Below are positions 1-64,000 of a stretch of 64,000 nt of DNA, piece after piece (position 1 is the first letter of the stretch; each line of letters starts with the position of its first letter). Location: NCBI GenBank assembly GCA_963681505.1, contig OY811990.1:2083472-2147471 (forward strand), in the 5' to 3' direction. Both the position numbers and the translations under genes were made by a program. The stretch is from Eunapius fragilis (Eukaryota; Porifera; Demospongiae; Spongillida; Spongillidae). The notes below the pieces were generated by a model, which was given only the letters and a program-made list of their open reading frames with translations, ran no database searches and had not been told where the DNA came from.

Positions 1-20
1 ATAAGTCACCTCCTTTCAAA

Positions 21-167
21 ATGAGCGGCAAGCGACCTTACTGTCACCACTGTGGGGAATACGAGCATAGATCTACATGTCCTGAGTGCTTCAATATCAG
101 CAGATGTAACATATATACTGGTCTCCTGGGAGGTGTGGACCTTCATGGGCGTAGCTTCATCCGGCAG
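21..167 (+). CDS. possible internal or first exon, Cys-rich, unknown
   Basis: A 49-codon open stretch starts at an ATG at 21 and carries two CxxC pairs (CHHC near residue 8 and CPEC near residue 20), which suggests a small zinc-binding segment. It ends at a good 5' splice-site match, CAG then GTAAAT at 168. The frame stays open past this point only to a stop at 230. I recognise no family. It may be one exon of a gene that begins before the window, or a transposon fragment, since short Cys-rich exons are common in mobile genes elsewhere in this window. No partner exon is visible downstream. Confidence 0.3.
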
Positions 168-1179
168 GTAAATGTGTCGGTGGCGCCATTTTTGTTGTGT
201 CGAACCCCCTTCTTTCGTCTACAGGAATAGGTTGTAACGCGAAAGTACATGCTTTTCGTTATGTAAGTTGATGTCAGATACTTGTTTTTCCTCTCGCTTA
301 CCTATTCCACGTCGTACATGAGGTATGTCAATGTGTCACAAGTATGTAATTTTTTTGTAACAGATGAACGTTTGCTGGCATGAGAGTTGTGCCTTTCGCA
401 TTACGGTATACTCTTTCCAATCTGTAAGTTGTTGTATTATTGTTGGGCTTATGATTTTATTTCCTCGCCTATAGTGCCTTTCCGCGAAGTTACTTTGTTT
501 GTCTTTGGAGCGCAATGAGGTATGTGAATCTCTTTTTCTCACCCGCGACTTTTTTAACAGATGAAGGTTTGATGACGAGAGAGTTGTGTGACTGTCGTAC
601 AGGTTTCACTCCCGTGTCATCAATACCGCAATTGTGTTTAAGCAAGTACTTCGTGTAGTTCTCATCCTATAATCATATCTTTCAACATGCAGGACAGAAT
701 CCTACCACTACAGTTGTTTTGTACATCGATACGTACAGAGACCAAGCAAAATACTTGCGATTCCCTTTCGTACATCCCTATGTATTTGTATTTTCAAAAC
801 TGCTTCAGAATCGGAGAAAGTTGCATGTGATGGTGTAGTGCTGCATGGATAGAAGCGGCGCGTTTGCCTATAACCCAACCTTACGTACCGACGGTACGAC
901 ACGGTATAAAGCGAACCTCTTTACCGTCGATTTACCGAAGTGACGGATTATAACGTATAAATGACGTGAAAGAGTGACGGGGAAAGAGACGTTACCGTCC
1001 ACTCTCAGTCCACAGACGGCCCGTTGAAATTGATTTCAACGGTATCCGCCTACATCAAAGAGTCGGGTAAGCTCACGTGATGAGACGTTACCGTGTCCAT
1101 GTAACGGTTTCGCTGTGGCAGGAGCTGAGAGCAAAAATGCGTACGAGCTGAGAGCAGTTGTTTACATATGGATTTAGGC
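168..1179. other. no gene seen; small hairpin at 1021-1042
   Basis: No open frame here has recognisable protein character. The only structure I see is a perfect inverted repeat at 1021-1042 with 10-bp arms and a 2-nt loop (arm CCGTTGAAAT). The segment 880-1110 is rich in ACGTTACCG/CGGTAACGT-like words. Bases 1171-1179 are the left target-site copy of the element that follows. Confidence 0.5.
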
Positions 1180-2068
1180 AGAGATAATATATAGAGGGAT
1201 TGGAAACGAGTCACGTGAGCTATACATTTCTACGAGAGCCTCAGCGGGCAATGCTATCTGGCGCTAATCGCACCTTTAAGGTGTTATAAGGGGCGGACGA
1301 AGGTGGAGAAAAAGAAGCTTTTTTGCTTGGTACTCAAGTATAGTGACCAGGATCAGGTAGGTTTATGTTAAGTAAAGTGGGATTGATAGCGGGGTATTGT
1401 TTTAAGCGAAAAAAAACCGCTTTTTTGGCAATATTATGTCACTTATGATGCTTTAAAGTGCTTTTATTGGAGTCCACATTTTTGTGGGGTAGCCGCTTTT
1501 CAACTATTGGTGCGTGCGATTCGTAAAGCAGCTTAAAAGGTTAGTAACTGAATGTATTGTGGCGTAGGCTAGGTTTTGTCGCAAAAGCGCTTCTAGAATG
1601 GGATGTATCGATACGTGGATACCTCGGGTTTGTGGGGTAGCCTAGCCTTTGTTTCAAATCTAAAAATGTCCTGAAATGCTTCAATATGTAGAAAACTGTT
1701 TCCTGTGTGGCGTGGATGTACATTTATGCGATGTCTGCATATAAGTGTGTCTATAAATATTTTTACAGAGATGGGAGGAAGAAAATTTCGCATGGAGCGC
1801 CATCGTAAGAATGAAGAGCGAAAGATAGCACGGCACAAATGTTGTAAATATGTAAACATTTAGATCATTACTACTCTATTATTTGTGAAGAAATAAAAAG
1901 AAGGGGGAAAAAATGTACTGAGAGTGGATTCGAACCATGTAGCATAGTTATCATCTCTGCTGCTATAGAATAGTAGCTGCACCTGAAGCCTTAAAAGTCA
2001 CTGGTAGCATTGTCCGTGTTGATTAGTGTTGATTGGCTCCGTTTCCAATCCCTCTATATATTATCTCT
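1180..2068. mobile_element. non-autonomous TIR transposon with 9-bp target duplication
   Basis: The element is bounded by 29-bp perfect terminal inverted repeats at 1180-1208 and 2040-2068, starting AGAGATAATATATAGAGGG. It is flanked by the identical 9-mer GATTTAGGC at 1171-1179 and 2069-2077, a target-site duplication. A 9-bp duplication is usual for Mutator-like elements, but no transposase is present, so the superfamily is a guess. Length is 889 bp and the interior has no convincing coding frame. A related single terminus (ATAGAGGGATTGGCAACG) lies at 48040-48057. Intact ends and target copies indicate a fairly recent insertion. Confidence 0.75.
1926..1936 (-). promoter_or_regulatory. tRNA-type B-box-like sequence
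   Basis: On the minus strand this reads GGTTCGAATCC, an exact match to the internal RNA polymerase III B-box consensus. About 30 bases upstream on the same strand is TAGCAGCAGAG, a weak A-box. The flanks do not form a full tRNA cloverleaf (only about 3 T-stem pairs, no acceptor stem), so this is not a functional tRNA gene. It could be a tRNA-derived SINE fragment or chance. Confidence 0.25.
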
Positions 2069-2123
2069 GATTTAGGCGTTACGCCATTTGTTTTTTTTTT
2101 CTTATTAAAAAATGGCTTCCAGA

Positions 2124-2310
2124 CACTGTGCAAAAAACCTAGTATACGCTAGCGTATATTTTTGCGTATATTTCGCGTATACCATCAATATACCAAGGGT
2201 AGTGTATATTTCGAATATCCACCTGGTATATTTCAAGAATCCATAGGTGACAATTATTCATTGTGCGTATTCTCGAAATATCACGAATACGCACACCGCA
2301 ATGAATTATG
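2124..2310. repeat. GCGTATA-rich repeat with CACTGTGCAA end
   Basis: The sequence begins CACTGTGCAAAAAA and continues with repeated GCGTATATTT and CGAAATA words. The same terminus and word set occur inverted at about 7225-7390 and in a diverged form at about 49450-49564. This marks a dispersed, probably non-autonomous repeat family. I could not find the second terminus or a target duplication, so the boundaries are approximate. Confidence 0.45.
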
Positions 2311-2935
2311 CAACGCATTCAAATCTAAATAACTTACATGTATAACTTTGATATGAATAATTTAAACTGCTGTATGTGAATTCGAACGTACTATGGACGT
2401 TTACCACTTGAACTATAAGCGTCGGTACGTATCTAAGATATTAATGATGCATGGCATGGGCTTAACGTGGTTAAGATAAATAAGGAGGACAGGAATGGGG
2501 GGTGTGTATGCCAGGGTTATGTGTCATCGCATGCGTCACGTGTGTTATGCAGTGCGATGTTGACCAGTGGGTACTTTTGGCAACACTAGCTAAGTTAACG
2601 AATGCGTAATTGTATGCTGTATACCAGTGGGTCAATGTGTCTACCGGATGGTAGGAAGCTTGGGTGGCCATGTTTGACCGGGGTCAATCTTTGTAACCAG
2701 GTAGCCCAGCAGGGTGGTGAATTGGCCGACCATGCAACCATATATTTGCAGCTCATCATTTATATCAGCCACTGTTTTAAAGTGTGTGAGGGAGCAGGAG
2801 TATGGTCACGATCCCCAGTGAGAAGGACCTAGAGTTGCAGAGGTTAGCTGAAGTGGTTCCTGACAAATAGGCCAACAGTATGATCACCACTGAAATAGCA
2901 GTGAAATAGCAGTGACACCTTGTGGTCTTGGCACT
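2310..2935. other. no gene seen
   Basis: AT-rich sequence with short chance reading frames only. No repeat boundary, RNA gene or conserved protein segment could be supported. Confidence 0.5.
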
Positions 2936-3490
2936 TGATAGGTGAGTTGTACAATTTAATTTATTGTACACTGGCACGTAATCACCACCAGACGTTGAGG
3001 ACAGTATGTCCCTAAAGCTTTTCATGCTTTGAGACCCTTCAACCTTGATGGGGTCATTGGAATCACGTGACTTTGGTGGGTGTGGCACTTGAAAGGTGAA
3101 TTGTACCATTTAATGTATTGCACACTTGCACGTAATCACCACCAGACCTTGAGGACAGTATGTCCCTAAAGCTTTTCATGCAGTGAGACCTTTCAACCTT
3201 GATGGTGTCATTGGAGTCACGTGACTTTGGTGGGCGTGGTACTTAAAAGGTGAGTTGTACCATTTAATGTATTGCACACTTGCACGTAATCACCACCAGA
3301 CCTTGAGGACAGTATGTCCCTAAAGCTTTTAATGCTTTGAGACCTTTCAACCTTGATGGGGTCATTGGAATCACGTGACTTTGGTGGGCGTGGTACTTGA
3401 TAAGATGAGTTGTACCATTTAATGTATTGCACACTTGCACGTAATCACCACCTGACCTTGAGGACAGTATGTCCTTAAGCTTTTCATGCT
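2936..3490. repeat. 155-bp tandem repeat, about 3.6 copies
   Basis: A unit of 154-155 bp is repeated head to tail. The marker words TCACGTGACTTTGGTGG (near 3062, 3217 and 3371) and GAGGACAGTATGTCC recur at this spacing. Each unit holds the palindrome TCACGTGA (E-box core) and the inverted pair GGACAGTATGTCC. Copies differ by a few substitutions. There is no coding character. Confidence 0.85.
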
Positions 3491-4074
3491 GTCACAGGTA
3501 CACAAACTTAATTGGTGTGTGTGTAATTAGAATATGACATCAGTTGTGTGGCATCATAGATTTTCGGTCACTTCCTGTTATGTGACCATATCTTCCTCTC
3601 CCCCCCCCCCCCCCCCTGTCTCTCTCTCTTTCCAACCCCTCTCTTTCTATTTCACTCTTACTGGATATCCATAATGCTCCATTTATACACAGCACCCATT
3701 TATTAATACAAAATTCAGTTAGTAATTTCAATTGGACCAAAGCACAACGTGGCTTGAGCGGAAAAATTACCGTTCGACGTTCTATTCGTCGAGATGAGAA
3801 ACTGTTGGTGTTGGTTGGTTGCAAAATGCATTGGCTAATTTGCGGCTCTTCATCCGACAGATTGTAAAATGCCCCCTTTGCTGAGCGCGCGTGGTTGGCT
3901 TCAATCTCTAAGACCGTTTCGAATCTTGAGAACGTAACTGCATTGTGTCGCGATCAGGTATCTCATTCTCTCACTATTATGATTTCCCGTAACACGTGGA
4001 TAGTACCCCAACCGGTGGTAAGCAAGTAATCATCACCTTTTTTTTTCTCGAGTCAAATTTAGAGACGGTGTCAT
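3491..4074. other. no gene seen; poly-C at about 3600
   Basis: Contains a C-homopolymer at about 3599-3616 followed by a CT-rich run. The minus-strand reading frame across it is low-complexity. Nothing else is recognisable. Confidence 0.45.
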
Positions 4075-4275
4075 AGCGGATTTTGTCCCCCCCAAAAAGT
4101 GTCCCCCCGGACACAATCCGCTAGCGGATTCTGTCCGGGGGGACACAATCCGCTAGCGGGCACTGTCCGGGGGGACAAAATCCGCCAGCGGATTCTGTCC
4201 AGGGGGACATGTTCTGCTAGCGGATTCTGTCCCTCTTCCGCAGAATGTGTCCCCCCCCCCCCCCCCCCCCCCCTC
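4075..4275. repeat. array of GC-tract palindromes with CCGCTAGCGG core
   Basis: Successive palindromes follow the plan GGGGGACA, 4-6 bases, core CCGCTAGCGG, 4-6 bases, TGTCCCCC. The arms are shared between neighbours, so about four overlapping hairpins can form. The array runs into a C-homopolymer at about 4247-4274. Related arrays with the same GACA/TGTC arms but different cores occur at 6480-6600, 56098-56180, 56704-56910 and 60570-60655. Confidence 0.8.
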
Positions 4276-4770
4276 CAACAATAAATCCATTGCGTTTGAT
4301 TAGCGAGCGTGTAAGCATGCAGCTTCGTATGGTGAAATGGTCGTCAAACGCTCGGATACATATAAATTATATACAAGAAAAGCTGGAAATGGTTCAATCA
4401 AACAATAAATCAGTATCTCAGTCACACACACAGGAAGAGTAGTGAGGCCAGGGGTAACAGAGCCATAGTGAGGCCAGGGGTAACAGAGCCATAGCGAGGC
4501 CAGGGGTAACAGAGCCATAGTGAGGCCTGGGGTAACAGAGACATAGTGAGGTCAGGGGTAACAGAGCCATCGTGAGGCCATGCAAGGGCAACAGAGCCAT
4601 AGTGAGGCCAGGGGTACGCCCCCCCCCCCCCCCCCCCCCCCCCCAACATTGCGTTTGATTAGCGAGTGTAGGCATGCAGCTTCGTATGGTGAAATGGTCG
4701 CCAAACGCTCAGATACATATTAATTTTACAAGAAAAGCTGGAAATTGTTCAATCCAACAATAAATCAGGA
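4275..4770. repeat. 125-bp direct duplication flanking a 26-bp minisatellite
   Basis: Two diverged copies of a segment of about 125 bp (about 4285-4413 and 4647-4770) are each preceded by a C-homopolymer (4247-4274 and 4617-4645). Between them, 4440-4616 is a minisatellite of about 7 copies of a 26-bp unit (GTGAGGCCAGGGGTAACAGA plus CCATA). The reading frames across it are repeat artefacts. Confidence 0.8.
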
Positions 4771-4789
4771 AGAGCAACACCATTTGTCC

Positions 4790-5402
4790 TCATGCAGTGT
4801 TGGGAAGTGTGCACCAACACATTTGATAAGGAACAATTTGTGACAGGTGTCACATTGCACCAAGTCTATACCAAACCATTAGTTTGAGGATGGTGTATGC
4901 TGTTGATTATCCTGTGTTCAGTTCCCGTTAATTGAAACAGTACTGCATTGACTCTGTTCACAAATTCACGTCCTTGATCTGATATGGTGACATTGGTGAA
5001 CCATGCCTGTAAAGAAGTTACATGTTATAATATGCTTATATGCTTATAGCATTATTTGTAAACTGAATTAATAATTCATATACATTTGCCTGCATATAAT
5101 CTTATACAGAAACTCATGCAGCAACTATTCTTGCAGTCTTGTCAGCTATAGGCTCAGCCTCAGGCCACTTAGAAAAGTAATCAACTAAGGTGATGATGTA
5201 ACAATTGCCTCGTTCAGTTTTTGGGAGAGGACCAATCAGGTCTATTCCAACCTAAATTGATACATGCATGCATTAACTTATTGTAGTCTTGATTGCAACT
5301 AACTTGATGCCAAACACTAGGTTGTATAGGTATATGGGATGTAGAGGGGCTACGGTCTTCATAAACTTTGCATCATTGGCGCTTTGGCAAACATCGCACG
5401 TA
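4790..5402 (-). pseudogene. Ginger-like integrase relic (three exons)
   Basis: Three minus-strand segments match parts of a DDE integrase of the Ginger/gypsy type. Exon A (about 5304-5402) has TCDVCQ, the last Cys pair of the HHCC zinc domain. Exon B (5100-5251) has GIDLIGPLP and DYFSKWPEAE, including the first catalytic Asp region, but a stop follows. Exon C (about 4790-5006) has SDQGREFVN (second Asp) and HHPQTNGL just before the expected Glu, then a stop. Exon B starts after TTTAG and exon C after TTTACAG. The same exon boundaries occur in the 57-60 kb copy. The in-frame stops and the lost 5' end make it inactive. Confidence 0.75.
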
Positions 5403-6254
5403 CATGTATACATCTTTCATCTGCGTCTTCCAGAAGAATCTCGATGAAACCTCAATTTTCTCTTGTTTTATCCCTTCCCAGGTGTCCACGTATATATAAA
5501 AAGCGCTATTATGATTATTGGATCGATCCTAGCTTGAGTCGATCAGTGTTAATCCTCGAACACTTTTCGGGCGCTTGGTTATCGACGTGTTGGTGATCTA
5601 CCAACCGTTTACACGCGTGCATTGTATAAAATCAGCTTGCGTAGAGACCAAGACTAATGCATAAGCTGTAAATAGTTGGTTTCGATCATGAAATACTAAT
5701 TCGATAACCGAGCCCCCATGCGTACGTATACGTGCACTGCAGTCATACTCACTTTCTTTGGACGAATGGCATGAATGAAGGATTCGTTCTATTTCTTCTA
5801 CGCCTCTAGGAACTTGAAGATATTCAATTTTCCCTCTTTCTTAATTTATTTCCTTTTTGCAGTACAGTATACGCCGCTATCGACCGCATAGTCCACACAC
5901 TTGAGCTTGCTTTAGGTCCTTGTGTTGCCATGCAGAGGGAGGGGTAACTAAGTACCATACTCCAGAAAGCTGAAAATGGCATCGTACTCTTCTTCATCCA
6001 TAATGCTGCAGCTGACTACTGAAAGCTAATAGCGAATTATAGCAGCTGCAAAGCGCACCACGTGCAACTTAGAAGGGCGGAGGGGACAATATTCAGGGCC
6101 GCAGCCAGGCCGTCTGGCGGGGAGGTAGAATGATAGCACTACGGAACTGAAGGGGCGAAGGGGGAGGGGGAGGAGGTGTGTGTGCTAAACTGGCTCGATG
6201 CAAAAAGCGGGCGGGGCTTATAGGACCTGACATCAACAAAAAACCCCGGGACGC
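5403..6254. other. no gene seen
   Basis: No supported coding region. Short chance frames only, with a G-rich stretch at about 6075-6180. Confidence 0.45.
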
Positions 6255-6422
6255 ACAGCAAAAAAACGCGTAGAATCAATTCTTGATTTTCGATTGATTT
6301 GCCACTTACATTCTGGTACATATTGTTAACAGTTTGTACCAGGTATGTAAACATTTTGTACCAGAATGCAAGTGGCAAATCAATTGAAAATCAAGAACTG
6401 ATTCGACGCGTATTTTTGCTGT
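6255..6422. mobile_element. hairpin MITE, 168 bp
   Basis: Two arms of about 66 bp (6255-6320 and 6357-6422) are inverted copies with about 90% match, separated by a loop of about 36 bp. The termini read ACAGCAAAAA and TTTTTGCTGT. The arms carry ACGCGT near the ends and TTGCCACTT near the loop. I see no clear target duplication. It is a non-coding fold-back element. Confidence 0.75.
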
Positions 6423-6454
6423 GACGGCCAAGCATCGGTTGGAGGCCGCCCGGG

Positions 6455-6605
6455 GAGTGGGGGGGGGGGGGGGGGGGGGGGGACAGTATCTGCGGAAGGG
6501 GGACAATATCTGCTAGCGGATTATGTCCGTGGGGGACAATTTCCGCTAGCAGATTATGTCCGGGGGGACAAAATCTGCGGGGGGACAGAATCTGCTCCGA
6601 CAACG
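6455..6605. repeat. GC-tract palindrome array next to G-homopolymer
   Basis: A G-homopolymer (about 6459-6481) is followed by about three repeats of GGGGGACA, N4-6, CTGCTAGCGGAT or CCGCTAGCAGAT, and TGTCC. It is the same design and nearly the same core as 4075-4250, but the palindromes are imperfect. Confidence 0.75.
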
Positions 6606-7225
6606 TCATAAAAACTAGCAAAGGCAGAGCGGGTAAGAGATTGCGTTTTCATTCACACTTGCTGTTTATCAGTGTCTGTTGTCAGAATTGAATTGAATAC
6701 AAATTATACGAAGAGCGGAGATAGAGAAGTAGCGGATTGCTTTGGAGTATACGGTAAAGGCTTCGTTTGTTTTAACCCTGTATATTCCCTGCAGCTAGAC
6801 AAGGAAAGCTCAGATTCAGCTGAGCTTGTCAAGCAATCCCGCCGTCAGTGTAGGCCTCTGTTTGCATTTGTATCGTATGGATGCTCTATTTTGCTGTAGC
6901 TATATGGACTATGGTGACAGTACAGGGAAGCAGTTTGAAGCCTACGCTCAACTACTGCCGCGCGAGAGGTTGCAATGGATTTCTGAGCAACTCGTGGCAA
7001 CGGCGGGTTGGAGGGCCACTACAGGAGTATCTCCTACCTTGATGGCTGGAGAGCTTGAACGTTGTCTATTGATTGTATTGCTTTATTTAATATTGATAAT
7101 AATTTTGATACTAATCAAGCCAGTATACAACGAACATAATCGGGTGGCGTACCTAATACAGTATACGGTCAACGTAGGTACAGTGTAGTATCCGGAGACA
7201 TCAATTAGAGAATCCTCCATAAGCG
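6606..7225. other. no recognised gene; two uncertain short frames
   Basis: Plus-strand frames at 6672-6896 and 6826-7185 overlap. The second ends in a hydrophobic stretch of about 22 residues (near 7060-7125) that could be a membrane segment. I recognise neither and see no splice or conservation support, so I do not call them genes. Confidence 0.3.
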
Positions 7226-7390
7226 CACGTGATACATTTGAGGATACTCGAAATATACGCAGTGCGAAATTGGTTCTATACGCAAAATATACCAGTGGGA
7301 TACTTCGCGTATATGCACGCGTATATTCATGCGCATACTCGAAATATACGCAAAATATACAATAGCGTATATCCTATTTTTTGCACAGTG

Positions 7391-7605
7391 AGATGCATCG
7401 CTAGCGTCATCCGTTTGTAACTTTTCCAAGGGCTGTTAACTTGTCCAAGGCTAGGGCTGTTAACATCCTGAGGCAGCGCAAGGCAGCTATTCTCGATCCC
7501 TGATTGCGCACCGGTGTGTAACTGTGTGTGGGCATGAGTGTCTTGTGTGTATGTGTGTTTGTTTGTGTGTGTGTGTGTGGATGTGTGTGTATGTTGTCTG
7601 TGTGC

Positions 7606-7648
<43 letters not shown>

Positions 7649-7853
7649 GCGATTCCTTTTACATCGTGATGTGCATCTCTTTATTTGTCATACACTGGTA
7701 CACTAAACAGTTAAGAGCAGTCTTGGGAGATTTACCAAATACATGGTGCGTTATGTTTTCTAAATTAAGTTTTAAACTTATCTTCAGAGCTTATTATGCA
7801 TATAGAAAGCTGTAATCTCATCTTAATTTACTTTGCACTAAGTCGGCTGACTG

Positions 7854-7895
<42 letters not shown>

Positions 7896-8680
7896 TGTGC
7901 ATGTGTGTGTGTGGTTTTGTCTGCATCATGCATGTGTATGTTCTAGGCGTTAAAGAAAGGAAATTTTACTTTTAAATCAAGCATACTTTCATTTGTTGTT
8001 TTGTCCCACTATTGATTGGGCCGATAACACTCAAGATTGAGATAATCAGCTTCAACCCAGAGCTCTCTAAGTTGCTGACATGTTGTCCCTCCCTCTCTCA
8101 TTGCGTTGTTGCAGCTTTGATTGCCTCCCTGTCATTCTCAGGCTTGGGCAGTGTATTTAACAGTAGGCGATGGCAGTGTTCAACACCAAGGTCTCCCTCT
8201 CCAATGCCATCTCCGCTCTGGTCTCTCCCATTCCCCAGAGGGTCTTGTCAGGAATGATAAAGATATAAGCTCAACATTTCCACCTCTTGTAGGAGTATTC
8301 CCCCCAGCCAACAGAGCTTACCTTCTAAGACAAGCCAGTCTATAAGACTGCGAGTGTGAGGTAGTAAAAATTAGGGCTTAGGGCAGAGTAGTGGGGGTCG
8401 AAGGCCCGCTACGCCCTTCAACTCTTCGCCTACTGTTAACAGCACTGCCCAAGCCTGAGAATGACAGGGAGGCAATCAAAGCTGCAACAACGCAATGAGA
8501 GAGGGTAGGACGATATGTCAGCAACTTAGAGATCTCAATCTTCAGTGTTATAAGATCCTCAGCCCAATTAATAGTGGGACAAAAGTATGCTTGATTTAAA
8601 AGTAAAATTTCCCTTCTTTAACGCCTAGAACATACACATGCATGATGCAGACAAAACCACACACACACATGCACACACAT

Positions 8681-8722
<42 letters not shown>

Positions 8723-8898
8723 AGTGCAAAGTAAATTAAGATGAGATCACAGCTTTCTATATGCGTAATAAGCTCTGAAGATAAGTTTAAAACTTAATTT
8801 AGAAAACATAACGCACCGTCCCAAGACTGCTCTTAACTGTTTAGTGTACCAGTGTATGACAAATAAAGAGATACACATCGCGATGTAAAAGGAATCTC

Positions 8899-8982
<84 letters not shown>

Positions 8983-9178
8983 CACAACACACATACACAC
9001 ACACAAGCACACATACACACAAGACACGTACATGTATGCCCACACACAGTTACACACCGGTGCGCAATGAGGGATCGAGAATAGCTACCTTGCGCTGCCT
9101 CAGGATGTTAACAGCCCTAGCCTTGGACAAGTTAACAACCCTTGGAAAAGTTACAAACGGATGACGCTAGCGATGCAT
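7391..9178. mobile_element. 1.8-kb fold-back with CA/TG microsatellite arms
   Basis: The arms 7391-8171 and 8425-9178 are inverted copies around a unique spacer of about 250 bp. The outer ends match exactly (GATGCATCGCTAGCG on both strands). Each arm carries two TG/CA microsatellites at mirrored positions (7528-7648 and 7857-7912; 8640-8720 and 8900-9050). These microsatellites differ in length between arms, while the unique parts stay highly similar. There is no transposase. It could be a fold-back transposon or a local inverted duplication. Confidence 0.75.
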
Positions 9179-9429
9179 CTGGAAGCCATTTTTTAAAAAG
9201 AAAAAAAAAATGGCCTGAAGAACCTTTGATGTGTTTTCTGCACAACAAAATAGAAAGAATCCAAAACGGAGGCTAAAATTCGTTTAAAACTTCTCAAGAG
9301 CGCATAATATTCCACCTGCTTTAAGGCCATATTCATGCATCTCGAGTGTTAATATTAATATCTTCCATTGTTTCCATAAGAACTTTGTATTGTTTTAAAA
9401 CGGCCTCAATTGCTGAGCACTGCTCTTGC

Positions 9430-10130
9430 ATGCAGTCTATCTCGTTGGGCTAAGATTCTTTATTCAAACTGATGGGCCGTCGTTTTCAAACACCTTATCC
9501 GCAAAGAGATGCTTTCGTTTAGGTGAAAAGTTAATTAATTGTGATATTTCTCTCACCAAATCAATATTGTTCCGGAGTACAGCATCTTGCAATTGGAGAC
9601 AGAGATTAAGAGAGTGTGCTAAACAATGCACTGGTAGAGCCTGGGGGCAGTCATTTCGTACTTTTTTTGATACACCATTCCTTATTACCTTCATCACTGC
9701 TGCTCTATCATACATTTGACCGCGACACAATGAGAGAGGAAGAGAATTGACTTCAAGGGTTGCTTTTATCAAACAGTAAATGGTTTCTGAACATGTGTCT
9801 GAAAGCTCTGTTAAGGTGATGGAATCTTCATTTGTAACGTAATCATCATTCACGTATCTTATCGATACATTTAGTTGTTCTCAGTTATTCACGTCGGTAA
9901 CTTCATCACCGATTATAGCGTACCAAGCAGGATTTTTTAATGATAGAACGCTGCGCAGTACTGTATGTCCCATTGTTGTTAAAAATTCGTTCACTATATC
10001 ATGTAACATGCATCAGAGAGCCATCGCTTAGCATATTCATTATCGTTTGGACCATGAGGGTAGTAGTTGATATAAGTTGCTTTCTTTATCAGTGTGTCCT
10101 CTTAAAGCAATCCCCTGTATAAGCAGAAAC
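9430..10130 (-). pseudogene. hAT/ZMYM1-like transposase fragment
   Basis: A minus-strand frame of 129 codons (9464-9853) has the hAT features CRGQMYDRAAVM (an Asp in the usual catalytic context) and VHCLAHSLNLCL. Upstream (about 9854-10000) the same frame reads GDEVTDV and QLNVSIRY, the preceding conserved block with the first Asp, but it is broken by an in-frame TGA. The C-terminal catalytic Glu and dimerisation region are missing. It is therefore an internal fragment of a transposase of the type found in ZMYM1/DUF4371 proteins. Confidence 0.75.
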
Positions 10131-10794
10131 CTCATTGCTTCCAACTGAATTAAGAGACCTCTACACCCCGTTGAAGTTAGCCGCACATTCCTCAGCCGCA
10201 CATTTTACAATGAATAAGTTAACATTCCACTAGTGGCGGGCGGCGGATGCGTGCATTTGATGACTGTATGAGGTCACGGTTGTCGATATGACCATTCTAA
10301 CGGCGATGCTTAGAACATGGTAGGTACGCAACGCATCTAAGTCTCAGCTCTCACCAAACTCAGAGAATATAATATAAAACGCCCATGACTATACACGAAT
10401 TGAATCAAAAATCAAAAGTGACACAACATGCTACTCATACGCTATGCTCACAGTTCCTAGATGCTTAAAAAATGTAGCAAACATCCTTAGTGTTGGACCA
10501 ATGTATGCGACGGTTCAGAACGGTCAAAACCAATTGATCAGTTATTCATAGCTCAGGTTGTCAACCAAATCAATTTCATGAATGTATATGAAAAGTGCAT
10601 GCACCACTGGTTTCCAACATTGAGGGACTAAGTTGCACCATGTTCTGAACCACCATTCATCTTATGAAATAGTGCATTGAACTGAATTAATGCAGTGCTA
10701 TAGTTGTTTTGACACAATCCTTTGTTCTGTCATGTACATATATAGGCAGCCTTTATGTGTGCAGATCAGTTCAAACATATTGAAGCAATACATT
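10131..10794. other. no gene seen
   Basis: AT-rich sequence with no supported feature. Confidence 0.45.
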
Positions 10795-12560
10795 ATTCTT
10801 CACTGGGGATAAATGCCACCTCTGTAATTTCTAAAGCAGATCCAGACATTCTGATGACAATTCCCTGTTCCCACAGGGTAGGTATGTACATGTGAGGATG
10901 GGGAACCCAACGCCATGCATGCATAGTTCCCCAATGCCTGGCCAACTTGTGAGTGACCACCAAATGAAATTATTCACATTTCATCTTAACTGAAGATGGA
11001 TGCCACCTCTGTAAGTTCTAAAGCAGATCCAGACATTCTGATGACAATTCCCTGTTTCCACAGGGTAGGTGTGTACATGTGAGGATGGGGAACACAATGC
11101 CACGCGTAGTTTCCAAATGCCTGGCCAACTTGTGAGGAACCTCAAATGAAATTATTCACACATGTTCACTGAAGATGGATGTCACCTCTGTAAGTTCTAA
11201 AGCAGATCTAGACATTCTGATGACAGCTCCCTGTTCCTACAGGGTAGGTGAGTACATGTGAGTATGGGGAACCCAACGCCATGCATAGTTCCCTAATGCC
11301 GGGGCCAACTTGTTAGGAACCTCAAATGAAATTATTCATACATCAACTTCACTGAAGATGGACGCCACCTCTGTAAGTTCTAAAGTAGATCCAGACATTC
11401 TGATGATAGTTCCCTGTTCTCACAGGGTAGATGTGTACATGTGAGGATGGGGAACCCAACACCATGCGTAGTTCCCAAATGCCTGGCCAACCTGTGAGTG
11501 AACCCCAAATGAAATTATTAACATATCATTTTCACTGAGGATGGACGCCACCTCTGTAATTTCTAAAGCAGATCCATACATTCTGCTCTAATTGTAAAAT
11601 TAATGACAACACTTTAGCAATTGGTCTTAGTAACTCCTCAGATTTCATCTATTAATACCTGCACACCAAACCTTTCAACTAACACATGCTCCACACCAAC
11701 ACAAATCCAGGTTTTTAAAAGCATAAACATGCACTTAAATGTATCATTGTTTTGAATATTCCAAATTATAATACATCGGTCTTGCAGCACCATTCAGATT
11801 ACTTGGTTATCCTTAAAAGCGTTGTCAAGTAGGCCATTGAAAAGATGGTCCCAGGAAACAGACAGCATCCAGGAACTAGCCATGGCATAGTGTTTCCCAT
11901 CCTCACATGTAAACACCTACCCTGTGGGAACAGGGAACTGTCATCAGAATGTGTGGATCTGCTATAAAACTTACAGAGGTGGCATCCATCTTTTGTGAAG
12001 ATGAGATGGGAATAATTTCATTTGGGGGTCACTCACTAGTTGGTCAGGCATTGGGGAACTACGCTTGGCGTTGGGTTCCCCATCCTCACATGTACACACC
12101 TTCCCTGTGGAAACAGGGAATTGTCATCAGAATGTCTGGATCTGCTTTAGAACTTTCAGAGGTGGCATCCATCTTCAGTGAAGGTGATGTGTGAATAATT
12201 TCATTTGAGGTTCCTCACAAGTTGGCTGGTCATTTGAGAACTACGCGTGGCGTTGGGTTCCCCATCCTCACAAGTAAACACCTACCCTTTATGAGTACGG
12301 AACTGTCATCAGAATGTCTGGATCTGCTTTAGAACTTACATAGGTTGCATCCATCTTCAGTGAAGATATGTGAATAATTGTATTGGGTGTCACTCATAAG
12401 TCAGTCAGGCATTGGGGGGAACTACGCGTGGCGTTGGGTTCCCAATCCTCACATGTACACACCTACACTGTGGGAACAGGGAACTGTCATCAGAATGTCT
12501 GGATCTGCTTTCATAGTGGCATCCATCTTTAGTGAAGATGTTATGTGAATAATTTCATTT
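10795..12560. repeat. inverted array of 183-bp units (5 forward, 4 reverse)
   Basis: Five direct units of 179-187 bp run from about 10795 to 11590 (marker GCCACCTCTGTAA at 10815, 11002, 11181, 11364 and 11547). After a unique spacer of about 300 bp, four units in the opposite orientation run from about 11885 to 12560 (marker GGTGGCATCCATC near 11978, 12161, 12343 and 12516). Units carry CCTGTTCCCACAGGGTAGGT and TACATGTGAGGATGGGGAAC. They are similar across both arms. There is no coding potential beyond chance frames. Confidence 0.85.
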
Positions 12561-12674
12561 GGGGATCAGGTGCAACTGGTGACCCAACACACCACCCATG
12601 TATGGTGGCACACAAAGTATACCTCACCTAGATGTGATAAACATGGATTCATGTAGAGAACCACTGATTGCTTG

Positions 12675-15036
12675 TCATGATCCATGCTTCTTCTTTGTGT
12701 GACTATACAATGCACCTTTGCTACCATAACTCTTGCCGCACACTGAACAGGGAAACTTTCTATCAATTTCTGCTTTTTTCTTACGTGTGTGCTTGGATGG
12801 ATCCTGGCTTCCTTCTACATCACAGGAAATGTCCACCATCCCTGTTGCATCACTCTGCCCATCACTTCCTATACCTAATGACTGATTGTGCTTGTTCCTT
12901 TTGTGCTGGTACAAGGCCGAGTTGCTGGCATACCACCTGCCACATGTTGTGCATCGATGTGTAAGTATCAGTTGAGACCTGGGTCTACTTTTTCTTCTGC
13001 CAGACACATGCGCTCTGTCTTCATCTTCTTCTTCTTGTACCTCACTGTACTCACCATCAGACATGTGATTCTCAACCGTAGGCGGGTTAGTAATAGCTGT
13101 GAATGGTCCTGCTTGGTCATTGTCTGGTGGCAAGGGAACATTTCCAGATGTGCTCAAAGAGTTGGCCCCTGAAGTGCTGCCCAGTAGAGGCTTTGGGCAC
13201 ACACTGTCCCTCTTCCTTGGGTCAAGAACATATTCCCTAACCTTTTCATAGAGGTATAGCGACCGTGGAAGTGACAATCCATTTGGTTCTATAGTAGGTG
13301 GCATCTTTTGGCTCTGATAAGCATCTCGTATAACCTGTAAAGTTACTCCAGCCCTCAGCATGGTCACCTGGATGGGATTTGTGTCTGATGGCATGGCCTT
13401 CATGATCATCACACCAGGATGTTCTCTGTCAAATTCAAATGCATAACAGCGCCCAATTCCAACAAGCGGTCCAAACCACTGGCCCAAGTAGGCGTTCCAA
13501 TCATAGTACTTCCAGTCCTGGTATAACTGTGGTACACATGTGACGTTCTGGCCACACTGACGGACACAGTCAGCAAGATCTTCCATGTCGTCTATATGGT
13601 CCTGTCTACGGTAGTGCTTCTTGAACAGGCCAAAGTAGGAATCAGGTCGGAACATAGTGTGCCCAGGCAGCATGAAATTAAGCTGGATTCTATCATGCTG
13701 TCCTGTAATCACTCTCCAGGCTAGGTACCACATCATGGTGGTGTTCTTGTTCTGGCCCACACAGTTGTCTGCCTGAAGTGTCACACGCTTCTCTCCCAGT
13801 CCATGCAAATGGAAGAAAGCATGCACCAGACTGACCACCACCGCAGCACTCTTGCCTGCTTGCTGGGCCTCGTCTATGAGGAAGAACACTTGGCGGGACA
13901 ATGGCTCACAACATACACCAAACACCTGGACTTTGCGAGGTGTCCTGAAATAAAAAGTTCCTCTCTGCTGTGAACTATAGGGTAGAGAAACCAGTTGGCA
14001 ATAGTCAAAAGAGTACTGCATCTGTATATCCAGGTAGGCATATGAGATGAAGGGGGACAGCTGGGCCCTCGATTCCAGCCTATGTAGAATCTGTTCACGA
14101 TATGTATTTCTCATTCCCCTCCATCCCCTTTCAGCCTCCTCAATATTTGCATTGTAGCTGTCGCGGAATGCCTTGGCCTTCATGTTGTTTTGGTTGTATC
14201 TGTCGTTAATCATTTTGCGCTGCTCATCGGACAGGCTGTGCCTCAATGAGACCAACCAATGATCACACTTGTCACACAGGTCACTGCGTGCTGCTTGGAT
14301 CTTTATGTTTGAGCAGTACCTATGCCAGAGTCTGGTAAATGATTTATACTTCACTGCTCTTATTACAGTGGGACGTGTTGGAGAAGCTGGTGGAGCATTA
14401 AGTAAGGAATATTGCCGTTTTAGACCACGGGTCAATCTGGAAGAGCATGGTTGCTGCAGTACTGGTATGCTCCTCGATAGAGACTCCATAGCCTTGCAAT
14501 ACTCGGCATACACCAACTTCATCGTTTTACAGCTCTCCAGGACAAAGTCTCTGATTGCGCCTTGCAAACGTCCAGGATCAGGGAGGGCATTTATGGTTGC
14601 ATAGTTTCTAATAAATGTGACCACCGTACTCTTGTCCAGACGAGACAGGGCATGGTGAGGTACCCTACCACTGTTGCCATGGGCATGGGTTGCAACGTCC
14701 GAGTCAGAGCACACCTGCTGCATCCAGCGCTGCAATGTACGGTAAGTGGTGCGAATGACTGCACAGAAAGCATTTCTGCAGACAGGACTGGTCCACGTCG
14801 AGGCGATACTGGAATGTATTTCGAGAACCAGATTTACTCCGAATCACAGCAAGAATTCCAAAAGCAACAGCCTTTCTGGTTTCCTTGTCCAATCTGGATA
14901 ATGTGAGAGCTCGTCTTCTGGCCAAATCACCATACATCATCAAGCAGCTGTCTTTGCAGCACCCTCCTCTAGTGAGGTAGACATTGAGCAATTGTCTGGG
15001 ATGACATTGCCCACGTGCTCTTCTAGCAGGTGCACC
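12675..15036 (-). CDS. DUF7869-like RNase H-fold protein with C2H2 fingers, one frameshift
   Basis: The main frame runs 14735-12675 (686 codons). Upstream, the same protein continues in the next frame to about 15036 with GGCCKDSC, giving the usual Cys-rich N-terminal block. The two frames join near 14785-14795, which implies one 1-nt indel. The core has SFDYCQ (Asp) at about residue 248, LQADNCVGQNKN (Asp) at about 324, and PGHTMFRPDSYFG at about 361. I recall this order from the DUF7869 family, which is expanded in cnidarians and sponges and resembles DDE transposases. Two C2H2 fingers sit at the C-terminus (about residues 602-625 and 662-684). The catalytic role is inferred. Most of the frame is intact, so the lesion is recent or a sequence error. 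Confidence 0.7.
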
Positions 15037-15038
15037 AT

Positions 15039-18593
<3,555 letters not shown>

Positions 18594-20847
18594 ATGGCAA
18601 CAAGCAGTGTTTACCTTACCGCATTCCTTGCTATCGCGATTGGAACTCGGCTGAACTGGGCTCTCGAAAAACCAAATACTTTGTATCTGCTCTCGCTACT
18701 CTCCTACGTCGATAATGATACTTCGCCGTTACAGTCCCGCAAAGACGGAGCAGCTATCATCGCTGGTGCCGATCTAGCTATAGCGGAAATTAGCAATCGT
18801 TCAGACCTCCTCGAGAACTATAGGCTGGAACTTATCCCGGCTAATGACGGCTGTATCTTCAGTTGGAAGTCCGTTATCAGCCTGATCGACAACCTCTATT
18901 ATGGCCGTAAACAGATTGTTGGCATAATAGGTCCGGAGTGCTCCGACGCAGCTAAAGCGGTGGCTACTCTCACGGGTAAGCCGGAAATTGCGCTCATAAA
19001 CGTCCATCTTGGCTCAGCACCAGAGCTCGCCGATCGCTCCTTACATCCTTACAGCTTTGGGATCAATCCTTCGACAATCAATCGAATTGATTCGATGCTG
19101 GCTTTGTTTGAGTACAACAACAGGACCCGCGCTGCCGTACTGTACAGCGCGGATATGCTAGTGAATTATAATTCTTTCCTGCTATTCCAAGAGAAGCTGA
19201 ACGGAGCTGTGAACCTGTCCTTTGTCTCTCCCGCGACACCTGATTACATTCCGCTGGAGGCTCTGAGGAATACGCACGTGCGTGTAATTGTGTCCTTCCT
19301 ACGCGATGAGACTCTTCAGATGGCGCTGTGCCTGGCCTATCACATGGGAATGACGTACCCAAAGTACCAATGGATATTATTTGCGTACCCATTAGAACAA
19401 TTTCCCTTTGTATACTATGGAAAATCGTACACTTGCAACAATTCCGCGATTTTAGACTCTTTCAACCATAGCCTATCTTTCAGTACAGATATCTATTCGC
19501 AGCCCATCCCAAAATTCACGCAACTCAGCGACCGCTATGTGAGAGGTATATGTGATAATGATCCCGATTGTCTTGCCCTATTTGATGCTGTCTGGGCATT
19601 TGCAGTGTCCTTAAATAATTCCATTGAACCTTTTCAGAGGAACGGACTACCCCTCTCAAACTACACTTATGGAAACGAGAAATATACTCAAATAATTCGA
19701 CAGCAGATGTACGGGTTAAATTTTACAGGTGTGGCAGGAGGTCTCATAACATTCAATCAGCATGATGGCTATATCTCATCTGCACTTACTAAAGTATTTG
19801 AAATAACGCCTCCTGAGTACATTGTAGCCACATACTCAGGTTCTGATGGCATTAAAGTAAATCAGAGTACTGCTGTCTTTGTGTCAACAAACTTTGAAGA
19901 GGTACATATATTGGTGTCTCCCGCTCTGGCTGCAGTGTTCATTGTGGTGGATGCAATAGCTGCATTTCTGGTGTTAGGGATACATTTTGTGAACACTGCA
20001 TACAGAAATCACAAAGCTATCAAGGCCTCCAGCACAAGACTCAACCATTTTGCTTATGCAGGATGTTATCCTTCTGGCTACACTGATGTATACAATTACA
20101 GAGACCTTCCGTGTAAGTATTCGTGCCAAGTCAGTATTGTGCAATGCCTTTCCATGGGCCTTGTCAATCGGACTTACCCTGGTATTAGGAACAGTAACTG
20201 CAAAGACTTGGAGGTTGTATTACATATTCAAAAACTCCTCAAAGTTAAAGAAAAGCTATCATTTTATGATGAGTGATGCTGTTTTGTCAGTGCTAATTGT
20301 TGTCTTGGTTACTTTGGATATTGGCTTGTGTACAGCCTGGACAATATATGATCCCTACCAACGGAATGTTAAGCAAACACTACTACCTTTTGGAGATACA
20401 TTGATCATCTCCAATGAAGAATTTTGCTCATGCAAGTTTCAAGTTCAATGGATAGCTGCAATTATAGCATTTCAGACAGTGTTCATCGTCTTACTGGTCT
20501 TTTTTGCCTTCTCTACCAGACGTAATAAGAAAATGAAAAAGGAGTTCCAGACCCAGAGTATTATAGTGCTAGCTTATCTGTTGACACTGATCAGCGTAGT
20601 GGGAGGAGTCATCTACTTGATAACAGTGATAGTGGAATCAGGTGTTAATGTTTCTTATGGAATACTGAGCATTCTTCTAACAGTTACAGTATATCTATGT
20701 GCTTTCCTGTTATTCCTACCACCAGTGCTATATTCAATCGACAGTCATCTTAATCCAAACAGTCGGAGACATACTCGGCGACAAACTTTGCGGAGTCTAA
20801 TCAGAACGCTTAGTGGAGGAGACACACTGGAAACCGACGTATTATGA
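18594..20847 (+). CDS. GABA-B-type class C GPCR, single exon, frameshifted
   Basis: A plasma-membrane receptor expected to bind a small ligand outside and signal through G proteins. The start ATG is followed by a signal peptide (residues 1-24). The Venus-flytrap ligand domain spans about residues 28-430 (IIGPECS, many N-glycosylation sequons) and joins directly to TM1 (about 437-465) with no cysteine-rich linker, as in GABA-B receptors. At 20070-20071 one extra C shifts the frame. TM2-TM7 continue in the next frame to a stop at 20847, with LCNAFPW and AKTWR in TM3, FCSCKF in loop 2 and FLPP in TM7. The tail ends TDVL, a possible class III PDZ ligand. No intron is seen. The ligand-contact residues of mammalian GABA-B are not evidently kept, so this is an orphan receptor. 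The indel is either a sequencing error or a new pseudogene. Confidence 0.85.
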
Positions 20848-20916
20848 ACAGTAAGGCGTTGTCTAAATGCATGAATGCATTTATACATTTTTTGTACTTG
20901 TACTAAATGAAAAGCC

Positions 20917-20922
20917 ATTAAA
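20917..20922 (+). terminator. possible poly(A) signal (ATTAAA)
   Basis: ATTAAA, a common variant of AATAAA, lies 70 bp after the receptor stop. It is a plausible 3'-end signal, based on position and sequence only. Confidence 0.35.
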
Positions 20923-22345
20923 TGATTACAAAGGGGATGCCAGCATGGATGTTTGAAAAAACAAATTAGTTTTCAGAAACGCTTGGGGAAGGTGCGGATT
21001 GAAGCTATTCACATTACATTGTATTGACGAATGAATTAATATCATAGTGATATCCGTATATATATAACATTCTTCTTTACACAACTGAACAAGTATTGAT
21101 GCCAGAGCCCAAATGTCACAGTTCATGCTATTGATGACAGATAGACTTTTAAACGTGATGGGATATCAAGTTTGCATGCAAGTATACAGAAGCCTCAAAG
21201 ATACAATCTCAGTTCTATGCTCAATTCCTAGAATTGCATTCCTTACTTAGTGGGTGGAAAAGTGTTCAAAGGACACAACTATAAACAGTAAACGATTTGG
21301 TTTGCAGTCATTCCAAGTTGTGTTATATGGATGGGATGCGGCTTCCATCTCCCATCTTTCTGGGACAGCACTCACGGATTTGTGGTAACTTAGATGATGT
21401 TAACTATGCAAGAGGCGATCATTGCTTCACTATCGATCACTGCTTTATACAAAGTGGCCTGTTCTGAAAAGCCAGTCCGCGTCAACTGAGCTCGCCTTAG
21501 CAACTCAATACCATGAAAAAATGGATACTCAACTATGACTATGCAACTCATTATATCACAATTAGCATATGTTGTATTTTAAACATTGTGAGGTATTAAA
21601 GTATGCTTCATGTATAACCTTTTTTGTTATTTAGTTTTAAATTGTTTGATGACATCTTTTGTGTTAGCTGAAATTTATATTTACATTTGAGACTGGATCT
21701 TATCAGGGACATGATTAGTGGGCAGTATGTCATTACCCCTGAGGTAACTGGTACAATTTAAACTTTCTGATTACTTAATGCCTGGGTTCTCTAGCTTCGT
21801 TATGGACCCCAGGTAGGAGCCTGCATCTGTAAATGAAGCGCTTACATTTAAGCATAAAAGCAGTGGTCGAGTATATTTCCTGCAAAATTTTTAAAATTCA
21901 GAATGGAAATTAATTTATAGTTTGTTAAACGTCCGACATTAAATTTTGAAAATCACCGCTCTATAACTTAATTATAACTTCATATTAATGTCATTTTAAT
22001 TGCGCTTCGTTAAGAAACTTCTGTAGGTGTTGTAACAGTCAAACCAATAGCATGCACTTCAGTCATCCGACAAGAGGTGGATGCGCATCAATTGGCACAG
22101 ATAAACTAATAGTCGGACTTCGGCCGCGACATATAGTACCCGTTTAGCCTTGGGCATTGCCGTAGTTCTCTTTCAAGATGCTAATGGCTACAGTTTTATT
22201 ATTTTTTATTGTACGCTGTAAGATAATGTGACGTCACGTTGAGAAACTCATAGCAGGGCCTGTATTTTTAAAACATAACCTTGTTTTATGCATATTTTAG
22301 GAAGACCTGGTGGCAATTCATGCATGCAGTGATGTATATTCAGGG
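20923..22345. other. no gene seen downstream of the receptor
   Basis: About 1.4 kb of AT-rich sequence with no supported coding region and no repeat shared with the rest of the window. It is likely the 3' UTR tail and intergenic DNA. Confidence 0.5.
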
Positions 22346-22346
<1 letters not shown>

Positions 22347-22401
<55 letters not shown>

Positions 22402-22409
22402 TGTGTGTG

Positions 22410-22474
<65 letters not shown>
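22347..22474. repeat. TG microsatellite
   Basis: An interrupted (TG)n run of about 125 bp. The Cys/Val and Thr/His reading frames over it are artefacts. Confidence 0.95.
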
Positions 22475-22589
22475 TATGTGTAGATGTTGCATGATCATAA
22501 GGTTTCTTGACCACATCACATCATGTTGTGTAAACAGATCCCAAATTGATTTATCACATCTACAAGTCAGGAACTACGATAGTAGTTTG

Positions 22590-22745
22590 TAGTTCCTATA
22601 TAGGAATTGACCCGGGTCATGTAGGTAGCAATTGACCCGGGTCGTGAAATCATTAAAAAAACGCGACCCGTGTATAACTCGCGTACAAAGAAACGGATAG
22701 TGTAGCTCTTCGTTGCTATCGAACCAGAAGGCAAAGACGGTCATT
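22590..22745. repeat. dispersed repeat with GACCCGGGTC, copy 1
   Basis: Contains two copies of the palindrome GACCCGGGTC and continues with CGCGACCCGTGTATAACTCGCG. An inverted copy lies at about 49568-49695, including the segment for CTTTGCCTTCTGGTTCGATA. The element boundaries are uncertain. Confidence 0.6.
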
Positions 22746-22916
22746 TAATGTTTTGTTCCAGCCTTCAAACTGTTTGCTTTAAGAGAAAAAAAAAAAAAAA
22801 CTCTTGTTTTTTCTCGTCCCCAGGCCAATTCTTCTCCATCGTCGTCGTCTTCTAATTCTTCTTCTTCTCGGGATAGGAATGGTTTTTAAGAGCGCAGATT
22901 ATACCAATCGCTTTAG

Positions 22917-23225
22917 AATGTCCTGGAAGGACATCTTCAGGTATCAGATATATGAATAAAGCATGAAACTGACATACGTAATCATTACGTAATGCGGAGT
23001 TAAGCGTTCCCATGGCAACATTCACGTATAATTAGAATTGTGCAGCGTTATAACAGGTGGGAATTTCATTTAATCGCACTTTTGGCTAGCGAAGTTGTTT
23101 TTGTCAAAATGCCTTCCCGTCAACAAAAAAGAGGAGAGCTAAACGACGAGTGGAATACCTTCAAAATCGAAACGGTCGACGAGTTAGTTAGAGTCCCCCC
23201 GCTTATGTACAATGCTGATCCTTAA
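22917..23225 (+). pseudogene. 5' fragment of the Lys/Arg-exon element
   Basis: The leader (GGACATCTTCAGGTAT, CGTAATCATTACGTAAT) and the start of the protein (MPSRQQKR near 23108) match the beginning of the Lys/Arg-rich exon in units A and B, but here on the plus strand. The frame stops at 23223 without the repeat region. A second copy of the same leader lies at 23526-23830. Confidence 0.6.
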
Positions 23226-23344
23226 CATAAGCGGGTGTCTGGGAGGGGGCGAGGACTGCATAAGTGCCCGAACTTCAATTAAAGAGGCTGCGTCATAACT
23301 ATAACTTGTGAGCAGTTGCCAGTGATATCATCGACAATTCAATT

Positions 23345-23524
23345 AAAATGAGACAAAAATCCTATATTTAGCACTTCTTTTGGTTCTGTTACATTTACAT
23401 GTGCTAAATATAGGATTCTTGTCTCATTTTGCTTTCCCAAAACCTTGTTCCTTTCCTTTTTACACCACCTTTGCCTCCAATTCCTATATCCCACCAACTT
23501 TCTCGTTAGAGAATGTTTTTCTTT
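23345..23524. mobile_element. truncated fold-back element (family F)
   Basis: The loop-side arms (around TCCTATATTTAGCAC and GTGCTAAATATAGGA) and the complete right arm (to CTCGTTAGAGAATGTTTTTC) are present, while the outer left arm is missing. It interrupts or joins two copies of the Lys/Arg-element leader. Confidence 0.7.
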
Positions 23525-23525
23525 A

Positions 23526-23860
23526 AAGGACATCTTCAGGTATTAGATATATGAATAACGCATAAAACTGATATACGTAATCATTACGTAATATGGAGTG
23601 CTATGTTTAACCGTTCCCATGGCGACATTTACGTATATTTAGAATTGTGCGCGTTATAAACAGATTTGATTGTAGATTTGTTCACCACTTTTGGCTAGCG
23701 ATGTTTTTTTTTTTTTTTCAAAATGCTTTCACGTCAAAAAAAGAGGAGAGCTAAACAACGAGAGGAATACCTCCAAAGTCGAGACAACGAGTTAGAGTTC
23801 TCCCGCGTTCCGTACACGATCCCAAAGTTGAAACAAACGCGGGCGTGTGCTCGTGACGGT
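23526..23860 (+). pseudogene. second 5' fragment of the Lys/Arg-exon element
   Basis: Repeats the 22917-23225 leader with about 85% similarity and then encodes MLSRQKKRRAKQREEYLQ (start about 23723). The frame soon degenerates and runs into a G-homopolymer at about 23871-23889. Confidence 0.6.
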
Positions 23861-23944
23861 AATTGAAGCGGGGGGGGGGGGGGGGGGGAGTATGTCTTAC
23901 CGCAAATTGAAAACATCGCTGAGTCAAGCTCCCTTACCGGTTAG

Positions 23945-24095
23945 TTCCGCTTCGAAACGATGTTGTCCTTGTAATGGCAAATACGCTCGGTGCAAGCGTT
24001 GCAGCTGCGTTACATCAGCACAAGGGTGTACCAGCTGCCAGCCAAAATATCACGGTCGTTGTTGCAATGTGGATATACCGCTTACATCAAACCCG
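23945..24095 (+). pseudogene. small Cys-rich domain fragment, transposon type
   Basis: The frame reads CPCNGKYARCKRCSCV then GCTSCQPKYHGRCCN, with eight or more cysteines in regular spacing. I recall this CKRCSC/C.NC pattern from mobile-element proteins of sponges and cnidarians. No start codon or downstream domain is evident. It could be one exon of the Lys/Arg-element gene, given its position on the same strand just after that gene's 5' fragment. Confidence 0.45.
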
Positions 24096-24612
24096 CTTGC
24101 ATCGGATTCACAGATTTCAACTATTTGTACATCCTCACAGCCGGTACATTTACACTCATCGTCATCATGCTACCATTGCCTCCCTCACACCCTTCGAGTT
24201 TGCGACCATTACCGGAGTCACAATCATTGATTTCATCACTATCATTGCCATCCTCGCTACCATCTTCATCATCACATTCATTGACATCTAGAAAGCCATG
24301 AATAGTACAAGATTGCCCTGAGCTCATTGCTCCCTCTATGCATGTGGAAACAACATATGCTGCTTCATGCACAAGGTGTTTTACCTGGCTTGGTTCAAAT
24401 TACTTGGCTCCAGGAGCATGGGTTGTTCATCTGTACCAACTGTCTTTCCCTTGGTGGCAACTTCACATACTAACTCCCAGAAGAAATGTACTCATTCATT
24501 TGAGCCATCTATTGTGCCAACTAGTGACACTATTCGCGCAATTGCGGATGGTATGTGGGAGTTACCTACATTTGAGGAGATTTGCAAGCTTCAATGCCGG
24601 ACTTTAAACCAT

Positions 24613-24909
24613 ACAAGTAAATAAAAACATTCTCTAACGAGAGAGTTGTTGGTATATAGGATTGACCAATGGTGGTGTAAAAAGCATGGAAACAAGATTG
24701 ACAGAAATTTTACTGGAAAATTGAAATAGGCCTATATATTTAGCTCATTACTCAGGCATGCGCTGTTATTTTGTGAGTGTGCTAAATATAGGCCTGTTTC
24801 AATTGTCCAGTAAAATTTCTGTCACTCTTGTTTCCGTGCTTTTTACACCATCATTGGTCAATCCTTATACCAACAACTCTCTCGTTAGAGAATGTTTTTA
24901 TTTACTTGT
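24613..24909. mobile_element. fold-back element of family F in unit A
   Basis: The two arms of about 140 bp are near-perfect inverted copies. The ends read ACAAGTAAATAAAAACATTC, followed by TCTAACGAGAGAG. The apex carries CCTATAT..TTTAG. Other copies lie at 34972-35271, 29959-30234, 49091-49383 and 23345-23524. Confidence 0.85.
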
Positions 24910-25043
24910 TTCATACGTTTTTTTTTCAACCTGTCATAACAGTAACGTAGTCAATAATCAATGTAGGAAGAGCCCCTTTATCTCTTAAATGCAATAACAA
25001 ATAACTTTAATAATAATTATTATAATTGTACGAATTTGTTGTA

Positions 25044-25394
25044 TTAATGATCAATTGTCCTCGCCCGCGCCCTCGGGGACGTCCTCCTCCCCGGCCTCCC
25101 CGCCATGTTGGGTTGAGCCAGGGTGGCAGTAGCCATGCAGGTCAGGGAGGGAGCACAGGCGGCGGTGGTACCGGCGGGAGCGCAGCTGGTGGTGGCGGCG
25201 GGGGTATCGCTGCTGGTGGTGGTGGGTCTGTAGCTGCTGCTGGTGGTGGCGGGGGCAGCGCTGCTGGTGGTGGGGGGGGGGCAGCGGGGCTTCTTCTCGC
25301 GGGGCGAAGGGGAGAGGAGTCGGAGGATGAATGTCATTCTCTTCCTCCTCCGACCCCTCATTATTAAAAAAAAAAAAACCACTTCAGCTGCCAT
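25044..25394 (-). CDS. low-complexity Pro/Thr/Ser frame of unit A
   Basis: A 116-codon minus-strand frame begins MAAE and is rich in Pro, Thr, Ser and Ala, encoded by GGT/GGC-rich triplet repeats on the plus strand. Unit B has the equivalent frame (35339-35731) with the same MAAE start and similar composition, which shows the frame is kept between copies despite indels. No domain is recognisable. It may be the C-terminal exon of the unit's gene or simple sequence that happens to stay open. Confidence 0.35.
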   Translation of the reverse strand: MAAEVVFFFLIMRGRRRKRMTFILRLLSPSPREKKPRCPPPTTSSAAPATTSSSYRPTTTSSDTPAATTSCAPAGTTAACAPSLTCMATATLAQPNMAGRPGRRTSPRARARTIDH

Positions 25395-26112
25395 CTATAT
25401 GTACGTGACAGGGAGTATGATTAAAATTTTTTTTACCTTTTTCTTTTTTCAAGCAAGTTTACAGGTGAATCCACATAGAGCATTATTAAATGTTTACCTC
25501 TTTTTGCAGAGTGCACTATAATTCAGTGAGTGCATGACTGACTTTTATACCTGCAAAGCCTTAACACATGTGCAGACTGTGCTATAATTCTATTGGTCCA
25601 ATTCCATCATATTAATGGCATGTGCTAAAATTTTATTGGTCAAATTTGAAAACGCTCCAATCTAAACATGGAGGTGTAGCCTACATGCAGTAAAGATGGA
25701 TAGTGTGGGAACTCAGGAAGTGAACTACATGATAGCATGTAGATGTGGGATAAGTGAACTACATGGCTCCATGTAGATTGATAAGGATATGTTTTCAGGT
25801 GAGTAATATCTGTGGACAGGGTCTGCAGCGTTATGACTTAGTGCTGGTGGTGTGCACAAAGTCTAGGTGGTGTGTACAATGGACACAGTACCAATTAATA
25901 TTGAAATGTATATGAGATTGGCTGAGTACATAGTTTGGTGAATACCACACTTTTGCCTGTATCATGAAATGTTTTTTAAGATAAGGATAAGGAAGCCTTT
26001 TTGTACATCAGATTAAAACAATAGACACTACTGTACACACAGTTGAGTCACCATGCATGCTTTACATGTGAAATGAATGGTTTTGTGCAGATCCCTAGCT
26101 GCTGTACATAGT

Positions 26113-26194
26113 GGGGCGGGCCCTACTACCGCGTTTGGTCAGGTAGTAGGATGACAAGCCCGACCAAATGCGGTAGTAGGGCCGCCCGACTATG
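26113..26194. repeat. long hairpin in unit A
   Basis: An inverted repeat of about 30-bp arms (GGGCCCTACTACCGC... and ...GCGGTAGTAGGGCC) with a loop of about 20 bp. Unit B has the same hairpin at 40715-40793 with a shortened second arm. Confidence 0.8.
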
Positions 26195-26248
26195 CTGTAC
26201 AAATGTTACATGAACAGCTTTTTAATGTTAATACAACATGCCATAACA

Positions 26249-26735
26249 TACCTTTGGGTGGTAGGGGTAGTTCTGTGGCCCCTGCGGTACCGCGTCCTCT
26301 CGGCAGCACTTTTAGCCAATCGGACTGCAGGGTCATTCCAATACCGACTCCTTTCAGATGCTTTAATGGCAGCTGAATTGTTCTCGTATTTCTGCCTTTT
26401 AGCAGCGCGGTTTCCCTCGAGGTCCTCTTCATATTGCCGCCTTTTAGCAGCACGGTTCTCCTCGAGGTCCTCTTCATATCGCCATCTTTTAGCAGATCGC
26501 TTATATTCAATATCGGCCTTGTAGCTGTCGCGCACAGAGGCCTTCTTCTTTTCGGGATCGGCCTTGTAGCTGTCCCGTGCAGAGGCCTTCTTTTCGGGAT
26601 CGGCCTTGTAGCTGTCGCGTACAGAGGCCTTCTTTTTTTCTGGATTGGCTTGTAGAGCGCTCGGGCTTTAGCTTTGTTCTCGTCTTGCTTTTGGAAGTAT
26701 TCCGCTCGTTGCTTAGATCTCTTCCTTTGACTACG
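26249..26735 (-). pseudogene. Lys/Arg-rich repeat exon of unit A (frameshifted)
   Basis: The start MPSRSQRKRSKQRAEY (about 26742) leads into tandem repeats of about 13 residues of the type KASVRDSYKADPEKK, then EEDLEENRAAKRRQY. The frame is lost near 26640 and regained after a 1-2 nt shift. The exon ends at AAAG then GTATGTTATG, a consensus splice donor at about 26249. I recall similar N-terminal repeats from Helitron-type helicase proteins of sponges, but that is memory rather than proof. The highly basic repeats suggest nucleic-acid binding. Confidence 0.55.
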
Positions 26736-27171
26736 CGAAGGCATTTTTAGAAAAACAACTTCACTAGCCAAAGTAAAAACTAAACTGCGATAGGAACACC
26801 AAATAAATTTTTTGTGCAGGTTAGAGTATTTACTATATACTGTCTAAAAGTATTAATAAAAATCATATATCATTATTTTTTAGAACTTGATATATGTGTC
26901 TCTATATGACATGTAAGGATAACGTGCCGGTAAATTTCGAAGCGATTGGTACTATTGCCGTTCTTCGGACTGGGCACGAGAAACAGGAAATTGTTTTTGT
27001 TTTGTTTCTCTATAACCACACCGTTTTATGACACGGAACCAATGTAGAACTGTAGATCGTTGTGCTCTCATTCCATCCGATAAAGAGATAAGCGATCCGT
27101 TTCTCCGTTGTCCCTCCAGACGCTAGTAAAGTTTTATTAATGACTTCATCAACCCTCAATCAATCCTATAT

Positions 27172-27193
27172 TGAACCTGCTGCCGCAGGTTCA
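27172..27193. repeat. terminal hairpin of unit A
   Basis: A perfect 9-bp stem (TGAACCTGC / GCAGGTTCA) with a 4-nt loop at the exact end of the shared unit. The same hairpin ends unit B at 41749-41770. Confidence 0.85.
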
Positions 27194-27194
27194 G

Positions 27195-29951
27195 GTACCA
27201 GCTAGTGCCAGACCAGCATTTGCTGCTGTCCTGTCTTCTGCCTTGCGGTCTGTTCTGTATGACAACACGGAAGAGTCATGGAAAAAGTTGTTTATGCTCC
27301 CCAAGTGTATCCTCTCCTAAACCTACATCCATCAAATATTTATGTGAGTTGTGGTCCAATGATGCTTTGGCAGCATGCAATTGGCCAAGCATCATCCAAG
27401 CCTTTTTCCCAGTGTAATGATCATGCAAAGGTTGTTTGTAAGGCTATTTCGCTTGCTAGGGAAGGTTTGTTTGGTAAAGCATGTCAGTTTCTAACATCTT
27501 CTGGAGTTGCACCCAACAATGAGACAACTTGGAAGCTGGTGCAGGCCAAGCACCCTGAGGGACCTCTTCCAATGCTGCCACCTGTCCCCACTCTGGCAGG
27601 GGCTATTCTCCCTCCTGAATTTAATGTCTTGACCATTCTTAAGTCTTTCTCTCAGGCTACAGCTTGTGGACCATCTGGCCTTCGTATTCAGCATTTTTTG
27701 AATGCTGCTGAGGTGCCTTTACCATCCCCCATTGGTGCTTTATTGAAAGATGTGGTAAATCTTCTAGCTTCAGGAAAGGTACCATTTTCAATTTCCAAGT
27801 TTTTGGCAGGAGGAAGTCTCACTGCTCTTGATAAGAACAAACCTAACAGTCTTCCTGATATTCGTCCTATTGCAGTGGGAGAAGCTTTACGCCGTTTGGT
27901 TGGGAAGTGTTTATGTGCAGTTACAAAGGAAAAGGCCAGTGAATATTTTGCCCCACTCAAAATGGGAGTAGCATGTCCATCAGGAGCTGAGAAAATCATC
28001 CATGGGCTAAGGCACTGTGTGGAAGCAGAGATAATCTCTGGTGGAAGGTCATTGGATGGATCAGAGATAATATATCTCTGGATGGATGAAGATTTTGCCG
28101 TAATGAAAATTGATATGCGCAATGCATTTAATTTGGTATCGCGTCAGGCCCTCTTAGATGAATGTAGTGCCCACTTCCCTGAATTGCTCCCCTGGGCCTC
28201 ATGGTGTTACGGTCAGCATCCTACTCTGTGGCATCCCATGGGTATCATCAGCTCAGAAACTGGTGTCCAGCAGGGTGACCCACTAGGCCCCATGTTCTTT
28301 TGCCTTGTGTTGCACAAGCTGGTCACTGCCATCACTACTGATAATGAGTGTTCCAGTTTGCTATTCCACTGATGGTACATTGACGATGGTGTGGTTGCAG
28401 GGCCTACGCCTGCTGTAGCAAAGGTATTTTCTATCATCCAGGACTTGGGTCCTCCACTTGGTCTTTTTATCAATGCTGGAAAATGTGAGTTGTTTGGCTT
28501 GGGTGATCTCAGCTCATTTTCACCTCTGATGAAAAAGTCTAGTGTTCCTAATTTTGAGATTCTTGGAGCTCCAATTGGAGATATAGTCTTTGTGCCAAGT
28601 TTTTTGCGCACAAACGTGTAGATGCTTCCAAGTTGCTTGAACAGTTGGAGGATGTGGGTGCTGTTGATCCACAGGTGGCTCTGCTCCTGCTTAGGCAATG
28701 TGGTGGCTTCTGCAAGTTGGTGCACCTTGCTAGATCTACCCCCCCCCCCCCCTCCCCCAGCCTTAATTGGTGAGGCTTTGCAATTCTTTGATGATGATGT
28801 CCGTCGCTGTTTTTCTGAATGCATGCACCGCGATAGACACACCCAATGTCGCATGGCAACAAGCCCAACTCAGCCTAAGCAGAGGGGGCCTTGGGCTCCG
28901 TAGTCTTTCAGAACACAGTTCAGCTGCCTACTTTAAGTGCTTCTGGTGTCTGCTCATCTTCTTGCGAGCACCTAGCTGAATCCATCAAGGATTTTAATGA
29001 ATTTGTCTCCTCTGATGATGCCTTAGTGTTGGATCATCTTGATGTTGCATGTGATGCACCAAAGATCTCTGTCTGGCAAAATTGAAGATCAAGATTAAAG
29101 TGTGTTACTTGATAAGGTCTCCTTGCCTGACAAAGCACGTCTGGTTTCCATTTCTTCACCACATGCAGCTGCTTGGCTCTCTGTGATTCCTTCCATCGGC
29201 TCTCCATCTTGAACCTGCTGAGTTTCAGATTGCTGTAAAGTGGTGGTTGGGCATTGCTGTTACTGATATTCCTGTTTGCTCCTTTTGCCCATCATGGCTT
29301 TGGACCCATTCGGTCACCATGCCTTAACATGCAAGCACAGAGATATGTTGCGGCACAACATGCAGGCTGAGGGATGTCCTCTTAGAATCTTGTCGACGGG
29401 CCTGTTTGGATCCTCAGGTTGAAGCAGGAAGTGGTTTGGGGCATGATAGACATAGAACATGACCAGCAGACATCCTTATCCCTCATTGGGATTTGGGCAA
29501 ACCAGCAGCTCTAAATCTGACTGTCACATCTACGCTAAATTCAAGTACGTTATTGGAAGCGGGTGTGAAAAGTGGATCTGCAGCTCTGGCAGCTGAGGTG
29601 CGCAAGCACAATGCTAATGATGCTAAGTGCTCAGAGCTAGGCTGGACATGTATCCCTATAGCAGTGGAGACTTATGGGTGCTGGGGTGCAGAGCCATGCA
29701 GACTTTATCACGCCTTGCCTCTCGCCTAGCCACCAGGGGAAATAGCTCTAAGTCCCAAGCTACCTGTCTATTGTAATGGCAGGCTTAGCCTGACTTTGAT
29801 GCGAGCCAACGCACGGGCACTCCTATCTCGAGCAGGATCATCTGTGGAAGATCCGTAGAATTTATTGTATATTAGTCCTTTTGTTTGTAATGTATATGTG
29901 TAACAAGAAAAAAATAAAAAATAAAAATAAAAATAATAAAAATAAAAAAAT
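27195..29951 (+). pseudogene. non-LTR-like reverse transcriptase with C-terminal nuclease-like domain, broken
   Basis: The frame begins at the unit A junction (about 27196), shifts near 27300, then stays open from 27278 to 28372. It includes KIDMRNAFN (first catalytic Asp, about 28105) and GVQQGDPLGP. An in-frame TGA at 28370-28372 directly precedes WYIDDG, the catalytic YxDD motif. Coding-like sequence resumes with several frameshifts to about 29860, including a C-x2-C...H...C cluster (about 29280-29340) and RPADILIPHW (about 29465), typical of restriction-like endonuclease tails of such elements. A (AATAAA)-rich tail at 29905-29951 marks the 3' end. It is inactive, and the 5' end is cut by unit A. 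Confidence 0.75.
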
Positions 29952-29958
29952 TGAGGAA

Positions 29959-30234
29959 ACAAGTCAATAAAAAGTTCTCTAACGAGAAAGTTGGTGGGAT
30001 ATAGGAATTGGAGTCAAAGCTGATGCAAAAATGAGGGGAACAAGGTTTTGTGAAAAGGAAAAGGAGACATAAATCCTATATTTAGCACGTGTAAATGTAA
30101 CAGGACCAAAAGATAGGATTTATGTCTCATTTTCCTTTTCTCAAAACCTAGTTCCACTCCTTTTTACACCACCTTAGCCTCCAATTCCTATATTCCACCA
30201 ACGTTCTCGTTAGAGAATGTTTTTCTTTACTTGT
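29959..30234. mobile_element. fold-back element of family F (29.9-kb copy)
   Basis: The ends ACAAGTCAATAAAAAGTTCT and GAATGTTTTTCTTTACTTGT match family F, and the apex has TCCTATATTTAGCAC. The middle of the stem (GGAAAAGGAGACATAAA) is unrelated to that of the 24.6-kb and 35-kb copies, yet it is complementary within this copy. Confidence 0.85.
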
Positions 30235-30482
30235 AGAGAATTTTGTAGCTGGGCTGGTTTCACAGGACAATGTCCCATGCCATGCCTTACACATGTGTGT
30301 ATCATCATGAAATTCCCCTGCTGTGCTGAGCCATTTGAAAAATATTTGTGGCATTTTCCCATTACTACAGAAATCAGTTTATGTGGAGAGAACTGAAATG
30401 TTCACACTACCAAACAAATTCTATATATAACACACATACACAAAGTTTGATTCATGCACATGTTAGTGACCTCCATTCTCTT

Positions 30483-30485
<3 letters not shown>

Positions 30486-30579
<94 letters not shown>
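30486..30579. repeat. CA microsatellite
   Basis: A pure (CA)n run of about 94 bp. Frames over it are artefacts. Confidence 0.95.
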
Positions 30580-30581
<2 letters not shown>

Positions 30582-30734
30582 GGGGAGGGGCACATTAAGA
30601 TGGAAATCTGACATCAGCAGTAGTCTCCTGGGCAAGTGCCTTCATGAGGCCAGCATCTATTCAAAAATCATGTAATTCGTACGGTGGCCCGGTAGGTCGC
30701 ATAACAAAACAGTAGACATATGGCGTAAAACCAA

Positions 30735-30836
30735 ATCGTATTTGGCGCAAAACATATGACATAGAGACCAAATCAGATTTGGCGCAAAACGTATGACGGA
30801 TTTGGCGCAAAGCGTATGACGGATTTGGCGCAAATT
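30735..30836. repeat. 23-bp minisatellite before the RAG1-like gene
   Basis: About four copies of GGATTTGGCGCAAAACGTATGAC, the first with a 15-bp insertion. The last copy runs directly into the first coding segment of the following gene, so it may be terminal or promoter sequence of that element. Confidence 0.7.
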
Positions 30837-30837
30837 G

Positions 30838-33800
30838 CATTGTCGCATGTGTGGATCCTTGTTGGTCCACAAGAAAGGAAGGAAACAGTTAAAGGCCAGT
30901 CACCCAAGGGTTTACTTATGTTCAACGTTTGCGTCGGAGCTGTACTTATGCTTTGGACTGGATGCTGCAAACGATGATGCGCAGATTCACCCACAAGCGT
31001 TGCTACGACGCGATGCAGCGCAAGCTAAAGGCAGTGAGTCAATATCGCCATTTCAACAGCCGCATGGAGCTGTACAAGTGGGAAGCTCATGAATCAGATG
31101 GTGGGTGCAAGGTGAGGAGCAATGTAGTAATAACGTTAACTAACCTACATAATTTACATTCAAATCATAGGTTTGTGACCATTTTATAGCTCAACATGAT
31201 TGTGGAAGACCACACAAGATTAAAACGCCCTTAGTACAACTGCTCCTAAAACACATGCAACGTCTTGCACCAAACAAGAAGAATTTGATAAAAGGGATAC
31301 CACTTGCAGCAGTTCAACCTATGTCGGTGTTGGATAACTTGAAATGTTCCCTTTGCTGTGACATCCTCCACAGGCCCATTCAGCTACCATGCCAAACAGT
31401 AGTATGTGCTGACTGTCTGGCCCAATATTTGGTTAAAAATGGATGCCTGCTATGTCCATGCAAGGGCTGCTGCACCAAACTGACTGCTGTGAGTATCAAG
31501 TCTGCTCCAAGCATCTATGTCAACTTGCTTGAGGATGTGGTTCTACATTGTCCTTCCTGCAATGTTGATATCAGGGCAGGATTGTATCAAAGCCACAAAT
31601 GCAATGCAAGCTCTTCCACTTCACATGAGCTCTTACCTTTGCAAGCTCCACCAGCATTAGCAGCTCAATCACCAATATCATGCTCACCACCAATAAATGG
31701 TGAACAAGGCCAAGAGCAGGTTTCACCAGCAAGAATTATACACAGGATGTTATCTTACAGTCCAGAGCCTGATGTCATTATAATTGTAACTAGGCAATGA
31801 TGAAATTATTATCCTTTTTAGCCAATAACATGTGCATTTACAAACGGTAAGCGCCCAATAAGCAAGGCTAGCAGTAGAACACTATATCGTTACAGAAAAC
31901 AAGTTCAAAAGGTGTGACATGTACTTACCAGTGATGATCCTACTACAATACTTCGGGAGGAAATCAGAAGTCTCAGCAAGAATGAGAAGAACAGCTTTCT
32001 AAAGAATGCCGGTATAACCCTTGAAATTTCTCCTGAACAAGGGTTGGCCATTAAAGCTGATCTCACTCTACCATGGAATAAAATAAGGATGATTGGAAGG
32101 TTAGTTTTAAAATAAAGTGTGTTTCACATTGCAATGCTAGGTTGACACTTACGTTTTGAAGCTGGCTCAAAGGATCAGTAATTTGTCTAGCAAGTGAAAA
32201 AAAGCAGCGCCAGCTTGCTGCCACCTTAGTTGGTGATAACTTGGATGCAGAGATTGCTCCTTTCACCTTCTTGACAGCATCAAAGAACGAAGATATCAGA
32301 GATGCTCCTCATGCTTTCATCTCCAGACTTCAAGATTCTGTGTTTGACCTACTCGAGGGTAATGCCAGGTAAAAAATTAAATAAATCAATTCCAAAAGTA
32401 CCAATTAACAATTGTTCTCTAGGTGCAATAACCTAACTTGGCACAATGGCAGAATCCCTGAAATATTGGTTAAAGTGGGTGGAGACAAGAGTGGAAATTC
32501 ATTCAAAATGAATTTCCAAATTGTTAATACACCCACCCCTAACTCAGTTCAGAACACCTGTGTTTTTTCTATTTTTGAAGCTGATGACTCTACTACCAAT
32601 CTTCATGTGGCACTGGCCTCAGATAGAATCTCTTCAAGGCATGAAATGGAGGTTAGCAAAATTTGATGCAACAATTGATTGTTATAACACTGGACTTGCT
32701 AACTCTAGAGAATATTCAATACGTATTTTTATCTGTGGTGACTATGAGTTCCTGAGCAAACTGTATGGCTTATCTGGAGCTAGTGGTGAGCCCTGAACTG
32801 TTGACTTGTATTGCATAAGAAACACAACATGCATCCATTAAGGTCGCCATCCATGCCCTTTTTGCACCATAAACCAGGATGAGATGCAGGTGTCAATGCC
32901 TATGAGAGCCAGGTGCAGTCAGAGCTGCTCATTACAATCATTTCATGACCATCATCAATGTTTCTTGCATTCTGGTGGGAATGCAAAAAATGTCAAGGAA
33001 TTTTACAACTGCATATCCAAACCATTTTTGGATGTTCCGCTATCACAAGTAGGTGCACAGTTTGCTAAGCCAGTGCATCTGTATTAATAACTGCATATTT
33101 TGTAGGTTTGCTTGCCAGGGCTACATATTAGCCAGGGCATTTTCCTGAAGATCTTTAACTTTCTTGAGAATGCCTGCCATGATCTTGATGTGAAGATGGC
33201 ACTCATCCACAGTGGACATACCACATTGTCACCCTCCTATACACATCATGTACTAAACCTGCAGGAGCTAAATAGGGCTAAGGCTGAACTTGACACAGCT
33301 GTGCAGTATCTGATTACCCTTGTTGAACACCAGACTTATCTAACAGTTACATTTGGAACAGACCAACAGCATTCTAGCAAATTTTGAGGTGTACATTAGG
33401 GAATGTAGAAAGGAGATAAAGGCAACAGTAAGTTAAGTATAAATAATTCCATATTGCATAAACACTGCATATATAAATTCTAAAGAAGAAGAAAGTACAG
33501 ATTTTGGAAAAGAAAGTTGAAGAAGGGTTTTCATCTAAAGACGGGCCTTTTGTCAAAGCCTTAGACATAGCTCTAAAATCTTTTGGTGTACGTTGTCAAA
33601 ACTACCATGGTGGTGCATTTGTGGGCAACCACATACACAAGACACTTGAGGTACATCACATATTATATGCATGTAAGCACTGATCATACAGTATAGTATA
33701 ACTCATAGAGTACAAACCTGGATCTTACATAATTGCTATGGCTCTGAGAGAGGCCCCTGCCCTCTTGCAGGAAGCAGAACTGGTAGCTGGGAGATTCAAG

Positions 33801-34346
33801 CAGACTTTCCCACTGTTTGCCAAGTGCCACTTCATTTACAATCAGAACTATGAGTCAGAAGCTGGATGTAATGATTTAGGTATGAAATGCAGCACACTGT
33901 GTCTCAATGCAAAATAATACATTGTATCAATCGTCAGTTAGAACATGCCATTGCCACTTTCATGGCGCATTTTGTGCTACATTTCCTGGTGAGAACATCC
34001 CATTAAAGATCATATGCTGGAAGACTATGCAGTAGATCGGATCACATCCAATCAGCACATTGGATTTGGGCTCATGGGAGAACAAGGAGCTGAGTCCATA
34101 CATGCAAGATTCAATCGTCTATACAAACTTACTGCACGGTCTCCTCAACCAGTAGTGGAGAAGCTTAAATACATTATGAAGGAGCACCTGCTTAGCATAT
34201 CACCTACACTTATAACAGCAAAACCACCTCCAAGTAAAAGAGCCAAAAAATCACAAAAACACCATCTCCATCATTTATCATATTTTCCACATGTTATTCA
34301 CATTGATCATACCTTTAGCTTCAATAAAGAATCGAATAACATTTGA
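30838..34346 (+). pseudogene. N-RAG-TP-like gene: RAG1-type N-terminus plus transposase-like core
   Basis: About ten exons with GT...AG introns. Exon 1 (30838-31111) has CRMCG, then IHPQ and, after a frameshift, CYDAMQRK, like the N-terminal zinc region of RAG1. Exon 2 (31190-31797) has a RING finger (CSLCCDIL...CADCL...CPC) and a following CPSCN...SHKC zinc cluster, again in RAG1 order. Later exons form an RNase H-like core with three acidic candidates: VGGDKSG (Asp, 32484-32486), CGDYEFL (Asp, 32740-32742) and GEQGAES (Glu, 34080-34082). Between the last two are HPCPFC and CLPGLHIS. Frameshifts near 30990, 31915 and 32600 disable it. Such proteins are known as N-RAG-TP elements in molluscs. 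The relation of this core to the true RAG1/Transib core is my inference. Confidence 0.65.
31340..31615 (+). CDS. RING plus zinc cluster segment of the RAG1-like gene
   Basis: A C3HC4-like RING (cysteines in CSLCCD, PCQTVVCADC, CLLCPC) is followed about 30 residues later by HCPSCN and HKC. In RAG1 a RING (an E3 ubiquitin ligase domain) is followed by a C2H2 finger at the same spacing. The frame is intact from 31255 to 31797, the best preserved exon of the gene, and starts at an internal Met; the exon itself probably begins at 31190 after TTTTATAG. Confidence 0.7.
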
Positions 34347-34744
34347 CCGAATCATATGTGCATATGTGATAGCGCGACCCGGTTGTCATGGCCCATGAGA
34401 TATGGTGAACTTTGTACGAATGTCGAGAGCCACCTTCAAACATAATTAAAAACTTACTCTGTCCCATCTATAGCACAGTGGTATACTTCATCCACACAGG
34501 AAAAGTTCCTGACTGTGTGTGTAAATCAATGAGTGAAGGGACTACCGCGAGATGCTGTCACTTTGCAGCCGCACCGTGACTGATTGGTGTAAGCTGTACT
34601 CGTGGCACTTGTTATAATCGATACAAAACATACTGGATTCTTACAGTATTCAGTCTATAAAGTCCGTGCTTGTTGCATCTTTTAACATACATCCAGATTT
34701 CTACGCAGCTTGGTAGTAATGCACTTATCAATGGTAACTGCAAC
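34347..34744. other. no gene seen
   Basis: Likely the 3' flank of the RAG1-like element. I looked for a terminal inverted repeat against 30670-30735 and found only a 7-bp match, which is not enough. Confidence 0.4.
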
Positions 34745-34971
34745 CCCCCCCCCCCCCGGGACATATGGGGGATTTGACATTTATTAAATCAAATGCCCCA
34801 CTGTTGGGGACCAATAACTGGTCAAATGACCCTCTTCGAACCAGTCCCGTTACATGTTTAATACCTTTTATAACCTATGGTTTCGTTCCTGCTATTCAAA
34901 ACGAACACGCGTTAGCCTTTGTAGGTATACAGCTGATATTGTGCCGCTATAAGAGTTATAGTTATAATTGT
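34745..34971 (+). mobile_element. left half of a GC-tract element, split by unit B
   Basis: Starts in a C-homopolymer (34745-34758) followed by GGGACATATGGGGGATTTG. It matches the reverse complement of 43680-43912 at about 95%. The matching right half is at 41772-42075, on the other side of unit B. Confidence 0.8.
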
Positions 34972-35271
34972 ACAAGTAAATAAAAACATTCTCTAACGAG
35001 AGAGTTGTTGGTATATAGGATTGAACAATGCTGGTGTAAAAAGCATGGAAACAAGAGCGACAGAAATTTTACTGGAAAATTGAAATAGGCCTATATTTAG
35101 CCTGGCCATTAGTCAGGCATGCGCTCTTATATTGTGAGTGTGCTAAATATAGGCCTATTTCAATTTTCCAGTAAAATTTGTGTCACCCTTGTTTCCATGC
35201 TTTTTATACCAGCATTGGTCAATCCTATATACCAACAACTCTCTCGTCGGAGAATGTTTTTATTTACTTGT
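34972..35271. mobile_element. fold-back element of family F in unit B
   Basis: A 300-bp near-perfect inverted repeat, about 93% identical to the unit A copy, including the stem middle. Confidence 0.85.
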
Positions 35272-35338
35272 TTCATAAGTTTTTTTTCGTCCTATCGTAG
35301 TCAATAATCATAATTATTGTAATTATAATAAGACTGAA

Positions 35339-35731
35339 TTAGTAGAATGTATGATGATGTGTCCTCGCCCACACCCTCTTCTTCTTCGGGGTCGTCCTCC
35401 TCGACATGCTTGTACTGGCCAGGCAGGCCAGGGGGGCAGCACTGCTGGTGGTGGTGGGGACAGCGCTGGTGGTGGTGGTGGGGACAGCGCCGGTGGTGCC
35501 GGTGGGGGCAGCACTGGTGGTTGTGGTGGGAACAGCGCTGGTGGTGGTGGTGGGGACAGCGCCGGTGCATGGTGCCGGTGGGGGCAGAACTGGTGGTGGT
35601 AGTGGGGGCAGCACTGGTGGTGGTAGTGGTGGCGGGGTGAAGGGGAGAGAAGTCGGAGGATGAATGTAGTCATCCTCTTCCTCCTCTGACCCCTCATTGG
35701 TGAAAAAACCTCTGAGGTCTTCAGCTGCCAT
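35339..35731 (-). CDS. low-complexity Pro/Thr frame of unit B
   Basis: A 130-codon frame starting MAAEDLRGF with an acidic patch (EGSEEEEDD), then Pro- and Thr-rich repeats. It is the counterpart of 25044-25394 and keeps the acidic patch that unit A has lost by indel. No domain is recognised. Confidence 0.4.
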   Translation of the reverse strand: MAAEDLRGFFTNEGSEEEEDDYIHPPTSLPFTPPPLPPPVLPPLPPPVLPPPAPCTGAVPTTTTSAVPTTTTSAAPTGTTGAVPTTTTSAVPTTTSSAAPLACLASTSMSRRTTPKKKRVWARTHHHTFY

Positions 35732-35834
35732 CTACATGTACGTGACAGAGAGTATGATTAAATTTTTCTTTTTAGTGCAAAGCCTAGAATCCACAGAGTA
35801 TTATTTAATATTTACCTCTATTTGCAAAGTGCAC

Positions 35835-35926
35835 TGTAATAGCGTTAATCACAAAAACCTGTTTCCCTCACGTGCCCACCGATTACATCATACACACGAT
35901 ATATCAATCAATACATAAGTACTACA
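35835..35926 (-). repeat. 3' LTR (92 bp) of the gypsy element
   Basis: This 92-bp copy is identical to 40241-40332. It begins TG and ends CA on either strand. The flanking GCAC (35831-35834) is the target duplication. On the minus strand it is preceded by a purine-rich tract (AACAGAGAGGGACGAA, 35927-35942) that fits a polypurine tract. Confidence 0.9.
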
Positions 35927-35965
35927 TTCGTCCCTCTCTGTTCTAAAGCTCGTCTCGAGCTTTGA

Positions 35966-38900
35966 CTAATGCAACCTATCAGGTTGACGTCTGTTTCTCT
36001 CTGGATACCTTCTAGTGGCCAGTTCAATTGTGCCTGGTTGCTCTTGTGGAGGCAGTGGTGGCACTTGTAGAGGAGGTGGTGGAGGCCCTGGTTGCATGGG
36101 TGGTGCCGGTGCCGGTGGATTTGCTACTGGAAGTGGACTCTCAACAACAAAGTGCTCAACAAGTGGAGCTTTCCAGTCCATAGGGTGACGTGGCTGCATA
36201 TGCTGTGCACCACTTTGCACATCTTCTTTCCCTGATGGTTGGATACGAGGTTGTAGACGATTTACATGTACGACTTTAGTCCTTTTACCATCTGTGATCT
36301 CCATAGTAACTGGCGACTTCTTACTTTTCACTTTCCACTTTCCTTCCCATCGTGGGTCTAGCTTTCCTGCTGTTGGAATGGACAGCCACACTAAATCTCC
36401 AACTTTAAAACTTCGTTCTGCTGAATTCTGGTCATAATTTCCTTTTTGGCATTGTGCAGTCTCCACAATATGTGCCTCTACAAGATCCTGGAGTTCAGCT
36501 AGTTTTGCTCGAAGAGTTCCTTGATACTGCAGTGCGTCATAAGCAGTGAATGAAGAAAATGTGCTAGATTTTGGCTGCCGACCATACATTAGGACAAAGG
36601 GTGATGTCCCAGTCGAACTGTGCATAGCTGATCGATAAGCATATAGCACCAAGGGTAAGTTCTTCTCCCAATCATCCTGCCTTTGTGCATAGGTCCTGAG
36701 TAACTGCAGCAATGATCTATTCAGCCGTTCGACCATTCCATCCCCCTCCGGGTGGTAGGCAGATGTGTGACTCTTTTTAATGCCAAATGCTTCTAGGGTT
36801 TGACGAAAAATGGTGCTCTCAAAATTCTGCCCCTGGTCAGAATGAACAATGTCTGGGATTCCATATGTGCAAAACAGCTTAACCATTTCCTTCGAAATCC
36901 TTTCAGCTGTCTGGTCAGGTATGGGGATCGCCTCCGGCCACTTTGTGAAATAATCTTGCACTACAAGCAGGTAGCGGTTGTTTCTGTTAGACAGGGGTAC
37001 TTGTAGAATGTCAATGGCAACCATCTGCCATGGTCTACCTATTGGAACATTCACAAGTGGTGCCCGAGTTGGTTTCGTGAGCTTAGACTTTTGACACACT
37101 TCACATTCCCTGCAATGCTTTTCTACGTCACGAGCCATATTTATCCAGTACGCTTCTTGGCGTACTCGTTCGAGTGTCTTTTGTGCTCCCATGTGACCTG
37201 CCGATGATGCATCATGACAGTCTTTCAATACCTGGTCATGCATAGCCGTAGGCAGCACTGGTACCATGATCATGATAGGTTCACAGGTAGGACCTGGCCT
37301 GTACTTCCTACACAACACATTGTCATGAATGACCAACTGTGACCAAAGTTGTAGATACCTTTTTAACGGTTGCTGTCTCCATTCCTGTTTTGCCTGTGGG
37401 CGTTGTGACATTTCTAGTGCATTTTTCAACTTCTGTATTATTGCATCCTTCTTCTGTGCCTGTCTGACATCCTCAATCGCCATACCTAAATGAAGAGTGG
37501 TGAGAGCTGAGTGAACAGTGAGAGTTGCAGTATCCTTCCTTCGTGACAAAGCATCAGCGTTACCATTTGACAACCCTTTACGGTACACAATGGAGAAGTC
37601 ATATTCCTGAATAGCAAGAGACCATCGACAAAGAAGACCTTCTGATTTCTGTTGGGCCAGCCATTGTAGTGGTGCATGGTCAGTCATTAACTGGAATGGT
37701 CGCCCTAAAAGGTAATGACGGAACTGCTTCATCCCCCACACTATGGCCAGACACTCTCTCTGTATAACACTGTAATTGGACTCTGATCTTGACAGCGTGC
37801 GACTAGCATAGCCAATTACATGCCCTTCTTTCTCTAATACTGCGCCTAGTCCCACACCGCTTGCATCAGTCTGCAAAATCATTGTACCTGCTTGTCTATC
37901 AAACCGAGGAAAAGCCAGAACAGGAGCTTCAGTTAACCGGCATTTTAGTGACTCAAATGCCTTGTTGCAATGATCTGTCCACTTAAACTCAGCATCGTTG
38001 TGTGTTAACTGATGGAGTGGGGCAGCAAGATCAGCAAAACCCTTTATGTATCGACGGTAATAAGAAGCAAGCCCCAGAAACTGTCGTACATCTCCTGCAT
38101 CTACTGGTTTAGGCCACTCTGTTACTGCCCGAATTTTGCTGTCATCAGGAGACATACCTTTTCCTGAAAATACATGCCCTAGGTATGATACTTGTGACAC
38201 CCCAATTTGACATTTTACACCCCGTAGTGTTAATCCAGCTTTTCTTAATCTTCTAAAAGCCTCCTGCAAGTGACCTTTATGCACCTCCTCACTGTCCGAG
38301 TGGATTAAAACGTCATCGATATAAGTTGAGACAAACGGCAGACCTCGCATGATGATATTCATTAGACGTTGAAATGAACTTGGGGCTCCACTTAGACCAA
38401 AGGGCATCCTGGTAAACTGAAACAAACCCATCCCTGGACCTGGGCAGAAAGCAGTTTTCTCCTGATCAGCATCATGTACTGGAACTTGCGAGTAGCCACT
38501 TTGCAGGTCCAACTTGCTAAAAATTACTGAAGCTGAAAGACGATCCTGGACTTCATCCACAAGCGGCAATGGGTAAGCATCTTTGTGAGTTCGTTTATTC
38601 AGTTCCCGATAATCCACGCAGATACGTAATTCCCCTGATTTCTTCCTTGCATAGACAGCTGGTGCCATCCACGAACTACTACTCTCTTCAATTATTCCTT
38701 TCTGGAGCATGTGCTGGATCTGGCTCTCAACTTCTGTTCTGTAGTGCGCTGGTATTCTCCGAGGCGGAACTCGAACTGGTGGTCCATTCGTGGTGATTTT
38801 GTGGCATGTGATATTAGTTGTACCTGGTGTCTTGATGAATAGATCCTTGAACTCATGTACTGTAGAGTTGAAGCAAGGTTTAATGAATTCTGGAAATTCA

Positions 38901-39565
38901 AAATTTGCCCGATCATCAAATATGGGAATGGCACACCCCTCAATGTCTTCCTTATTGTCATCTACCACCGATAGTGCAGCACAGAATTTTATTCTTTTTT
39001 GCTTCTCATCTTCCCAGATGGGTGCCAACTCTAGTGGGATGTAGCAACTCTTTTGCTTGCGGTTCTCATTACTCCTTTTCTTTCCGGCTGGAGTAACAGT
39101 GACTGGAGTGGTTGTGAAATCTAAAATAAGACCTTTATCCTGTAGAAAATCGACTCCTACGATGACAGGAGTGATAAGGTCTTTGACCACAACAAAATGG
39201 TGCTTCATCTCTGCGTTTCCAAGGACCACGGTGGCTTCTACATAGTCCACGATTGGTAGTGCCTCTCCACTGGCTGTCACTAACTTTAGCTTCTGTGGTG
39301 GCTGTTGTCTGGTAATTCCTTTAAGACGGGAAACTAGTTCTTGACGTAAAAGTGAGACCGATGAACCAGAGTCCAGCATTATTTCAGTAGATACCCCAGC
39401 TATTTTACCTTCCATTATCGACCTCTCACTCCTAATTGATGCTACGACAACACAATCCAGTGGGCTTACTGTTGTTTGTTGGGATGACTGTTGCCCCCTG
39501 CAATCATCCCATTGGAGTTTCCCTGATTAAATCTGCTTCTACAGAAACGCTGAATGTGCCCAAAC
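35966..39565 (-). CDS. pol: gypsy Pol polyprotein (protease, RT, RNase H, integrase)
   Basis: The Met-initiated frame is 39415-35966 (1149 codons). It stays open upstream through the end of gag, in the -1 frame relative to gag. Domains in order: aspartic protease with LDSGSS (residues about 14-19); reverse transcriptase with KLDLQSGY (about 298) and YIDDVLIHS (about 361); RNase H with QTDASG (about 516), its Glu in QRECLAIVWG (about 553) and MTDHAPL (about 575); integrase with an HHCC zinc domain (HDASSAGH... CRECEVC, about 743-782), DILQV (about 809), SDQGQNF (about 867) and VERLNRSL (Glu, about 907); and a Pro-rich C-terminus. All catalytic residues are visible. Pol acts in virus-like particles and in the nucleus to copy and insert the element. 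Expression probably needs frameshifting from gag. Confidence 0.95.
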
Positions 39566-40227
39566 TTCCCACATTTGAAACACTGGACCGACCTTGTGTG
39601 CTCATCACTGCGCCTGCTTCCCAGATGTTTCAGTGCTGCTACCTGCTCTGTAAGGGCAAGTACTTGGCCTTGAAGTTCCGTTACCACACGATCACGTTGA
39701 GACTGTGACACACTCGCGACTGGTTGTTCCTCTTCTAAAGACATCAACAATTTAGCACGTTCAAGCGTGGACGCCAATTCTTTAGCATCTCCCGTAGCGC
39801 GAAGTTGTCTGCTAACTGCACTAGGCAAGCCAGCTAGGAATTGGTGCAACAATAGTTGCTCATGAGCACGAGCTTCGAGGTTGGGCATTGCCTGATCCAA
39901 CAGTAGTTTTAGTTCGTGAACGAAAAGAGATAATGCTTCACCGGGAGCCAGCCTTCTTTGGTGGAACTGCTCTAGCGTTGTGAAGGTAGTTGATACCATC
40001 GCGGCAGTGAGCTTTTCCTTAACAGTTCCGTAGTCCTTTCTTTCGTCACCGCTAAGGTCGAGCCACGTGGCGAGAGCTTCTCCTTCTAAAAGAGTCGGCA
40101 ACTTCACAGCCCTCACCTTCTCATCCCAGCCGTTCGCATCGCTACAAATGTCGAAACGCGTAAGCCATTCTTGTACATTTCCCGATGCGAATGGCTTCGG
40201 TAGACTTGTGTGAGTCGAAGACGCCAT
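39466..40227 (-). CDS. gag: gypsy Gag with one CCHC knuckle
   Basis: The frame has 253 codons. Residues 1-165 form a helical retrotransposon Gag domain, with the recognisable stretch GEALATWLDLSGDE near 50. A short coiled coil is at about 183-207. A zinc knuckle CFKCGKFGHIQRFC (CX2CX4HX4C) is at about 217-230, and a short tail follows. It should assemble particles and bind the element RNA. The ATG lies within the primer-binding region, 14 bases from the LTR, so there is almost no untranslated leader. The stop (39466-39468) lies inside the pol frame, which is consistent with -1 frameshifting at 39517-39523. Confidence 0.92.
   Translation of the reverse strand: MASSTHTSLPKPFASGNVQEWLTRFDICSDANGWDEKVRAVKLPTLLEGEALATWLDLSGDERKDYGTVKEKLTAAMVSTTFTTLEQFHQRRLAPGEALSLFVHELKLLLDQAMPNLEARAHEQLLLHQFLAGLPSAVSRQLRATGDAKELASTLERAKLLMSLEEEQPVASVSQSQRDRVVTELQGQVLALTEQVAALKHLGSRRSDEHTRSVQCFKCGKFGHIQRFCRSRFNQGNSNGMIAGGNSHPNKQQ
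39517..39523 (-). promoter_or_regulatory. candidate -1 frameshift slippery site GGGAAAC
   Basis: On the minus strand the gag codons read CAG GGA AAC, giving the heptamer G GGA AAC, which fits X XXY YYZ. After a -1 slip the pol frame is open through the gag stop into the protease. The site is 49 bases before the gag stop. I cannot confirm a downstream pseudoknot by eye. Confidence 0.6.
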
Positions 40228-40240
40228 TCTCTGCTACCAA
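40225..40240 (-). promoter_or_regulatory. primer binding site, initiator tRNA-Met type
   Basis: One base after the 5' LTR the minus strand reads TGGTAGCAGAGAATGG. The first 11 bases are complementary to the 3' end of animal initiator tRNA-Met, and 15 of 16 match the human form. The gag ATG lies inside this segment. Confidence 0.85.
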
Positions 40241-40332
40241 TGTAATAGCGTTAATCACAAAAACCTGTTTCCCTCACGTGCCCACCGATTACATCATACA
40301 CACGATATATCAATCAATACATAAGTACTACA
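40241..40332 (-). repeat. 5' LTR (92 bp) of the gypsy element
   Basis: Identical to 35835-35926 and followed by GCAC (40333-40336), the second target copy. The LTR would have to hold promoter and polyadenylation signals in 92 bp. No clear TATA or AATAAA is visible. Confidence 0.9.
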
Positions 40333-40714
40333 GCACTATTCAGCGCGGGTGAATGACTTTTATACCTTGCAAAGCCTTAACACGTGTGTAGACTGTGCTA
40401 TGATTCTATTGGTCCAATTCCATCATATAAATGACAGGGAGGGAAGGGGTGTGTGTATGTGTGTCAGTTTTGCTAAAAATCTATTGGTCAAATTTGATCC
40501 AGTAATAATGCTCCCATCTAAACATGGAGGTGTAGCCGACTTTTGTATAGATGGATAGTGTGGGAACTCAGGAAGTGAACTACATGGCTCAGTCTAGATC
40601 GATAAGTACAATATAAGGAAGCCTTATCAGATTAAAACAATCTACTGTACACACAGTTGAGTCACCATGCATGCTTTTAGTGAATGGTTTTGTGCAGATC
40701 CGTGCTGTACATGG

Positions 40715-40793
40715 TCGGGCGGGCCCTACTACCGCGTTTGGTCAGGTAGTACTTAGGGTGACAAGCCCGACCAAACGGGCCGCCCGACTATGC
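40715..40793. repeat. long hairpin in unit B
   Basis: The counterpart of 26113-26194 with arms GGGCGGGCCC... and ...GGGCCGCCCGAC. The middle of the second arm is deleted, so the stem is shorter than in unit A. Confidence 0.75.
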
Positions 40794-40877
40794 TGTACAA
40801 ATGTTGCATACACAACTTTTTAATGTTAATACAGTGTTAATACAACATGCCATAACATACCTTTGGGTGGTAGTGGT

Positions 40878-41270
40878 TGTTTTGTGACCCCTGCGGTACC
40901 GCGTCCTCTCGGAAGCACATTTAGCCAATCGGACAGCGCATTCCAATACTTTTAGCAGCACGGTTCTTCTCAAGGTCCTCTTCATATCGCCGCCTTTTAG
41001 CAGATCGCTTAGACTCAATATCTGCGTTGTACTGTCGCATACAGAGGCCTTCTTCTTTTCGGGATCGGCCTTGTAGGTGTCGCGTACAGAAGCCTTCTTT
41101 TCGGGATCGGCCTTGTAGTTGTCGCGCACAGAGGCCTTTCTTCTTTTCGGGATCGGCCTTGTAGCTGTCGCTAACAGAGGCATTCTGATTGGCCTTGTAG
41201 AGCGCTCGGGCTTTAGCTTTGTTCTCGTCTTGCTTCTGAAGGTATTCCGCTCGTTGCTTAGACACTTCTT
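40878..41270 (-). pseudogene. Lys/Arg-rich repeat exon of unit B (frameshifted)
   Basis: The same protein type as 26249-26735, with SKQRAEYLQKQDENKAKARALY followed by KADPEKK repeats and YEEDLEKNRAAK. There are at least two frameshifts and a deletion of about 80 bp relative to unit A. The splice donor AAAG/GTATGTTATG is conserved at the exon end, which suggests the exon was under selection before decay. Confidence 0.55.
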
Positions 41271-41748
41271 TGATTACACGAAGGCATTTTTAGCAACTTC
41301 ACTATAATAGCCAAAGTAACAACTATTAAACTGCGATATGAACACCAAATATATTTAGTGCAGGTTAGAGACCTAAAATTATTAATAAAAATCCATATAT
41401 ACATTTTAAAATAGAACTTGATATGTGTCTATCTGGATAACGTGCCGGTGAATTTCGAAGCGATTGGTACTATTCCCGTCCTTCTAAACCGTTCCACGCT
41501 CGAGTTATACCTTCCTAAGAAGACGACGACGACGATGGAGAATTATTTTAGGACTGGGCACGAGAAACAGAAAATGTTTGTTTCTCTATAACCACACCGT
41601 TTTATGCACGGTACCAATGTAGAACTGTAGATCGTTGTGCTCTCATTCCATCGCGATAAAGAGATAAGCGATCCGTTTCTCCGTTGTCCCTCCAGACGCT
41701 AGTTAAGTTTTATTAATGACATTCATCAACCCTCAATCAATTCTATAT

Positions 41749-41770
41749 TGAACCTGCTGCCGCAGGTTCA
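41749..41770. repeat. terminal hairpin of unit B
   Basis: Identical to 27172-27193, with a 9-bp stem and a 4-nt loop, ending one base before the target sequence ACTAGTAG. Confidence 0.85.
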
Positions 41771-41771
41771 G

Positions 41772-42075
41772 ACTAGTAGTTTGGTATTAAAGCGCATGTT
41801 CTTGTTTCCGGTGAGGTACAGGCTAGGTATGATATTGCGTACCTACCGTGAATGTGCCAAGTTTTGAGCTGCAAAACACGCCGATAGGGGGAGGTCGCAA
41901 GCTGTTACGACGTCATTTTCCACGGTCGAGGTCAAATCTCCGTGTACGGTCAAATGCGCACCGCAATAATCTGATTAGCCGGTCAAGACCCCCACTAATC
42001 CCCTATATGTCCCGGAGGGGGATTCTAAGTGCCCGGGACACTTAGAATCCCCCCCCCCCCCCCCACTGGCACTTA
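41772..42075 (+). mobile_element. right half of the GC-tract element split by unit B
   Basis: Matches the reverse complement of about 43365-43679. Near its end is a palindrome built on GGGGGATTCTAAGTG and CACTTAGAATCCCCC (about 42017-42053), followed by a C-homopolymer (42050-42064). Confidence 0.8.
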
Positions 42076-43364
42076 GAGTCCCTCTCTAGCTATAGGTTTC
42101 TACTGCATTTAGATACCTGCAATTGACCAATCAGATTGCGCAAATCACTTCCGCTATTTTCTAAGAATTAACATTCTCACCACAAGGTTTTATGAATATG
42201 AATTAACTCTTTGACCGTCAAGTTATCGCTGTATATGTGCAATAATTGCACCTCGCGTTCACCGCAAAGTGCACAATTATGTGCACACGTATTTGAAAAC
42301 CAATCTGTCTCGCAGGGTTACGCACTTTGTGCACCAAAAAGCACTAAGGACATAAAGCTATGACTGGAGTGTTGGTTTTTAATTAAAAGGAAAGCGGGAA
42401 CTAACAGCTGCAGGTGTACGTATAATGGCGCCTCTATCGTCACTAGCAGCTTTGAATAAGCACCGCTGTTCTACTGAAATAGGGTAGAGCGAAGCCTTTT
42501 GAAACACTTGGACCTTAGAAATAACACCAAGGGATAAAAATAACGTGTTTCCGTATTCTGTTTCATAGTATCTCGATATGTAAGGCTTCAAATCCCGGCC
42601 CACTTGGCTCCGCCTATATCGGGTGTTGTTAGCAACCATTGTTTTTAAGGCTAGTACACCAAATTTATCAAAATATACATTACAAAATGCTTTTATATCA
42701 TAGCAATATCTTTAAGTAAGCTAACCGTGTCATTCTTCGAGAAGGGCGACTAATAAGTTACGGGTAGCCATAATAGCTGGCAATTAACGACGTCACCCGT
42801 ATTGCAATATTGACGCTCAAAGAGTTAACATCCTCATCACAACATTGTTTTGGCTCACTACAACTTCACAACAGGTTGTAACAAGCCGGGAACAGTTTCT
42901 AATACTTCCTAGTGACAAGCCAATAACAAGCTTGTTTACATGGTTCGTACAACCTTGTTACATGGTTGAAACAACCTTGATAACAAGGTTGCTACAAGCT
43001 TGTCACCAGTTTTATTTGGGTAGCCACGGACATAGGTTAAAATTTACTAACCTTTAATTGTTGTAGAAGTAACTTTCGGTACGTTCATATCGGTCCTCAA
43101 TACTAGTACTCTCTTTATCTATAGGCCCATGCAGACCAAACACTCCTTAGTTGTGACGTATTTAGCTAGAGGGTCTGGTCCACGAGAGATTTACATGATT
43201 CGCCAAGGGTTACCGCACAATAAAACTTCATGTGTTCATTAACATGTGAACTTGCCCATATATGGGCATCGCTTGGTTTAGGTCCTAAACCATTTCATAG
43301 TTTAGGACCTAAACCAGGATTTAGGACCTAAACACTCGTCACACCTATCAATGGTAACTGCAAC
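42076..43364. other. no gene; short palindrome clusters
   Basis: Two clusters stand out. At 42850-43010 there are repeated ACAAGGTTG/CAACCTTGT and ACAAGCTTGT inverted words. At 43273-43331 there are three copies of the palindrome GTTTAGGWCCTAAAC. No coding region is recognised. Confidence 0.6.
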
Positions 43365-43912
43365 CCCCCCCCCCCCCCCCCCCCTCCCTCCGGGACTTAT
43401 AAGGGATTGGGATTAGTGGGGGATTTGACAGGTTAATCAGATTATAGCGGTGCGCATTTGACCGTACACGGGGATTTGACCTTACAGGGGGATTTGACCT
43501 CGACCGCGGAAAATCAATTATAATCGTATAACAACTTGTGACCTCCCCCTATCGGCGTGTTTTGCAGCTCAAAACTTGTGACGACCTTGGCACATTCACG
43601 GTAGGTACGCAACATCATACCTAGCCTGTACCTCACCGGAAACAAGAACATGCGCTTTAATACCAAACTACTAGTACAATTATAACTACAACTCTTATAG
43701 CGGCACAATATCAGCTGTATACCTACAAAGGCTAACGCGCGTTCGTTTTGAATAGCAGGAACGAAACCGTAAGTTATAAAAGGTATCAAACATGTAACGG
43801 GACTGGGTCGAGGAGGGGTCATTTGACCAGTTCTTGGTCCCCAATAGTGGGGCATTTGATTTAATAAATGTCAAATCCCCCATATGTCCCGGAGGGGAGG
43901 GGGGGGGGGGGG
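43365..43912 (-). mobile_element. uninterrupted GC-tract element
   Basis: About 550 bp bounded by a C-homopolymer (43365-43384) and a G-homopolymer (43895-43918), each next to CCGGGAC or GTCCCGG. It is the intact relative of the split element at 34745-34971 plus 41772-42075. Several GGGGGATTTGAC words repeat inside. No protein is encoded. Confidence 0.75.
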
Positions 43913-44337
43913 GGGGGGTGTTGCAGTTAACATTAATAGGTGCATAAAGTCTACACACTGTAACATTTAAAAATAACACCACATAATATCAACCGGGCAT
44001 AAATAATATAGGTTCAAGTATTTGGACAAGTTATCGTCTGCATACAGATTGTCGTCATGGGAAAGGAATAGGTTTCACACTGTCATGTCAGTGATAAACG
44101 ACAGCCTGCATACAGTGAGCTATATGCCTAATGTTTCGTTTTTCCATGCAGGTATTTAAAAAAGTAAGGGTTCTTGGGACTTGTGTACCACAGCATCCCA
44201 CTATTAACATCCGCGGTTTTGAAAATTCCTTCCGGTGGAAAAGTGACAAAAGTTTCATAATCCCCTCCGTTTATTTAAAAAGCAAATCGTTAGCGTGGTG
44301 TTTCATACCCTTACGACAGCCGGCTGAAATATAAAGA
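43913..44337 (+). promoter_or_regulatory. 5' flank of microexon gene copy 1
   Basis: From about 44030 this flank is shared with copies 2 and 3 (about 85-90% similar). It contains TTTATTTAAAAAGC at about 44270, 65 bp before the ATG, which could act as a TATA-like element. Conservation across three copies suggests it travels with the gene. Confidence 0.4.
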
Positions 44338-47300
44338 ATGCTGAAGGAACTGTTTCTTCTTGTGACCTTGCTGGCGCTTCTATCTGAGGCCCGTCCCAAG
44401 CACTATGAGGTTTGCGACTGTAAGCGTACGTCATTTAGGTATTCAGCAGATCCATTTAAGATGAGCGAAGAGGTCGATATCGAAGAGCCCCAGAGGGTTG
44501 ATAGCAGCGAATTATTCGATAATAGTGACGACATTGTAGAGAGTAAGATCGGTGCTGTAATGGCGTGTTTAATTTATAGTTGTACCCGTATCTTAAGAAA
44601 TGATGATCAGCTATTTGAGGGCAAAGAATTCTGAAAGTGTGACGTTCCAGGTCAGAATGAATAATCCATTTATAGCATCGCGTAACTTGCATTCTGACAT
44701 ATTGTTCTTATCACCATGAAATTGGTAGTGGAAGGTAAGTCTCTGCAATTACTCTGCATCTTAATGTGCTTGTTGGCTTATTCCTTACGAATTCTGAACA
44801 ATGCAGTGCGTAAGTATCAATGATGCTGCATTTGAGATTGTACATTACGATACCAACTTAACCATGGACAACTCATGACAACTGCAGACTGTAAGATTAA
44901 ATCATGTTATATTTTCCACTGCACCTTAACATATTGTATCTCTACTTATTTCTCGGCTCTCTATCAAAATCACAATGAACAAAGCAGTCTGTAAGTATCA
45001 ATGCTGTTGCATTTCCCATCACACTAATACATGCCTAATTTTTACTCATCATGCACTATATGTACTACTGTGAACAATGCATTAGAATGTAAGTATCAAT
45101 GCAGATGTTGCATTTCTCATTGCATCTTTAACAATAATTTCTTGCCACCATGGATGTGCAATACTGAAGCTGGTAAGTTTCACGGTATAATTCATGTATT
45201 ATATTGTCATAATGCAGCACATAAGTAACATGGATGTTGCATTTACCATTGCATCTTACCATACCTACTTTTTTTGATGTTGCCATGGATATTACTGTGA
45301 ACAATGTAGGATGTAAGTATCAATGATGTTGAATTTCTTATTGCACCTTACCATACTTATTCTCTCTACTAACCTGTGCATTGTGATGTTGCAATTGCCT
45401 TAACATGTATAATTATCCCCGGGCTTTATCACGTACAATGCATGAACGCATGTTTAAAAAATCCAGCTTGTATCAATAATCATGTTGCATTCCACCATAA
45501 AATGCAAGTGCATTCTTAATCATCATGTTAATCAGATAGTATTAATGACATTGCATTTCTCATTGTACCATGCATCACATGGCTACTTACCCCTGGTCAA
45601 CATGGATGCTGTTTTCAACACAGTCGTGCGTAAGTATAAGTGATGTTGTATTTTTAATTGCAAAATAAAATGCAAATTTATTCCCTTCCAATATTATGAC
45701 AATTGATGCAGAATGTAAGTATTAATGATGTTGTGCTTCAATTTGACATTTATCATTCTTGTCACCACGGATTCTATTCCTAACAACGCAGGCTGTGAGT
45801 ATCAATTATGTTGCATTGCCTTATTTAACATGCCTCTCCATTCATTTTCACCATTGATACAAGCCTGTAAGTGTCTATGATGTCACCTATCACATAACAT
45901 ATTGACATGTTCAATTATTCCGGACTTTGTCACCATGGATACTATTATTGCAATCCAGTGTGTAAGTATCAATAATGTAATGAGTGAACCTTTACATTAT
46001 GTACTAAACCCATGTTGCCATGGATACTATCAGCGTTTTGAAAGTATCAATGATGCTGCATTTTCCATTGCATTTTCCATACCTAATTATTCGTGTATGT
46101 CATGGATAAATGCATATATAAATAGTTTTGCATTTCTCATTGCACTTTACCACGCCTACTTATTCTATGTTGCCATGGATACTATCACGAACAGCAGCGT
46201 GTAAGTATCAATGATGTTGCATTTGCCATTGCACCTTACCATGCCTACTTATTCTCTGTTGCCATGGGTATTACTACGAACAATGTAGTATGTAAGTATC
46301 AATGATGTTGCATTTCCCATTGCACATTACCATGCCTACTTATTCTATGTTGCCATGGATACTACTATGAACAATGTAGTATGTAAGTATCAATGATGTT
46401 GCATTTCCCTTTGCACCTTACCATACCTACTTACTCTATGTTGCCATGGATACTACTATGAACAATGTAGTATGTAAGTATCAATGATGGCAAATTTCCC
46501 ATTGCACCTTACCATACCTATTTATTCTCTGTTCCCATGGATTCTAAAATGTACAATGCAGGGTGTAAGTATCAATGATGTAGCATTTCCCATTGCACCT
46601 TACCATACCTACTGATTCTCTGTTGTCATGGATTCTACTATGTACAATGTAAAAGATTGTAAGTATCAATGACTTTGCATTTCCCATTGCACCTTACCAT
46701 ACCTACTTATTCTCTGTTGCCATGGATTCTACTATGAACAATGCAGCCTGTAAGTATCAATGATGTTGCATTTCCCATTGCACCTTACCATACCTACTTA
46801 TTCTCTGTTGCCATGGATTCTACTATGTACAATGTAAAAGATTGTAAGTATCAATGATGTTGCATTTCCCATTGCACCTTACCACACCTACCCATTCTCT
46901 GTTGCCATGGATTGTACAATGAACAATGCAGCCTGTAAGTATCAATGATGTTGCATTTCCCATTGCACCTTACCATATCAACTTTTTCTCTGTTGCCATA
47001 GGTACTACTACGAACAATGCAGCTTGCAATTGTAAGTATCAATGATGTTGCATTTTTAATTGCACCTTATCATACCTACTTATTCTCTGTTGCCATGGAT
47101 ACTGCTATGTACAATGCAGCGTGTAAGTATCAATGATGTTGCATTTCCCATTCTTCATACTTATTCTCTGATGCCATGGATACTACTATGCACAACGCAT
47201 CAATGGTGTTTCATTTCCAAATGTACCTCAACATGTCTACTCATTCTTTGTAATTACAAACAATTCAGTGTGTAAGTGTAAATAACTTTGCATTTCCTAT

Positions 47301-47706
47301 TGTACATCAACTTACCACTTATTCCTTGTCACCATGGATACTATTTTTTTACAATGCAGTGTGTAAGTATCAATGATGTTGCTTTCGCATTCCACTTTAT
47401 TGCACCTATTTATTCCTTATTATTACGGATACCACTGTGTACAATGTACATAGTGCGTAAGTATCGATGTTTGCATTTCTCATTGCACTTCAACATGACT
47501 AACAATTATTTCTTTCCACCATGGATGTGCAATACTGAAGCCGGTAAGTTTCAAAGTATAATTCATATACTACACTGTCATGCTATTCTGTTTTGCTATG
47601 CTCTACACCATTATTTCAACATGACCACCATAGAGATGACTCAGGCTCAGAAAATGGTCAAGAAGCCTTCTGGACATGTAGAATGGTTTTCTGTAGCTGC
47701 TTGTAG
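44338..47706 (+). CDS. secreted-protein gene with array of 3-nt microexons, copy 1
   Basis: Exon 1 (44338-44419) encodes a signal peptide (MLKELFLLVTLLALLSEARP) and a short Cys-containing segment, ending with T before GTAAGC (phase 1). About 30 units of 85-100 bp follow, to about 47545. Most contain CAG or TAG, then NNN, then GTAAGTATC, as if each were a 3-nt exon. Examples are TGC 44807-44809, ACT 44888-44890, TCT 44988-44990, a 6-nt case at 45624-45629 and a 9-nt case at 47023-47031. The last exon (47645-47706) starts with 2 nt completing a codon, also phase 1, and ends FCSCL. The alternative is one uninterrupted 98-codon frame (44338-44634), with the units as an intronic satellite. Some microexons (AAT, GAT) give stops in phase 1. 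Function is unknown. Confidence 0.5.
44735..47645 (+). repeat. about 90-bp tandem array with AG-NNN-GTAAGT in each unit, copy 1
   Basis: The consensus unit runs GTAAGTATCAATGATGTTGC, a pyrimidine-rich middle, GTTGCCATGGATACTACTA and AACAATGCAG. Units 46190-47000 are closely alike. Units 44800-45950 are diverged and yet keep the AG-NNN-GTAAGT core. About four units have lost it (near 45215, 46030, 47195 and 45465). Confidence 0.9.
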
Positions 47707-48057
47707 ATAGTGACCATAGTTTGATTTGAAATGAGGCATTTTATCAGTCATAAGCTGTGTTGCTGATGCAAAATACTACCCAAATTCACTGTATCATTCT
47801 CTTAATAGTTTTGCAAAGCCACTTGTAGTCCATTATTTGGGTGTAAAATGAATATTGCATGTTCTTCTTCACATATATAATTTTGTGGATAAAACTTATC
47901 TACGTTATAAAATGGGCAGGGGCTTCCCCTCGATCAGACCACAGAGGGCTATCCCTAATTAGTACGTGCACCCCTTCAGCGATTAGCCATGCACCCCGGC
48001 CGGTTTCGGAACTATTAACACCGCATCCGAGAATAATCTATAGAGGGATTGGCAACG
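47707..48057 (+). other. 3' flank of copy 1 and TIR relic
   Basis: Up to about 48020 the sequence matches the reverse complement of about 50240-50551, the 3' flank of copy 2. At 48029-48057 lies a single relic terminus related to the 1180-2068 element. Confidence 0.55.
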
Positions 48058-49090
48058 GTCCCACTTAACACTAATTAACGCGTGCCATCCGCAGCCGAAT
48101 CCGTAGAAATGTATTATAAACTACACACGTACGTAATATACATGGAATAGTATGCCTATAGCTGCTCCCTGATGCCTTTTCAGTTTCTAAGAGAGCCCAC
48201 TCTAGGATGCTTCAGCTGCATCATTCTTTATCTCAACATTTCTTGGGCAGAGAGGAGTACACTGTTAAAAAAAGGCCTGAGGGGTGTAAGGTTTGAGGGG
48301 TGTTACAGCCCAGGTGGTGTTTTGGTATGGGTGGTGGCAGAGTATGCTAGGGTGTTAACACCGCACCCCACTAATAATGGGGTGTTACGACATTATAAAG
48401 GTGTGCTGCCATAACACTGATTAACCGCCCAGTGTATGGGTTCCAAGCCTTCTTTGTAATTACTTTTTGAAGGTTGAGGGCGTGGTTTGCGAGATGACAT
48501 GGCCGCCGATTAGGTATATGTATGCAAACCACTTACCGTTACTAAACGTTACGTCTAACATACATGTAGGCTTGCCTTGGCCCGGGCGTTCATTTGTAGA
48601 CTATCGTGCACTAGTGCGTTTGTATACACGTTAACGTCGCTTTGTCAACGTGCAGTTTATGAAGTCTTGCCTGCAGTGTTCATGAATGTGCCGCTGTGCT
48701 TACGAAGGTGACCGGTACTCAGGTATGCATGTGTATATACCATTGCTTAATACGCAAGCAGCATGCAAGCTTGTTTATCCTCATGCATGCCGCTTTGTAT
48801 CTTAAAGATAAAATGGCGGCATCAAGGAGACCCGAGAAGAAACGGTCCGCTAAAAGGCAACGTTATTGGTAGATTCCTGAATCTGCTCGCCGGCTTGGCG
48901 AAGAGAGTGCGGTACGGGAAGGCTAAGCGTACCCTGCAAAACCAAACGAGGCCATCGAAAGAGTAAACCGATAAAGTTATTCAAAGGTATGTACATGTAG
49001 CTACCTACTCTTTCTAAGCTTGGTTTACAATATGACATTGGTGGCTGAACATTACGGATCAATGTGCACGAACAGAGTAAAAATGAATGA
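48058..49090. other. no firm gene; broken basic frame at 48813
   Basis: From the ATG at 48813 a plus-strand frame reads a basic start (PEKKRSAKRQRYW) resembling the Lys/Arg-element repeats, but it stops after 19 codons. I saw nothing else of note. The segment lies between the two inverted microexon genes. Confidence 0.3.
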
Positions 49091-49383
49091 AACAAGTAAG
49101 TAAAAAACCTTCTCTATGAAAAAGTTGGTGGGATTAAGGATTTAAAGGCAATGGTTGTGTAAAGAGCAAAGAAACAAGGGTCTGTAATAGTAAGGGAAAA
49201 TGTCATAGTCCTATATTTAGCACACGAACATAGTATATATATGCTACAAACGGGCTAAATATAGGACTATGTCATTTTCCCTTACTATTACGGACCCTTG
49301 TTTCCCTGCTTTTTACACCACCATTGCCTTCAAATCCTATATCCCACCAACTTTCTCATGGAGAAGGTTTTTAATTTACTTGT
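49091..49383. mobile_element. fold-back element of family F (49-kb copy)
   Basis: A 293-bp inverted repeat with ends ACAAGTAAGTAAAAAACC and TTTTTAATTTACTTGT, and apex TCCTATATTTAGCAC. The stem middle (TAGTAAGGGAAAATGTCATA) is again different from other copies but complementary within this one. Confidence 0.85.
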
Positions 49384-49567
49384 ATTTTTTAAGAGTCAGG
49401 TGCGTATACTACGATGGTTAGTGAATACAATCGACACCTGCGGATTCTTGGAATATACCTATATATGCGTATTTGTGAAATATAAGATCACATGGCATAT
49501 GAATGGTATACCAGAATTATACGCATAAATATACACACTGTATACTACTTTTGTTGCACAGTGAAAA

Positions 49568-49695
49568 TGATCATGACTGTCTTTGCCTTCTGGTTCGATA
49601 GCAACAAAGAGCTAAATTATCCGTTTCTTGGTACGCGAGTTATACACGGGTCGCGTTTTCTTAAGGATTTCAAGACCCGGGTCATGTCAGGATGA
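49568..49695. repeat. dispersed repeat with GACCCGGGTC, copy 2 (inverted)
   Basis: The inverted counterpart of 22590-22745. It directly follows the GCGTATA-type repeat ending at 49564. Confidence 0.6.
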
Positions 49696-50239
49696 GGCAA
49701 TTTAACAGGTTCTGATAAATGGTGGTAACCTCAACTCTTAAGTCAGCTCGACAATTGACAGGAAACGCAGGTAACAACTGCATTAGTCCACACGTTCCAC
49801 CGCACATATTCATATGCTCGCACAATTTGCAAATTCTGTGACCAAAGCACTTGGCACAGCTGCATGATAGTGTTGCTAACTAAGTAAATGTTGATTGTTT
49901 GCCTCAGCAACCTTACCTCAGAGACTTGGAGTGCAGCAGGGAGATCCATCGGTTCCTCTATTCTTTGACTTAGTCTGCACATGACATTTGTCATCCTGAA
50001 TGAACAGCTTAAGGGTATATGAATTGTGGTTTGACTGATAATTCTAGTTGTTAAGCCATGGAAATGATTATGAAATATACAAGGAGTTAGTGAAACAACG
50101 TTATTGAGCAAGTACGTATAACCGCATTGCAGGTCTAATAATTGCATGCCTATGCATAATCATTCCTCATGCAACCCATGCAGCACATGTATATACAAAA
50201 GTCACATGCACACGCATCAATGTTTATCCATGCACATGT
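49696..50239. other. no gene seen
   Basis: No supported feature. A 134-codon minus-strand frame at 49743-50147 has no recognisable domain. Confidence 0.4.
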
Positions 50240-50551
50240 ATACATACACTATTAATAGTTCCAAAACCGGCTGGCGTTGATAACCGCTGTGCACGTACTA
50301 ATTAGGGAAGGCCCTCTGTGGTCTGAGGGGAAGCCCCTGTCTATTTTGTATGTAGAGAAGTTTTAATTCACAATTTTATGTATGTGAAGAAGAATAATAT
50401 TCATTTTACACCCAAATATTGGGCTACAATTGGCTTTGCAAAACAATCTAGAGAATGATGCAGTGAATTGTGGGTAGTATTTTTCATCAGTAACACAGCT
50501 TATGACTGATAAAATGCCTTAAGTTCAAATCAAACTATTGTCACTACATTT

Positions 50552-53126
50552 CTACAAGCAGCTACAGAAAACCAACCTGCATGTCCAAAAGGCTCCTAGA
50601 CAGTTTTCTAAGCCTGTAAGAATGACGTGGTTTAATTCATGAGAAAACACATTATTCAAACATATGATGGTCATGTTTAAATAATTAATGGTGATGAGCA
50701 TAGCAAAACAGAATAGCATGACAATATAATGACAATATAATACCTTGAAACTTACCAGCTTCAGTATTGCACATCCATGGTGGCATGAAATTATTGTTAG
50801 TTATGTTGAAGTGCAGAGAAATGCAATCATTGATACTTATGCAGTACATTTTACACAGTGGTATCCATAATAATAAGGAATAAGCAGGTATGATAAAGTG
50901 GAATGCGAGAGCAACATCATTGATACTTACACACTGCATTGTACAAAATAGTATCCATGGTGACAATCAATAAGTGGTAAGTTACCGTACAATGAGATAT
51001 GCGAAGTTATTTACACTTACACACTGAAATGTCCATAAAGTGTACAAAGTGAGTAGACACGTTAAGGGAATGAAACATCATTGACACGTACATACTACAG
51101 TGTTCGCACTAGTATCCATGGCAACATCAAAATAAGTAGATATGGTAAGGTGCAAAGGGAAATGTAACATCATTGATACTTACAAGCTGCATAGTTCATA
51201 GTAGTATCCATGGAAACATCAAAGAAGTACGTATGGTAAGGTGCAAAAGGAAATGCAACATTATTAATACTTACACCCTGCATTGTTCATAGTAGTATCC
51301 ATGGCAGCAGAGAGTATGTAGATATGGTATGGTGCAATGGGAAATGGAGCATCAATAATACATACTATCTGCATTGTTCATAGTAGTATCCATGGCAACA
51401 GAGAATAAGTAGGTATGGTAAGGTGCAATGGGAAATGCAGCATCAATGATACTGTCTGCATTGTTCATTGTAGTATCCATGGCAACAGAGAATAAGTAGG
51501 TATGGTAAGGTGAAATGGGAAATGCAAAACAATTTATATATACAATCTGCATAAATCCATAACAATGATTAAGTAGGTATGGAGGTGCAATGGAAAATGC
51601 AACATCATAGATACTTTCAAAACGCCGACAGTATCCATGGCAACATGGGTTAAAGTAGGTGTGTGGTAAAGGTTCACTCAGTACATTATTGATACTTACA
51701 CACTGGATTGCGATAGAATCCATGGTGACAAAGGCCGGAATAATTGAACATGTCAATGTGCTATGTGAAAAGTGCCATCATAGACACTTACTGGCTGGTG
51801 TGAATGGTTAAAATGAATGGTGAGGCATGTTAAGTAAGGAAATGCAACATAACTGATACTTACAGCCTGCGTTGTTAGGAATAGAATCCGTGGTGACAAG
51901 AATGACAAATGTCAAATTGAAGCACAACGTCATTGATACTTACTTTCTGCATCATTTGTAATAGTATTGGCAAGGAACACATTTTCAAGTTATTGTACAA
52001 TTTAAAATGAAATATCACTTACGCATCCATGTTGACCACGGTAAGTAGCCATGTGATGCATTGGCACAACGAGAAATGCAATGTCATTAAACTTTCTGAT
52101 TAAAAGCATAATGAATAAGAATGCATTTGCATATTATGGTGGAATGCAACATGATTATTGATACAAGCTGGATTTTTTAAACATGTGTTCATGCATGGTG
52201 GTAAAGCCGGGATAATTAAACATGTTAAGGCAACATCACAATGCTCAAGTAGAGACATGCATGTTAAGTTGCAATGGGAAATGCAACATCTTGGATACTT
52301 ACATTCTAATGTTCATAATGATAACCAAGAAGGACAAGGAATACGTAGGCATATTATGGTGCAATGAGAAATGCAACATTGATAATACTTGCAAGCGTCT
52401 TCATTGTTCATAGTAGAACATAAGGGGCATGATGAGTAAAATTAGGCATGTTTTCGTGTGAAGGGAAATGCAACACCATTGATACTTACAGCCTGCATTG
52501 ATCATTGTGATTTTGATGGAGAGCCGAGAAATACGTAGAGGTACAGTATGCTAAGGTGCAGTGGAAAATGTAACATGATTTAATCTTACAGTCTGCAGTT
52601 GTCATGAGTTGTCCATGGATAAGTTGGTATCGTAATGTACAATCTCAAATGCAGCATCATTGATACTTACGCACTGCATTGTTCAGAATCGGCAAAGAAT
52701 AAGCCAACAAGCACAGCAAGATGCAGTGTAATTGCAGAGACTTACCTCCAATTTCTGGATGATAAGAGCAATATGTCAGAATGCAAGTTGTTACGCGATG
52801 CTATAAATGGATTATTCGAATATTCTGAACTGGACCTGGAACGTCACACTTTCAGAATTCAACGTTTCTTCAGATACGGGTAGAACTACAAATTAATACA
52901 CGCCTTTACAGCAATGTTCTTACTCTCTAGAATGTTGTCACAATTATCGAATAATTCACTGCTATCAACCCTCAGACCCCTTCGATATCGACCTCTTCGC
53001 TCATCTTCAGTGGATCTTCTGAATACCAAATGACGTACGCTTACAGTCGCAAACCTCATAGCGCTCAGGACGGGCGTCAGGTTGAAGCGCCAGGAAGGTC
53101 ACAAGAAGAAACAGTTCCTTCAGCAT
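50552..53126 (-). CDS. secreted-protein gene with microexon array, copy 2
   Basis: The minus-strand paralogue of copy 1. Exon 1 starts at the ATG at 53126 (signal peptide MLKELFLLVTFLALQPDARP) and ends GACT before GTAAGC. Downstream of that point the frame is not kept, which supports a real donor there. A 9-nt candidate exon at 52746-52754 has CAG before and GTAAGT after. About 20 array units follow with 3-nt candidates (TGC, ACT, GCT, AAT and others), plus one 6-nt case near 52390. The last exon is 50552-50613, the same 62-nt length, phase and stop as copy 1, preceded by TTCTTACAG. Between copies 1 and 2 the last exon has four silent changes and no indel. The product is presumed secreted; its function is unknown. 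Confidence 0.5.
50740..52755 (-). repeat. about 90-bp microexon-like array, copy 2
   Basis: Reads on the plus strand as repeated GATACTTACANNCTGCATTG. Units are more diverged and more unequal in length than in copy 1, but AG-NNN-GTAAGT is retained in most. Confidence 0.85.
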
Positions 53127-54823
53127 TCTTTGTATTTCAGCCGGCTGTCGCAAGGGTATGAAATACCACGCTAACGATTTGCTTTTAAAATAAACGGCGG
53201 GGATTATGAATACTTTTGTCATTTTTCAAAACCGCGGATTTTACAAGTCACAAGAATCCTTACTTTATTAATTCCTGGAAAAACGAAACTTTAGGCATGC
53301 ACCTCACTGTATGCAGGCTGTCGTTTATCACTGACATGACAGTGTGAAACCTATTCCTTTCCCCTGATGACAATCTGTATGCAGACCGTGAAGGCCACAA
53401 GGATCTGTGTGCGTTTCCGCCATTTCGTTATTCTATCCGCATCGATTAGCTTCCATTTTTTCTATTCTCCATTTTATTGGGAGCACCAATTCTGCCCGAT
53501 TTTTTTCCGTTCAAATGTCGACGCTTTCATTAACGAGTGACCTTAGCCCTTTTAGCTGTGCACCAGCGGGTGTGCAATTGTACCCCCGGGTGAACATTCA
53601 AGACAATAGACATTAACGAGTGAGTCGAGAAATTCAACGAAACTGAGTGCTGCAATGATATAGTTCATTTGTTAGTCCCTGCATGCAAATGTAGAGAAAA
53701 CCAAATAGTGAAGTATTGCAAATTTGGAATGGAAACAAGATTAGACCGGAATGGATATCGGGCTTCAATAATAACTGCAAAGCCGCACCCATATCTGTAC
53801 CGCTGGGCGTAGCCATTTACGGTATTAATTATAACCGACGATGCTGGACGGAATGGGCTCCAGCTGTCAGCTCTGTGCATGTAGTGTATACTGCAGCTGG
53901 TGATAAATAGACTCAACACCTCGATTAGATCGCAACTTCTCGATTAGATTGCGCAAATTTAAGAATGCTTTTCTTAATGAAGCTATCCGAATGTACATGT
54001 ATCTGTATCAGTTTCCCACAGTACAATAAAAATTCGCGTTCTTAACTCAGCTCCATGGACGGCATGTATGACTGGACTAGATCTTTGTGCACACTTATTT
54101 ATGAATGTGCTTAACTAGTATGTGGGAAAGTGGGCTTGATGCTTCTCTCCTTGTCCCATCATTCATGTGCTGCCTACATTGCCTCCCCGTGGTAGTGCTC
54201 TTCAGAATATTTGGAGAAGCCGAGTTTCGATGGCGGCAGGACAGATGTTGTTGCCATGGGAATTGATGTAACCCGAGATCTGCATTAAAATAGAGTCTCT
54301 TGATGTTGTGTACGAAGTAGTAACCGCAGATTGTAGAAGTTGCACGAAGTTGTAACCGCAGATTTTTAGTTTTTAGAACCCTAAAAGCAGTTTTTACTGA
54401 GTGTAACATGCACCTGTCCAACCCAACACTGCCTAAACTTTGAGCAGTTTAATTTCTTGGACCAGTTGATTCTCAATGACATAATGATCAGGTTGAATAT
54501 TGTTAACTGTACTTCTAAGTAAAGGTGGATTAACACCAACACCACTCAGAATGCCATCCAATTTGGAGTACCACATATGTCGACCGCAGTGTTCTATTTG
54601 ACAAGACTCTCTTGGTCTCCTTGATTGTGAAGTTTTCGTCAGTCGAGATATTATGTATGCCATTTCGTAGATGATCACAATGGCTCTCCAAACTGGACAT
54701 TAGAGCTGCCATAGCTAATATCTATGGTGCTGCCATCTGCTCTATAGTGCCGTCATAAATATTAGTCGTCTGCGGCGTTTCTGGCGAACCGGTGCTGCTA
54801 ATTCTCCTACTCTGCTGATTAAA
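52203..54823. repeat. left arm of 2.6-kb inverted duplication
   Basis: Nearly identical to the reverse complement of 61121-63733. It covers the start of microexon gene copy 2, its 5' flank and about 1.5 kb beyond. An 82-codon chance frame inside is identical in both arms. The arm ends are sharp (AAAGCCGGGATAATT at the outer end, ATCAGCAGAGTAGGAG at the inner). Confidence 0.9.
53127..54823. other. 5' flank of copy 2 and duplicated non-coding DNA
   Basis: 53220-53400 is the conserved promoter-side flank shared by the three gene copies. From 53400 to 54823 no coding region is recognisable. Frames of 60-108 codons occur in both arms but have no protein character. Confidence 0.45.
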
Positions 54824-54923
54824 AATAAACTGTCAGATATACATGTATACACAGATCTACGCAAGCAATCACGCAAGCTGCATGCATGAATTTTACAAGT
54901 TGCATTTGATCCAACAAATTGAT

Positions 54924-55696
54924 TCAAGTGTAGAATCCTTCATATTTTTTGCCAAATGTCAGTCCAACTCCACTGAAGACTCGTTCAACTGAAGCACTAG
55001 TTGCAGGAACTCCAAGATATTGTCTTGCAATTTTTGCAATATGAGGAAATGCATTCTCATTTTGTTGCCACCAAACCAATGGATCACTCCTAGCTGAAAC
55101 TGCAGGGATGCTTAAATATTGGTCACATTCCTCCTTGTGTGACATAATGGTTTAGAGGCTATCTTATCAGCATCATCTTGAAAAAACCTTCTACGCTAAT
55201 ACCATGTTCTTTTTTGGTAGAAAATGAAGTACCAATGTTCTCTGCAATAATAGCTTCAGCAATCAATTGCCGTCAATCCCTTCGTTCACCACTTCTATGA
55301 TACTTTCTGTACTGTTGTCATCTATAGTATCATTTGGTGTTCGTGACCCAGTAGGTTGTACGGCTGGTGGGGTCGCGGTGACTAATTTAATCGCTGCCTT
55401 CTTATTAGTTCCTCTGCTTGACTTCTTGTCATAATTTTCTTGCCATATACCTTCTCAAACGCAGCGACCATTCATTCATAGCCAGCGAGGTTAGTGATGG
55501 GTTCCCATGTGTTGCGTGCCGCAGTCCAACCTACCCACTTAATCTCGTACTCTGGCTTTCCTTTCTCAGTTCCACGGCCGATAATCTCCTCCGGAATACC
55601 CTGGTGCTTTGGCAAGGAAGCTGCAATTGCAACTTGATTGTAAGAGACCTTAGCATTGTCTGACGAAGAAGCCTTGCCTGTGATGCTTCTTTTCAT
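54924..55696 (-). pseudogene. chromodomain plus hAT dimerisation domain, decayed
   Basis: The frame 55696-55472 holds a chromodomain (EEIIGRGTEKGKPEYEIKWV then NTWEP, residues about 35-70), which in related proteins binds methylated histone tails. It is broken by a frameshift but continues (AAFEKVYGKKIMTR) to about 55400. Downstream on the same strand, 55145-54924 encodes a hAT C-terminal dimerisation domain (DPLVWWQQNE, YLGVPATSASVERVFS). The middle of the transposase is absent. It therefore looks like an internally deleted hAT element with an N-terminal chromodomain, although two adjacent elements cannot be excluded. Confidence 0.65.
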
Positions 55697-56380
55697 TTTT
55701 TGAAGCTTTATTTAATTTTTAAAAAACCATAATGGTCAAATATCATGTGACCTCTCCGTAATTGTACACCAAATGGACCGTGCATTAGTACAGTTTCTTG
55801 AGTTGACGTCACTGGGAAATATCATTTATATTCAATACACGCACGAGCGAAAATTCCCTCCAAGTAATTATTCATAACACTAATTCGGTTAGTTTTGTCA
55901 CTATCATGAATAATAAGTACATGCAACAATCACTAAGAAAGTGACTGTTACCGATAATATTCAGTAAGAAACTATCTCTTACTGAACGGTAATGAATAAG
56001 AAAGTGTCTTACCGGTTGCTTAATGGTATCGGATAACCGGTTAGCGCTAAGGACAAAGCTTATCGGTAGTTGACACTACTTCCGGTGTAACAGGATAGCT
56101 TGTCCCCCCGGATAGGCTGTCCGCCCTGCGGACACTCTATCCTAGTATACGTTGTACACCTTTAGGATAGCGTGTCCCCTTCGTACAGATGTTTCATCAT
56201 TAGTGGGTTAGACACGCGCTTAAAGTTGCAACTGCTTTAGGATGCTAGATCGACCGACTCGACTGCAAGACGCATGGCCCAAACACTTGGTTTCTAAGAT
56301 TTCTTAGTATTAGTATACCGTATAACACCTCATTTCTCTCACGTGTTTGGAACAGATGAACAGAGTGTGACAAAATCTAA
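55697..56380. repeat. no gene; palindromic GTCC/GGAC segment at 56098-56180
   Basis: 56098-56180 has TGTCCCCCCGGATAGG, GTCCGCCCTGCGGAC and CTATCCTAG, then AGGATAGCGTGTCCCC. It is another version of the GC-tract palindrome design with an AGGATA/TATCCT core. 55880-56050 has repeated AAGAAAGTG and CGGTAAC words. Confidence 0.55.
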
Positions 56381-56650
56381 GTGCGAATGACAGAGCAGAA
56401 AAAGATTCAATTGTACAATGATATCAACAGATATCTCAAGAACAGCGTGTATCGTCCAAATGCTACCAAAAATGACAAACGAGCGATTTGCAGGAGAGCA
56501 TGCAGTTTTGTGTTAAGAGACGGCTTGCTCTATTTTACGGAAGATGGGGCAGACTCAACAGCAAAGCAGCGGATCGTAGATAAAGAGAGTCAAATGAAGG
56601 TGATTACGTCATGTCACGATCAGAAGTTAGGCGAGTCACGATGCTATTGA
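56381..56650 (+). pseudogene. Ginger-like integrase N-terminal exon
   Basis: An 89-codon frame (ATG at 56381 or 56387) resembles the first exon of the 57-60 kb element: YLKNSVYRPNATKNDKR, a basic patch, RDGLLYF and a final SCHDQK in place of the usual ACHxSPEG. The remaining integrase exons do not follow. The next recognisable plus-strand piece is at 60655. Confidence 0.6.
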
Positions 56651-56703
56651 GTTTTAATCTTTTGAGTTAACAGTCGCGACTTACTTTTACCGGTGTCGTA
56701 GGC

Positions 56704-56915
56704 ATGGTTGTCCCCACCGCAAAATGTCCCCCCGGACATTCATGCCTAGGCACCAATGTCCCCCGGACACTCGTGCCTAGGCACCATTGTCCCCCGGACA
56801 ATTATGCCTAGGCATATATGTCCGTAGGGGACATTTATGCCTAGGCATAAATGTCCTACCCTGGGCACGGGGGACACTGGTGCCTAGGATAGAATGTCCT
56901 ACCTTTATAAATACA
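56704..56915. repeat. array of GC-tract palindromes with CCTAGG core
   Basis: Six overlapping units of the plan GGGGGACA, N5-7, GCCTAGGC, N5-7, TGTCCCCC. The arms are as at 4075-4250, but the core is CCTAGG instead of GCTAGC. Confidence 0.85.
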
Positions 56916-57258
56916 GGCCTGACATATACATTTAATACAATGAAATCGTTACACGCTTGATGTGCATGTATTTGCAAACATCATGCTATGTACATGTATG
57001 TGCGTGCCCGCTCGTCCTTGCATTTCATCTGTAAAATCTGATTGTTACAAGTGTGCAAAACTATATTTGGGTAGTTACATAATGTGCAGAGCAGGCTAAT
57101 TAGTTTCTATAAGGCTCTCATTTCAATGCAAGGCATATCCTTGTGTAAATTTAAAATGTAAAGATGTATGAATTAATTAAGATTCATGTGCGAGTATATG
57201 ATTTAGCTTATCCGTGTGTTCAGGAATAATGATTGGTAACATGATATCACAAAAAACT

Positions 57259-57978
57259 TCATGTGTCAGACAGGTATTTGCTGCATGCAGTGCAGAGCCA
57301 TTTATCCTTATCCATCCAAACTCCATCTGGGATGCTCTCACACGTTTGGTGAAATCGTTCATTGCAAAGATCACATTGTGCCATCTTCCCCTCTTCAGGC
57401 AGTCGGCACTTGCATACCAGGTAAACATGCACAACAGATAATTCATTCATCCTGGGCGCTCTTGCCCTTCCAGGAAATGTAGACATTTTGCGATTAACTA
57501 GACAATCCAACAGGTGGGTTCTCATGGACTTCTGTGTGTACATCATCTCTGTGGGACAGGTTCCATTGCAAAGGGAAGTGGCAAAAGCCAAGGCAAAAAG
57601 ACCACAATCATTTGAACCTCTCTGTCTCTGCACTGGATGGAATTTAAGGCTTATTTTCTTCAATGGAGAATAAAGAAGAGATGCTATTTTCTCCTTTGTT
57701 CTATCTGGCAAGTCTTTGTGCAACATACTGTCAAAAATATTGATCTCTCCAAAACAACAACCAATTGTTGAGACCGTTATCCAGTGACTTGATGCCACAT
57801 TTAAAATTTGTACAAATTCTGTTGTCTCAGGTTCAAAAGCTAACACTTCACCAAGGATTGTAGCTTGAAAACCACCAATCATTGGAAATGCTTCCTTTAA
57901 CATTATTTGGCCTGCATGTATTATACTGTCTGATAACCACCTACCTTCTGTCAGGGCATAATAGTCATCCATGTACAA
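57259..57978 (-). CDS. Ulp1-type cysteine protease plus PHD finger exon of Ginger-like element
   Basis: The frame has 239 codons. The first 150 residues match the C48 (Ulp1/SENP) fold with catalytic candidates His in SHWITV (about 65), Asp in IFDSML (about 82), Gln in VQRQRGSNDC (about 117) and the Cys of SNDCGLF (about 123). A PHD finger follows (about 187-236: CKCRLPEEG, CDLCNERFHQTC, WLCTAC). All key residues are present, so this exon is intact. Ginger1 elements are known to carry such protease and PHD domains after the integrase. The protease may cut SUMO-like proteins or the polyprotein, and the PHD may bind histone tails. It lies downstream on the same strand as the integrase exons. Confidence 0.8.
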   Translation of the reverse strand: MYMDDYYALTEGRWLSDSIIHAGQIMLKEAFPMIGGFQATILGEVLAFEPETTEFVQILNVASSHWITVSTIGCCFGEINIFDSMLHKDLPDRTKEKIASLLYSPLKKISLKFHPVQRQRGSNDCGLFALAFATSLCNGTCPTEMMYTQKSMRTHLLDCLVNRKMSTFPGRARAPRMNELSVVHVYLVCKCRLPEEGKMAQCDLCNERFHQTCESIPDGVWMDKDKWLCTACSKYLSDT

Positions 57979-58543
57979 ACTTAGAGATGGAATCCAGAAC
58001 TGTGTAGAGTTTGCACTTTTGTCATCTTTGATTTCCAGAGTACAATCTTTAACTGTGGTAGAAAAGGGTATAGAAAAGGTTATGAAAAATTCAATTAAGT
58101 TGTATGAAATTAACAGAACTGAATGGTTGAAGATTTTTAAGCAGTTGCAGGGAAATTCACACTGTAAATTAAGTGGGTCAAATACAGCATTGTAGCCCTT
58201 AAACCTAATAATGTCAACAATATGCTCTTCAGACAGATTAATAAGCTACCAGTGCCAGTATTTTCACATTATTAGCAGTTTGATTGTTCTAATTTATCAG
58301 TTTTACCATTTCCTACAACTTTGTATATATAATACTAATTCAATGCTTCTTATGTTACTAAAAGCAATATAATTCTTGACTTACACACCTAAATTTATAC
58401 ATTTAGTAATGGTAGCCCAACAGAGCTATAATAGTTAGACCATACAGCTGTTCACACCTTGACAATGTTATACATTTGTCCACCCTTTTCATACAAGAGC
58501 TAAGACTTTCCCATTAGCAGTCTTTAAAGATAAGCATGTGGCA
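57979..58543. other. probable intron between linker and protease exons
   Basis: AT-rich, without coding character, between the two minus-strand exons of the Ginger-like element. Confidence 0.4.
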
Positions 58544-59345
58544 TTATAAAAATACAGTTATTATACCAGTTGACTTTATGCCTTTCATTCTACTTCGGAG
58601 ACCTTCTCTTTTGCGTAAATCCCTTATTTTAGCAAATGTATGATGCTTGTTTTCTCTCCTCCTAGTGTACTTCTGAGTATCTGCAGTAGCTGAAGGTGTC
58701 ACACATGTAGTTTTGAATTCTGTTTTACAAACTGGTGAAATGCTGATGTCAGCAGGTAGAACAAAAAAACCACATTGCTTTTTGGGTGTACTTGTTACAA
58801 AGCCATCATTAATGTCACACATCGTTTCAGAAAATGAAATGGTCTGTTGGAGCCTGCTTAACTGAAGTTCATTGTCAACAAAGCCTATGTCACCAGTACA
58901 CAAAGTGGAGTGACATTTGTTCACTTCATCACTGATGCTACCTTGGCCTAAATGTTTTGTCACTCCACTCATTGGAGCTGAGTATTGCTGGGAAACTACA
59001 ATGTCACCTACACTTTGGCAAAAAGGAACCGAAGAAATCTGACAGATAGTGTCATCAATCCCACCAGCATCAGTACTCACTACACAAGCACCATGGCCAA
59101 CCATTCTATCTGATTCCAACTTTACTTGACTGTCATGACTGGATTGGATGCACCCATCATCAGAAGAGGAAATTGCTATCCTTTTTTTGCGGTAACATCC
59201 CACAGCTATTGGACTGCATGTTTCATCACTGCTGCTACAAGTCTGGAACACGGATGAATCTGAGAAATGAAAAACTGGACCTTTAGTGGAATAATATGGT
59301 TTCAGTCGGCACACATTCAGTACTTTCATGAGTGCTTTTCCAGTT
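58544..59345 (-). CDS. Ginger-like element: GPY-type segment and Ser-rich linker
   Basis: The frame opens just after the palindrome at 59347 and continues 261 codons from the Met at 59329. VLNVCRLKPYYS (near the start) matches the C-terminal GPY/F-like end of Ginger integrases. The rest is a Ser/Cys-rich, low-order linker ending in a basic stretch (RRRENKHHTFAKIRDLRKRE). The integrase middle, with the second Asp and the Glu, is missing just upstream, so the product would be defective. Confidence 0.65.
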
Positions 59346-59346
59346 G

Positions 59347-59463
59347 AAGGATAAGAGTGCTAACAGTGTTGCTATTTTCTTGTACAAGACCATTTGCAGG
59401 TATATTATACCTGCAAATGGTCTTGTACAAGAAAATAGCAACACTGTTAGCACTCTTATCCTT
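59347..59463. repeat. perfect 58-bp palindrome with 1-nt loop
   Basis: The arms 59347-59404 and 59406-59463 are exact reverse complements. The right arm is the 3' end of the integrase exon (minus strand) with its splice donor. The left arm is an inverted copy at the junction where the rest of the integrase is deleted. Confidence 0.95.
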
Positions 59464-59992
59464 TATTGCCTCTGCTTCTGGCCATATAGAGCAAAGTAGC
59501 AACATACTTATTTCCCTGAGTGGTTACTGGGAGAGGCCCAATTAGATCGATACCAACCTATGGAAATACATCAATCCATATACCGTTATTAAGAAATCAA
59601 TGCAGTTATGTACCTGATACCAAACTTTTGATTTGACAGGGATTGGATGGAGGACTGTGTCAGCTTTGATGAACTTAACATCATTGTTTCTCTGGCATAC
59701 ATCACAAGTTTTCACAAAGTCACGAATCTCATTAACCATATCCTTCCAATAAAATCTTGCAACGATCTTTTCTTCAGTTTTGTCTCGTCCAAGATGCGCT
59801 CCCCCTTCAGTTTTGGAGAAAACAAAGTGAAACTAATAAAAGATAAATATGTATTACAACGATCAGGAGCGTATCCATACAGGTTTCCATGTTGCCAGAA
59901 CCCTCCCCCCTCCCCACATTGAGCGCAATTACTTAACCGCCGTTAATATGTGTTAAATAATCAAAATTCGGACATTGTATATCGGGGTCAAG

Positions 59993-60026
<34 letters not shown>

Positions 60027-60432
60027 CTTCTTCCCCGTTCGTATTTGGTCTATCATTTCCTTCCCCGCTGGTATTTGGTATACTTTCCCCTTCCCCGCTC
60101 GTATTTGGCCTACAGCATAGTGGATCCCTTCCTTTCGATTGACGTTCTAAGTTGGAAACCCCCACTTTGAAATCCTGACCTGACGATTTACCTTCTGGTG
60201 AAGCGTGGCAAGCTATCATTATTCTTTCCTGCTCTTCTTTAGATTTGATCACACGCTTCCACTGCCGATCGCCACTCATATCCTTTAAACAACGTTTAGC
60301 ATAATAAAGAGCGCCGCTCTCAATCTTGTAATTTCCACACGCTTTGCGTCTGAAAGAACGTTTCTGATCTTTCGAAAATCCTACTGGATACCTTCCTTTC
60401 AACAAGAAGTTAAAAACGTTTTCGTAGTCCAT
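59411..60432 (-). pseudogene. Ginger-like integrase, N-terminal exons
   Basis: Exon 1 (60432-60192, ATG at 60432) encodes the N-terminal region ending ACHASPE. Exon 2 (59804-59614) has HLGRDK, FYWKDM and CDVCQRNN, completing an HHCC zinc domain. Exon 3 (59557-59411) has GIDLIGPLP and, after a frameshift, WPEAEAIKDKSAN. Donors and acceptors are canonical (GAAG/GTAAAT, CAG/GTACAT, CCATAG/GTTGG). The frameshift removes the DYFSK part around the first catalytic Asp, and the second Asp and Glu are deleted. The element is therefore dead despite the intact protease/PHD exon downstream. Confidence 0.75.
59996..60026. repeat. C-homopolymer in Ginger intron 1
   Basis: About 30 consecutive C within the intron, flanked by three short repeats of TTCCCCGYTNGTATTTGG. 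The poly-Gly frame reported on the minus strand is an artefact. Confidence 0.85.
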
Positions 60433-60569
60433 GACCGGCAGCACTCGTCTACTCTAAAAAGAAACTCTCTCCACGTGTGGAGATCAGTTGATACACGCAT
60501 GCGCAGTTACGAGGATTCGAAGGCTAAGTGTTTCGTTGAACGTTTATTGCAAACGTCAAAAAGTAGGGG

Positions 60570-60655
60570 GGTGGGGTGGGGGGGGGGGGGGGGGACATCT
60601 GTGCCTAGGAAAAAATGTCCGGCATGGGGGGACAATAATTACTAGAGGGGGACGT
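60570..60655. repeat. G-tract with single CCTAGG half-palindrome
   Basis: A G-homopolymer followed by GGGGACATCTGTGCCTAGG and AATGTCC, then GGGGGGACAATAATTACTAG. It is a degenerate member of the GC-tract palindrome family. Confidence 0.65.
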
Positions 60656-60990
60656 TTATTCCCGTTAAGACCGAAGTCTGGCATCAAATTGGGATCGATC
60701 TTGTAGGCCCTCTTAAACGTACACGCAGAGGAAATAGGTATGTTCTATTTATTTTGTGCAATCTGCTACTAGTAGATTGTTTGTGAACAAAATACTGTTA
60801 TGCATGCTTGATAGTTTCACCCAGACCACGTTTGCAGCCAGTATTGCCACTGTGCCTGCTGAGTACAACCAGTTCATTCATAAGTATACAAGAATAGTAC
60901 AAGACACACAAACATGTTTCTTCTTCAGACACAAAGACCACAAAAAGTTAGTGTCTTTTACTGTTATGCCAATGCCACATCAGTGAATGA
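60655..60990 (+). pseudogene. third Ginger-like integrase fragment
   Basis: The plus strand reads IPVKTEVWHQ then GIDLVGPLKRTRRGNRYV (about 60660-60740), the segment around the first catalytic Asp. It is fused without the intron that separates these parts in the other copies. Afterwards the similarity is lost. Confidence 0.6.
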
Positions 60991-61120
60991 AAATGTAATA
61001 TTGAATGAGAAAAGTATTACATTATTTGATGATGAACATGCTCATAGCAAGCAAGTAAGACAAGATTCTGTTCTTAAAGACCAACTGTATTAATTCCATC
61101 TGCTGCGTTTATCTTCATCA

Positions 61121-63733
61121 GCAGAGTAGGAGAATTAGCAGCACCGGTTCGCCAGAAACGCAGCAGACGACTAAGATCTATGACGGCACTATAGAGCAGA
61201 TGGCAGCACCATAGATACTAGCTATGGCAGCTCTAATGTCCAGTTTGGAGAGCCATTGTGATCATCTACAAAATGGCATACATAGTGTCTCGACTGACGA
61301 AAACTTCACAATCTAGGAGACCAAGAGAGTCTTGTCAAATAGAACACTGCGGTCGACATATGTGGTACTCCAAATTAGATGGCATTCTGAGTGGTGTTGG
61401 GTGTTAATCCACCCTTTACTTAGAAGTAGAGTTAACAATATTCAACCTGATCATTACGTCATTGAGAATCAACTGGTCCAAGAAATTAAACTGCCCAAAG
61501 TTTAGGCAGTGTTGCGTTGGACAGGTGCATGTTACAGTCAGTAAAAACTGCTTTTAGGGGTTCTAAAAACTAAAAATCTGCGGTTACAACTTCGTGCAAC
61601 TTCTACAATCCGCGGTTACTACTTCGTACAAAACATCAAGAGACTCTATTTTAATGCAGATCTCGGGTTACATCAATTCCCATGGCAACAACATCTGTCC
61701 TGCCGCCATCGAAACTCGGCTTCTCCAAATATTCTGAAGAGCACTACCACGGGGAGGCAATGTAGGCAGCACATGAATGATGGGACAAGGAGAGAAGCAT
61801 CAAGCCCACTTTCCCACATACTAGTTAAGCACATTCATAAATAAATGTGCACAAAGATCTAGTCCAGTCATACATGCCGTCCATGGAGCTGAGTTAAGAA
61901 CGCGAATTTTTATAGTACTGTGGGAAACTGATACAGATACATGTACATTCGGATAGCTTCATTAAGAAAAGCATTCTTAAATTTGCGCAATCTAATCGAG
62001 AAGTTGCGATCTAATCGAGGTGTTGAGTCTATTTATCACCAGCAGCAGTAACACTACATGCACAGAGCTGACAGCTGGAGCCCATTCCGTCCAGCATCGT
62101 CGGTTATAATTAATACCGTAAATGGCTACGCCCAGCGGTACAGATATGGGTGCGGCTTTGCAGTTATTATTGAAGCCCGATATCCATTCCGGTCTAATCT
62201 TGTTTCCATTCCAAATTTGCAATACTTCACTATTTGGTTTTCTCTACATTTGCATGCAGGGACTAACAAATGAACTATATCATTGCAGCACTCAGTTTCG
62301 TTGAATTTCTCGACTCACTCGTTAATGTCTATTGTCTTGAATGTTCACCCGGGGGTACGATTGCACACCCGAGAGTGCACAGCTAAAAGGGCTAAGGTCA
62401 CTCGTTAATGAAAGCGTCGACATTTGAACGGAAAAAATCGGGCAGAATTGGTGCTCCCAATGAAATGGAGAATAAATGGAAGCAAATTGATGCGGATAAA
62501 ATAACGAAATGGCGGAAACGCACACAGACCCTTGTGGCCTTCACGGTCTGCATACAGATTGTCATCAGGGGAAAGGAATAGGTTTCACACTGTCATGTCA
62601 GTGATAAACGACAGCCTGCATACAGTGAGGTGCATGCCTAAAGTTTCGTTTTTCCAGGAATTAATAAAGTAAGGATTCTTGTGACTTGTAAATTCCGCGG
62701 TTTTGAAAAATGACAAAAGTATTCATAATCCCCGCCGTTTATTTTAAAAGCAAATCGTTAGCGTGGTATTTCATACCCTTGCGACAGCCGGCTGAAATAC
62801 AAAGAATGCTGAAGGAACTGTTTCTTCTTGTGACCTTCCTGGCGCTTCAACCTGACGCCCGTCCTAAGCACTATGAGGTTTGCGACTGTAAGCGTACGTC
62901 ATTTGGTATTCAGAAGATCCACTGAAGATGAGCGAAGAGGTCGATATCGAAGGGGTCTGAGGGTTCATAACAGTGAATTATTCGATAATTGTGACAACAT
63001 TCTAGAGAGTAAGAACATTGCTGTAAAGGCGTGTATTAATTTGTAGTTCTACCCGTATCTGAAGAAACGTTGAATTCTGAAAGTGTGACGTTCCAGGTCC
63101 AGTTCAGAATATTCGAATAATCCATTTATAGCATCGCGTAACAACTTGCATTCTGACATATTGCTCTTATCATCCAGAAATTGGAGGTAAGTCTCTGCAA
63201 TTACACTGCATCTTGCTGTGCTTGTTGGCTTATTCTTTGCCGATTCTGAACAATGCAGTGCGTAAGTATCAATGATGCTGCATTTGAGATTGTACATTAC
63301 AATACCAACTTATCCATGGACAACTCATGACAACTGCAGACTGTAAGATTAAATCATGTTACATTTTCCACTGCACCTTAGCATACTGTACCTCTACGTA
63401 TTTCTCGGCTCTCCATCAAAATCACAATGATCAATGCAGGCTGTAAGTATCAATGGTGTTGCATTTCCCTTCACACGAAAACATGCCTAATTTTACTCAT
63501 CATGCCCCTTATGTTCTACTATGAACAATGAAGACGCTTGTAAGTATCATCAATGTTGCATTTCTCATTGCACCATAATATGCCTACGTATTCCTTGTCC
63601 TTCTTGGTTATCATTATGAACATTAGAATGTAAGTATCCAAGATGTTGCATTTCCCATTGCACCTTAACATGCATGTCTCTACTTGTGCATTGTGATGTT
63701 GCCTTCACATGTTTAATTATCCCGGCTTTAGGC
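61121..63733. repeat. right arm of 2.6-kb inverted duplication
   Basis: The inverted partner of 52203-54823, separated by about 6.3 kb. Differences are scattered single bases, and neither arm shows a long insertion. Confidence 0.9.
62806..63733 (+). pseudogene. microexon gene copy 3, truncated by the duplication end
   Basis: Exon 1 begins at the ATG at 62806 (same signal peptide as copy 2) and ends GACT/GTAAGC. Candidate microexons follow in the same order as in copy 2: a 9-nt one at 63178-63186, TGC 63259-63261, ACT 63340-63342, GCT 63440-63442, a 6-nt one at 63534-63539 and AAT 63627-63629. The arm then ends at about 63733 and no further units or last exon are present, so this copy cannot make the full product. 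Confidence 0.55.
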
Positions 63734-64000
63734 CATTCCAAATGTGAAAATAGTTTCCCGTCCGGACCTTTTACCAAAACCCATGCGGGCGGGCGGCTAT
63801 TATCCATTATTTACATATAATTATTAAAAATGAATACATTAAATATTCTATATCTCACATTATCAGGCATGAATACAAAAGGTGGCAGAACGGAAAATTA
63901 TGGCGCTGTATGTCCGGACCGGTAACGATTGATGACTGAGACGCTTAGGCAAGAAGAAACACGCAAAGCCTTTTCTTAAATTGCTATTATTAAATGGCGG
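63734..64000. other. no gene seen
   Basis: Unique sequence beyond the duplication arm, with two GTCCGGACC-like words (63750 and 63913). Nothing recognisable. Confidence 0.4.

Follow-up and report, generated by a model that had tools for sequence, protein, structure and literature searches.

A tandem array of mostly one-codon candidate microexons in a family of predicted secreted cysteine-rich peptide genes of the sponge Eunapius fragilis

What might be encoded by a row of some thirty nucleotide triplets, each framed by splice signals and lying downstream of a signal-peptide exon? This question is raised by a locus of the Eunapius fragilis genome (218.9 Mb in 24 contigs, labelled here C1, C20 and so on), located in the window analysed, a stretch of 64,000 nucleotides corresponding to C20:2083472-2147471. 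An original prediction had proposed about 30 candidate 3-nt microexons at this place. The tandem array is real and is part of a gene family; it holds 28 cores, and the 6-nt core, believed to be unique, occurs twice. Its unit, mostly of about 91 nt, is composed of an AG acceptor, the core and a mostly GTAAGT-like donor. Three family copies are present in the window (Table 1), namely gene A on the forward strand, the inverted gene B on the reverse strand and the start of gene C on the forward strand. Gene B is partly degenerate, splice sites having been lost in the units for its second cysteine and for the last cysteine of the CCC motif. For a neighbouring class C GPCR, the best named relatives are Ephydatia muelleri proteins, about 60% identical, other relatives reaching 92%. 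From the sequence, we consider it highly probable that these genes consist of a signal peptide and a propeptide followed by a cysteine-rich peptide of about 30 residues, which would be spliced codon by codon and normally from all units.

Table 1. Predicted features of the three family copies located in the window (positions are those of the window unless a contig is given).
Feature	Position	Strand	Description
Gene A, exon 1	44338..44409	+	Signal peptide MLKELFLLVTLLALLSEARPKHYE; ATG at 44338; probe matches 40 genome places
Gene A, possible first intron (51 nt)	44410..44460	+	GTTTGC...TTTAAG; in-frame open in gene A
Gene A, exon 2	44461..44542	+	Acidic propeptide (MSEEVDIEEPQRVDSSELFDNSDDIVE..); phase-1 end before GTAAGA; resembles MSDEVEE / MSKEVDI exons elsewhere
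Gene A, exon 3	44598..44650	+	KMMISYLRAKNSESVTFQ, 53 nt; phase-0 end before GTCAGA
Gene A, microexon array	44729-47543	+	28 cores read in phase 0 (25 of 3 nt, 2 of 6 nt, 1 of 9 nt); predicted to encode WKCTSNLDLSCNAPCRYYYGIPIPLAIRCCCP
Microexon starts 1-10	44729, 44807, 44888, 44988, 45086, 45170, 45310, 45467 (weak), 45624, 45712	+	
Microexon starts 11-20	45792, 45864, 45959, 46198, 46289, 46380, 46471, 46562, 46656, 46747	+	
Microexon starts 21-28	46841, 46932, 47023, 47120, 47269, 47360, 47454, 47541	+	
Gene A, terminal exon(s)	47634..47706	+	AGA TGA stop at 47634; 3' exon from 47645
Gene B, inverted paralog	50552..53126	-	Signal-peptide exon at 53126; microexons 52754-50756; 3' exon from 50613
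Gene C, B-type copy	62806..64000	+	Starts in the window and extends beyond; array to ~C20:2149644

The distance between acceptor and donor was evaluated in several ways. When 31 merged regions were scanned in both orientations with a separate matrix for each signal, 450 acceptor/donor pairs were obtained, of which 429 were spaced by 3 nt, the others being spaced by 6 nt (12 pairs), 9 nt (4), 12 nt (1), 4 nt (3) and 13 nt (1). Training of the matrices relied on 451 seed units from these regions, picked for a 3-nt spacing and a GTAAGT donor; the scan is blind to spacing. Read post hoc, the three 4-nt pairs become 3 nt with an alternative AG one base downstream, and the 13-nt pair becomes 6 nt with an internal acceptor. 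The exact pattern ACAATGCAG-N(0-20)-GTAAGTATCAATG has 294 matches genome-wide, 288 with N=3 and six exceptions (among the 100 matches listed, 99 have 3 nt and one has 4 nt), the reversed-pattern control giving none. Moreover, a chaining model free of any modulo-3 rule returned 25 chains with 535 exons in total; the length was a multiple of 3 for 522 exons (3 nt for 495), and the 13 others all stand first, last or next to last in their chain. With a stricter donor model, 341 of 342 exons were multiples of 3, the remaining one being an 8-nt stop exon. The 3-nt spacing is a constraint, and the array is far beyond chance. A curated set of 19 genes, the parsing of which imposes multiples of 3, favours GTAAGT and retains a few doubtful weak units (e.g., 45467), comprises 550 exons: 525 of 3 nt, 17 of 6 nt, five of 9 nt, two of 12 nt and one of 18 nt.

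Since the upstream exons end in phase 0, each 3-nt microexon would correspond to one whole codon. By hand count, this phase-0 end was obtained for C1, C6, C7, C19, C22 (3876731) and gene A: the upstream exons measure 124 + 23 nt in C1 and 184 + 23 nt in C19, the phase-0 end is that of exon 2 in C22 3876731, and in C6, C7 and gene A it is that of the third exon (E/K/N-M-I/M-I-S-Y-L/M..Q). The family does not support the phase-1 end of exon 1 at 44419, nor the phase-1 start of the last exon, on which the units had been read at first. When the arrays of the 19 genes were joined, frame 0 contained no stop in 588 codons and 97 cysteines, versus nine stops (frame 1) and 66 stops (frame 2) in 569 codons, with four and 25 cysteines, respectively. 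The phase-1 reading is equivalent to frame 2, and the few units that appeared to add a stop vanish in phase 0. Position shuffling among the 525 single-codon exons gave 13.7 stops on average and never fewer than three in 5000 rounds, and before curation none of 429 triplets was a stop, when positional composition expects 10.1; as paralogs are not independent, these stop counts are guides and not exact probabilities.

The same picture was obtained with a rule-free chain on four previously unparsed regions (C12, C3 and two on C21), the arrays of which were absent from matrix training, with some core triplets previously listed and two regions overlapping known exon-1 loci: 63 of 65 exons measured 3 nt and none of these 63 contained a stop. 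Array ends in these regions were a 9-nt AAATGAGAG and a 7-nt AAATAAG, both encoding Lys-stop, and no terminal exon was seen in the C12 and C3 chains. Two observations go against phase 0. The core ATGCAG-TRR-GTAAGTATC has five matches genome-wide, four TGG and one TGA, the latter (C1:24190380) belonging to a degenerate second array outside the gene models. In addition, the 3' exon of genes A and B is also open, by eye, over 20 codons in the phase initially proposed. Judged on all these sequence data, the phase of the array is 0.

Read accordingly in phase 0, the gene A array spells WKCTSNLDLSCNAPCRYYYGIPIPLAIRCCCP, then AGA TGA, which matches the 8-nt stop exon of its C20 relatives; the following 3' exon is probably a 3' UTR. 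Other predicted peptides include CSWEQPKLCRHPCRIVPTAIVPLPYPPVKLCCC (C22), SDIIIRCHTRPACPLSGNCRSGVKIGGQTYCCC (C7) and CPRKYPHPFEFNREECYYNYCSWHPYLTDDGLCCC (C1). A framework C-Xn-C-X3-5-C-Xn-CCC is common to 11 aligned predicted peptides out of 19, with six cysteine columns of which four are invariant and two at least 90% conserved; this alignment was entered manually, some end residues being added or left off, an extra Asp (C1) and GGK (C22 4284141) come from reading by eye where the chain had missed or misread a unit, and the eight peptides omitted are partial, B-type, near-identical or, for C6, C11 and C1:23603166, have different cysteine patterns. The end of the peptide also varies, with only CC in C19 and four cysteines in C13. 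Of note, the array of C11 runs to 52 codons and encodes peptide blocks that recur, and its introns are most alike at a shift of 25 units (mean 0.892, among the shifts printed), as duplication of multi-unit blocks would produce. Terminal exons contain an in-frame stop in four C20 genes and C11; inspection by eye adds gene A, C1 and C22 4284141. Such stop exons include TGATGACT (three genes), AGATGACT and AAATAAG. Stop-less 8-nt terminal exons are found in three C22 genes (CCAACAAG twice and CCAGCAAG) and in C7 (GCCTCACT). Because diverged genes share a cysteine framework, often with stops soon after, a defined peptide made from units included in order is suggested. We infer that the mature product would be a secreted cysteine-rich peptide of about 30 residues with about three disulfides; perhaps it has a defence or toxin-like role, a guess from the precursor layout and the cysteine framework.

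Among paralogs, codon positions 1 and 2 vary 2-4 times more than the introns and position 3 varies near the intron rate. Indeed, positions 1 and 2 differ by 20.8% versus 5.1% for introns between gene A and its near copy (p 2e-4, 24 exons), by 57.5% versus 23.2% among four C20 genes (p 5e-6, 20 of 21 exons used) and by 27.5% versus 11.8% among four C22 genes (p 0.007, 20 of 21 exons used), in tests that treat sites as independent and with the first two sets sharing genes. These values, obtained from units aligned with similar flanks, express polymorphism and not a dN/dS model, and misaligned tandem units could inflate them, notably in C20, the C22 arrays being less homogeneous. All cysteine-bearing columns were entirely cysteine in the three sets (5/5, 4/4 and 3/3, respectively). 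The B-type pair has no such excess, with no difference over 13 exons versus 2.7% in introns, the invariance of AG and GT in this comparison being by construction. In gene A, the units around the cysteine codons are more diverged, and the loop from the third cysteine to CCC consists of near-identical units, so that it looks recently grown.

With the phase set at 0, a further possibility is that the units are optional cassettes, transcripts differing in the subset that they retain and each locus producing many peptides. Nearly all units are symmetric, so that any subset keeps the frame, some have weak donors or acceptors, and such splicing is practised by schistosome micro-exon genes, as described in the available text of PMC4350168. 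However, random skipping would destroy the cysteine framework and the CCC end common to diverged genes, as well as the cysteine codons that are invariant among close paralogs, and most curated donors are alike (GTAAGT in 464 of 550, a motif favoured by the model). Addition or loss of one codon per splice choice, put forward in the original prediction, is not supported as the main function: the shared framework and the stops that follow suggest ordered inclusion, from which some weak units may still be skipped. We hence regard combinatorial splicing as unlikely.

A product limited to the upstream exons has been considered as well, namely the 98-codon frame running from 44338 to 44634, the array being an unused downstream relic. 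This frame is open in gene A, where exon 1 either uses GTTTGC at 44410 as its donor or has no donor and continues to 44542, and the first donor is also read through in several ORFs from databases. It is nevertheless interrupted in genes B and C, as well as in many other members of the family, the GTTTGC...TTTAAG segment containing stops in many of them. The named family homologs, which are gene models of E. muelleri, join signal peptide, propeptide and exon 3 as predicted: the possible first intron is missing from models P0013, P0014 and P0018, one model runs from signal peptide to propeptide without the GTTTGC..CAG segment, and across the first junction P0014 shares 86% identity with the predicted splice of a C21 gene. 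Exon 3 of gene A resembles EMIISYMRAKGLKTQ (C6) and NMMISYLGAKRAESLNVSPQ (C7), and P0013 contains DEMMITYLGAKSAEDVKPQ. As a sole product, the 98-codon frame would also leave aside an array under codon-level constraint, and we judge this explanation very improbable.

Even less credit can be given to a non-coding intronic minisatellite, in which a 91-nt unit would have spread by duplication with an inherited AG-3nt-GTAAGT core, neither selected nor spliced. The units are tandem and alike over 46128-47199 and have much intron sequence in common. On the other hand, the introns of the curated set vary in length, with 499 of 531 within 61-105 nt, a median of 86 nt and lengths in all three modulo-3 classes, and the spacing is nearly always 3, 6 or 9. 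Absence of stops in one frame only, excess divergence at positions 1 and 2 and not at position 3, and a cysteine framework with in-frame stops at array ends likewise argue against this explanation. An RNA gene or tRNA array was rejected, with no Rfam match at gathering scores and no tRNA.

The gene plan seen in the sequence consists of a signal-peptide exon, one or two short exons, of which the final one has a phase-0 end, and then some 14-52 mostly one-codon exons, which would usually all be included. Splicing would rely on a long intronic donor, mostly GTAAGTAT (385 of 550 curated donors), and on a CAG acceptor (451 of 550), both favoured by the model, the exon carrying little or no splice signal. 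The GTAAGTAT donor is complementary to the 5' end of U1 over eight bases. As factors can hardly sit on both sides of a 3-nt exon at the same time, introns would be removed successively by intron definition, and intron retention would often break the product, since 297 of 531 introns contain a stop in frame and the length of many introns is not a multiple of 3. No conserved intron secondary structure was found in 132 introns (mean z -0.06). Because every unit brings a codon together with the splice sites for it, peptide length would change by whole codons, with no frameshift, whenever units are gained, lost or shuffled, and such changes would let the inter-cysteine loops diversify quickly. One may go further and tentatively imagine interchangeable codon cassettes, with loops evolving by unit gain, loss and shuffling and optional splicing of weak units creating a variant library at each of the ~40 loci, an extension that we find possible yet doubtful.

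In the genome, the array unit has at least 538 matches, and 40 places, on ten contigs, match the exon-1 probe. The latter number is a minimum since it does not include the C12 gene found by subsequent parsing, and some of the 40 copies are partial or degenerate. The most distant ones (C11 and most of C21) match only at probe positions 96-178, corresponding to the start of the coding exon. The exact 15-mer ATGCTGAAGGAACTG, the first 15 bases of exon 1, has 34 copies genome-wide, all inside exon-1 probe matches, and none in the reversed control. The signal peptide announced for the upstream exon is supported: translation of 30 exon-1 loci gave MLKELxLLVTLLALFADARP-like sequences, with a MLKELALLVTLLALFADARP-like hydrophobic N-terminus, judged by eye, in all of them. 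A database search with an array read-through ORF gave four protein matches, none of them named. By eye, three E. muelleri models (P0013, P0024 and P0027) seem to extend into the intron following exon 3 or into array introns. As the similarity of P0027 to a read-through array translation is weak (E 0.002), the case for an array in E. muelleri depends mainly on a V-S-I-N/H-D-V stretch read by eye in P0024 and P0027. No relatives were found in phage records, and a search for spliced-message retrocopies with the C7 and C1 peptides matched only exon 3 of C7, the empty C1 result being uninformative by itself.

Exons of 1-3 nt exist, such as the 3-nt exons of genes like RPS24 and the 1-bp exon of the placozoan mitochondrial cox1. 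These are one or few per gene (and mitochondrial for cox1), in contrast to about 30 consecutive ones for a whole peptide in the sponge. Conotoxin-like precursors combine a conserved signal peptide, a propeptide and a variable mature peptide with a cysteine framework, and the sponge genes resemble them in these three respects. To our knowledge, no conotoxin-like or sponge cysteine-rich precursor is encoded codon by codon. Sponges make knottins, according to the available part of PMC13418204; regarding known cysteine-rich families, three predicted precursors had no Pfam family up to E 1 and one predicted peptide had no PDB match. Among the titles and abstracts listed, which included few subscription papers and preprints, we found no one-codon exon array and no report of this sponge family.

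Other close parallels are known from schistosomes and aphids, in which fast-evolving secreted products come from tiny exons of a single phase, as is predicted for the sponge; the size of exons and introns, the phase and the product differ. In the available text of PMC10526429 and PMC4350168, schistosome micro-exon genes have a signal peptide, a coding region made mostly of tiny symmetric exons and fast-evolving secreted products, with exons mostly of 15 bp (6-81 bp in the text, 3-81 bp in the abstract) and introns of 0.1-5 kb. The likeness drawn to these genes in the original prediction holds for the layout, with candidate 3-nt microexons in a signal-peptide gene; the phase given there is not supported. 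In both systems, most of the coding region lies in very small symmetric exons (522 of the 535 chained exons being multiples of 3 in the sponge) behind an N-terminal signal peptide (a hydrophobic N-terminus by eye in the 30 sponge loci). Unlike in schistosomes, sponge exons measure 3 nt in 525 of 550 cases, introns lie within 61-105 nt for 499 of 531, a single repeat copied in tandem makes up the units, and the predicted product is cysteine-rich with a CCC end. Aphid bicycle genes, as presented in the available text of PMC9168663, code for putative secreted effectors under strong positive selection, with about 17 exons per gene on average and many small internal exons, almost all in phase 2. 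The elevated change at positions 1 and 2 in three sponge paralog sets (two sharing genes), absent from the B-type pair, is reminiscent of these genes, whereas sponge exons are read in phase 0 and are mostly single-codon.

If these genes are transcribed as predicted, they would represent a near-finest subdivision of a coding sequence, with one amino acid per exon over about 30 consecutive exons. They would be a test of how the spliceosome handles exons too short for splice factors on both sides, and splicing information could reside almost wholly in introns. One-codon exons may also be the reason for which such genes escape annotation, as the E. muelleri models P0013, P0024 and P0027, inspected by eye, seem to illustrate. 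Moreover, these arrays would provide evolvability with a concrete model, peptide length changing codon by codon without frameshift. They would finally open the way to an uncharacterised family of secreted cysteine-rich sponge peptides.

Beyond the gene carrying the microexon array (gene A, start codon at 44338), the window holds other coding and repetitive sequences, which are collected below together with further arrays found on contigs C1 and C12 of the same genome. The class C GPCR is split over two overlapping ORFs in different frames and has its best named relatives among Ephydatia muelleri proteins. The retroelement seems, by eye, to be accompanied by an additional gag-like ORF. As judged by eye, the tandem repeat of ~183-bp units has an apparent inverted counterpart, from which it is separated by ~300 bp.

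Features of the window (bare coordinates) and arrays on other contigs
Feature	Position	Strand	Remarks
~183-bp tandem repeat and apparent inverted counterpart (by eye)	10797-11585 and 11892-12568		
CAT trinucleotide repeat	15036-18214		~1060 copies, 99% matches, >3 kb
Class C GPCR	18594-20847		ANF_receptor and 7tm_3 domains
LTR-type retroelement	35966-40227	(-)	protease, RT, RNase H and integrase domains, all in one ORF
Second, degenerate array	C1:24190380-24190784	(-)	at least ~2 kb downstream from the C1 gene
Mirror-image array pair	C12:3126346-3127794	(-)	
	C12:3138453-3139901	(+)	

Immediately 5' of the gene A ATG, positions 44300-44337 read CTTACGACAGCCGGCTGA.., a stretch apparently common to four database ORFs (P0002, P0005, P0008 and P0025), which read ..PLRQPAE/TE..MLKEL; this stretch may represent either a 5' UTR or an element of the promoter.

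In two family members on contig C21 (locus L078 with L055, and locus L079), the array is separated from the propeptide exon by ~1.4-1.7 kb without parsed units, and the Cys patterns are shorter (e.g., CDPGCPGCICSWRGK). The degenerate C1 array contains the sole TGA core found, and some of its donors are ATAAGT. Finally, among the matches listed, both C12 arrays carry an identical series of 12 codons, and this pair probably represents a recent inverted duplication.
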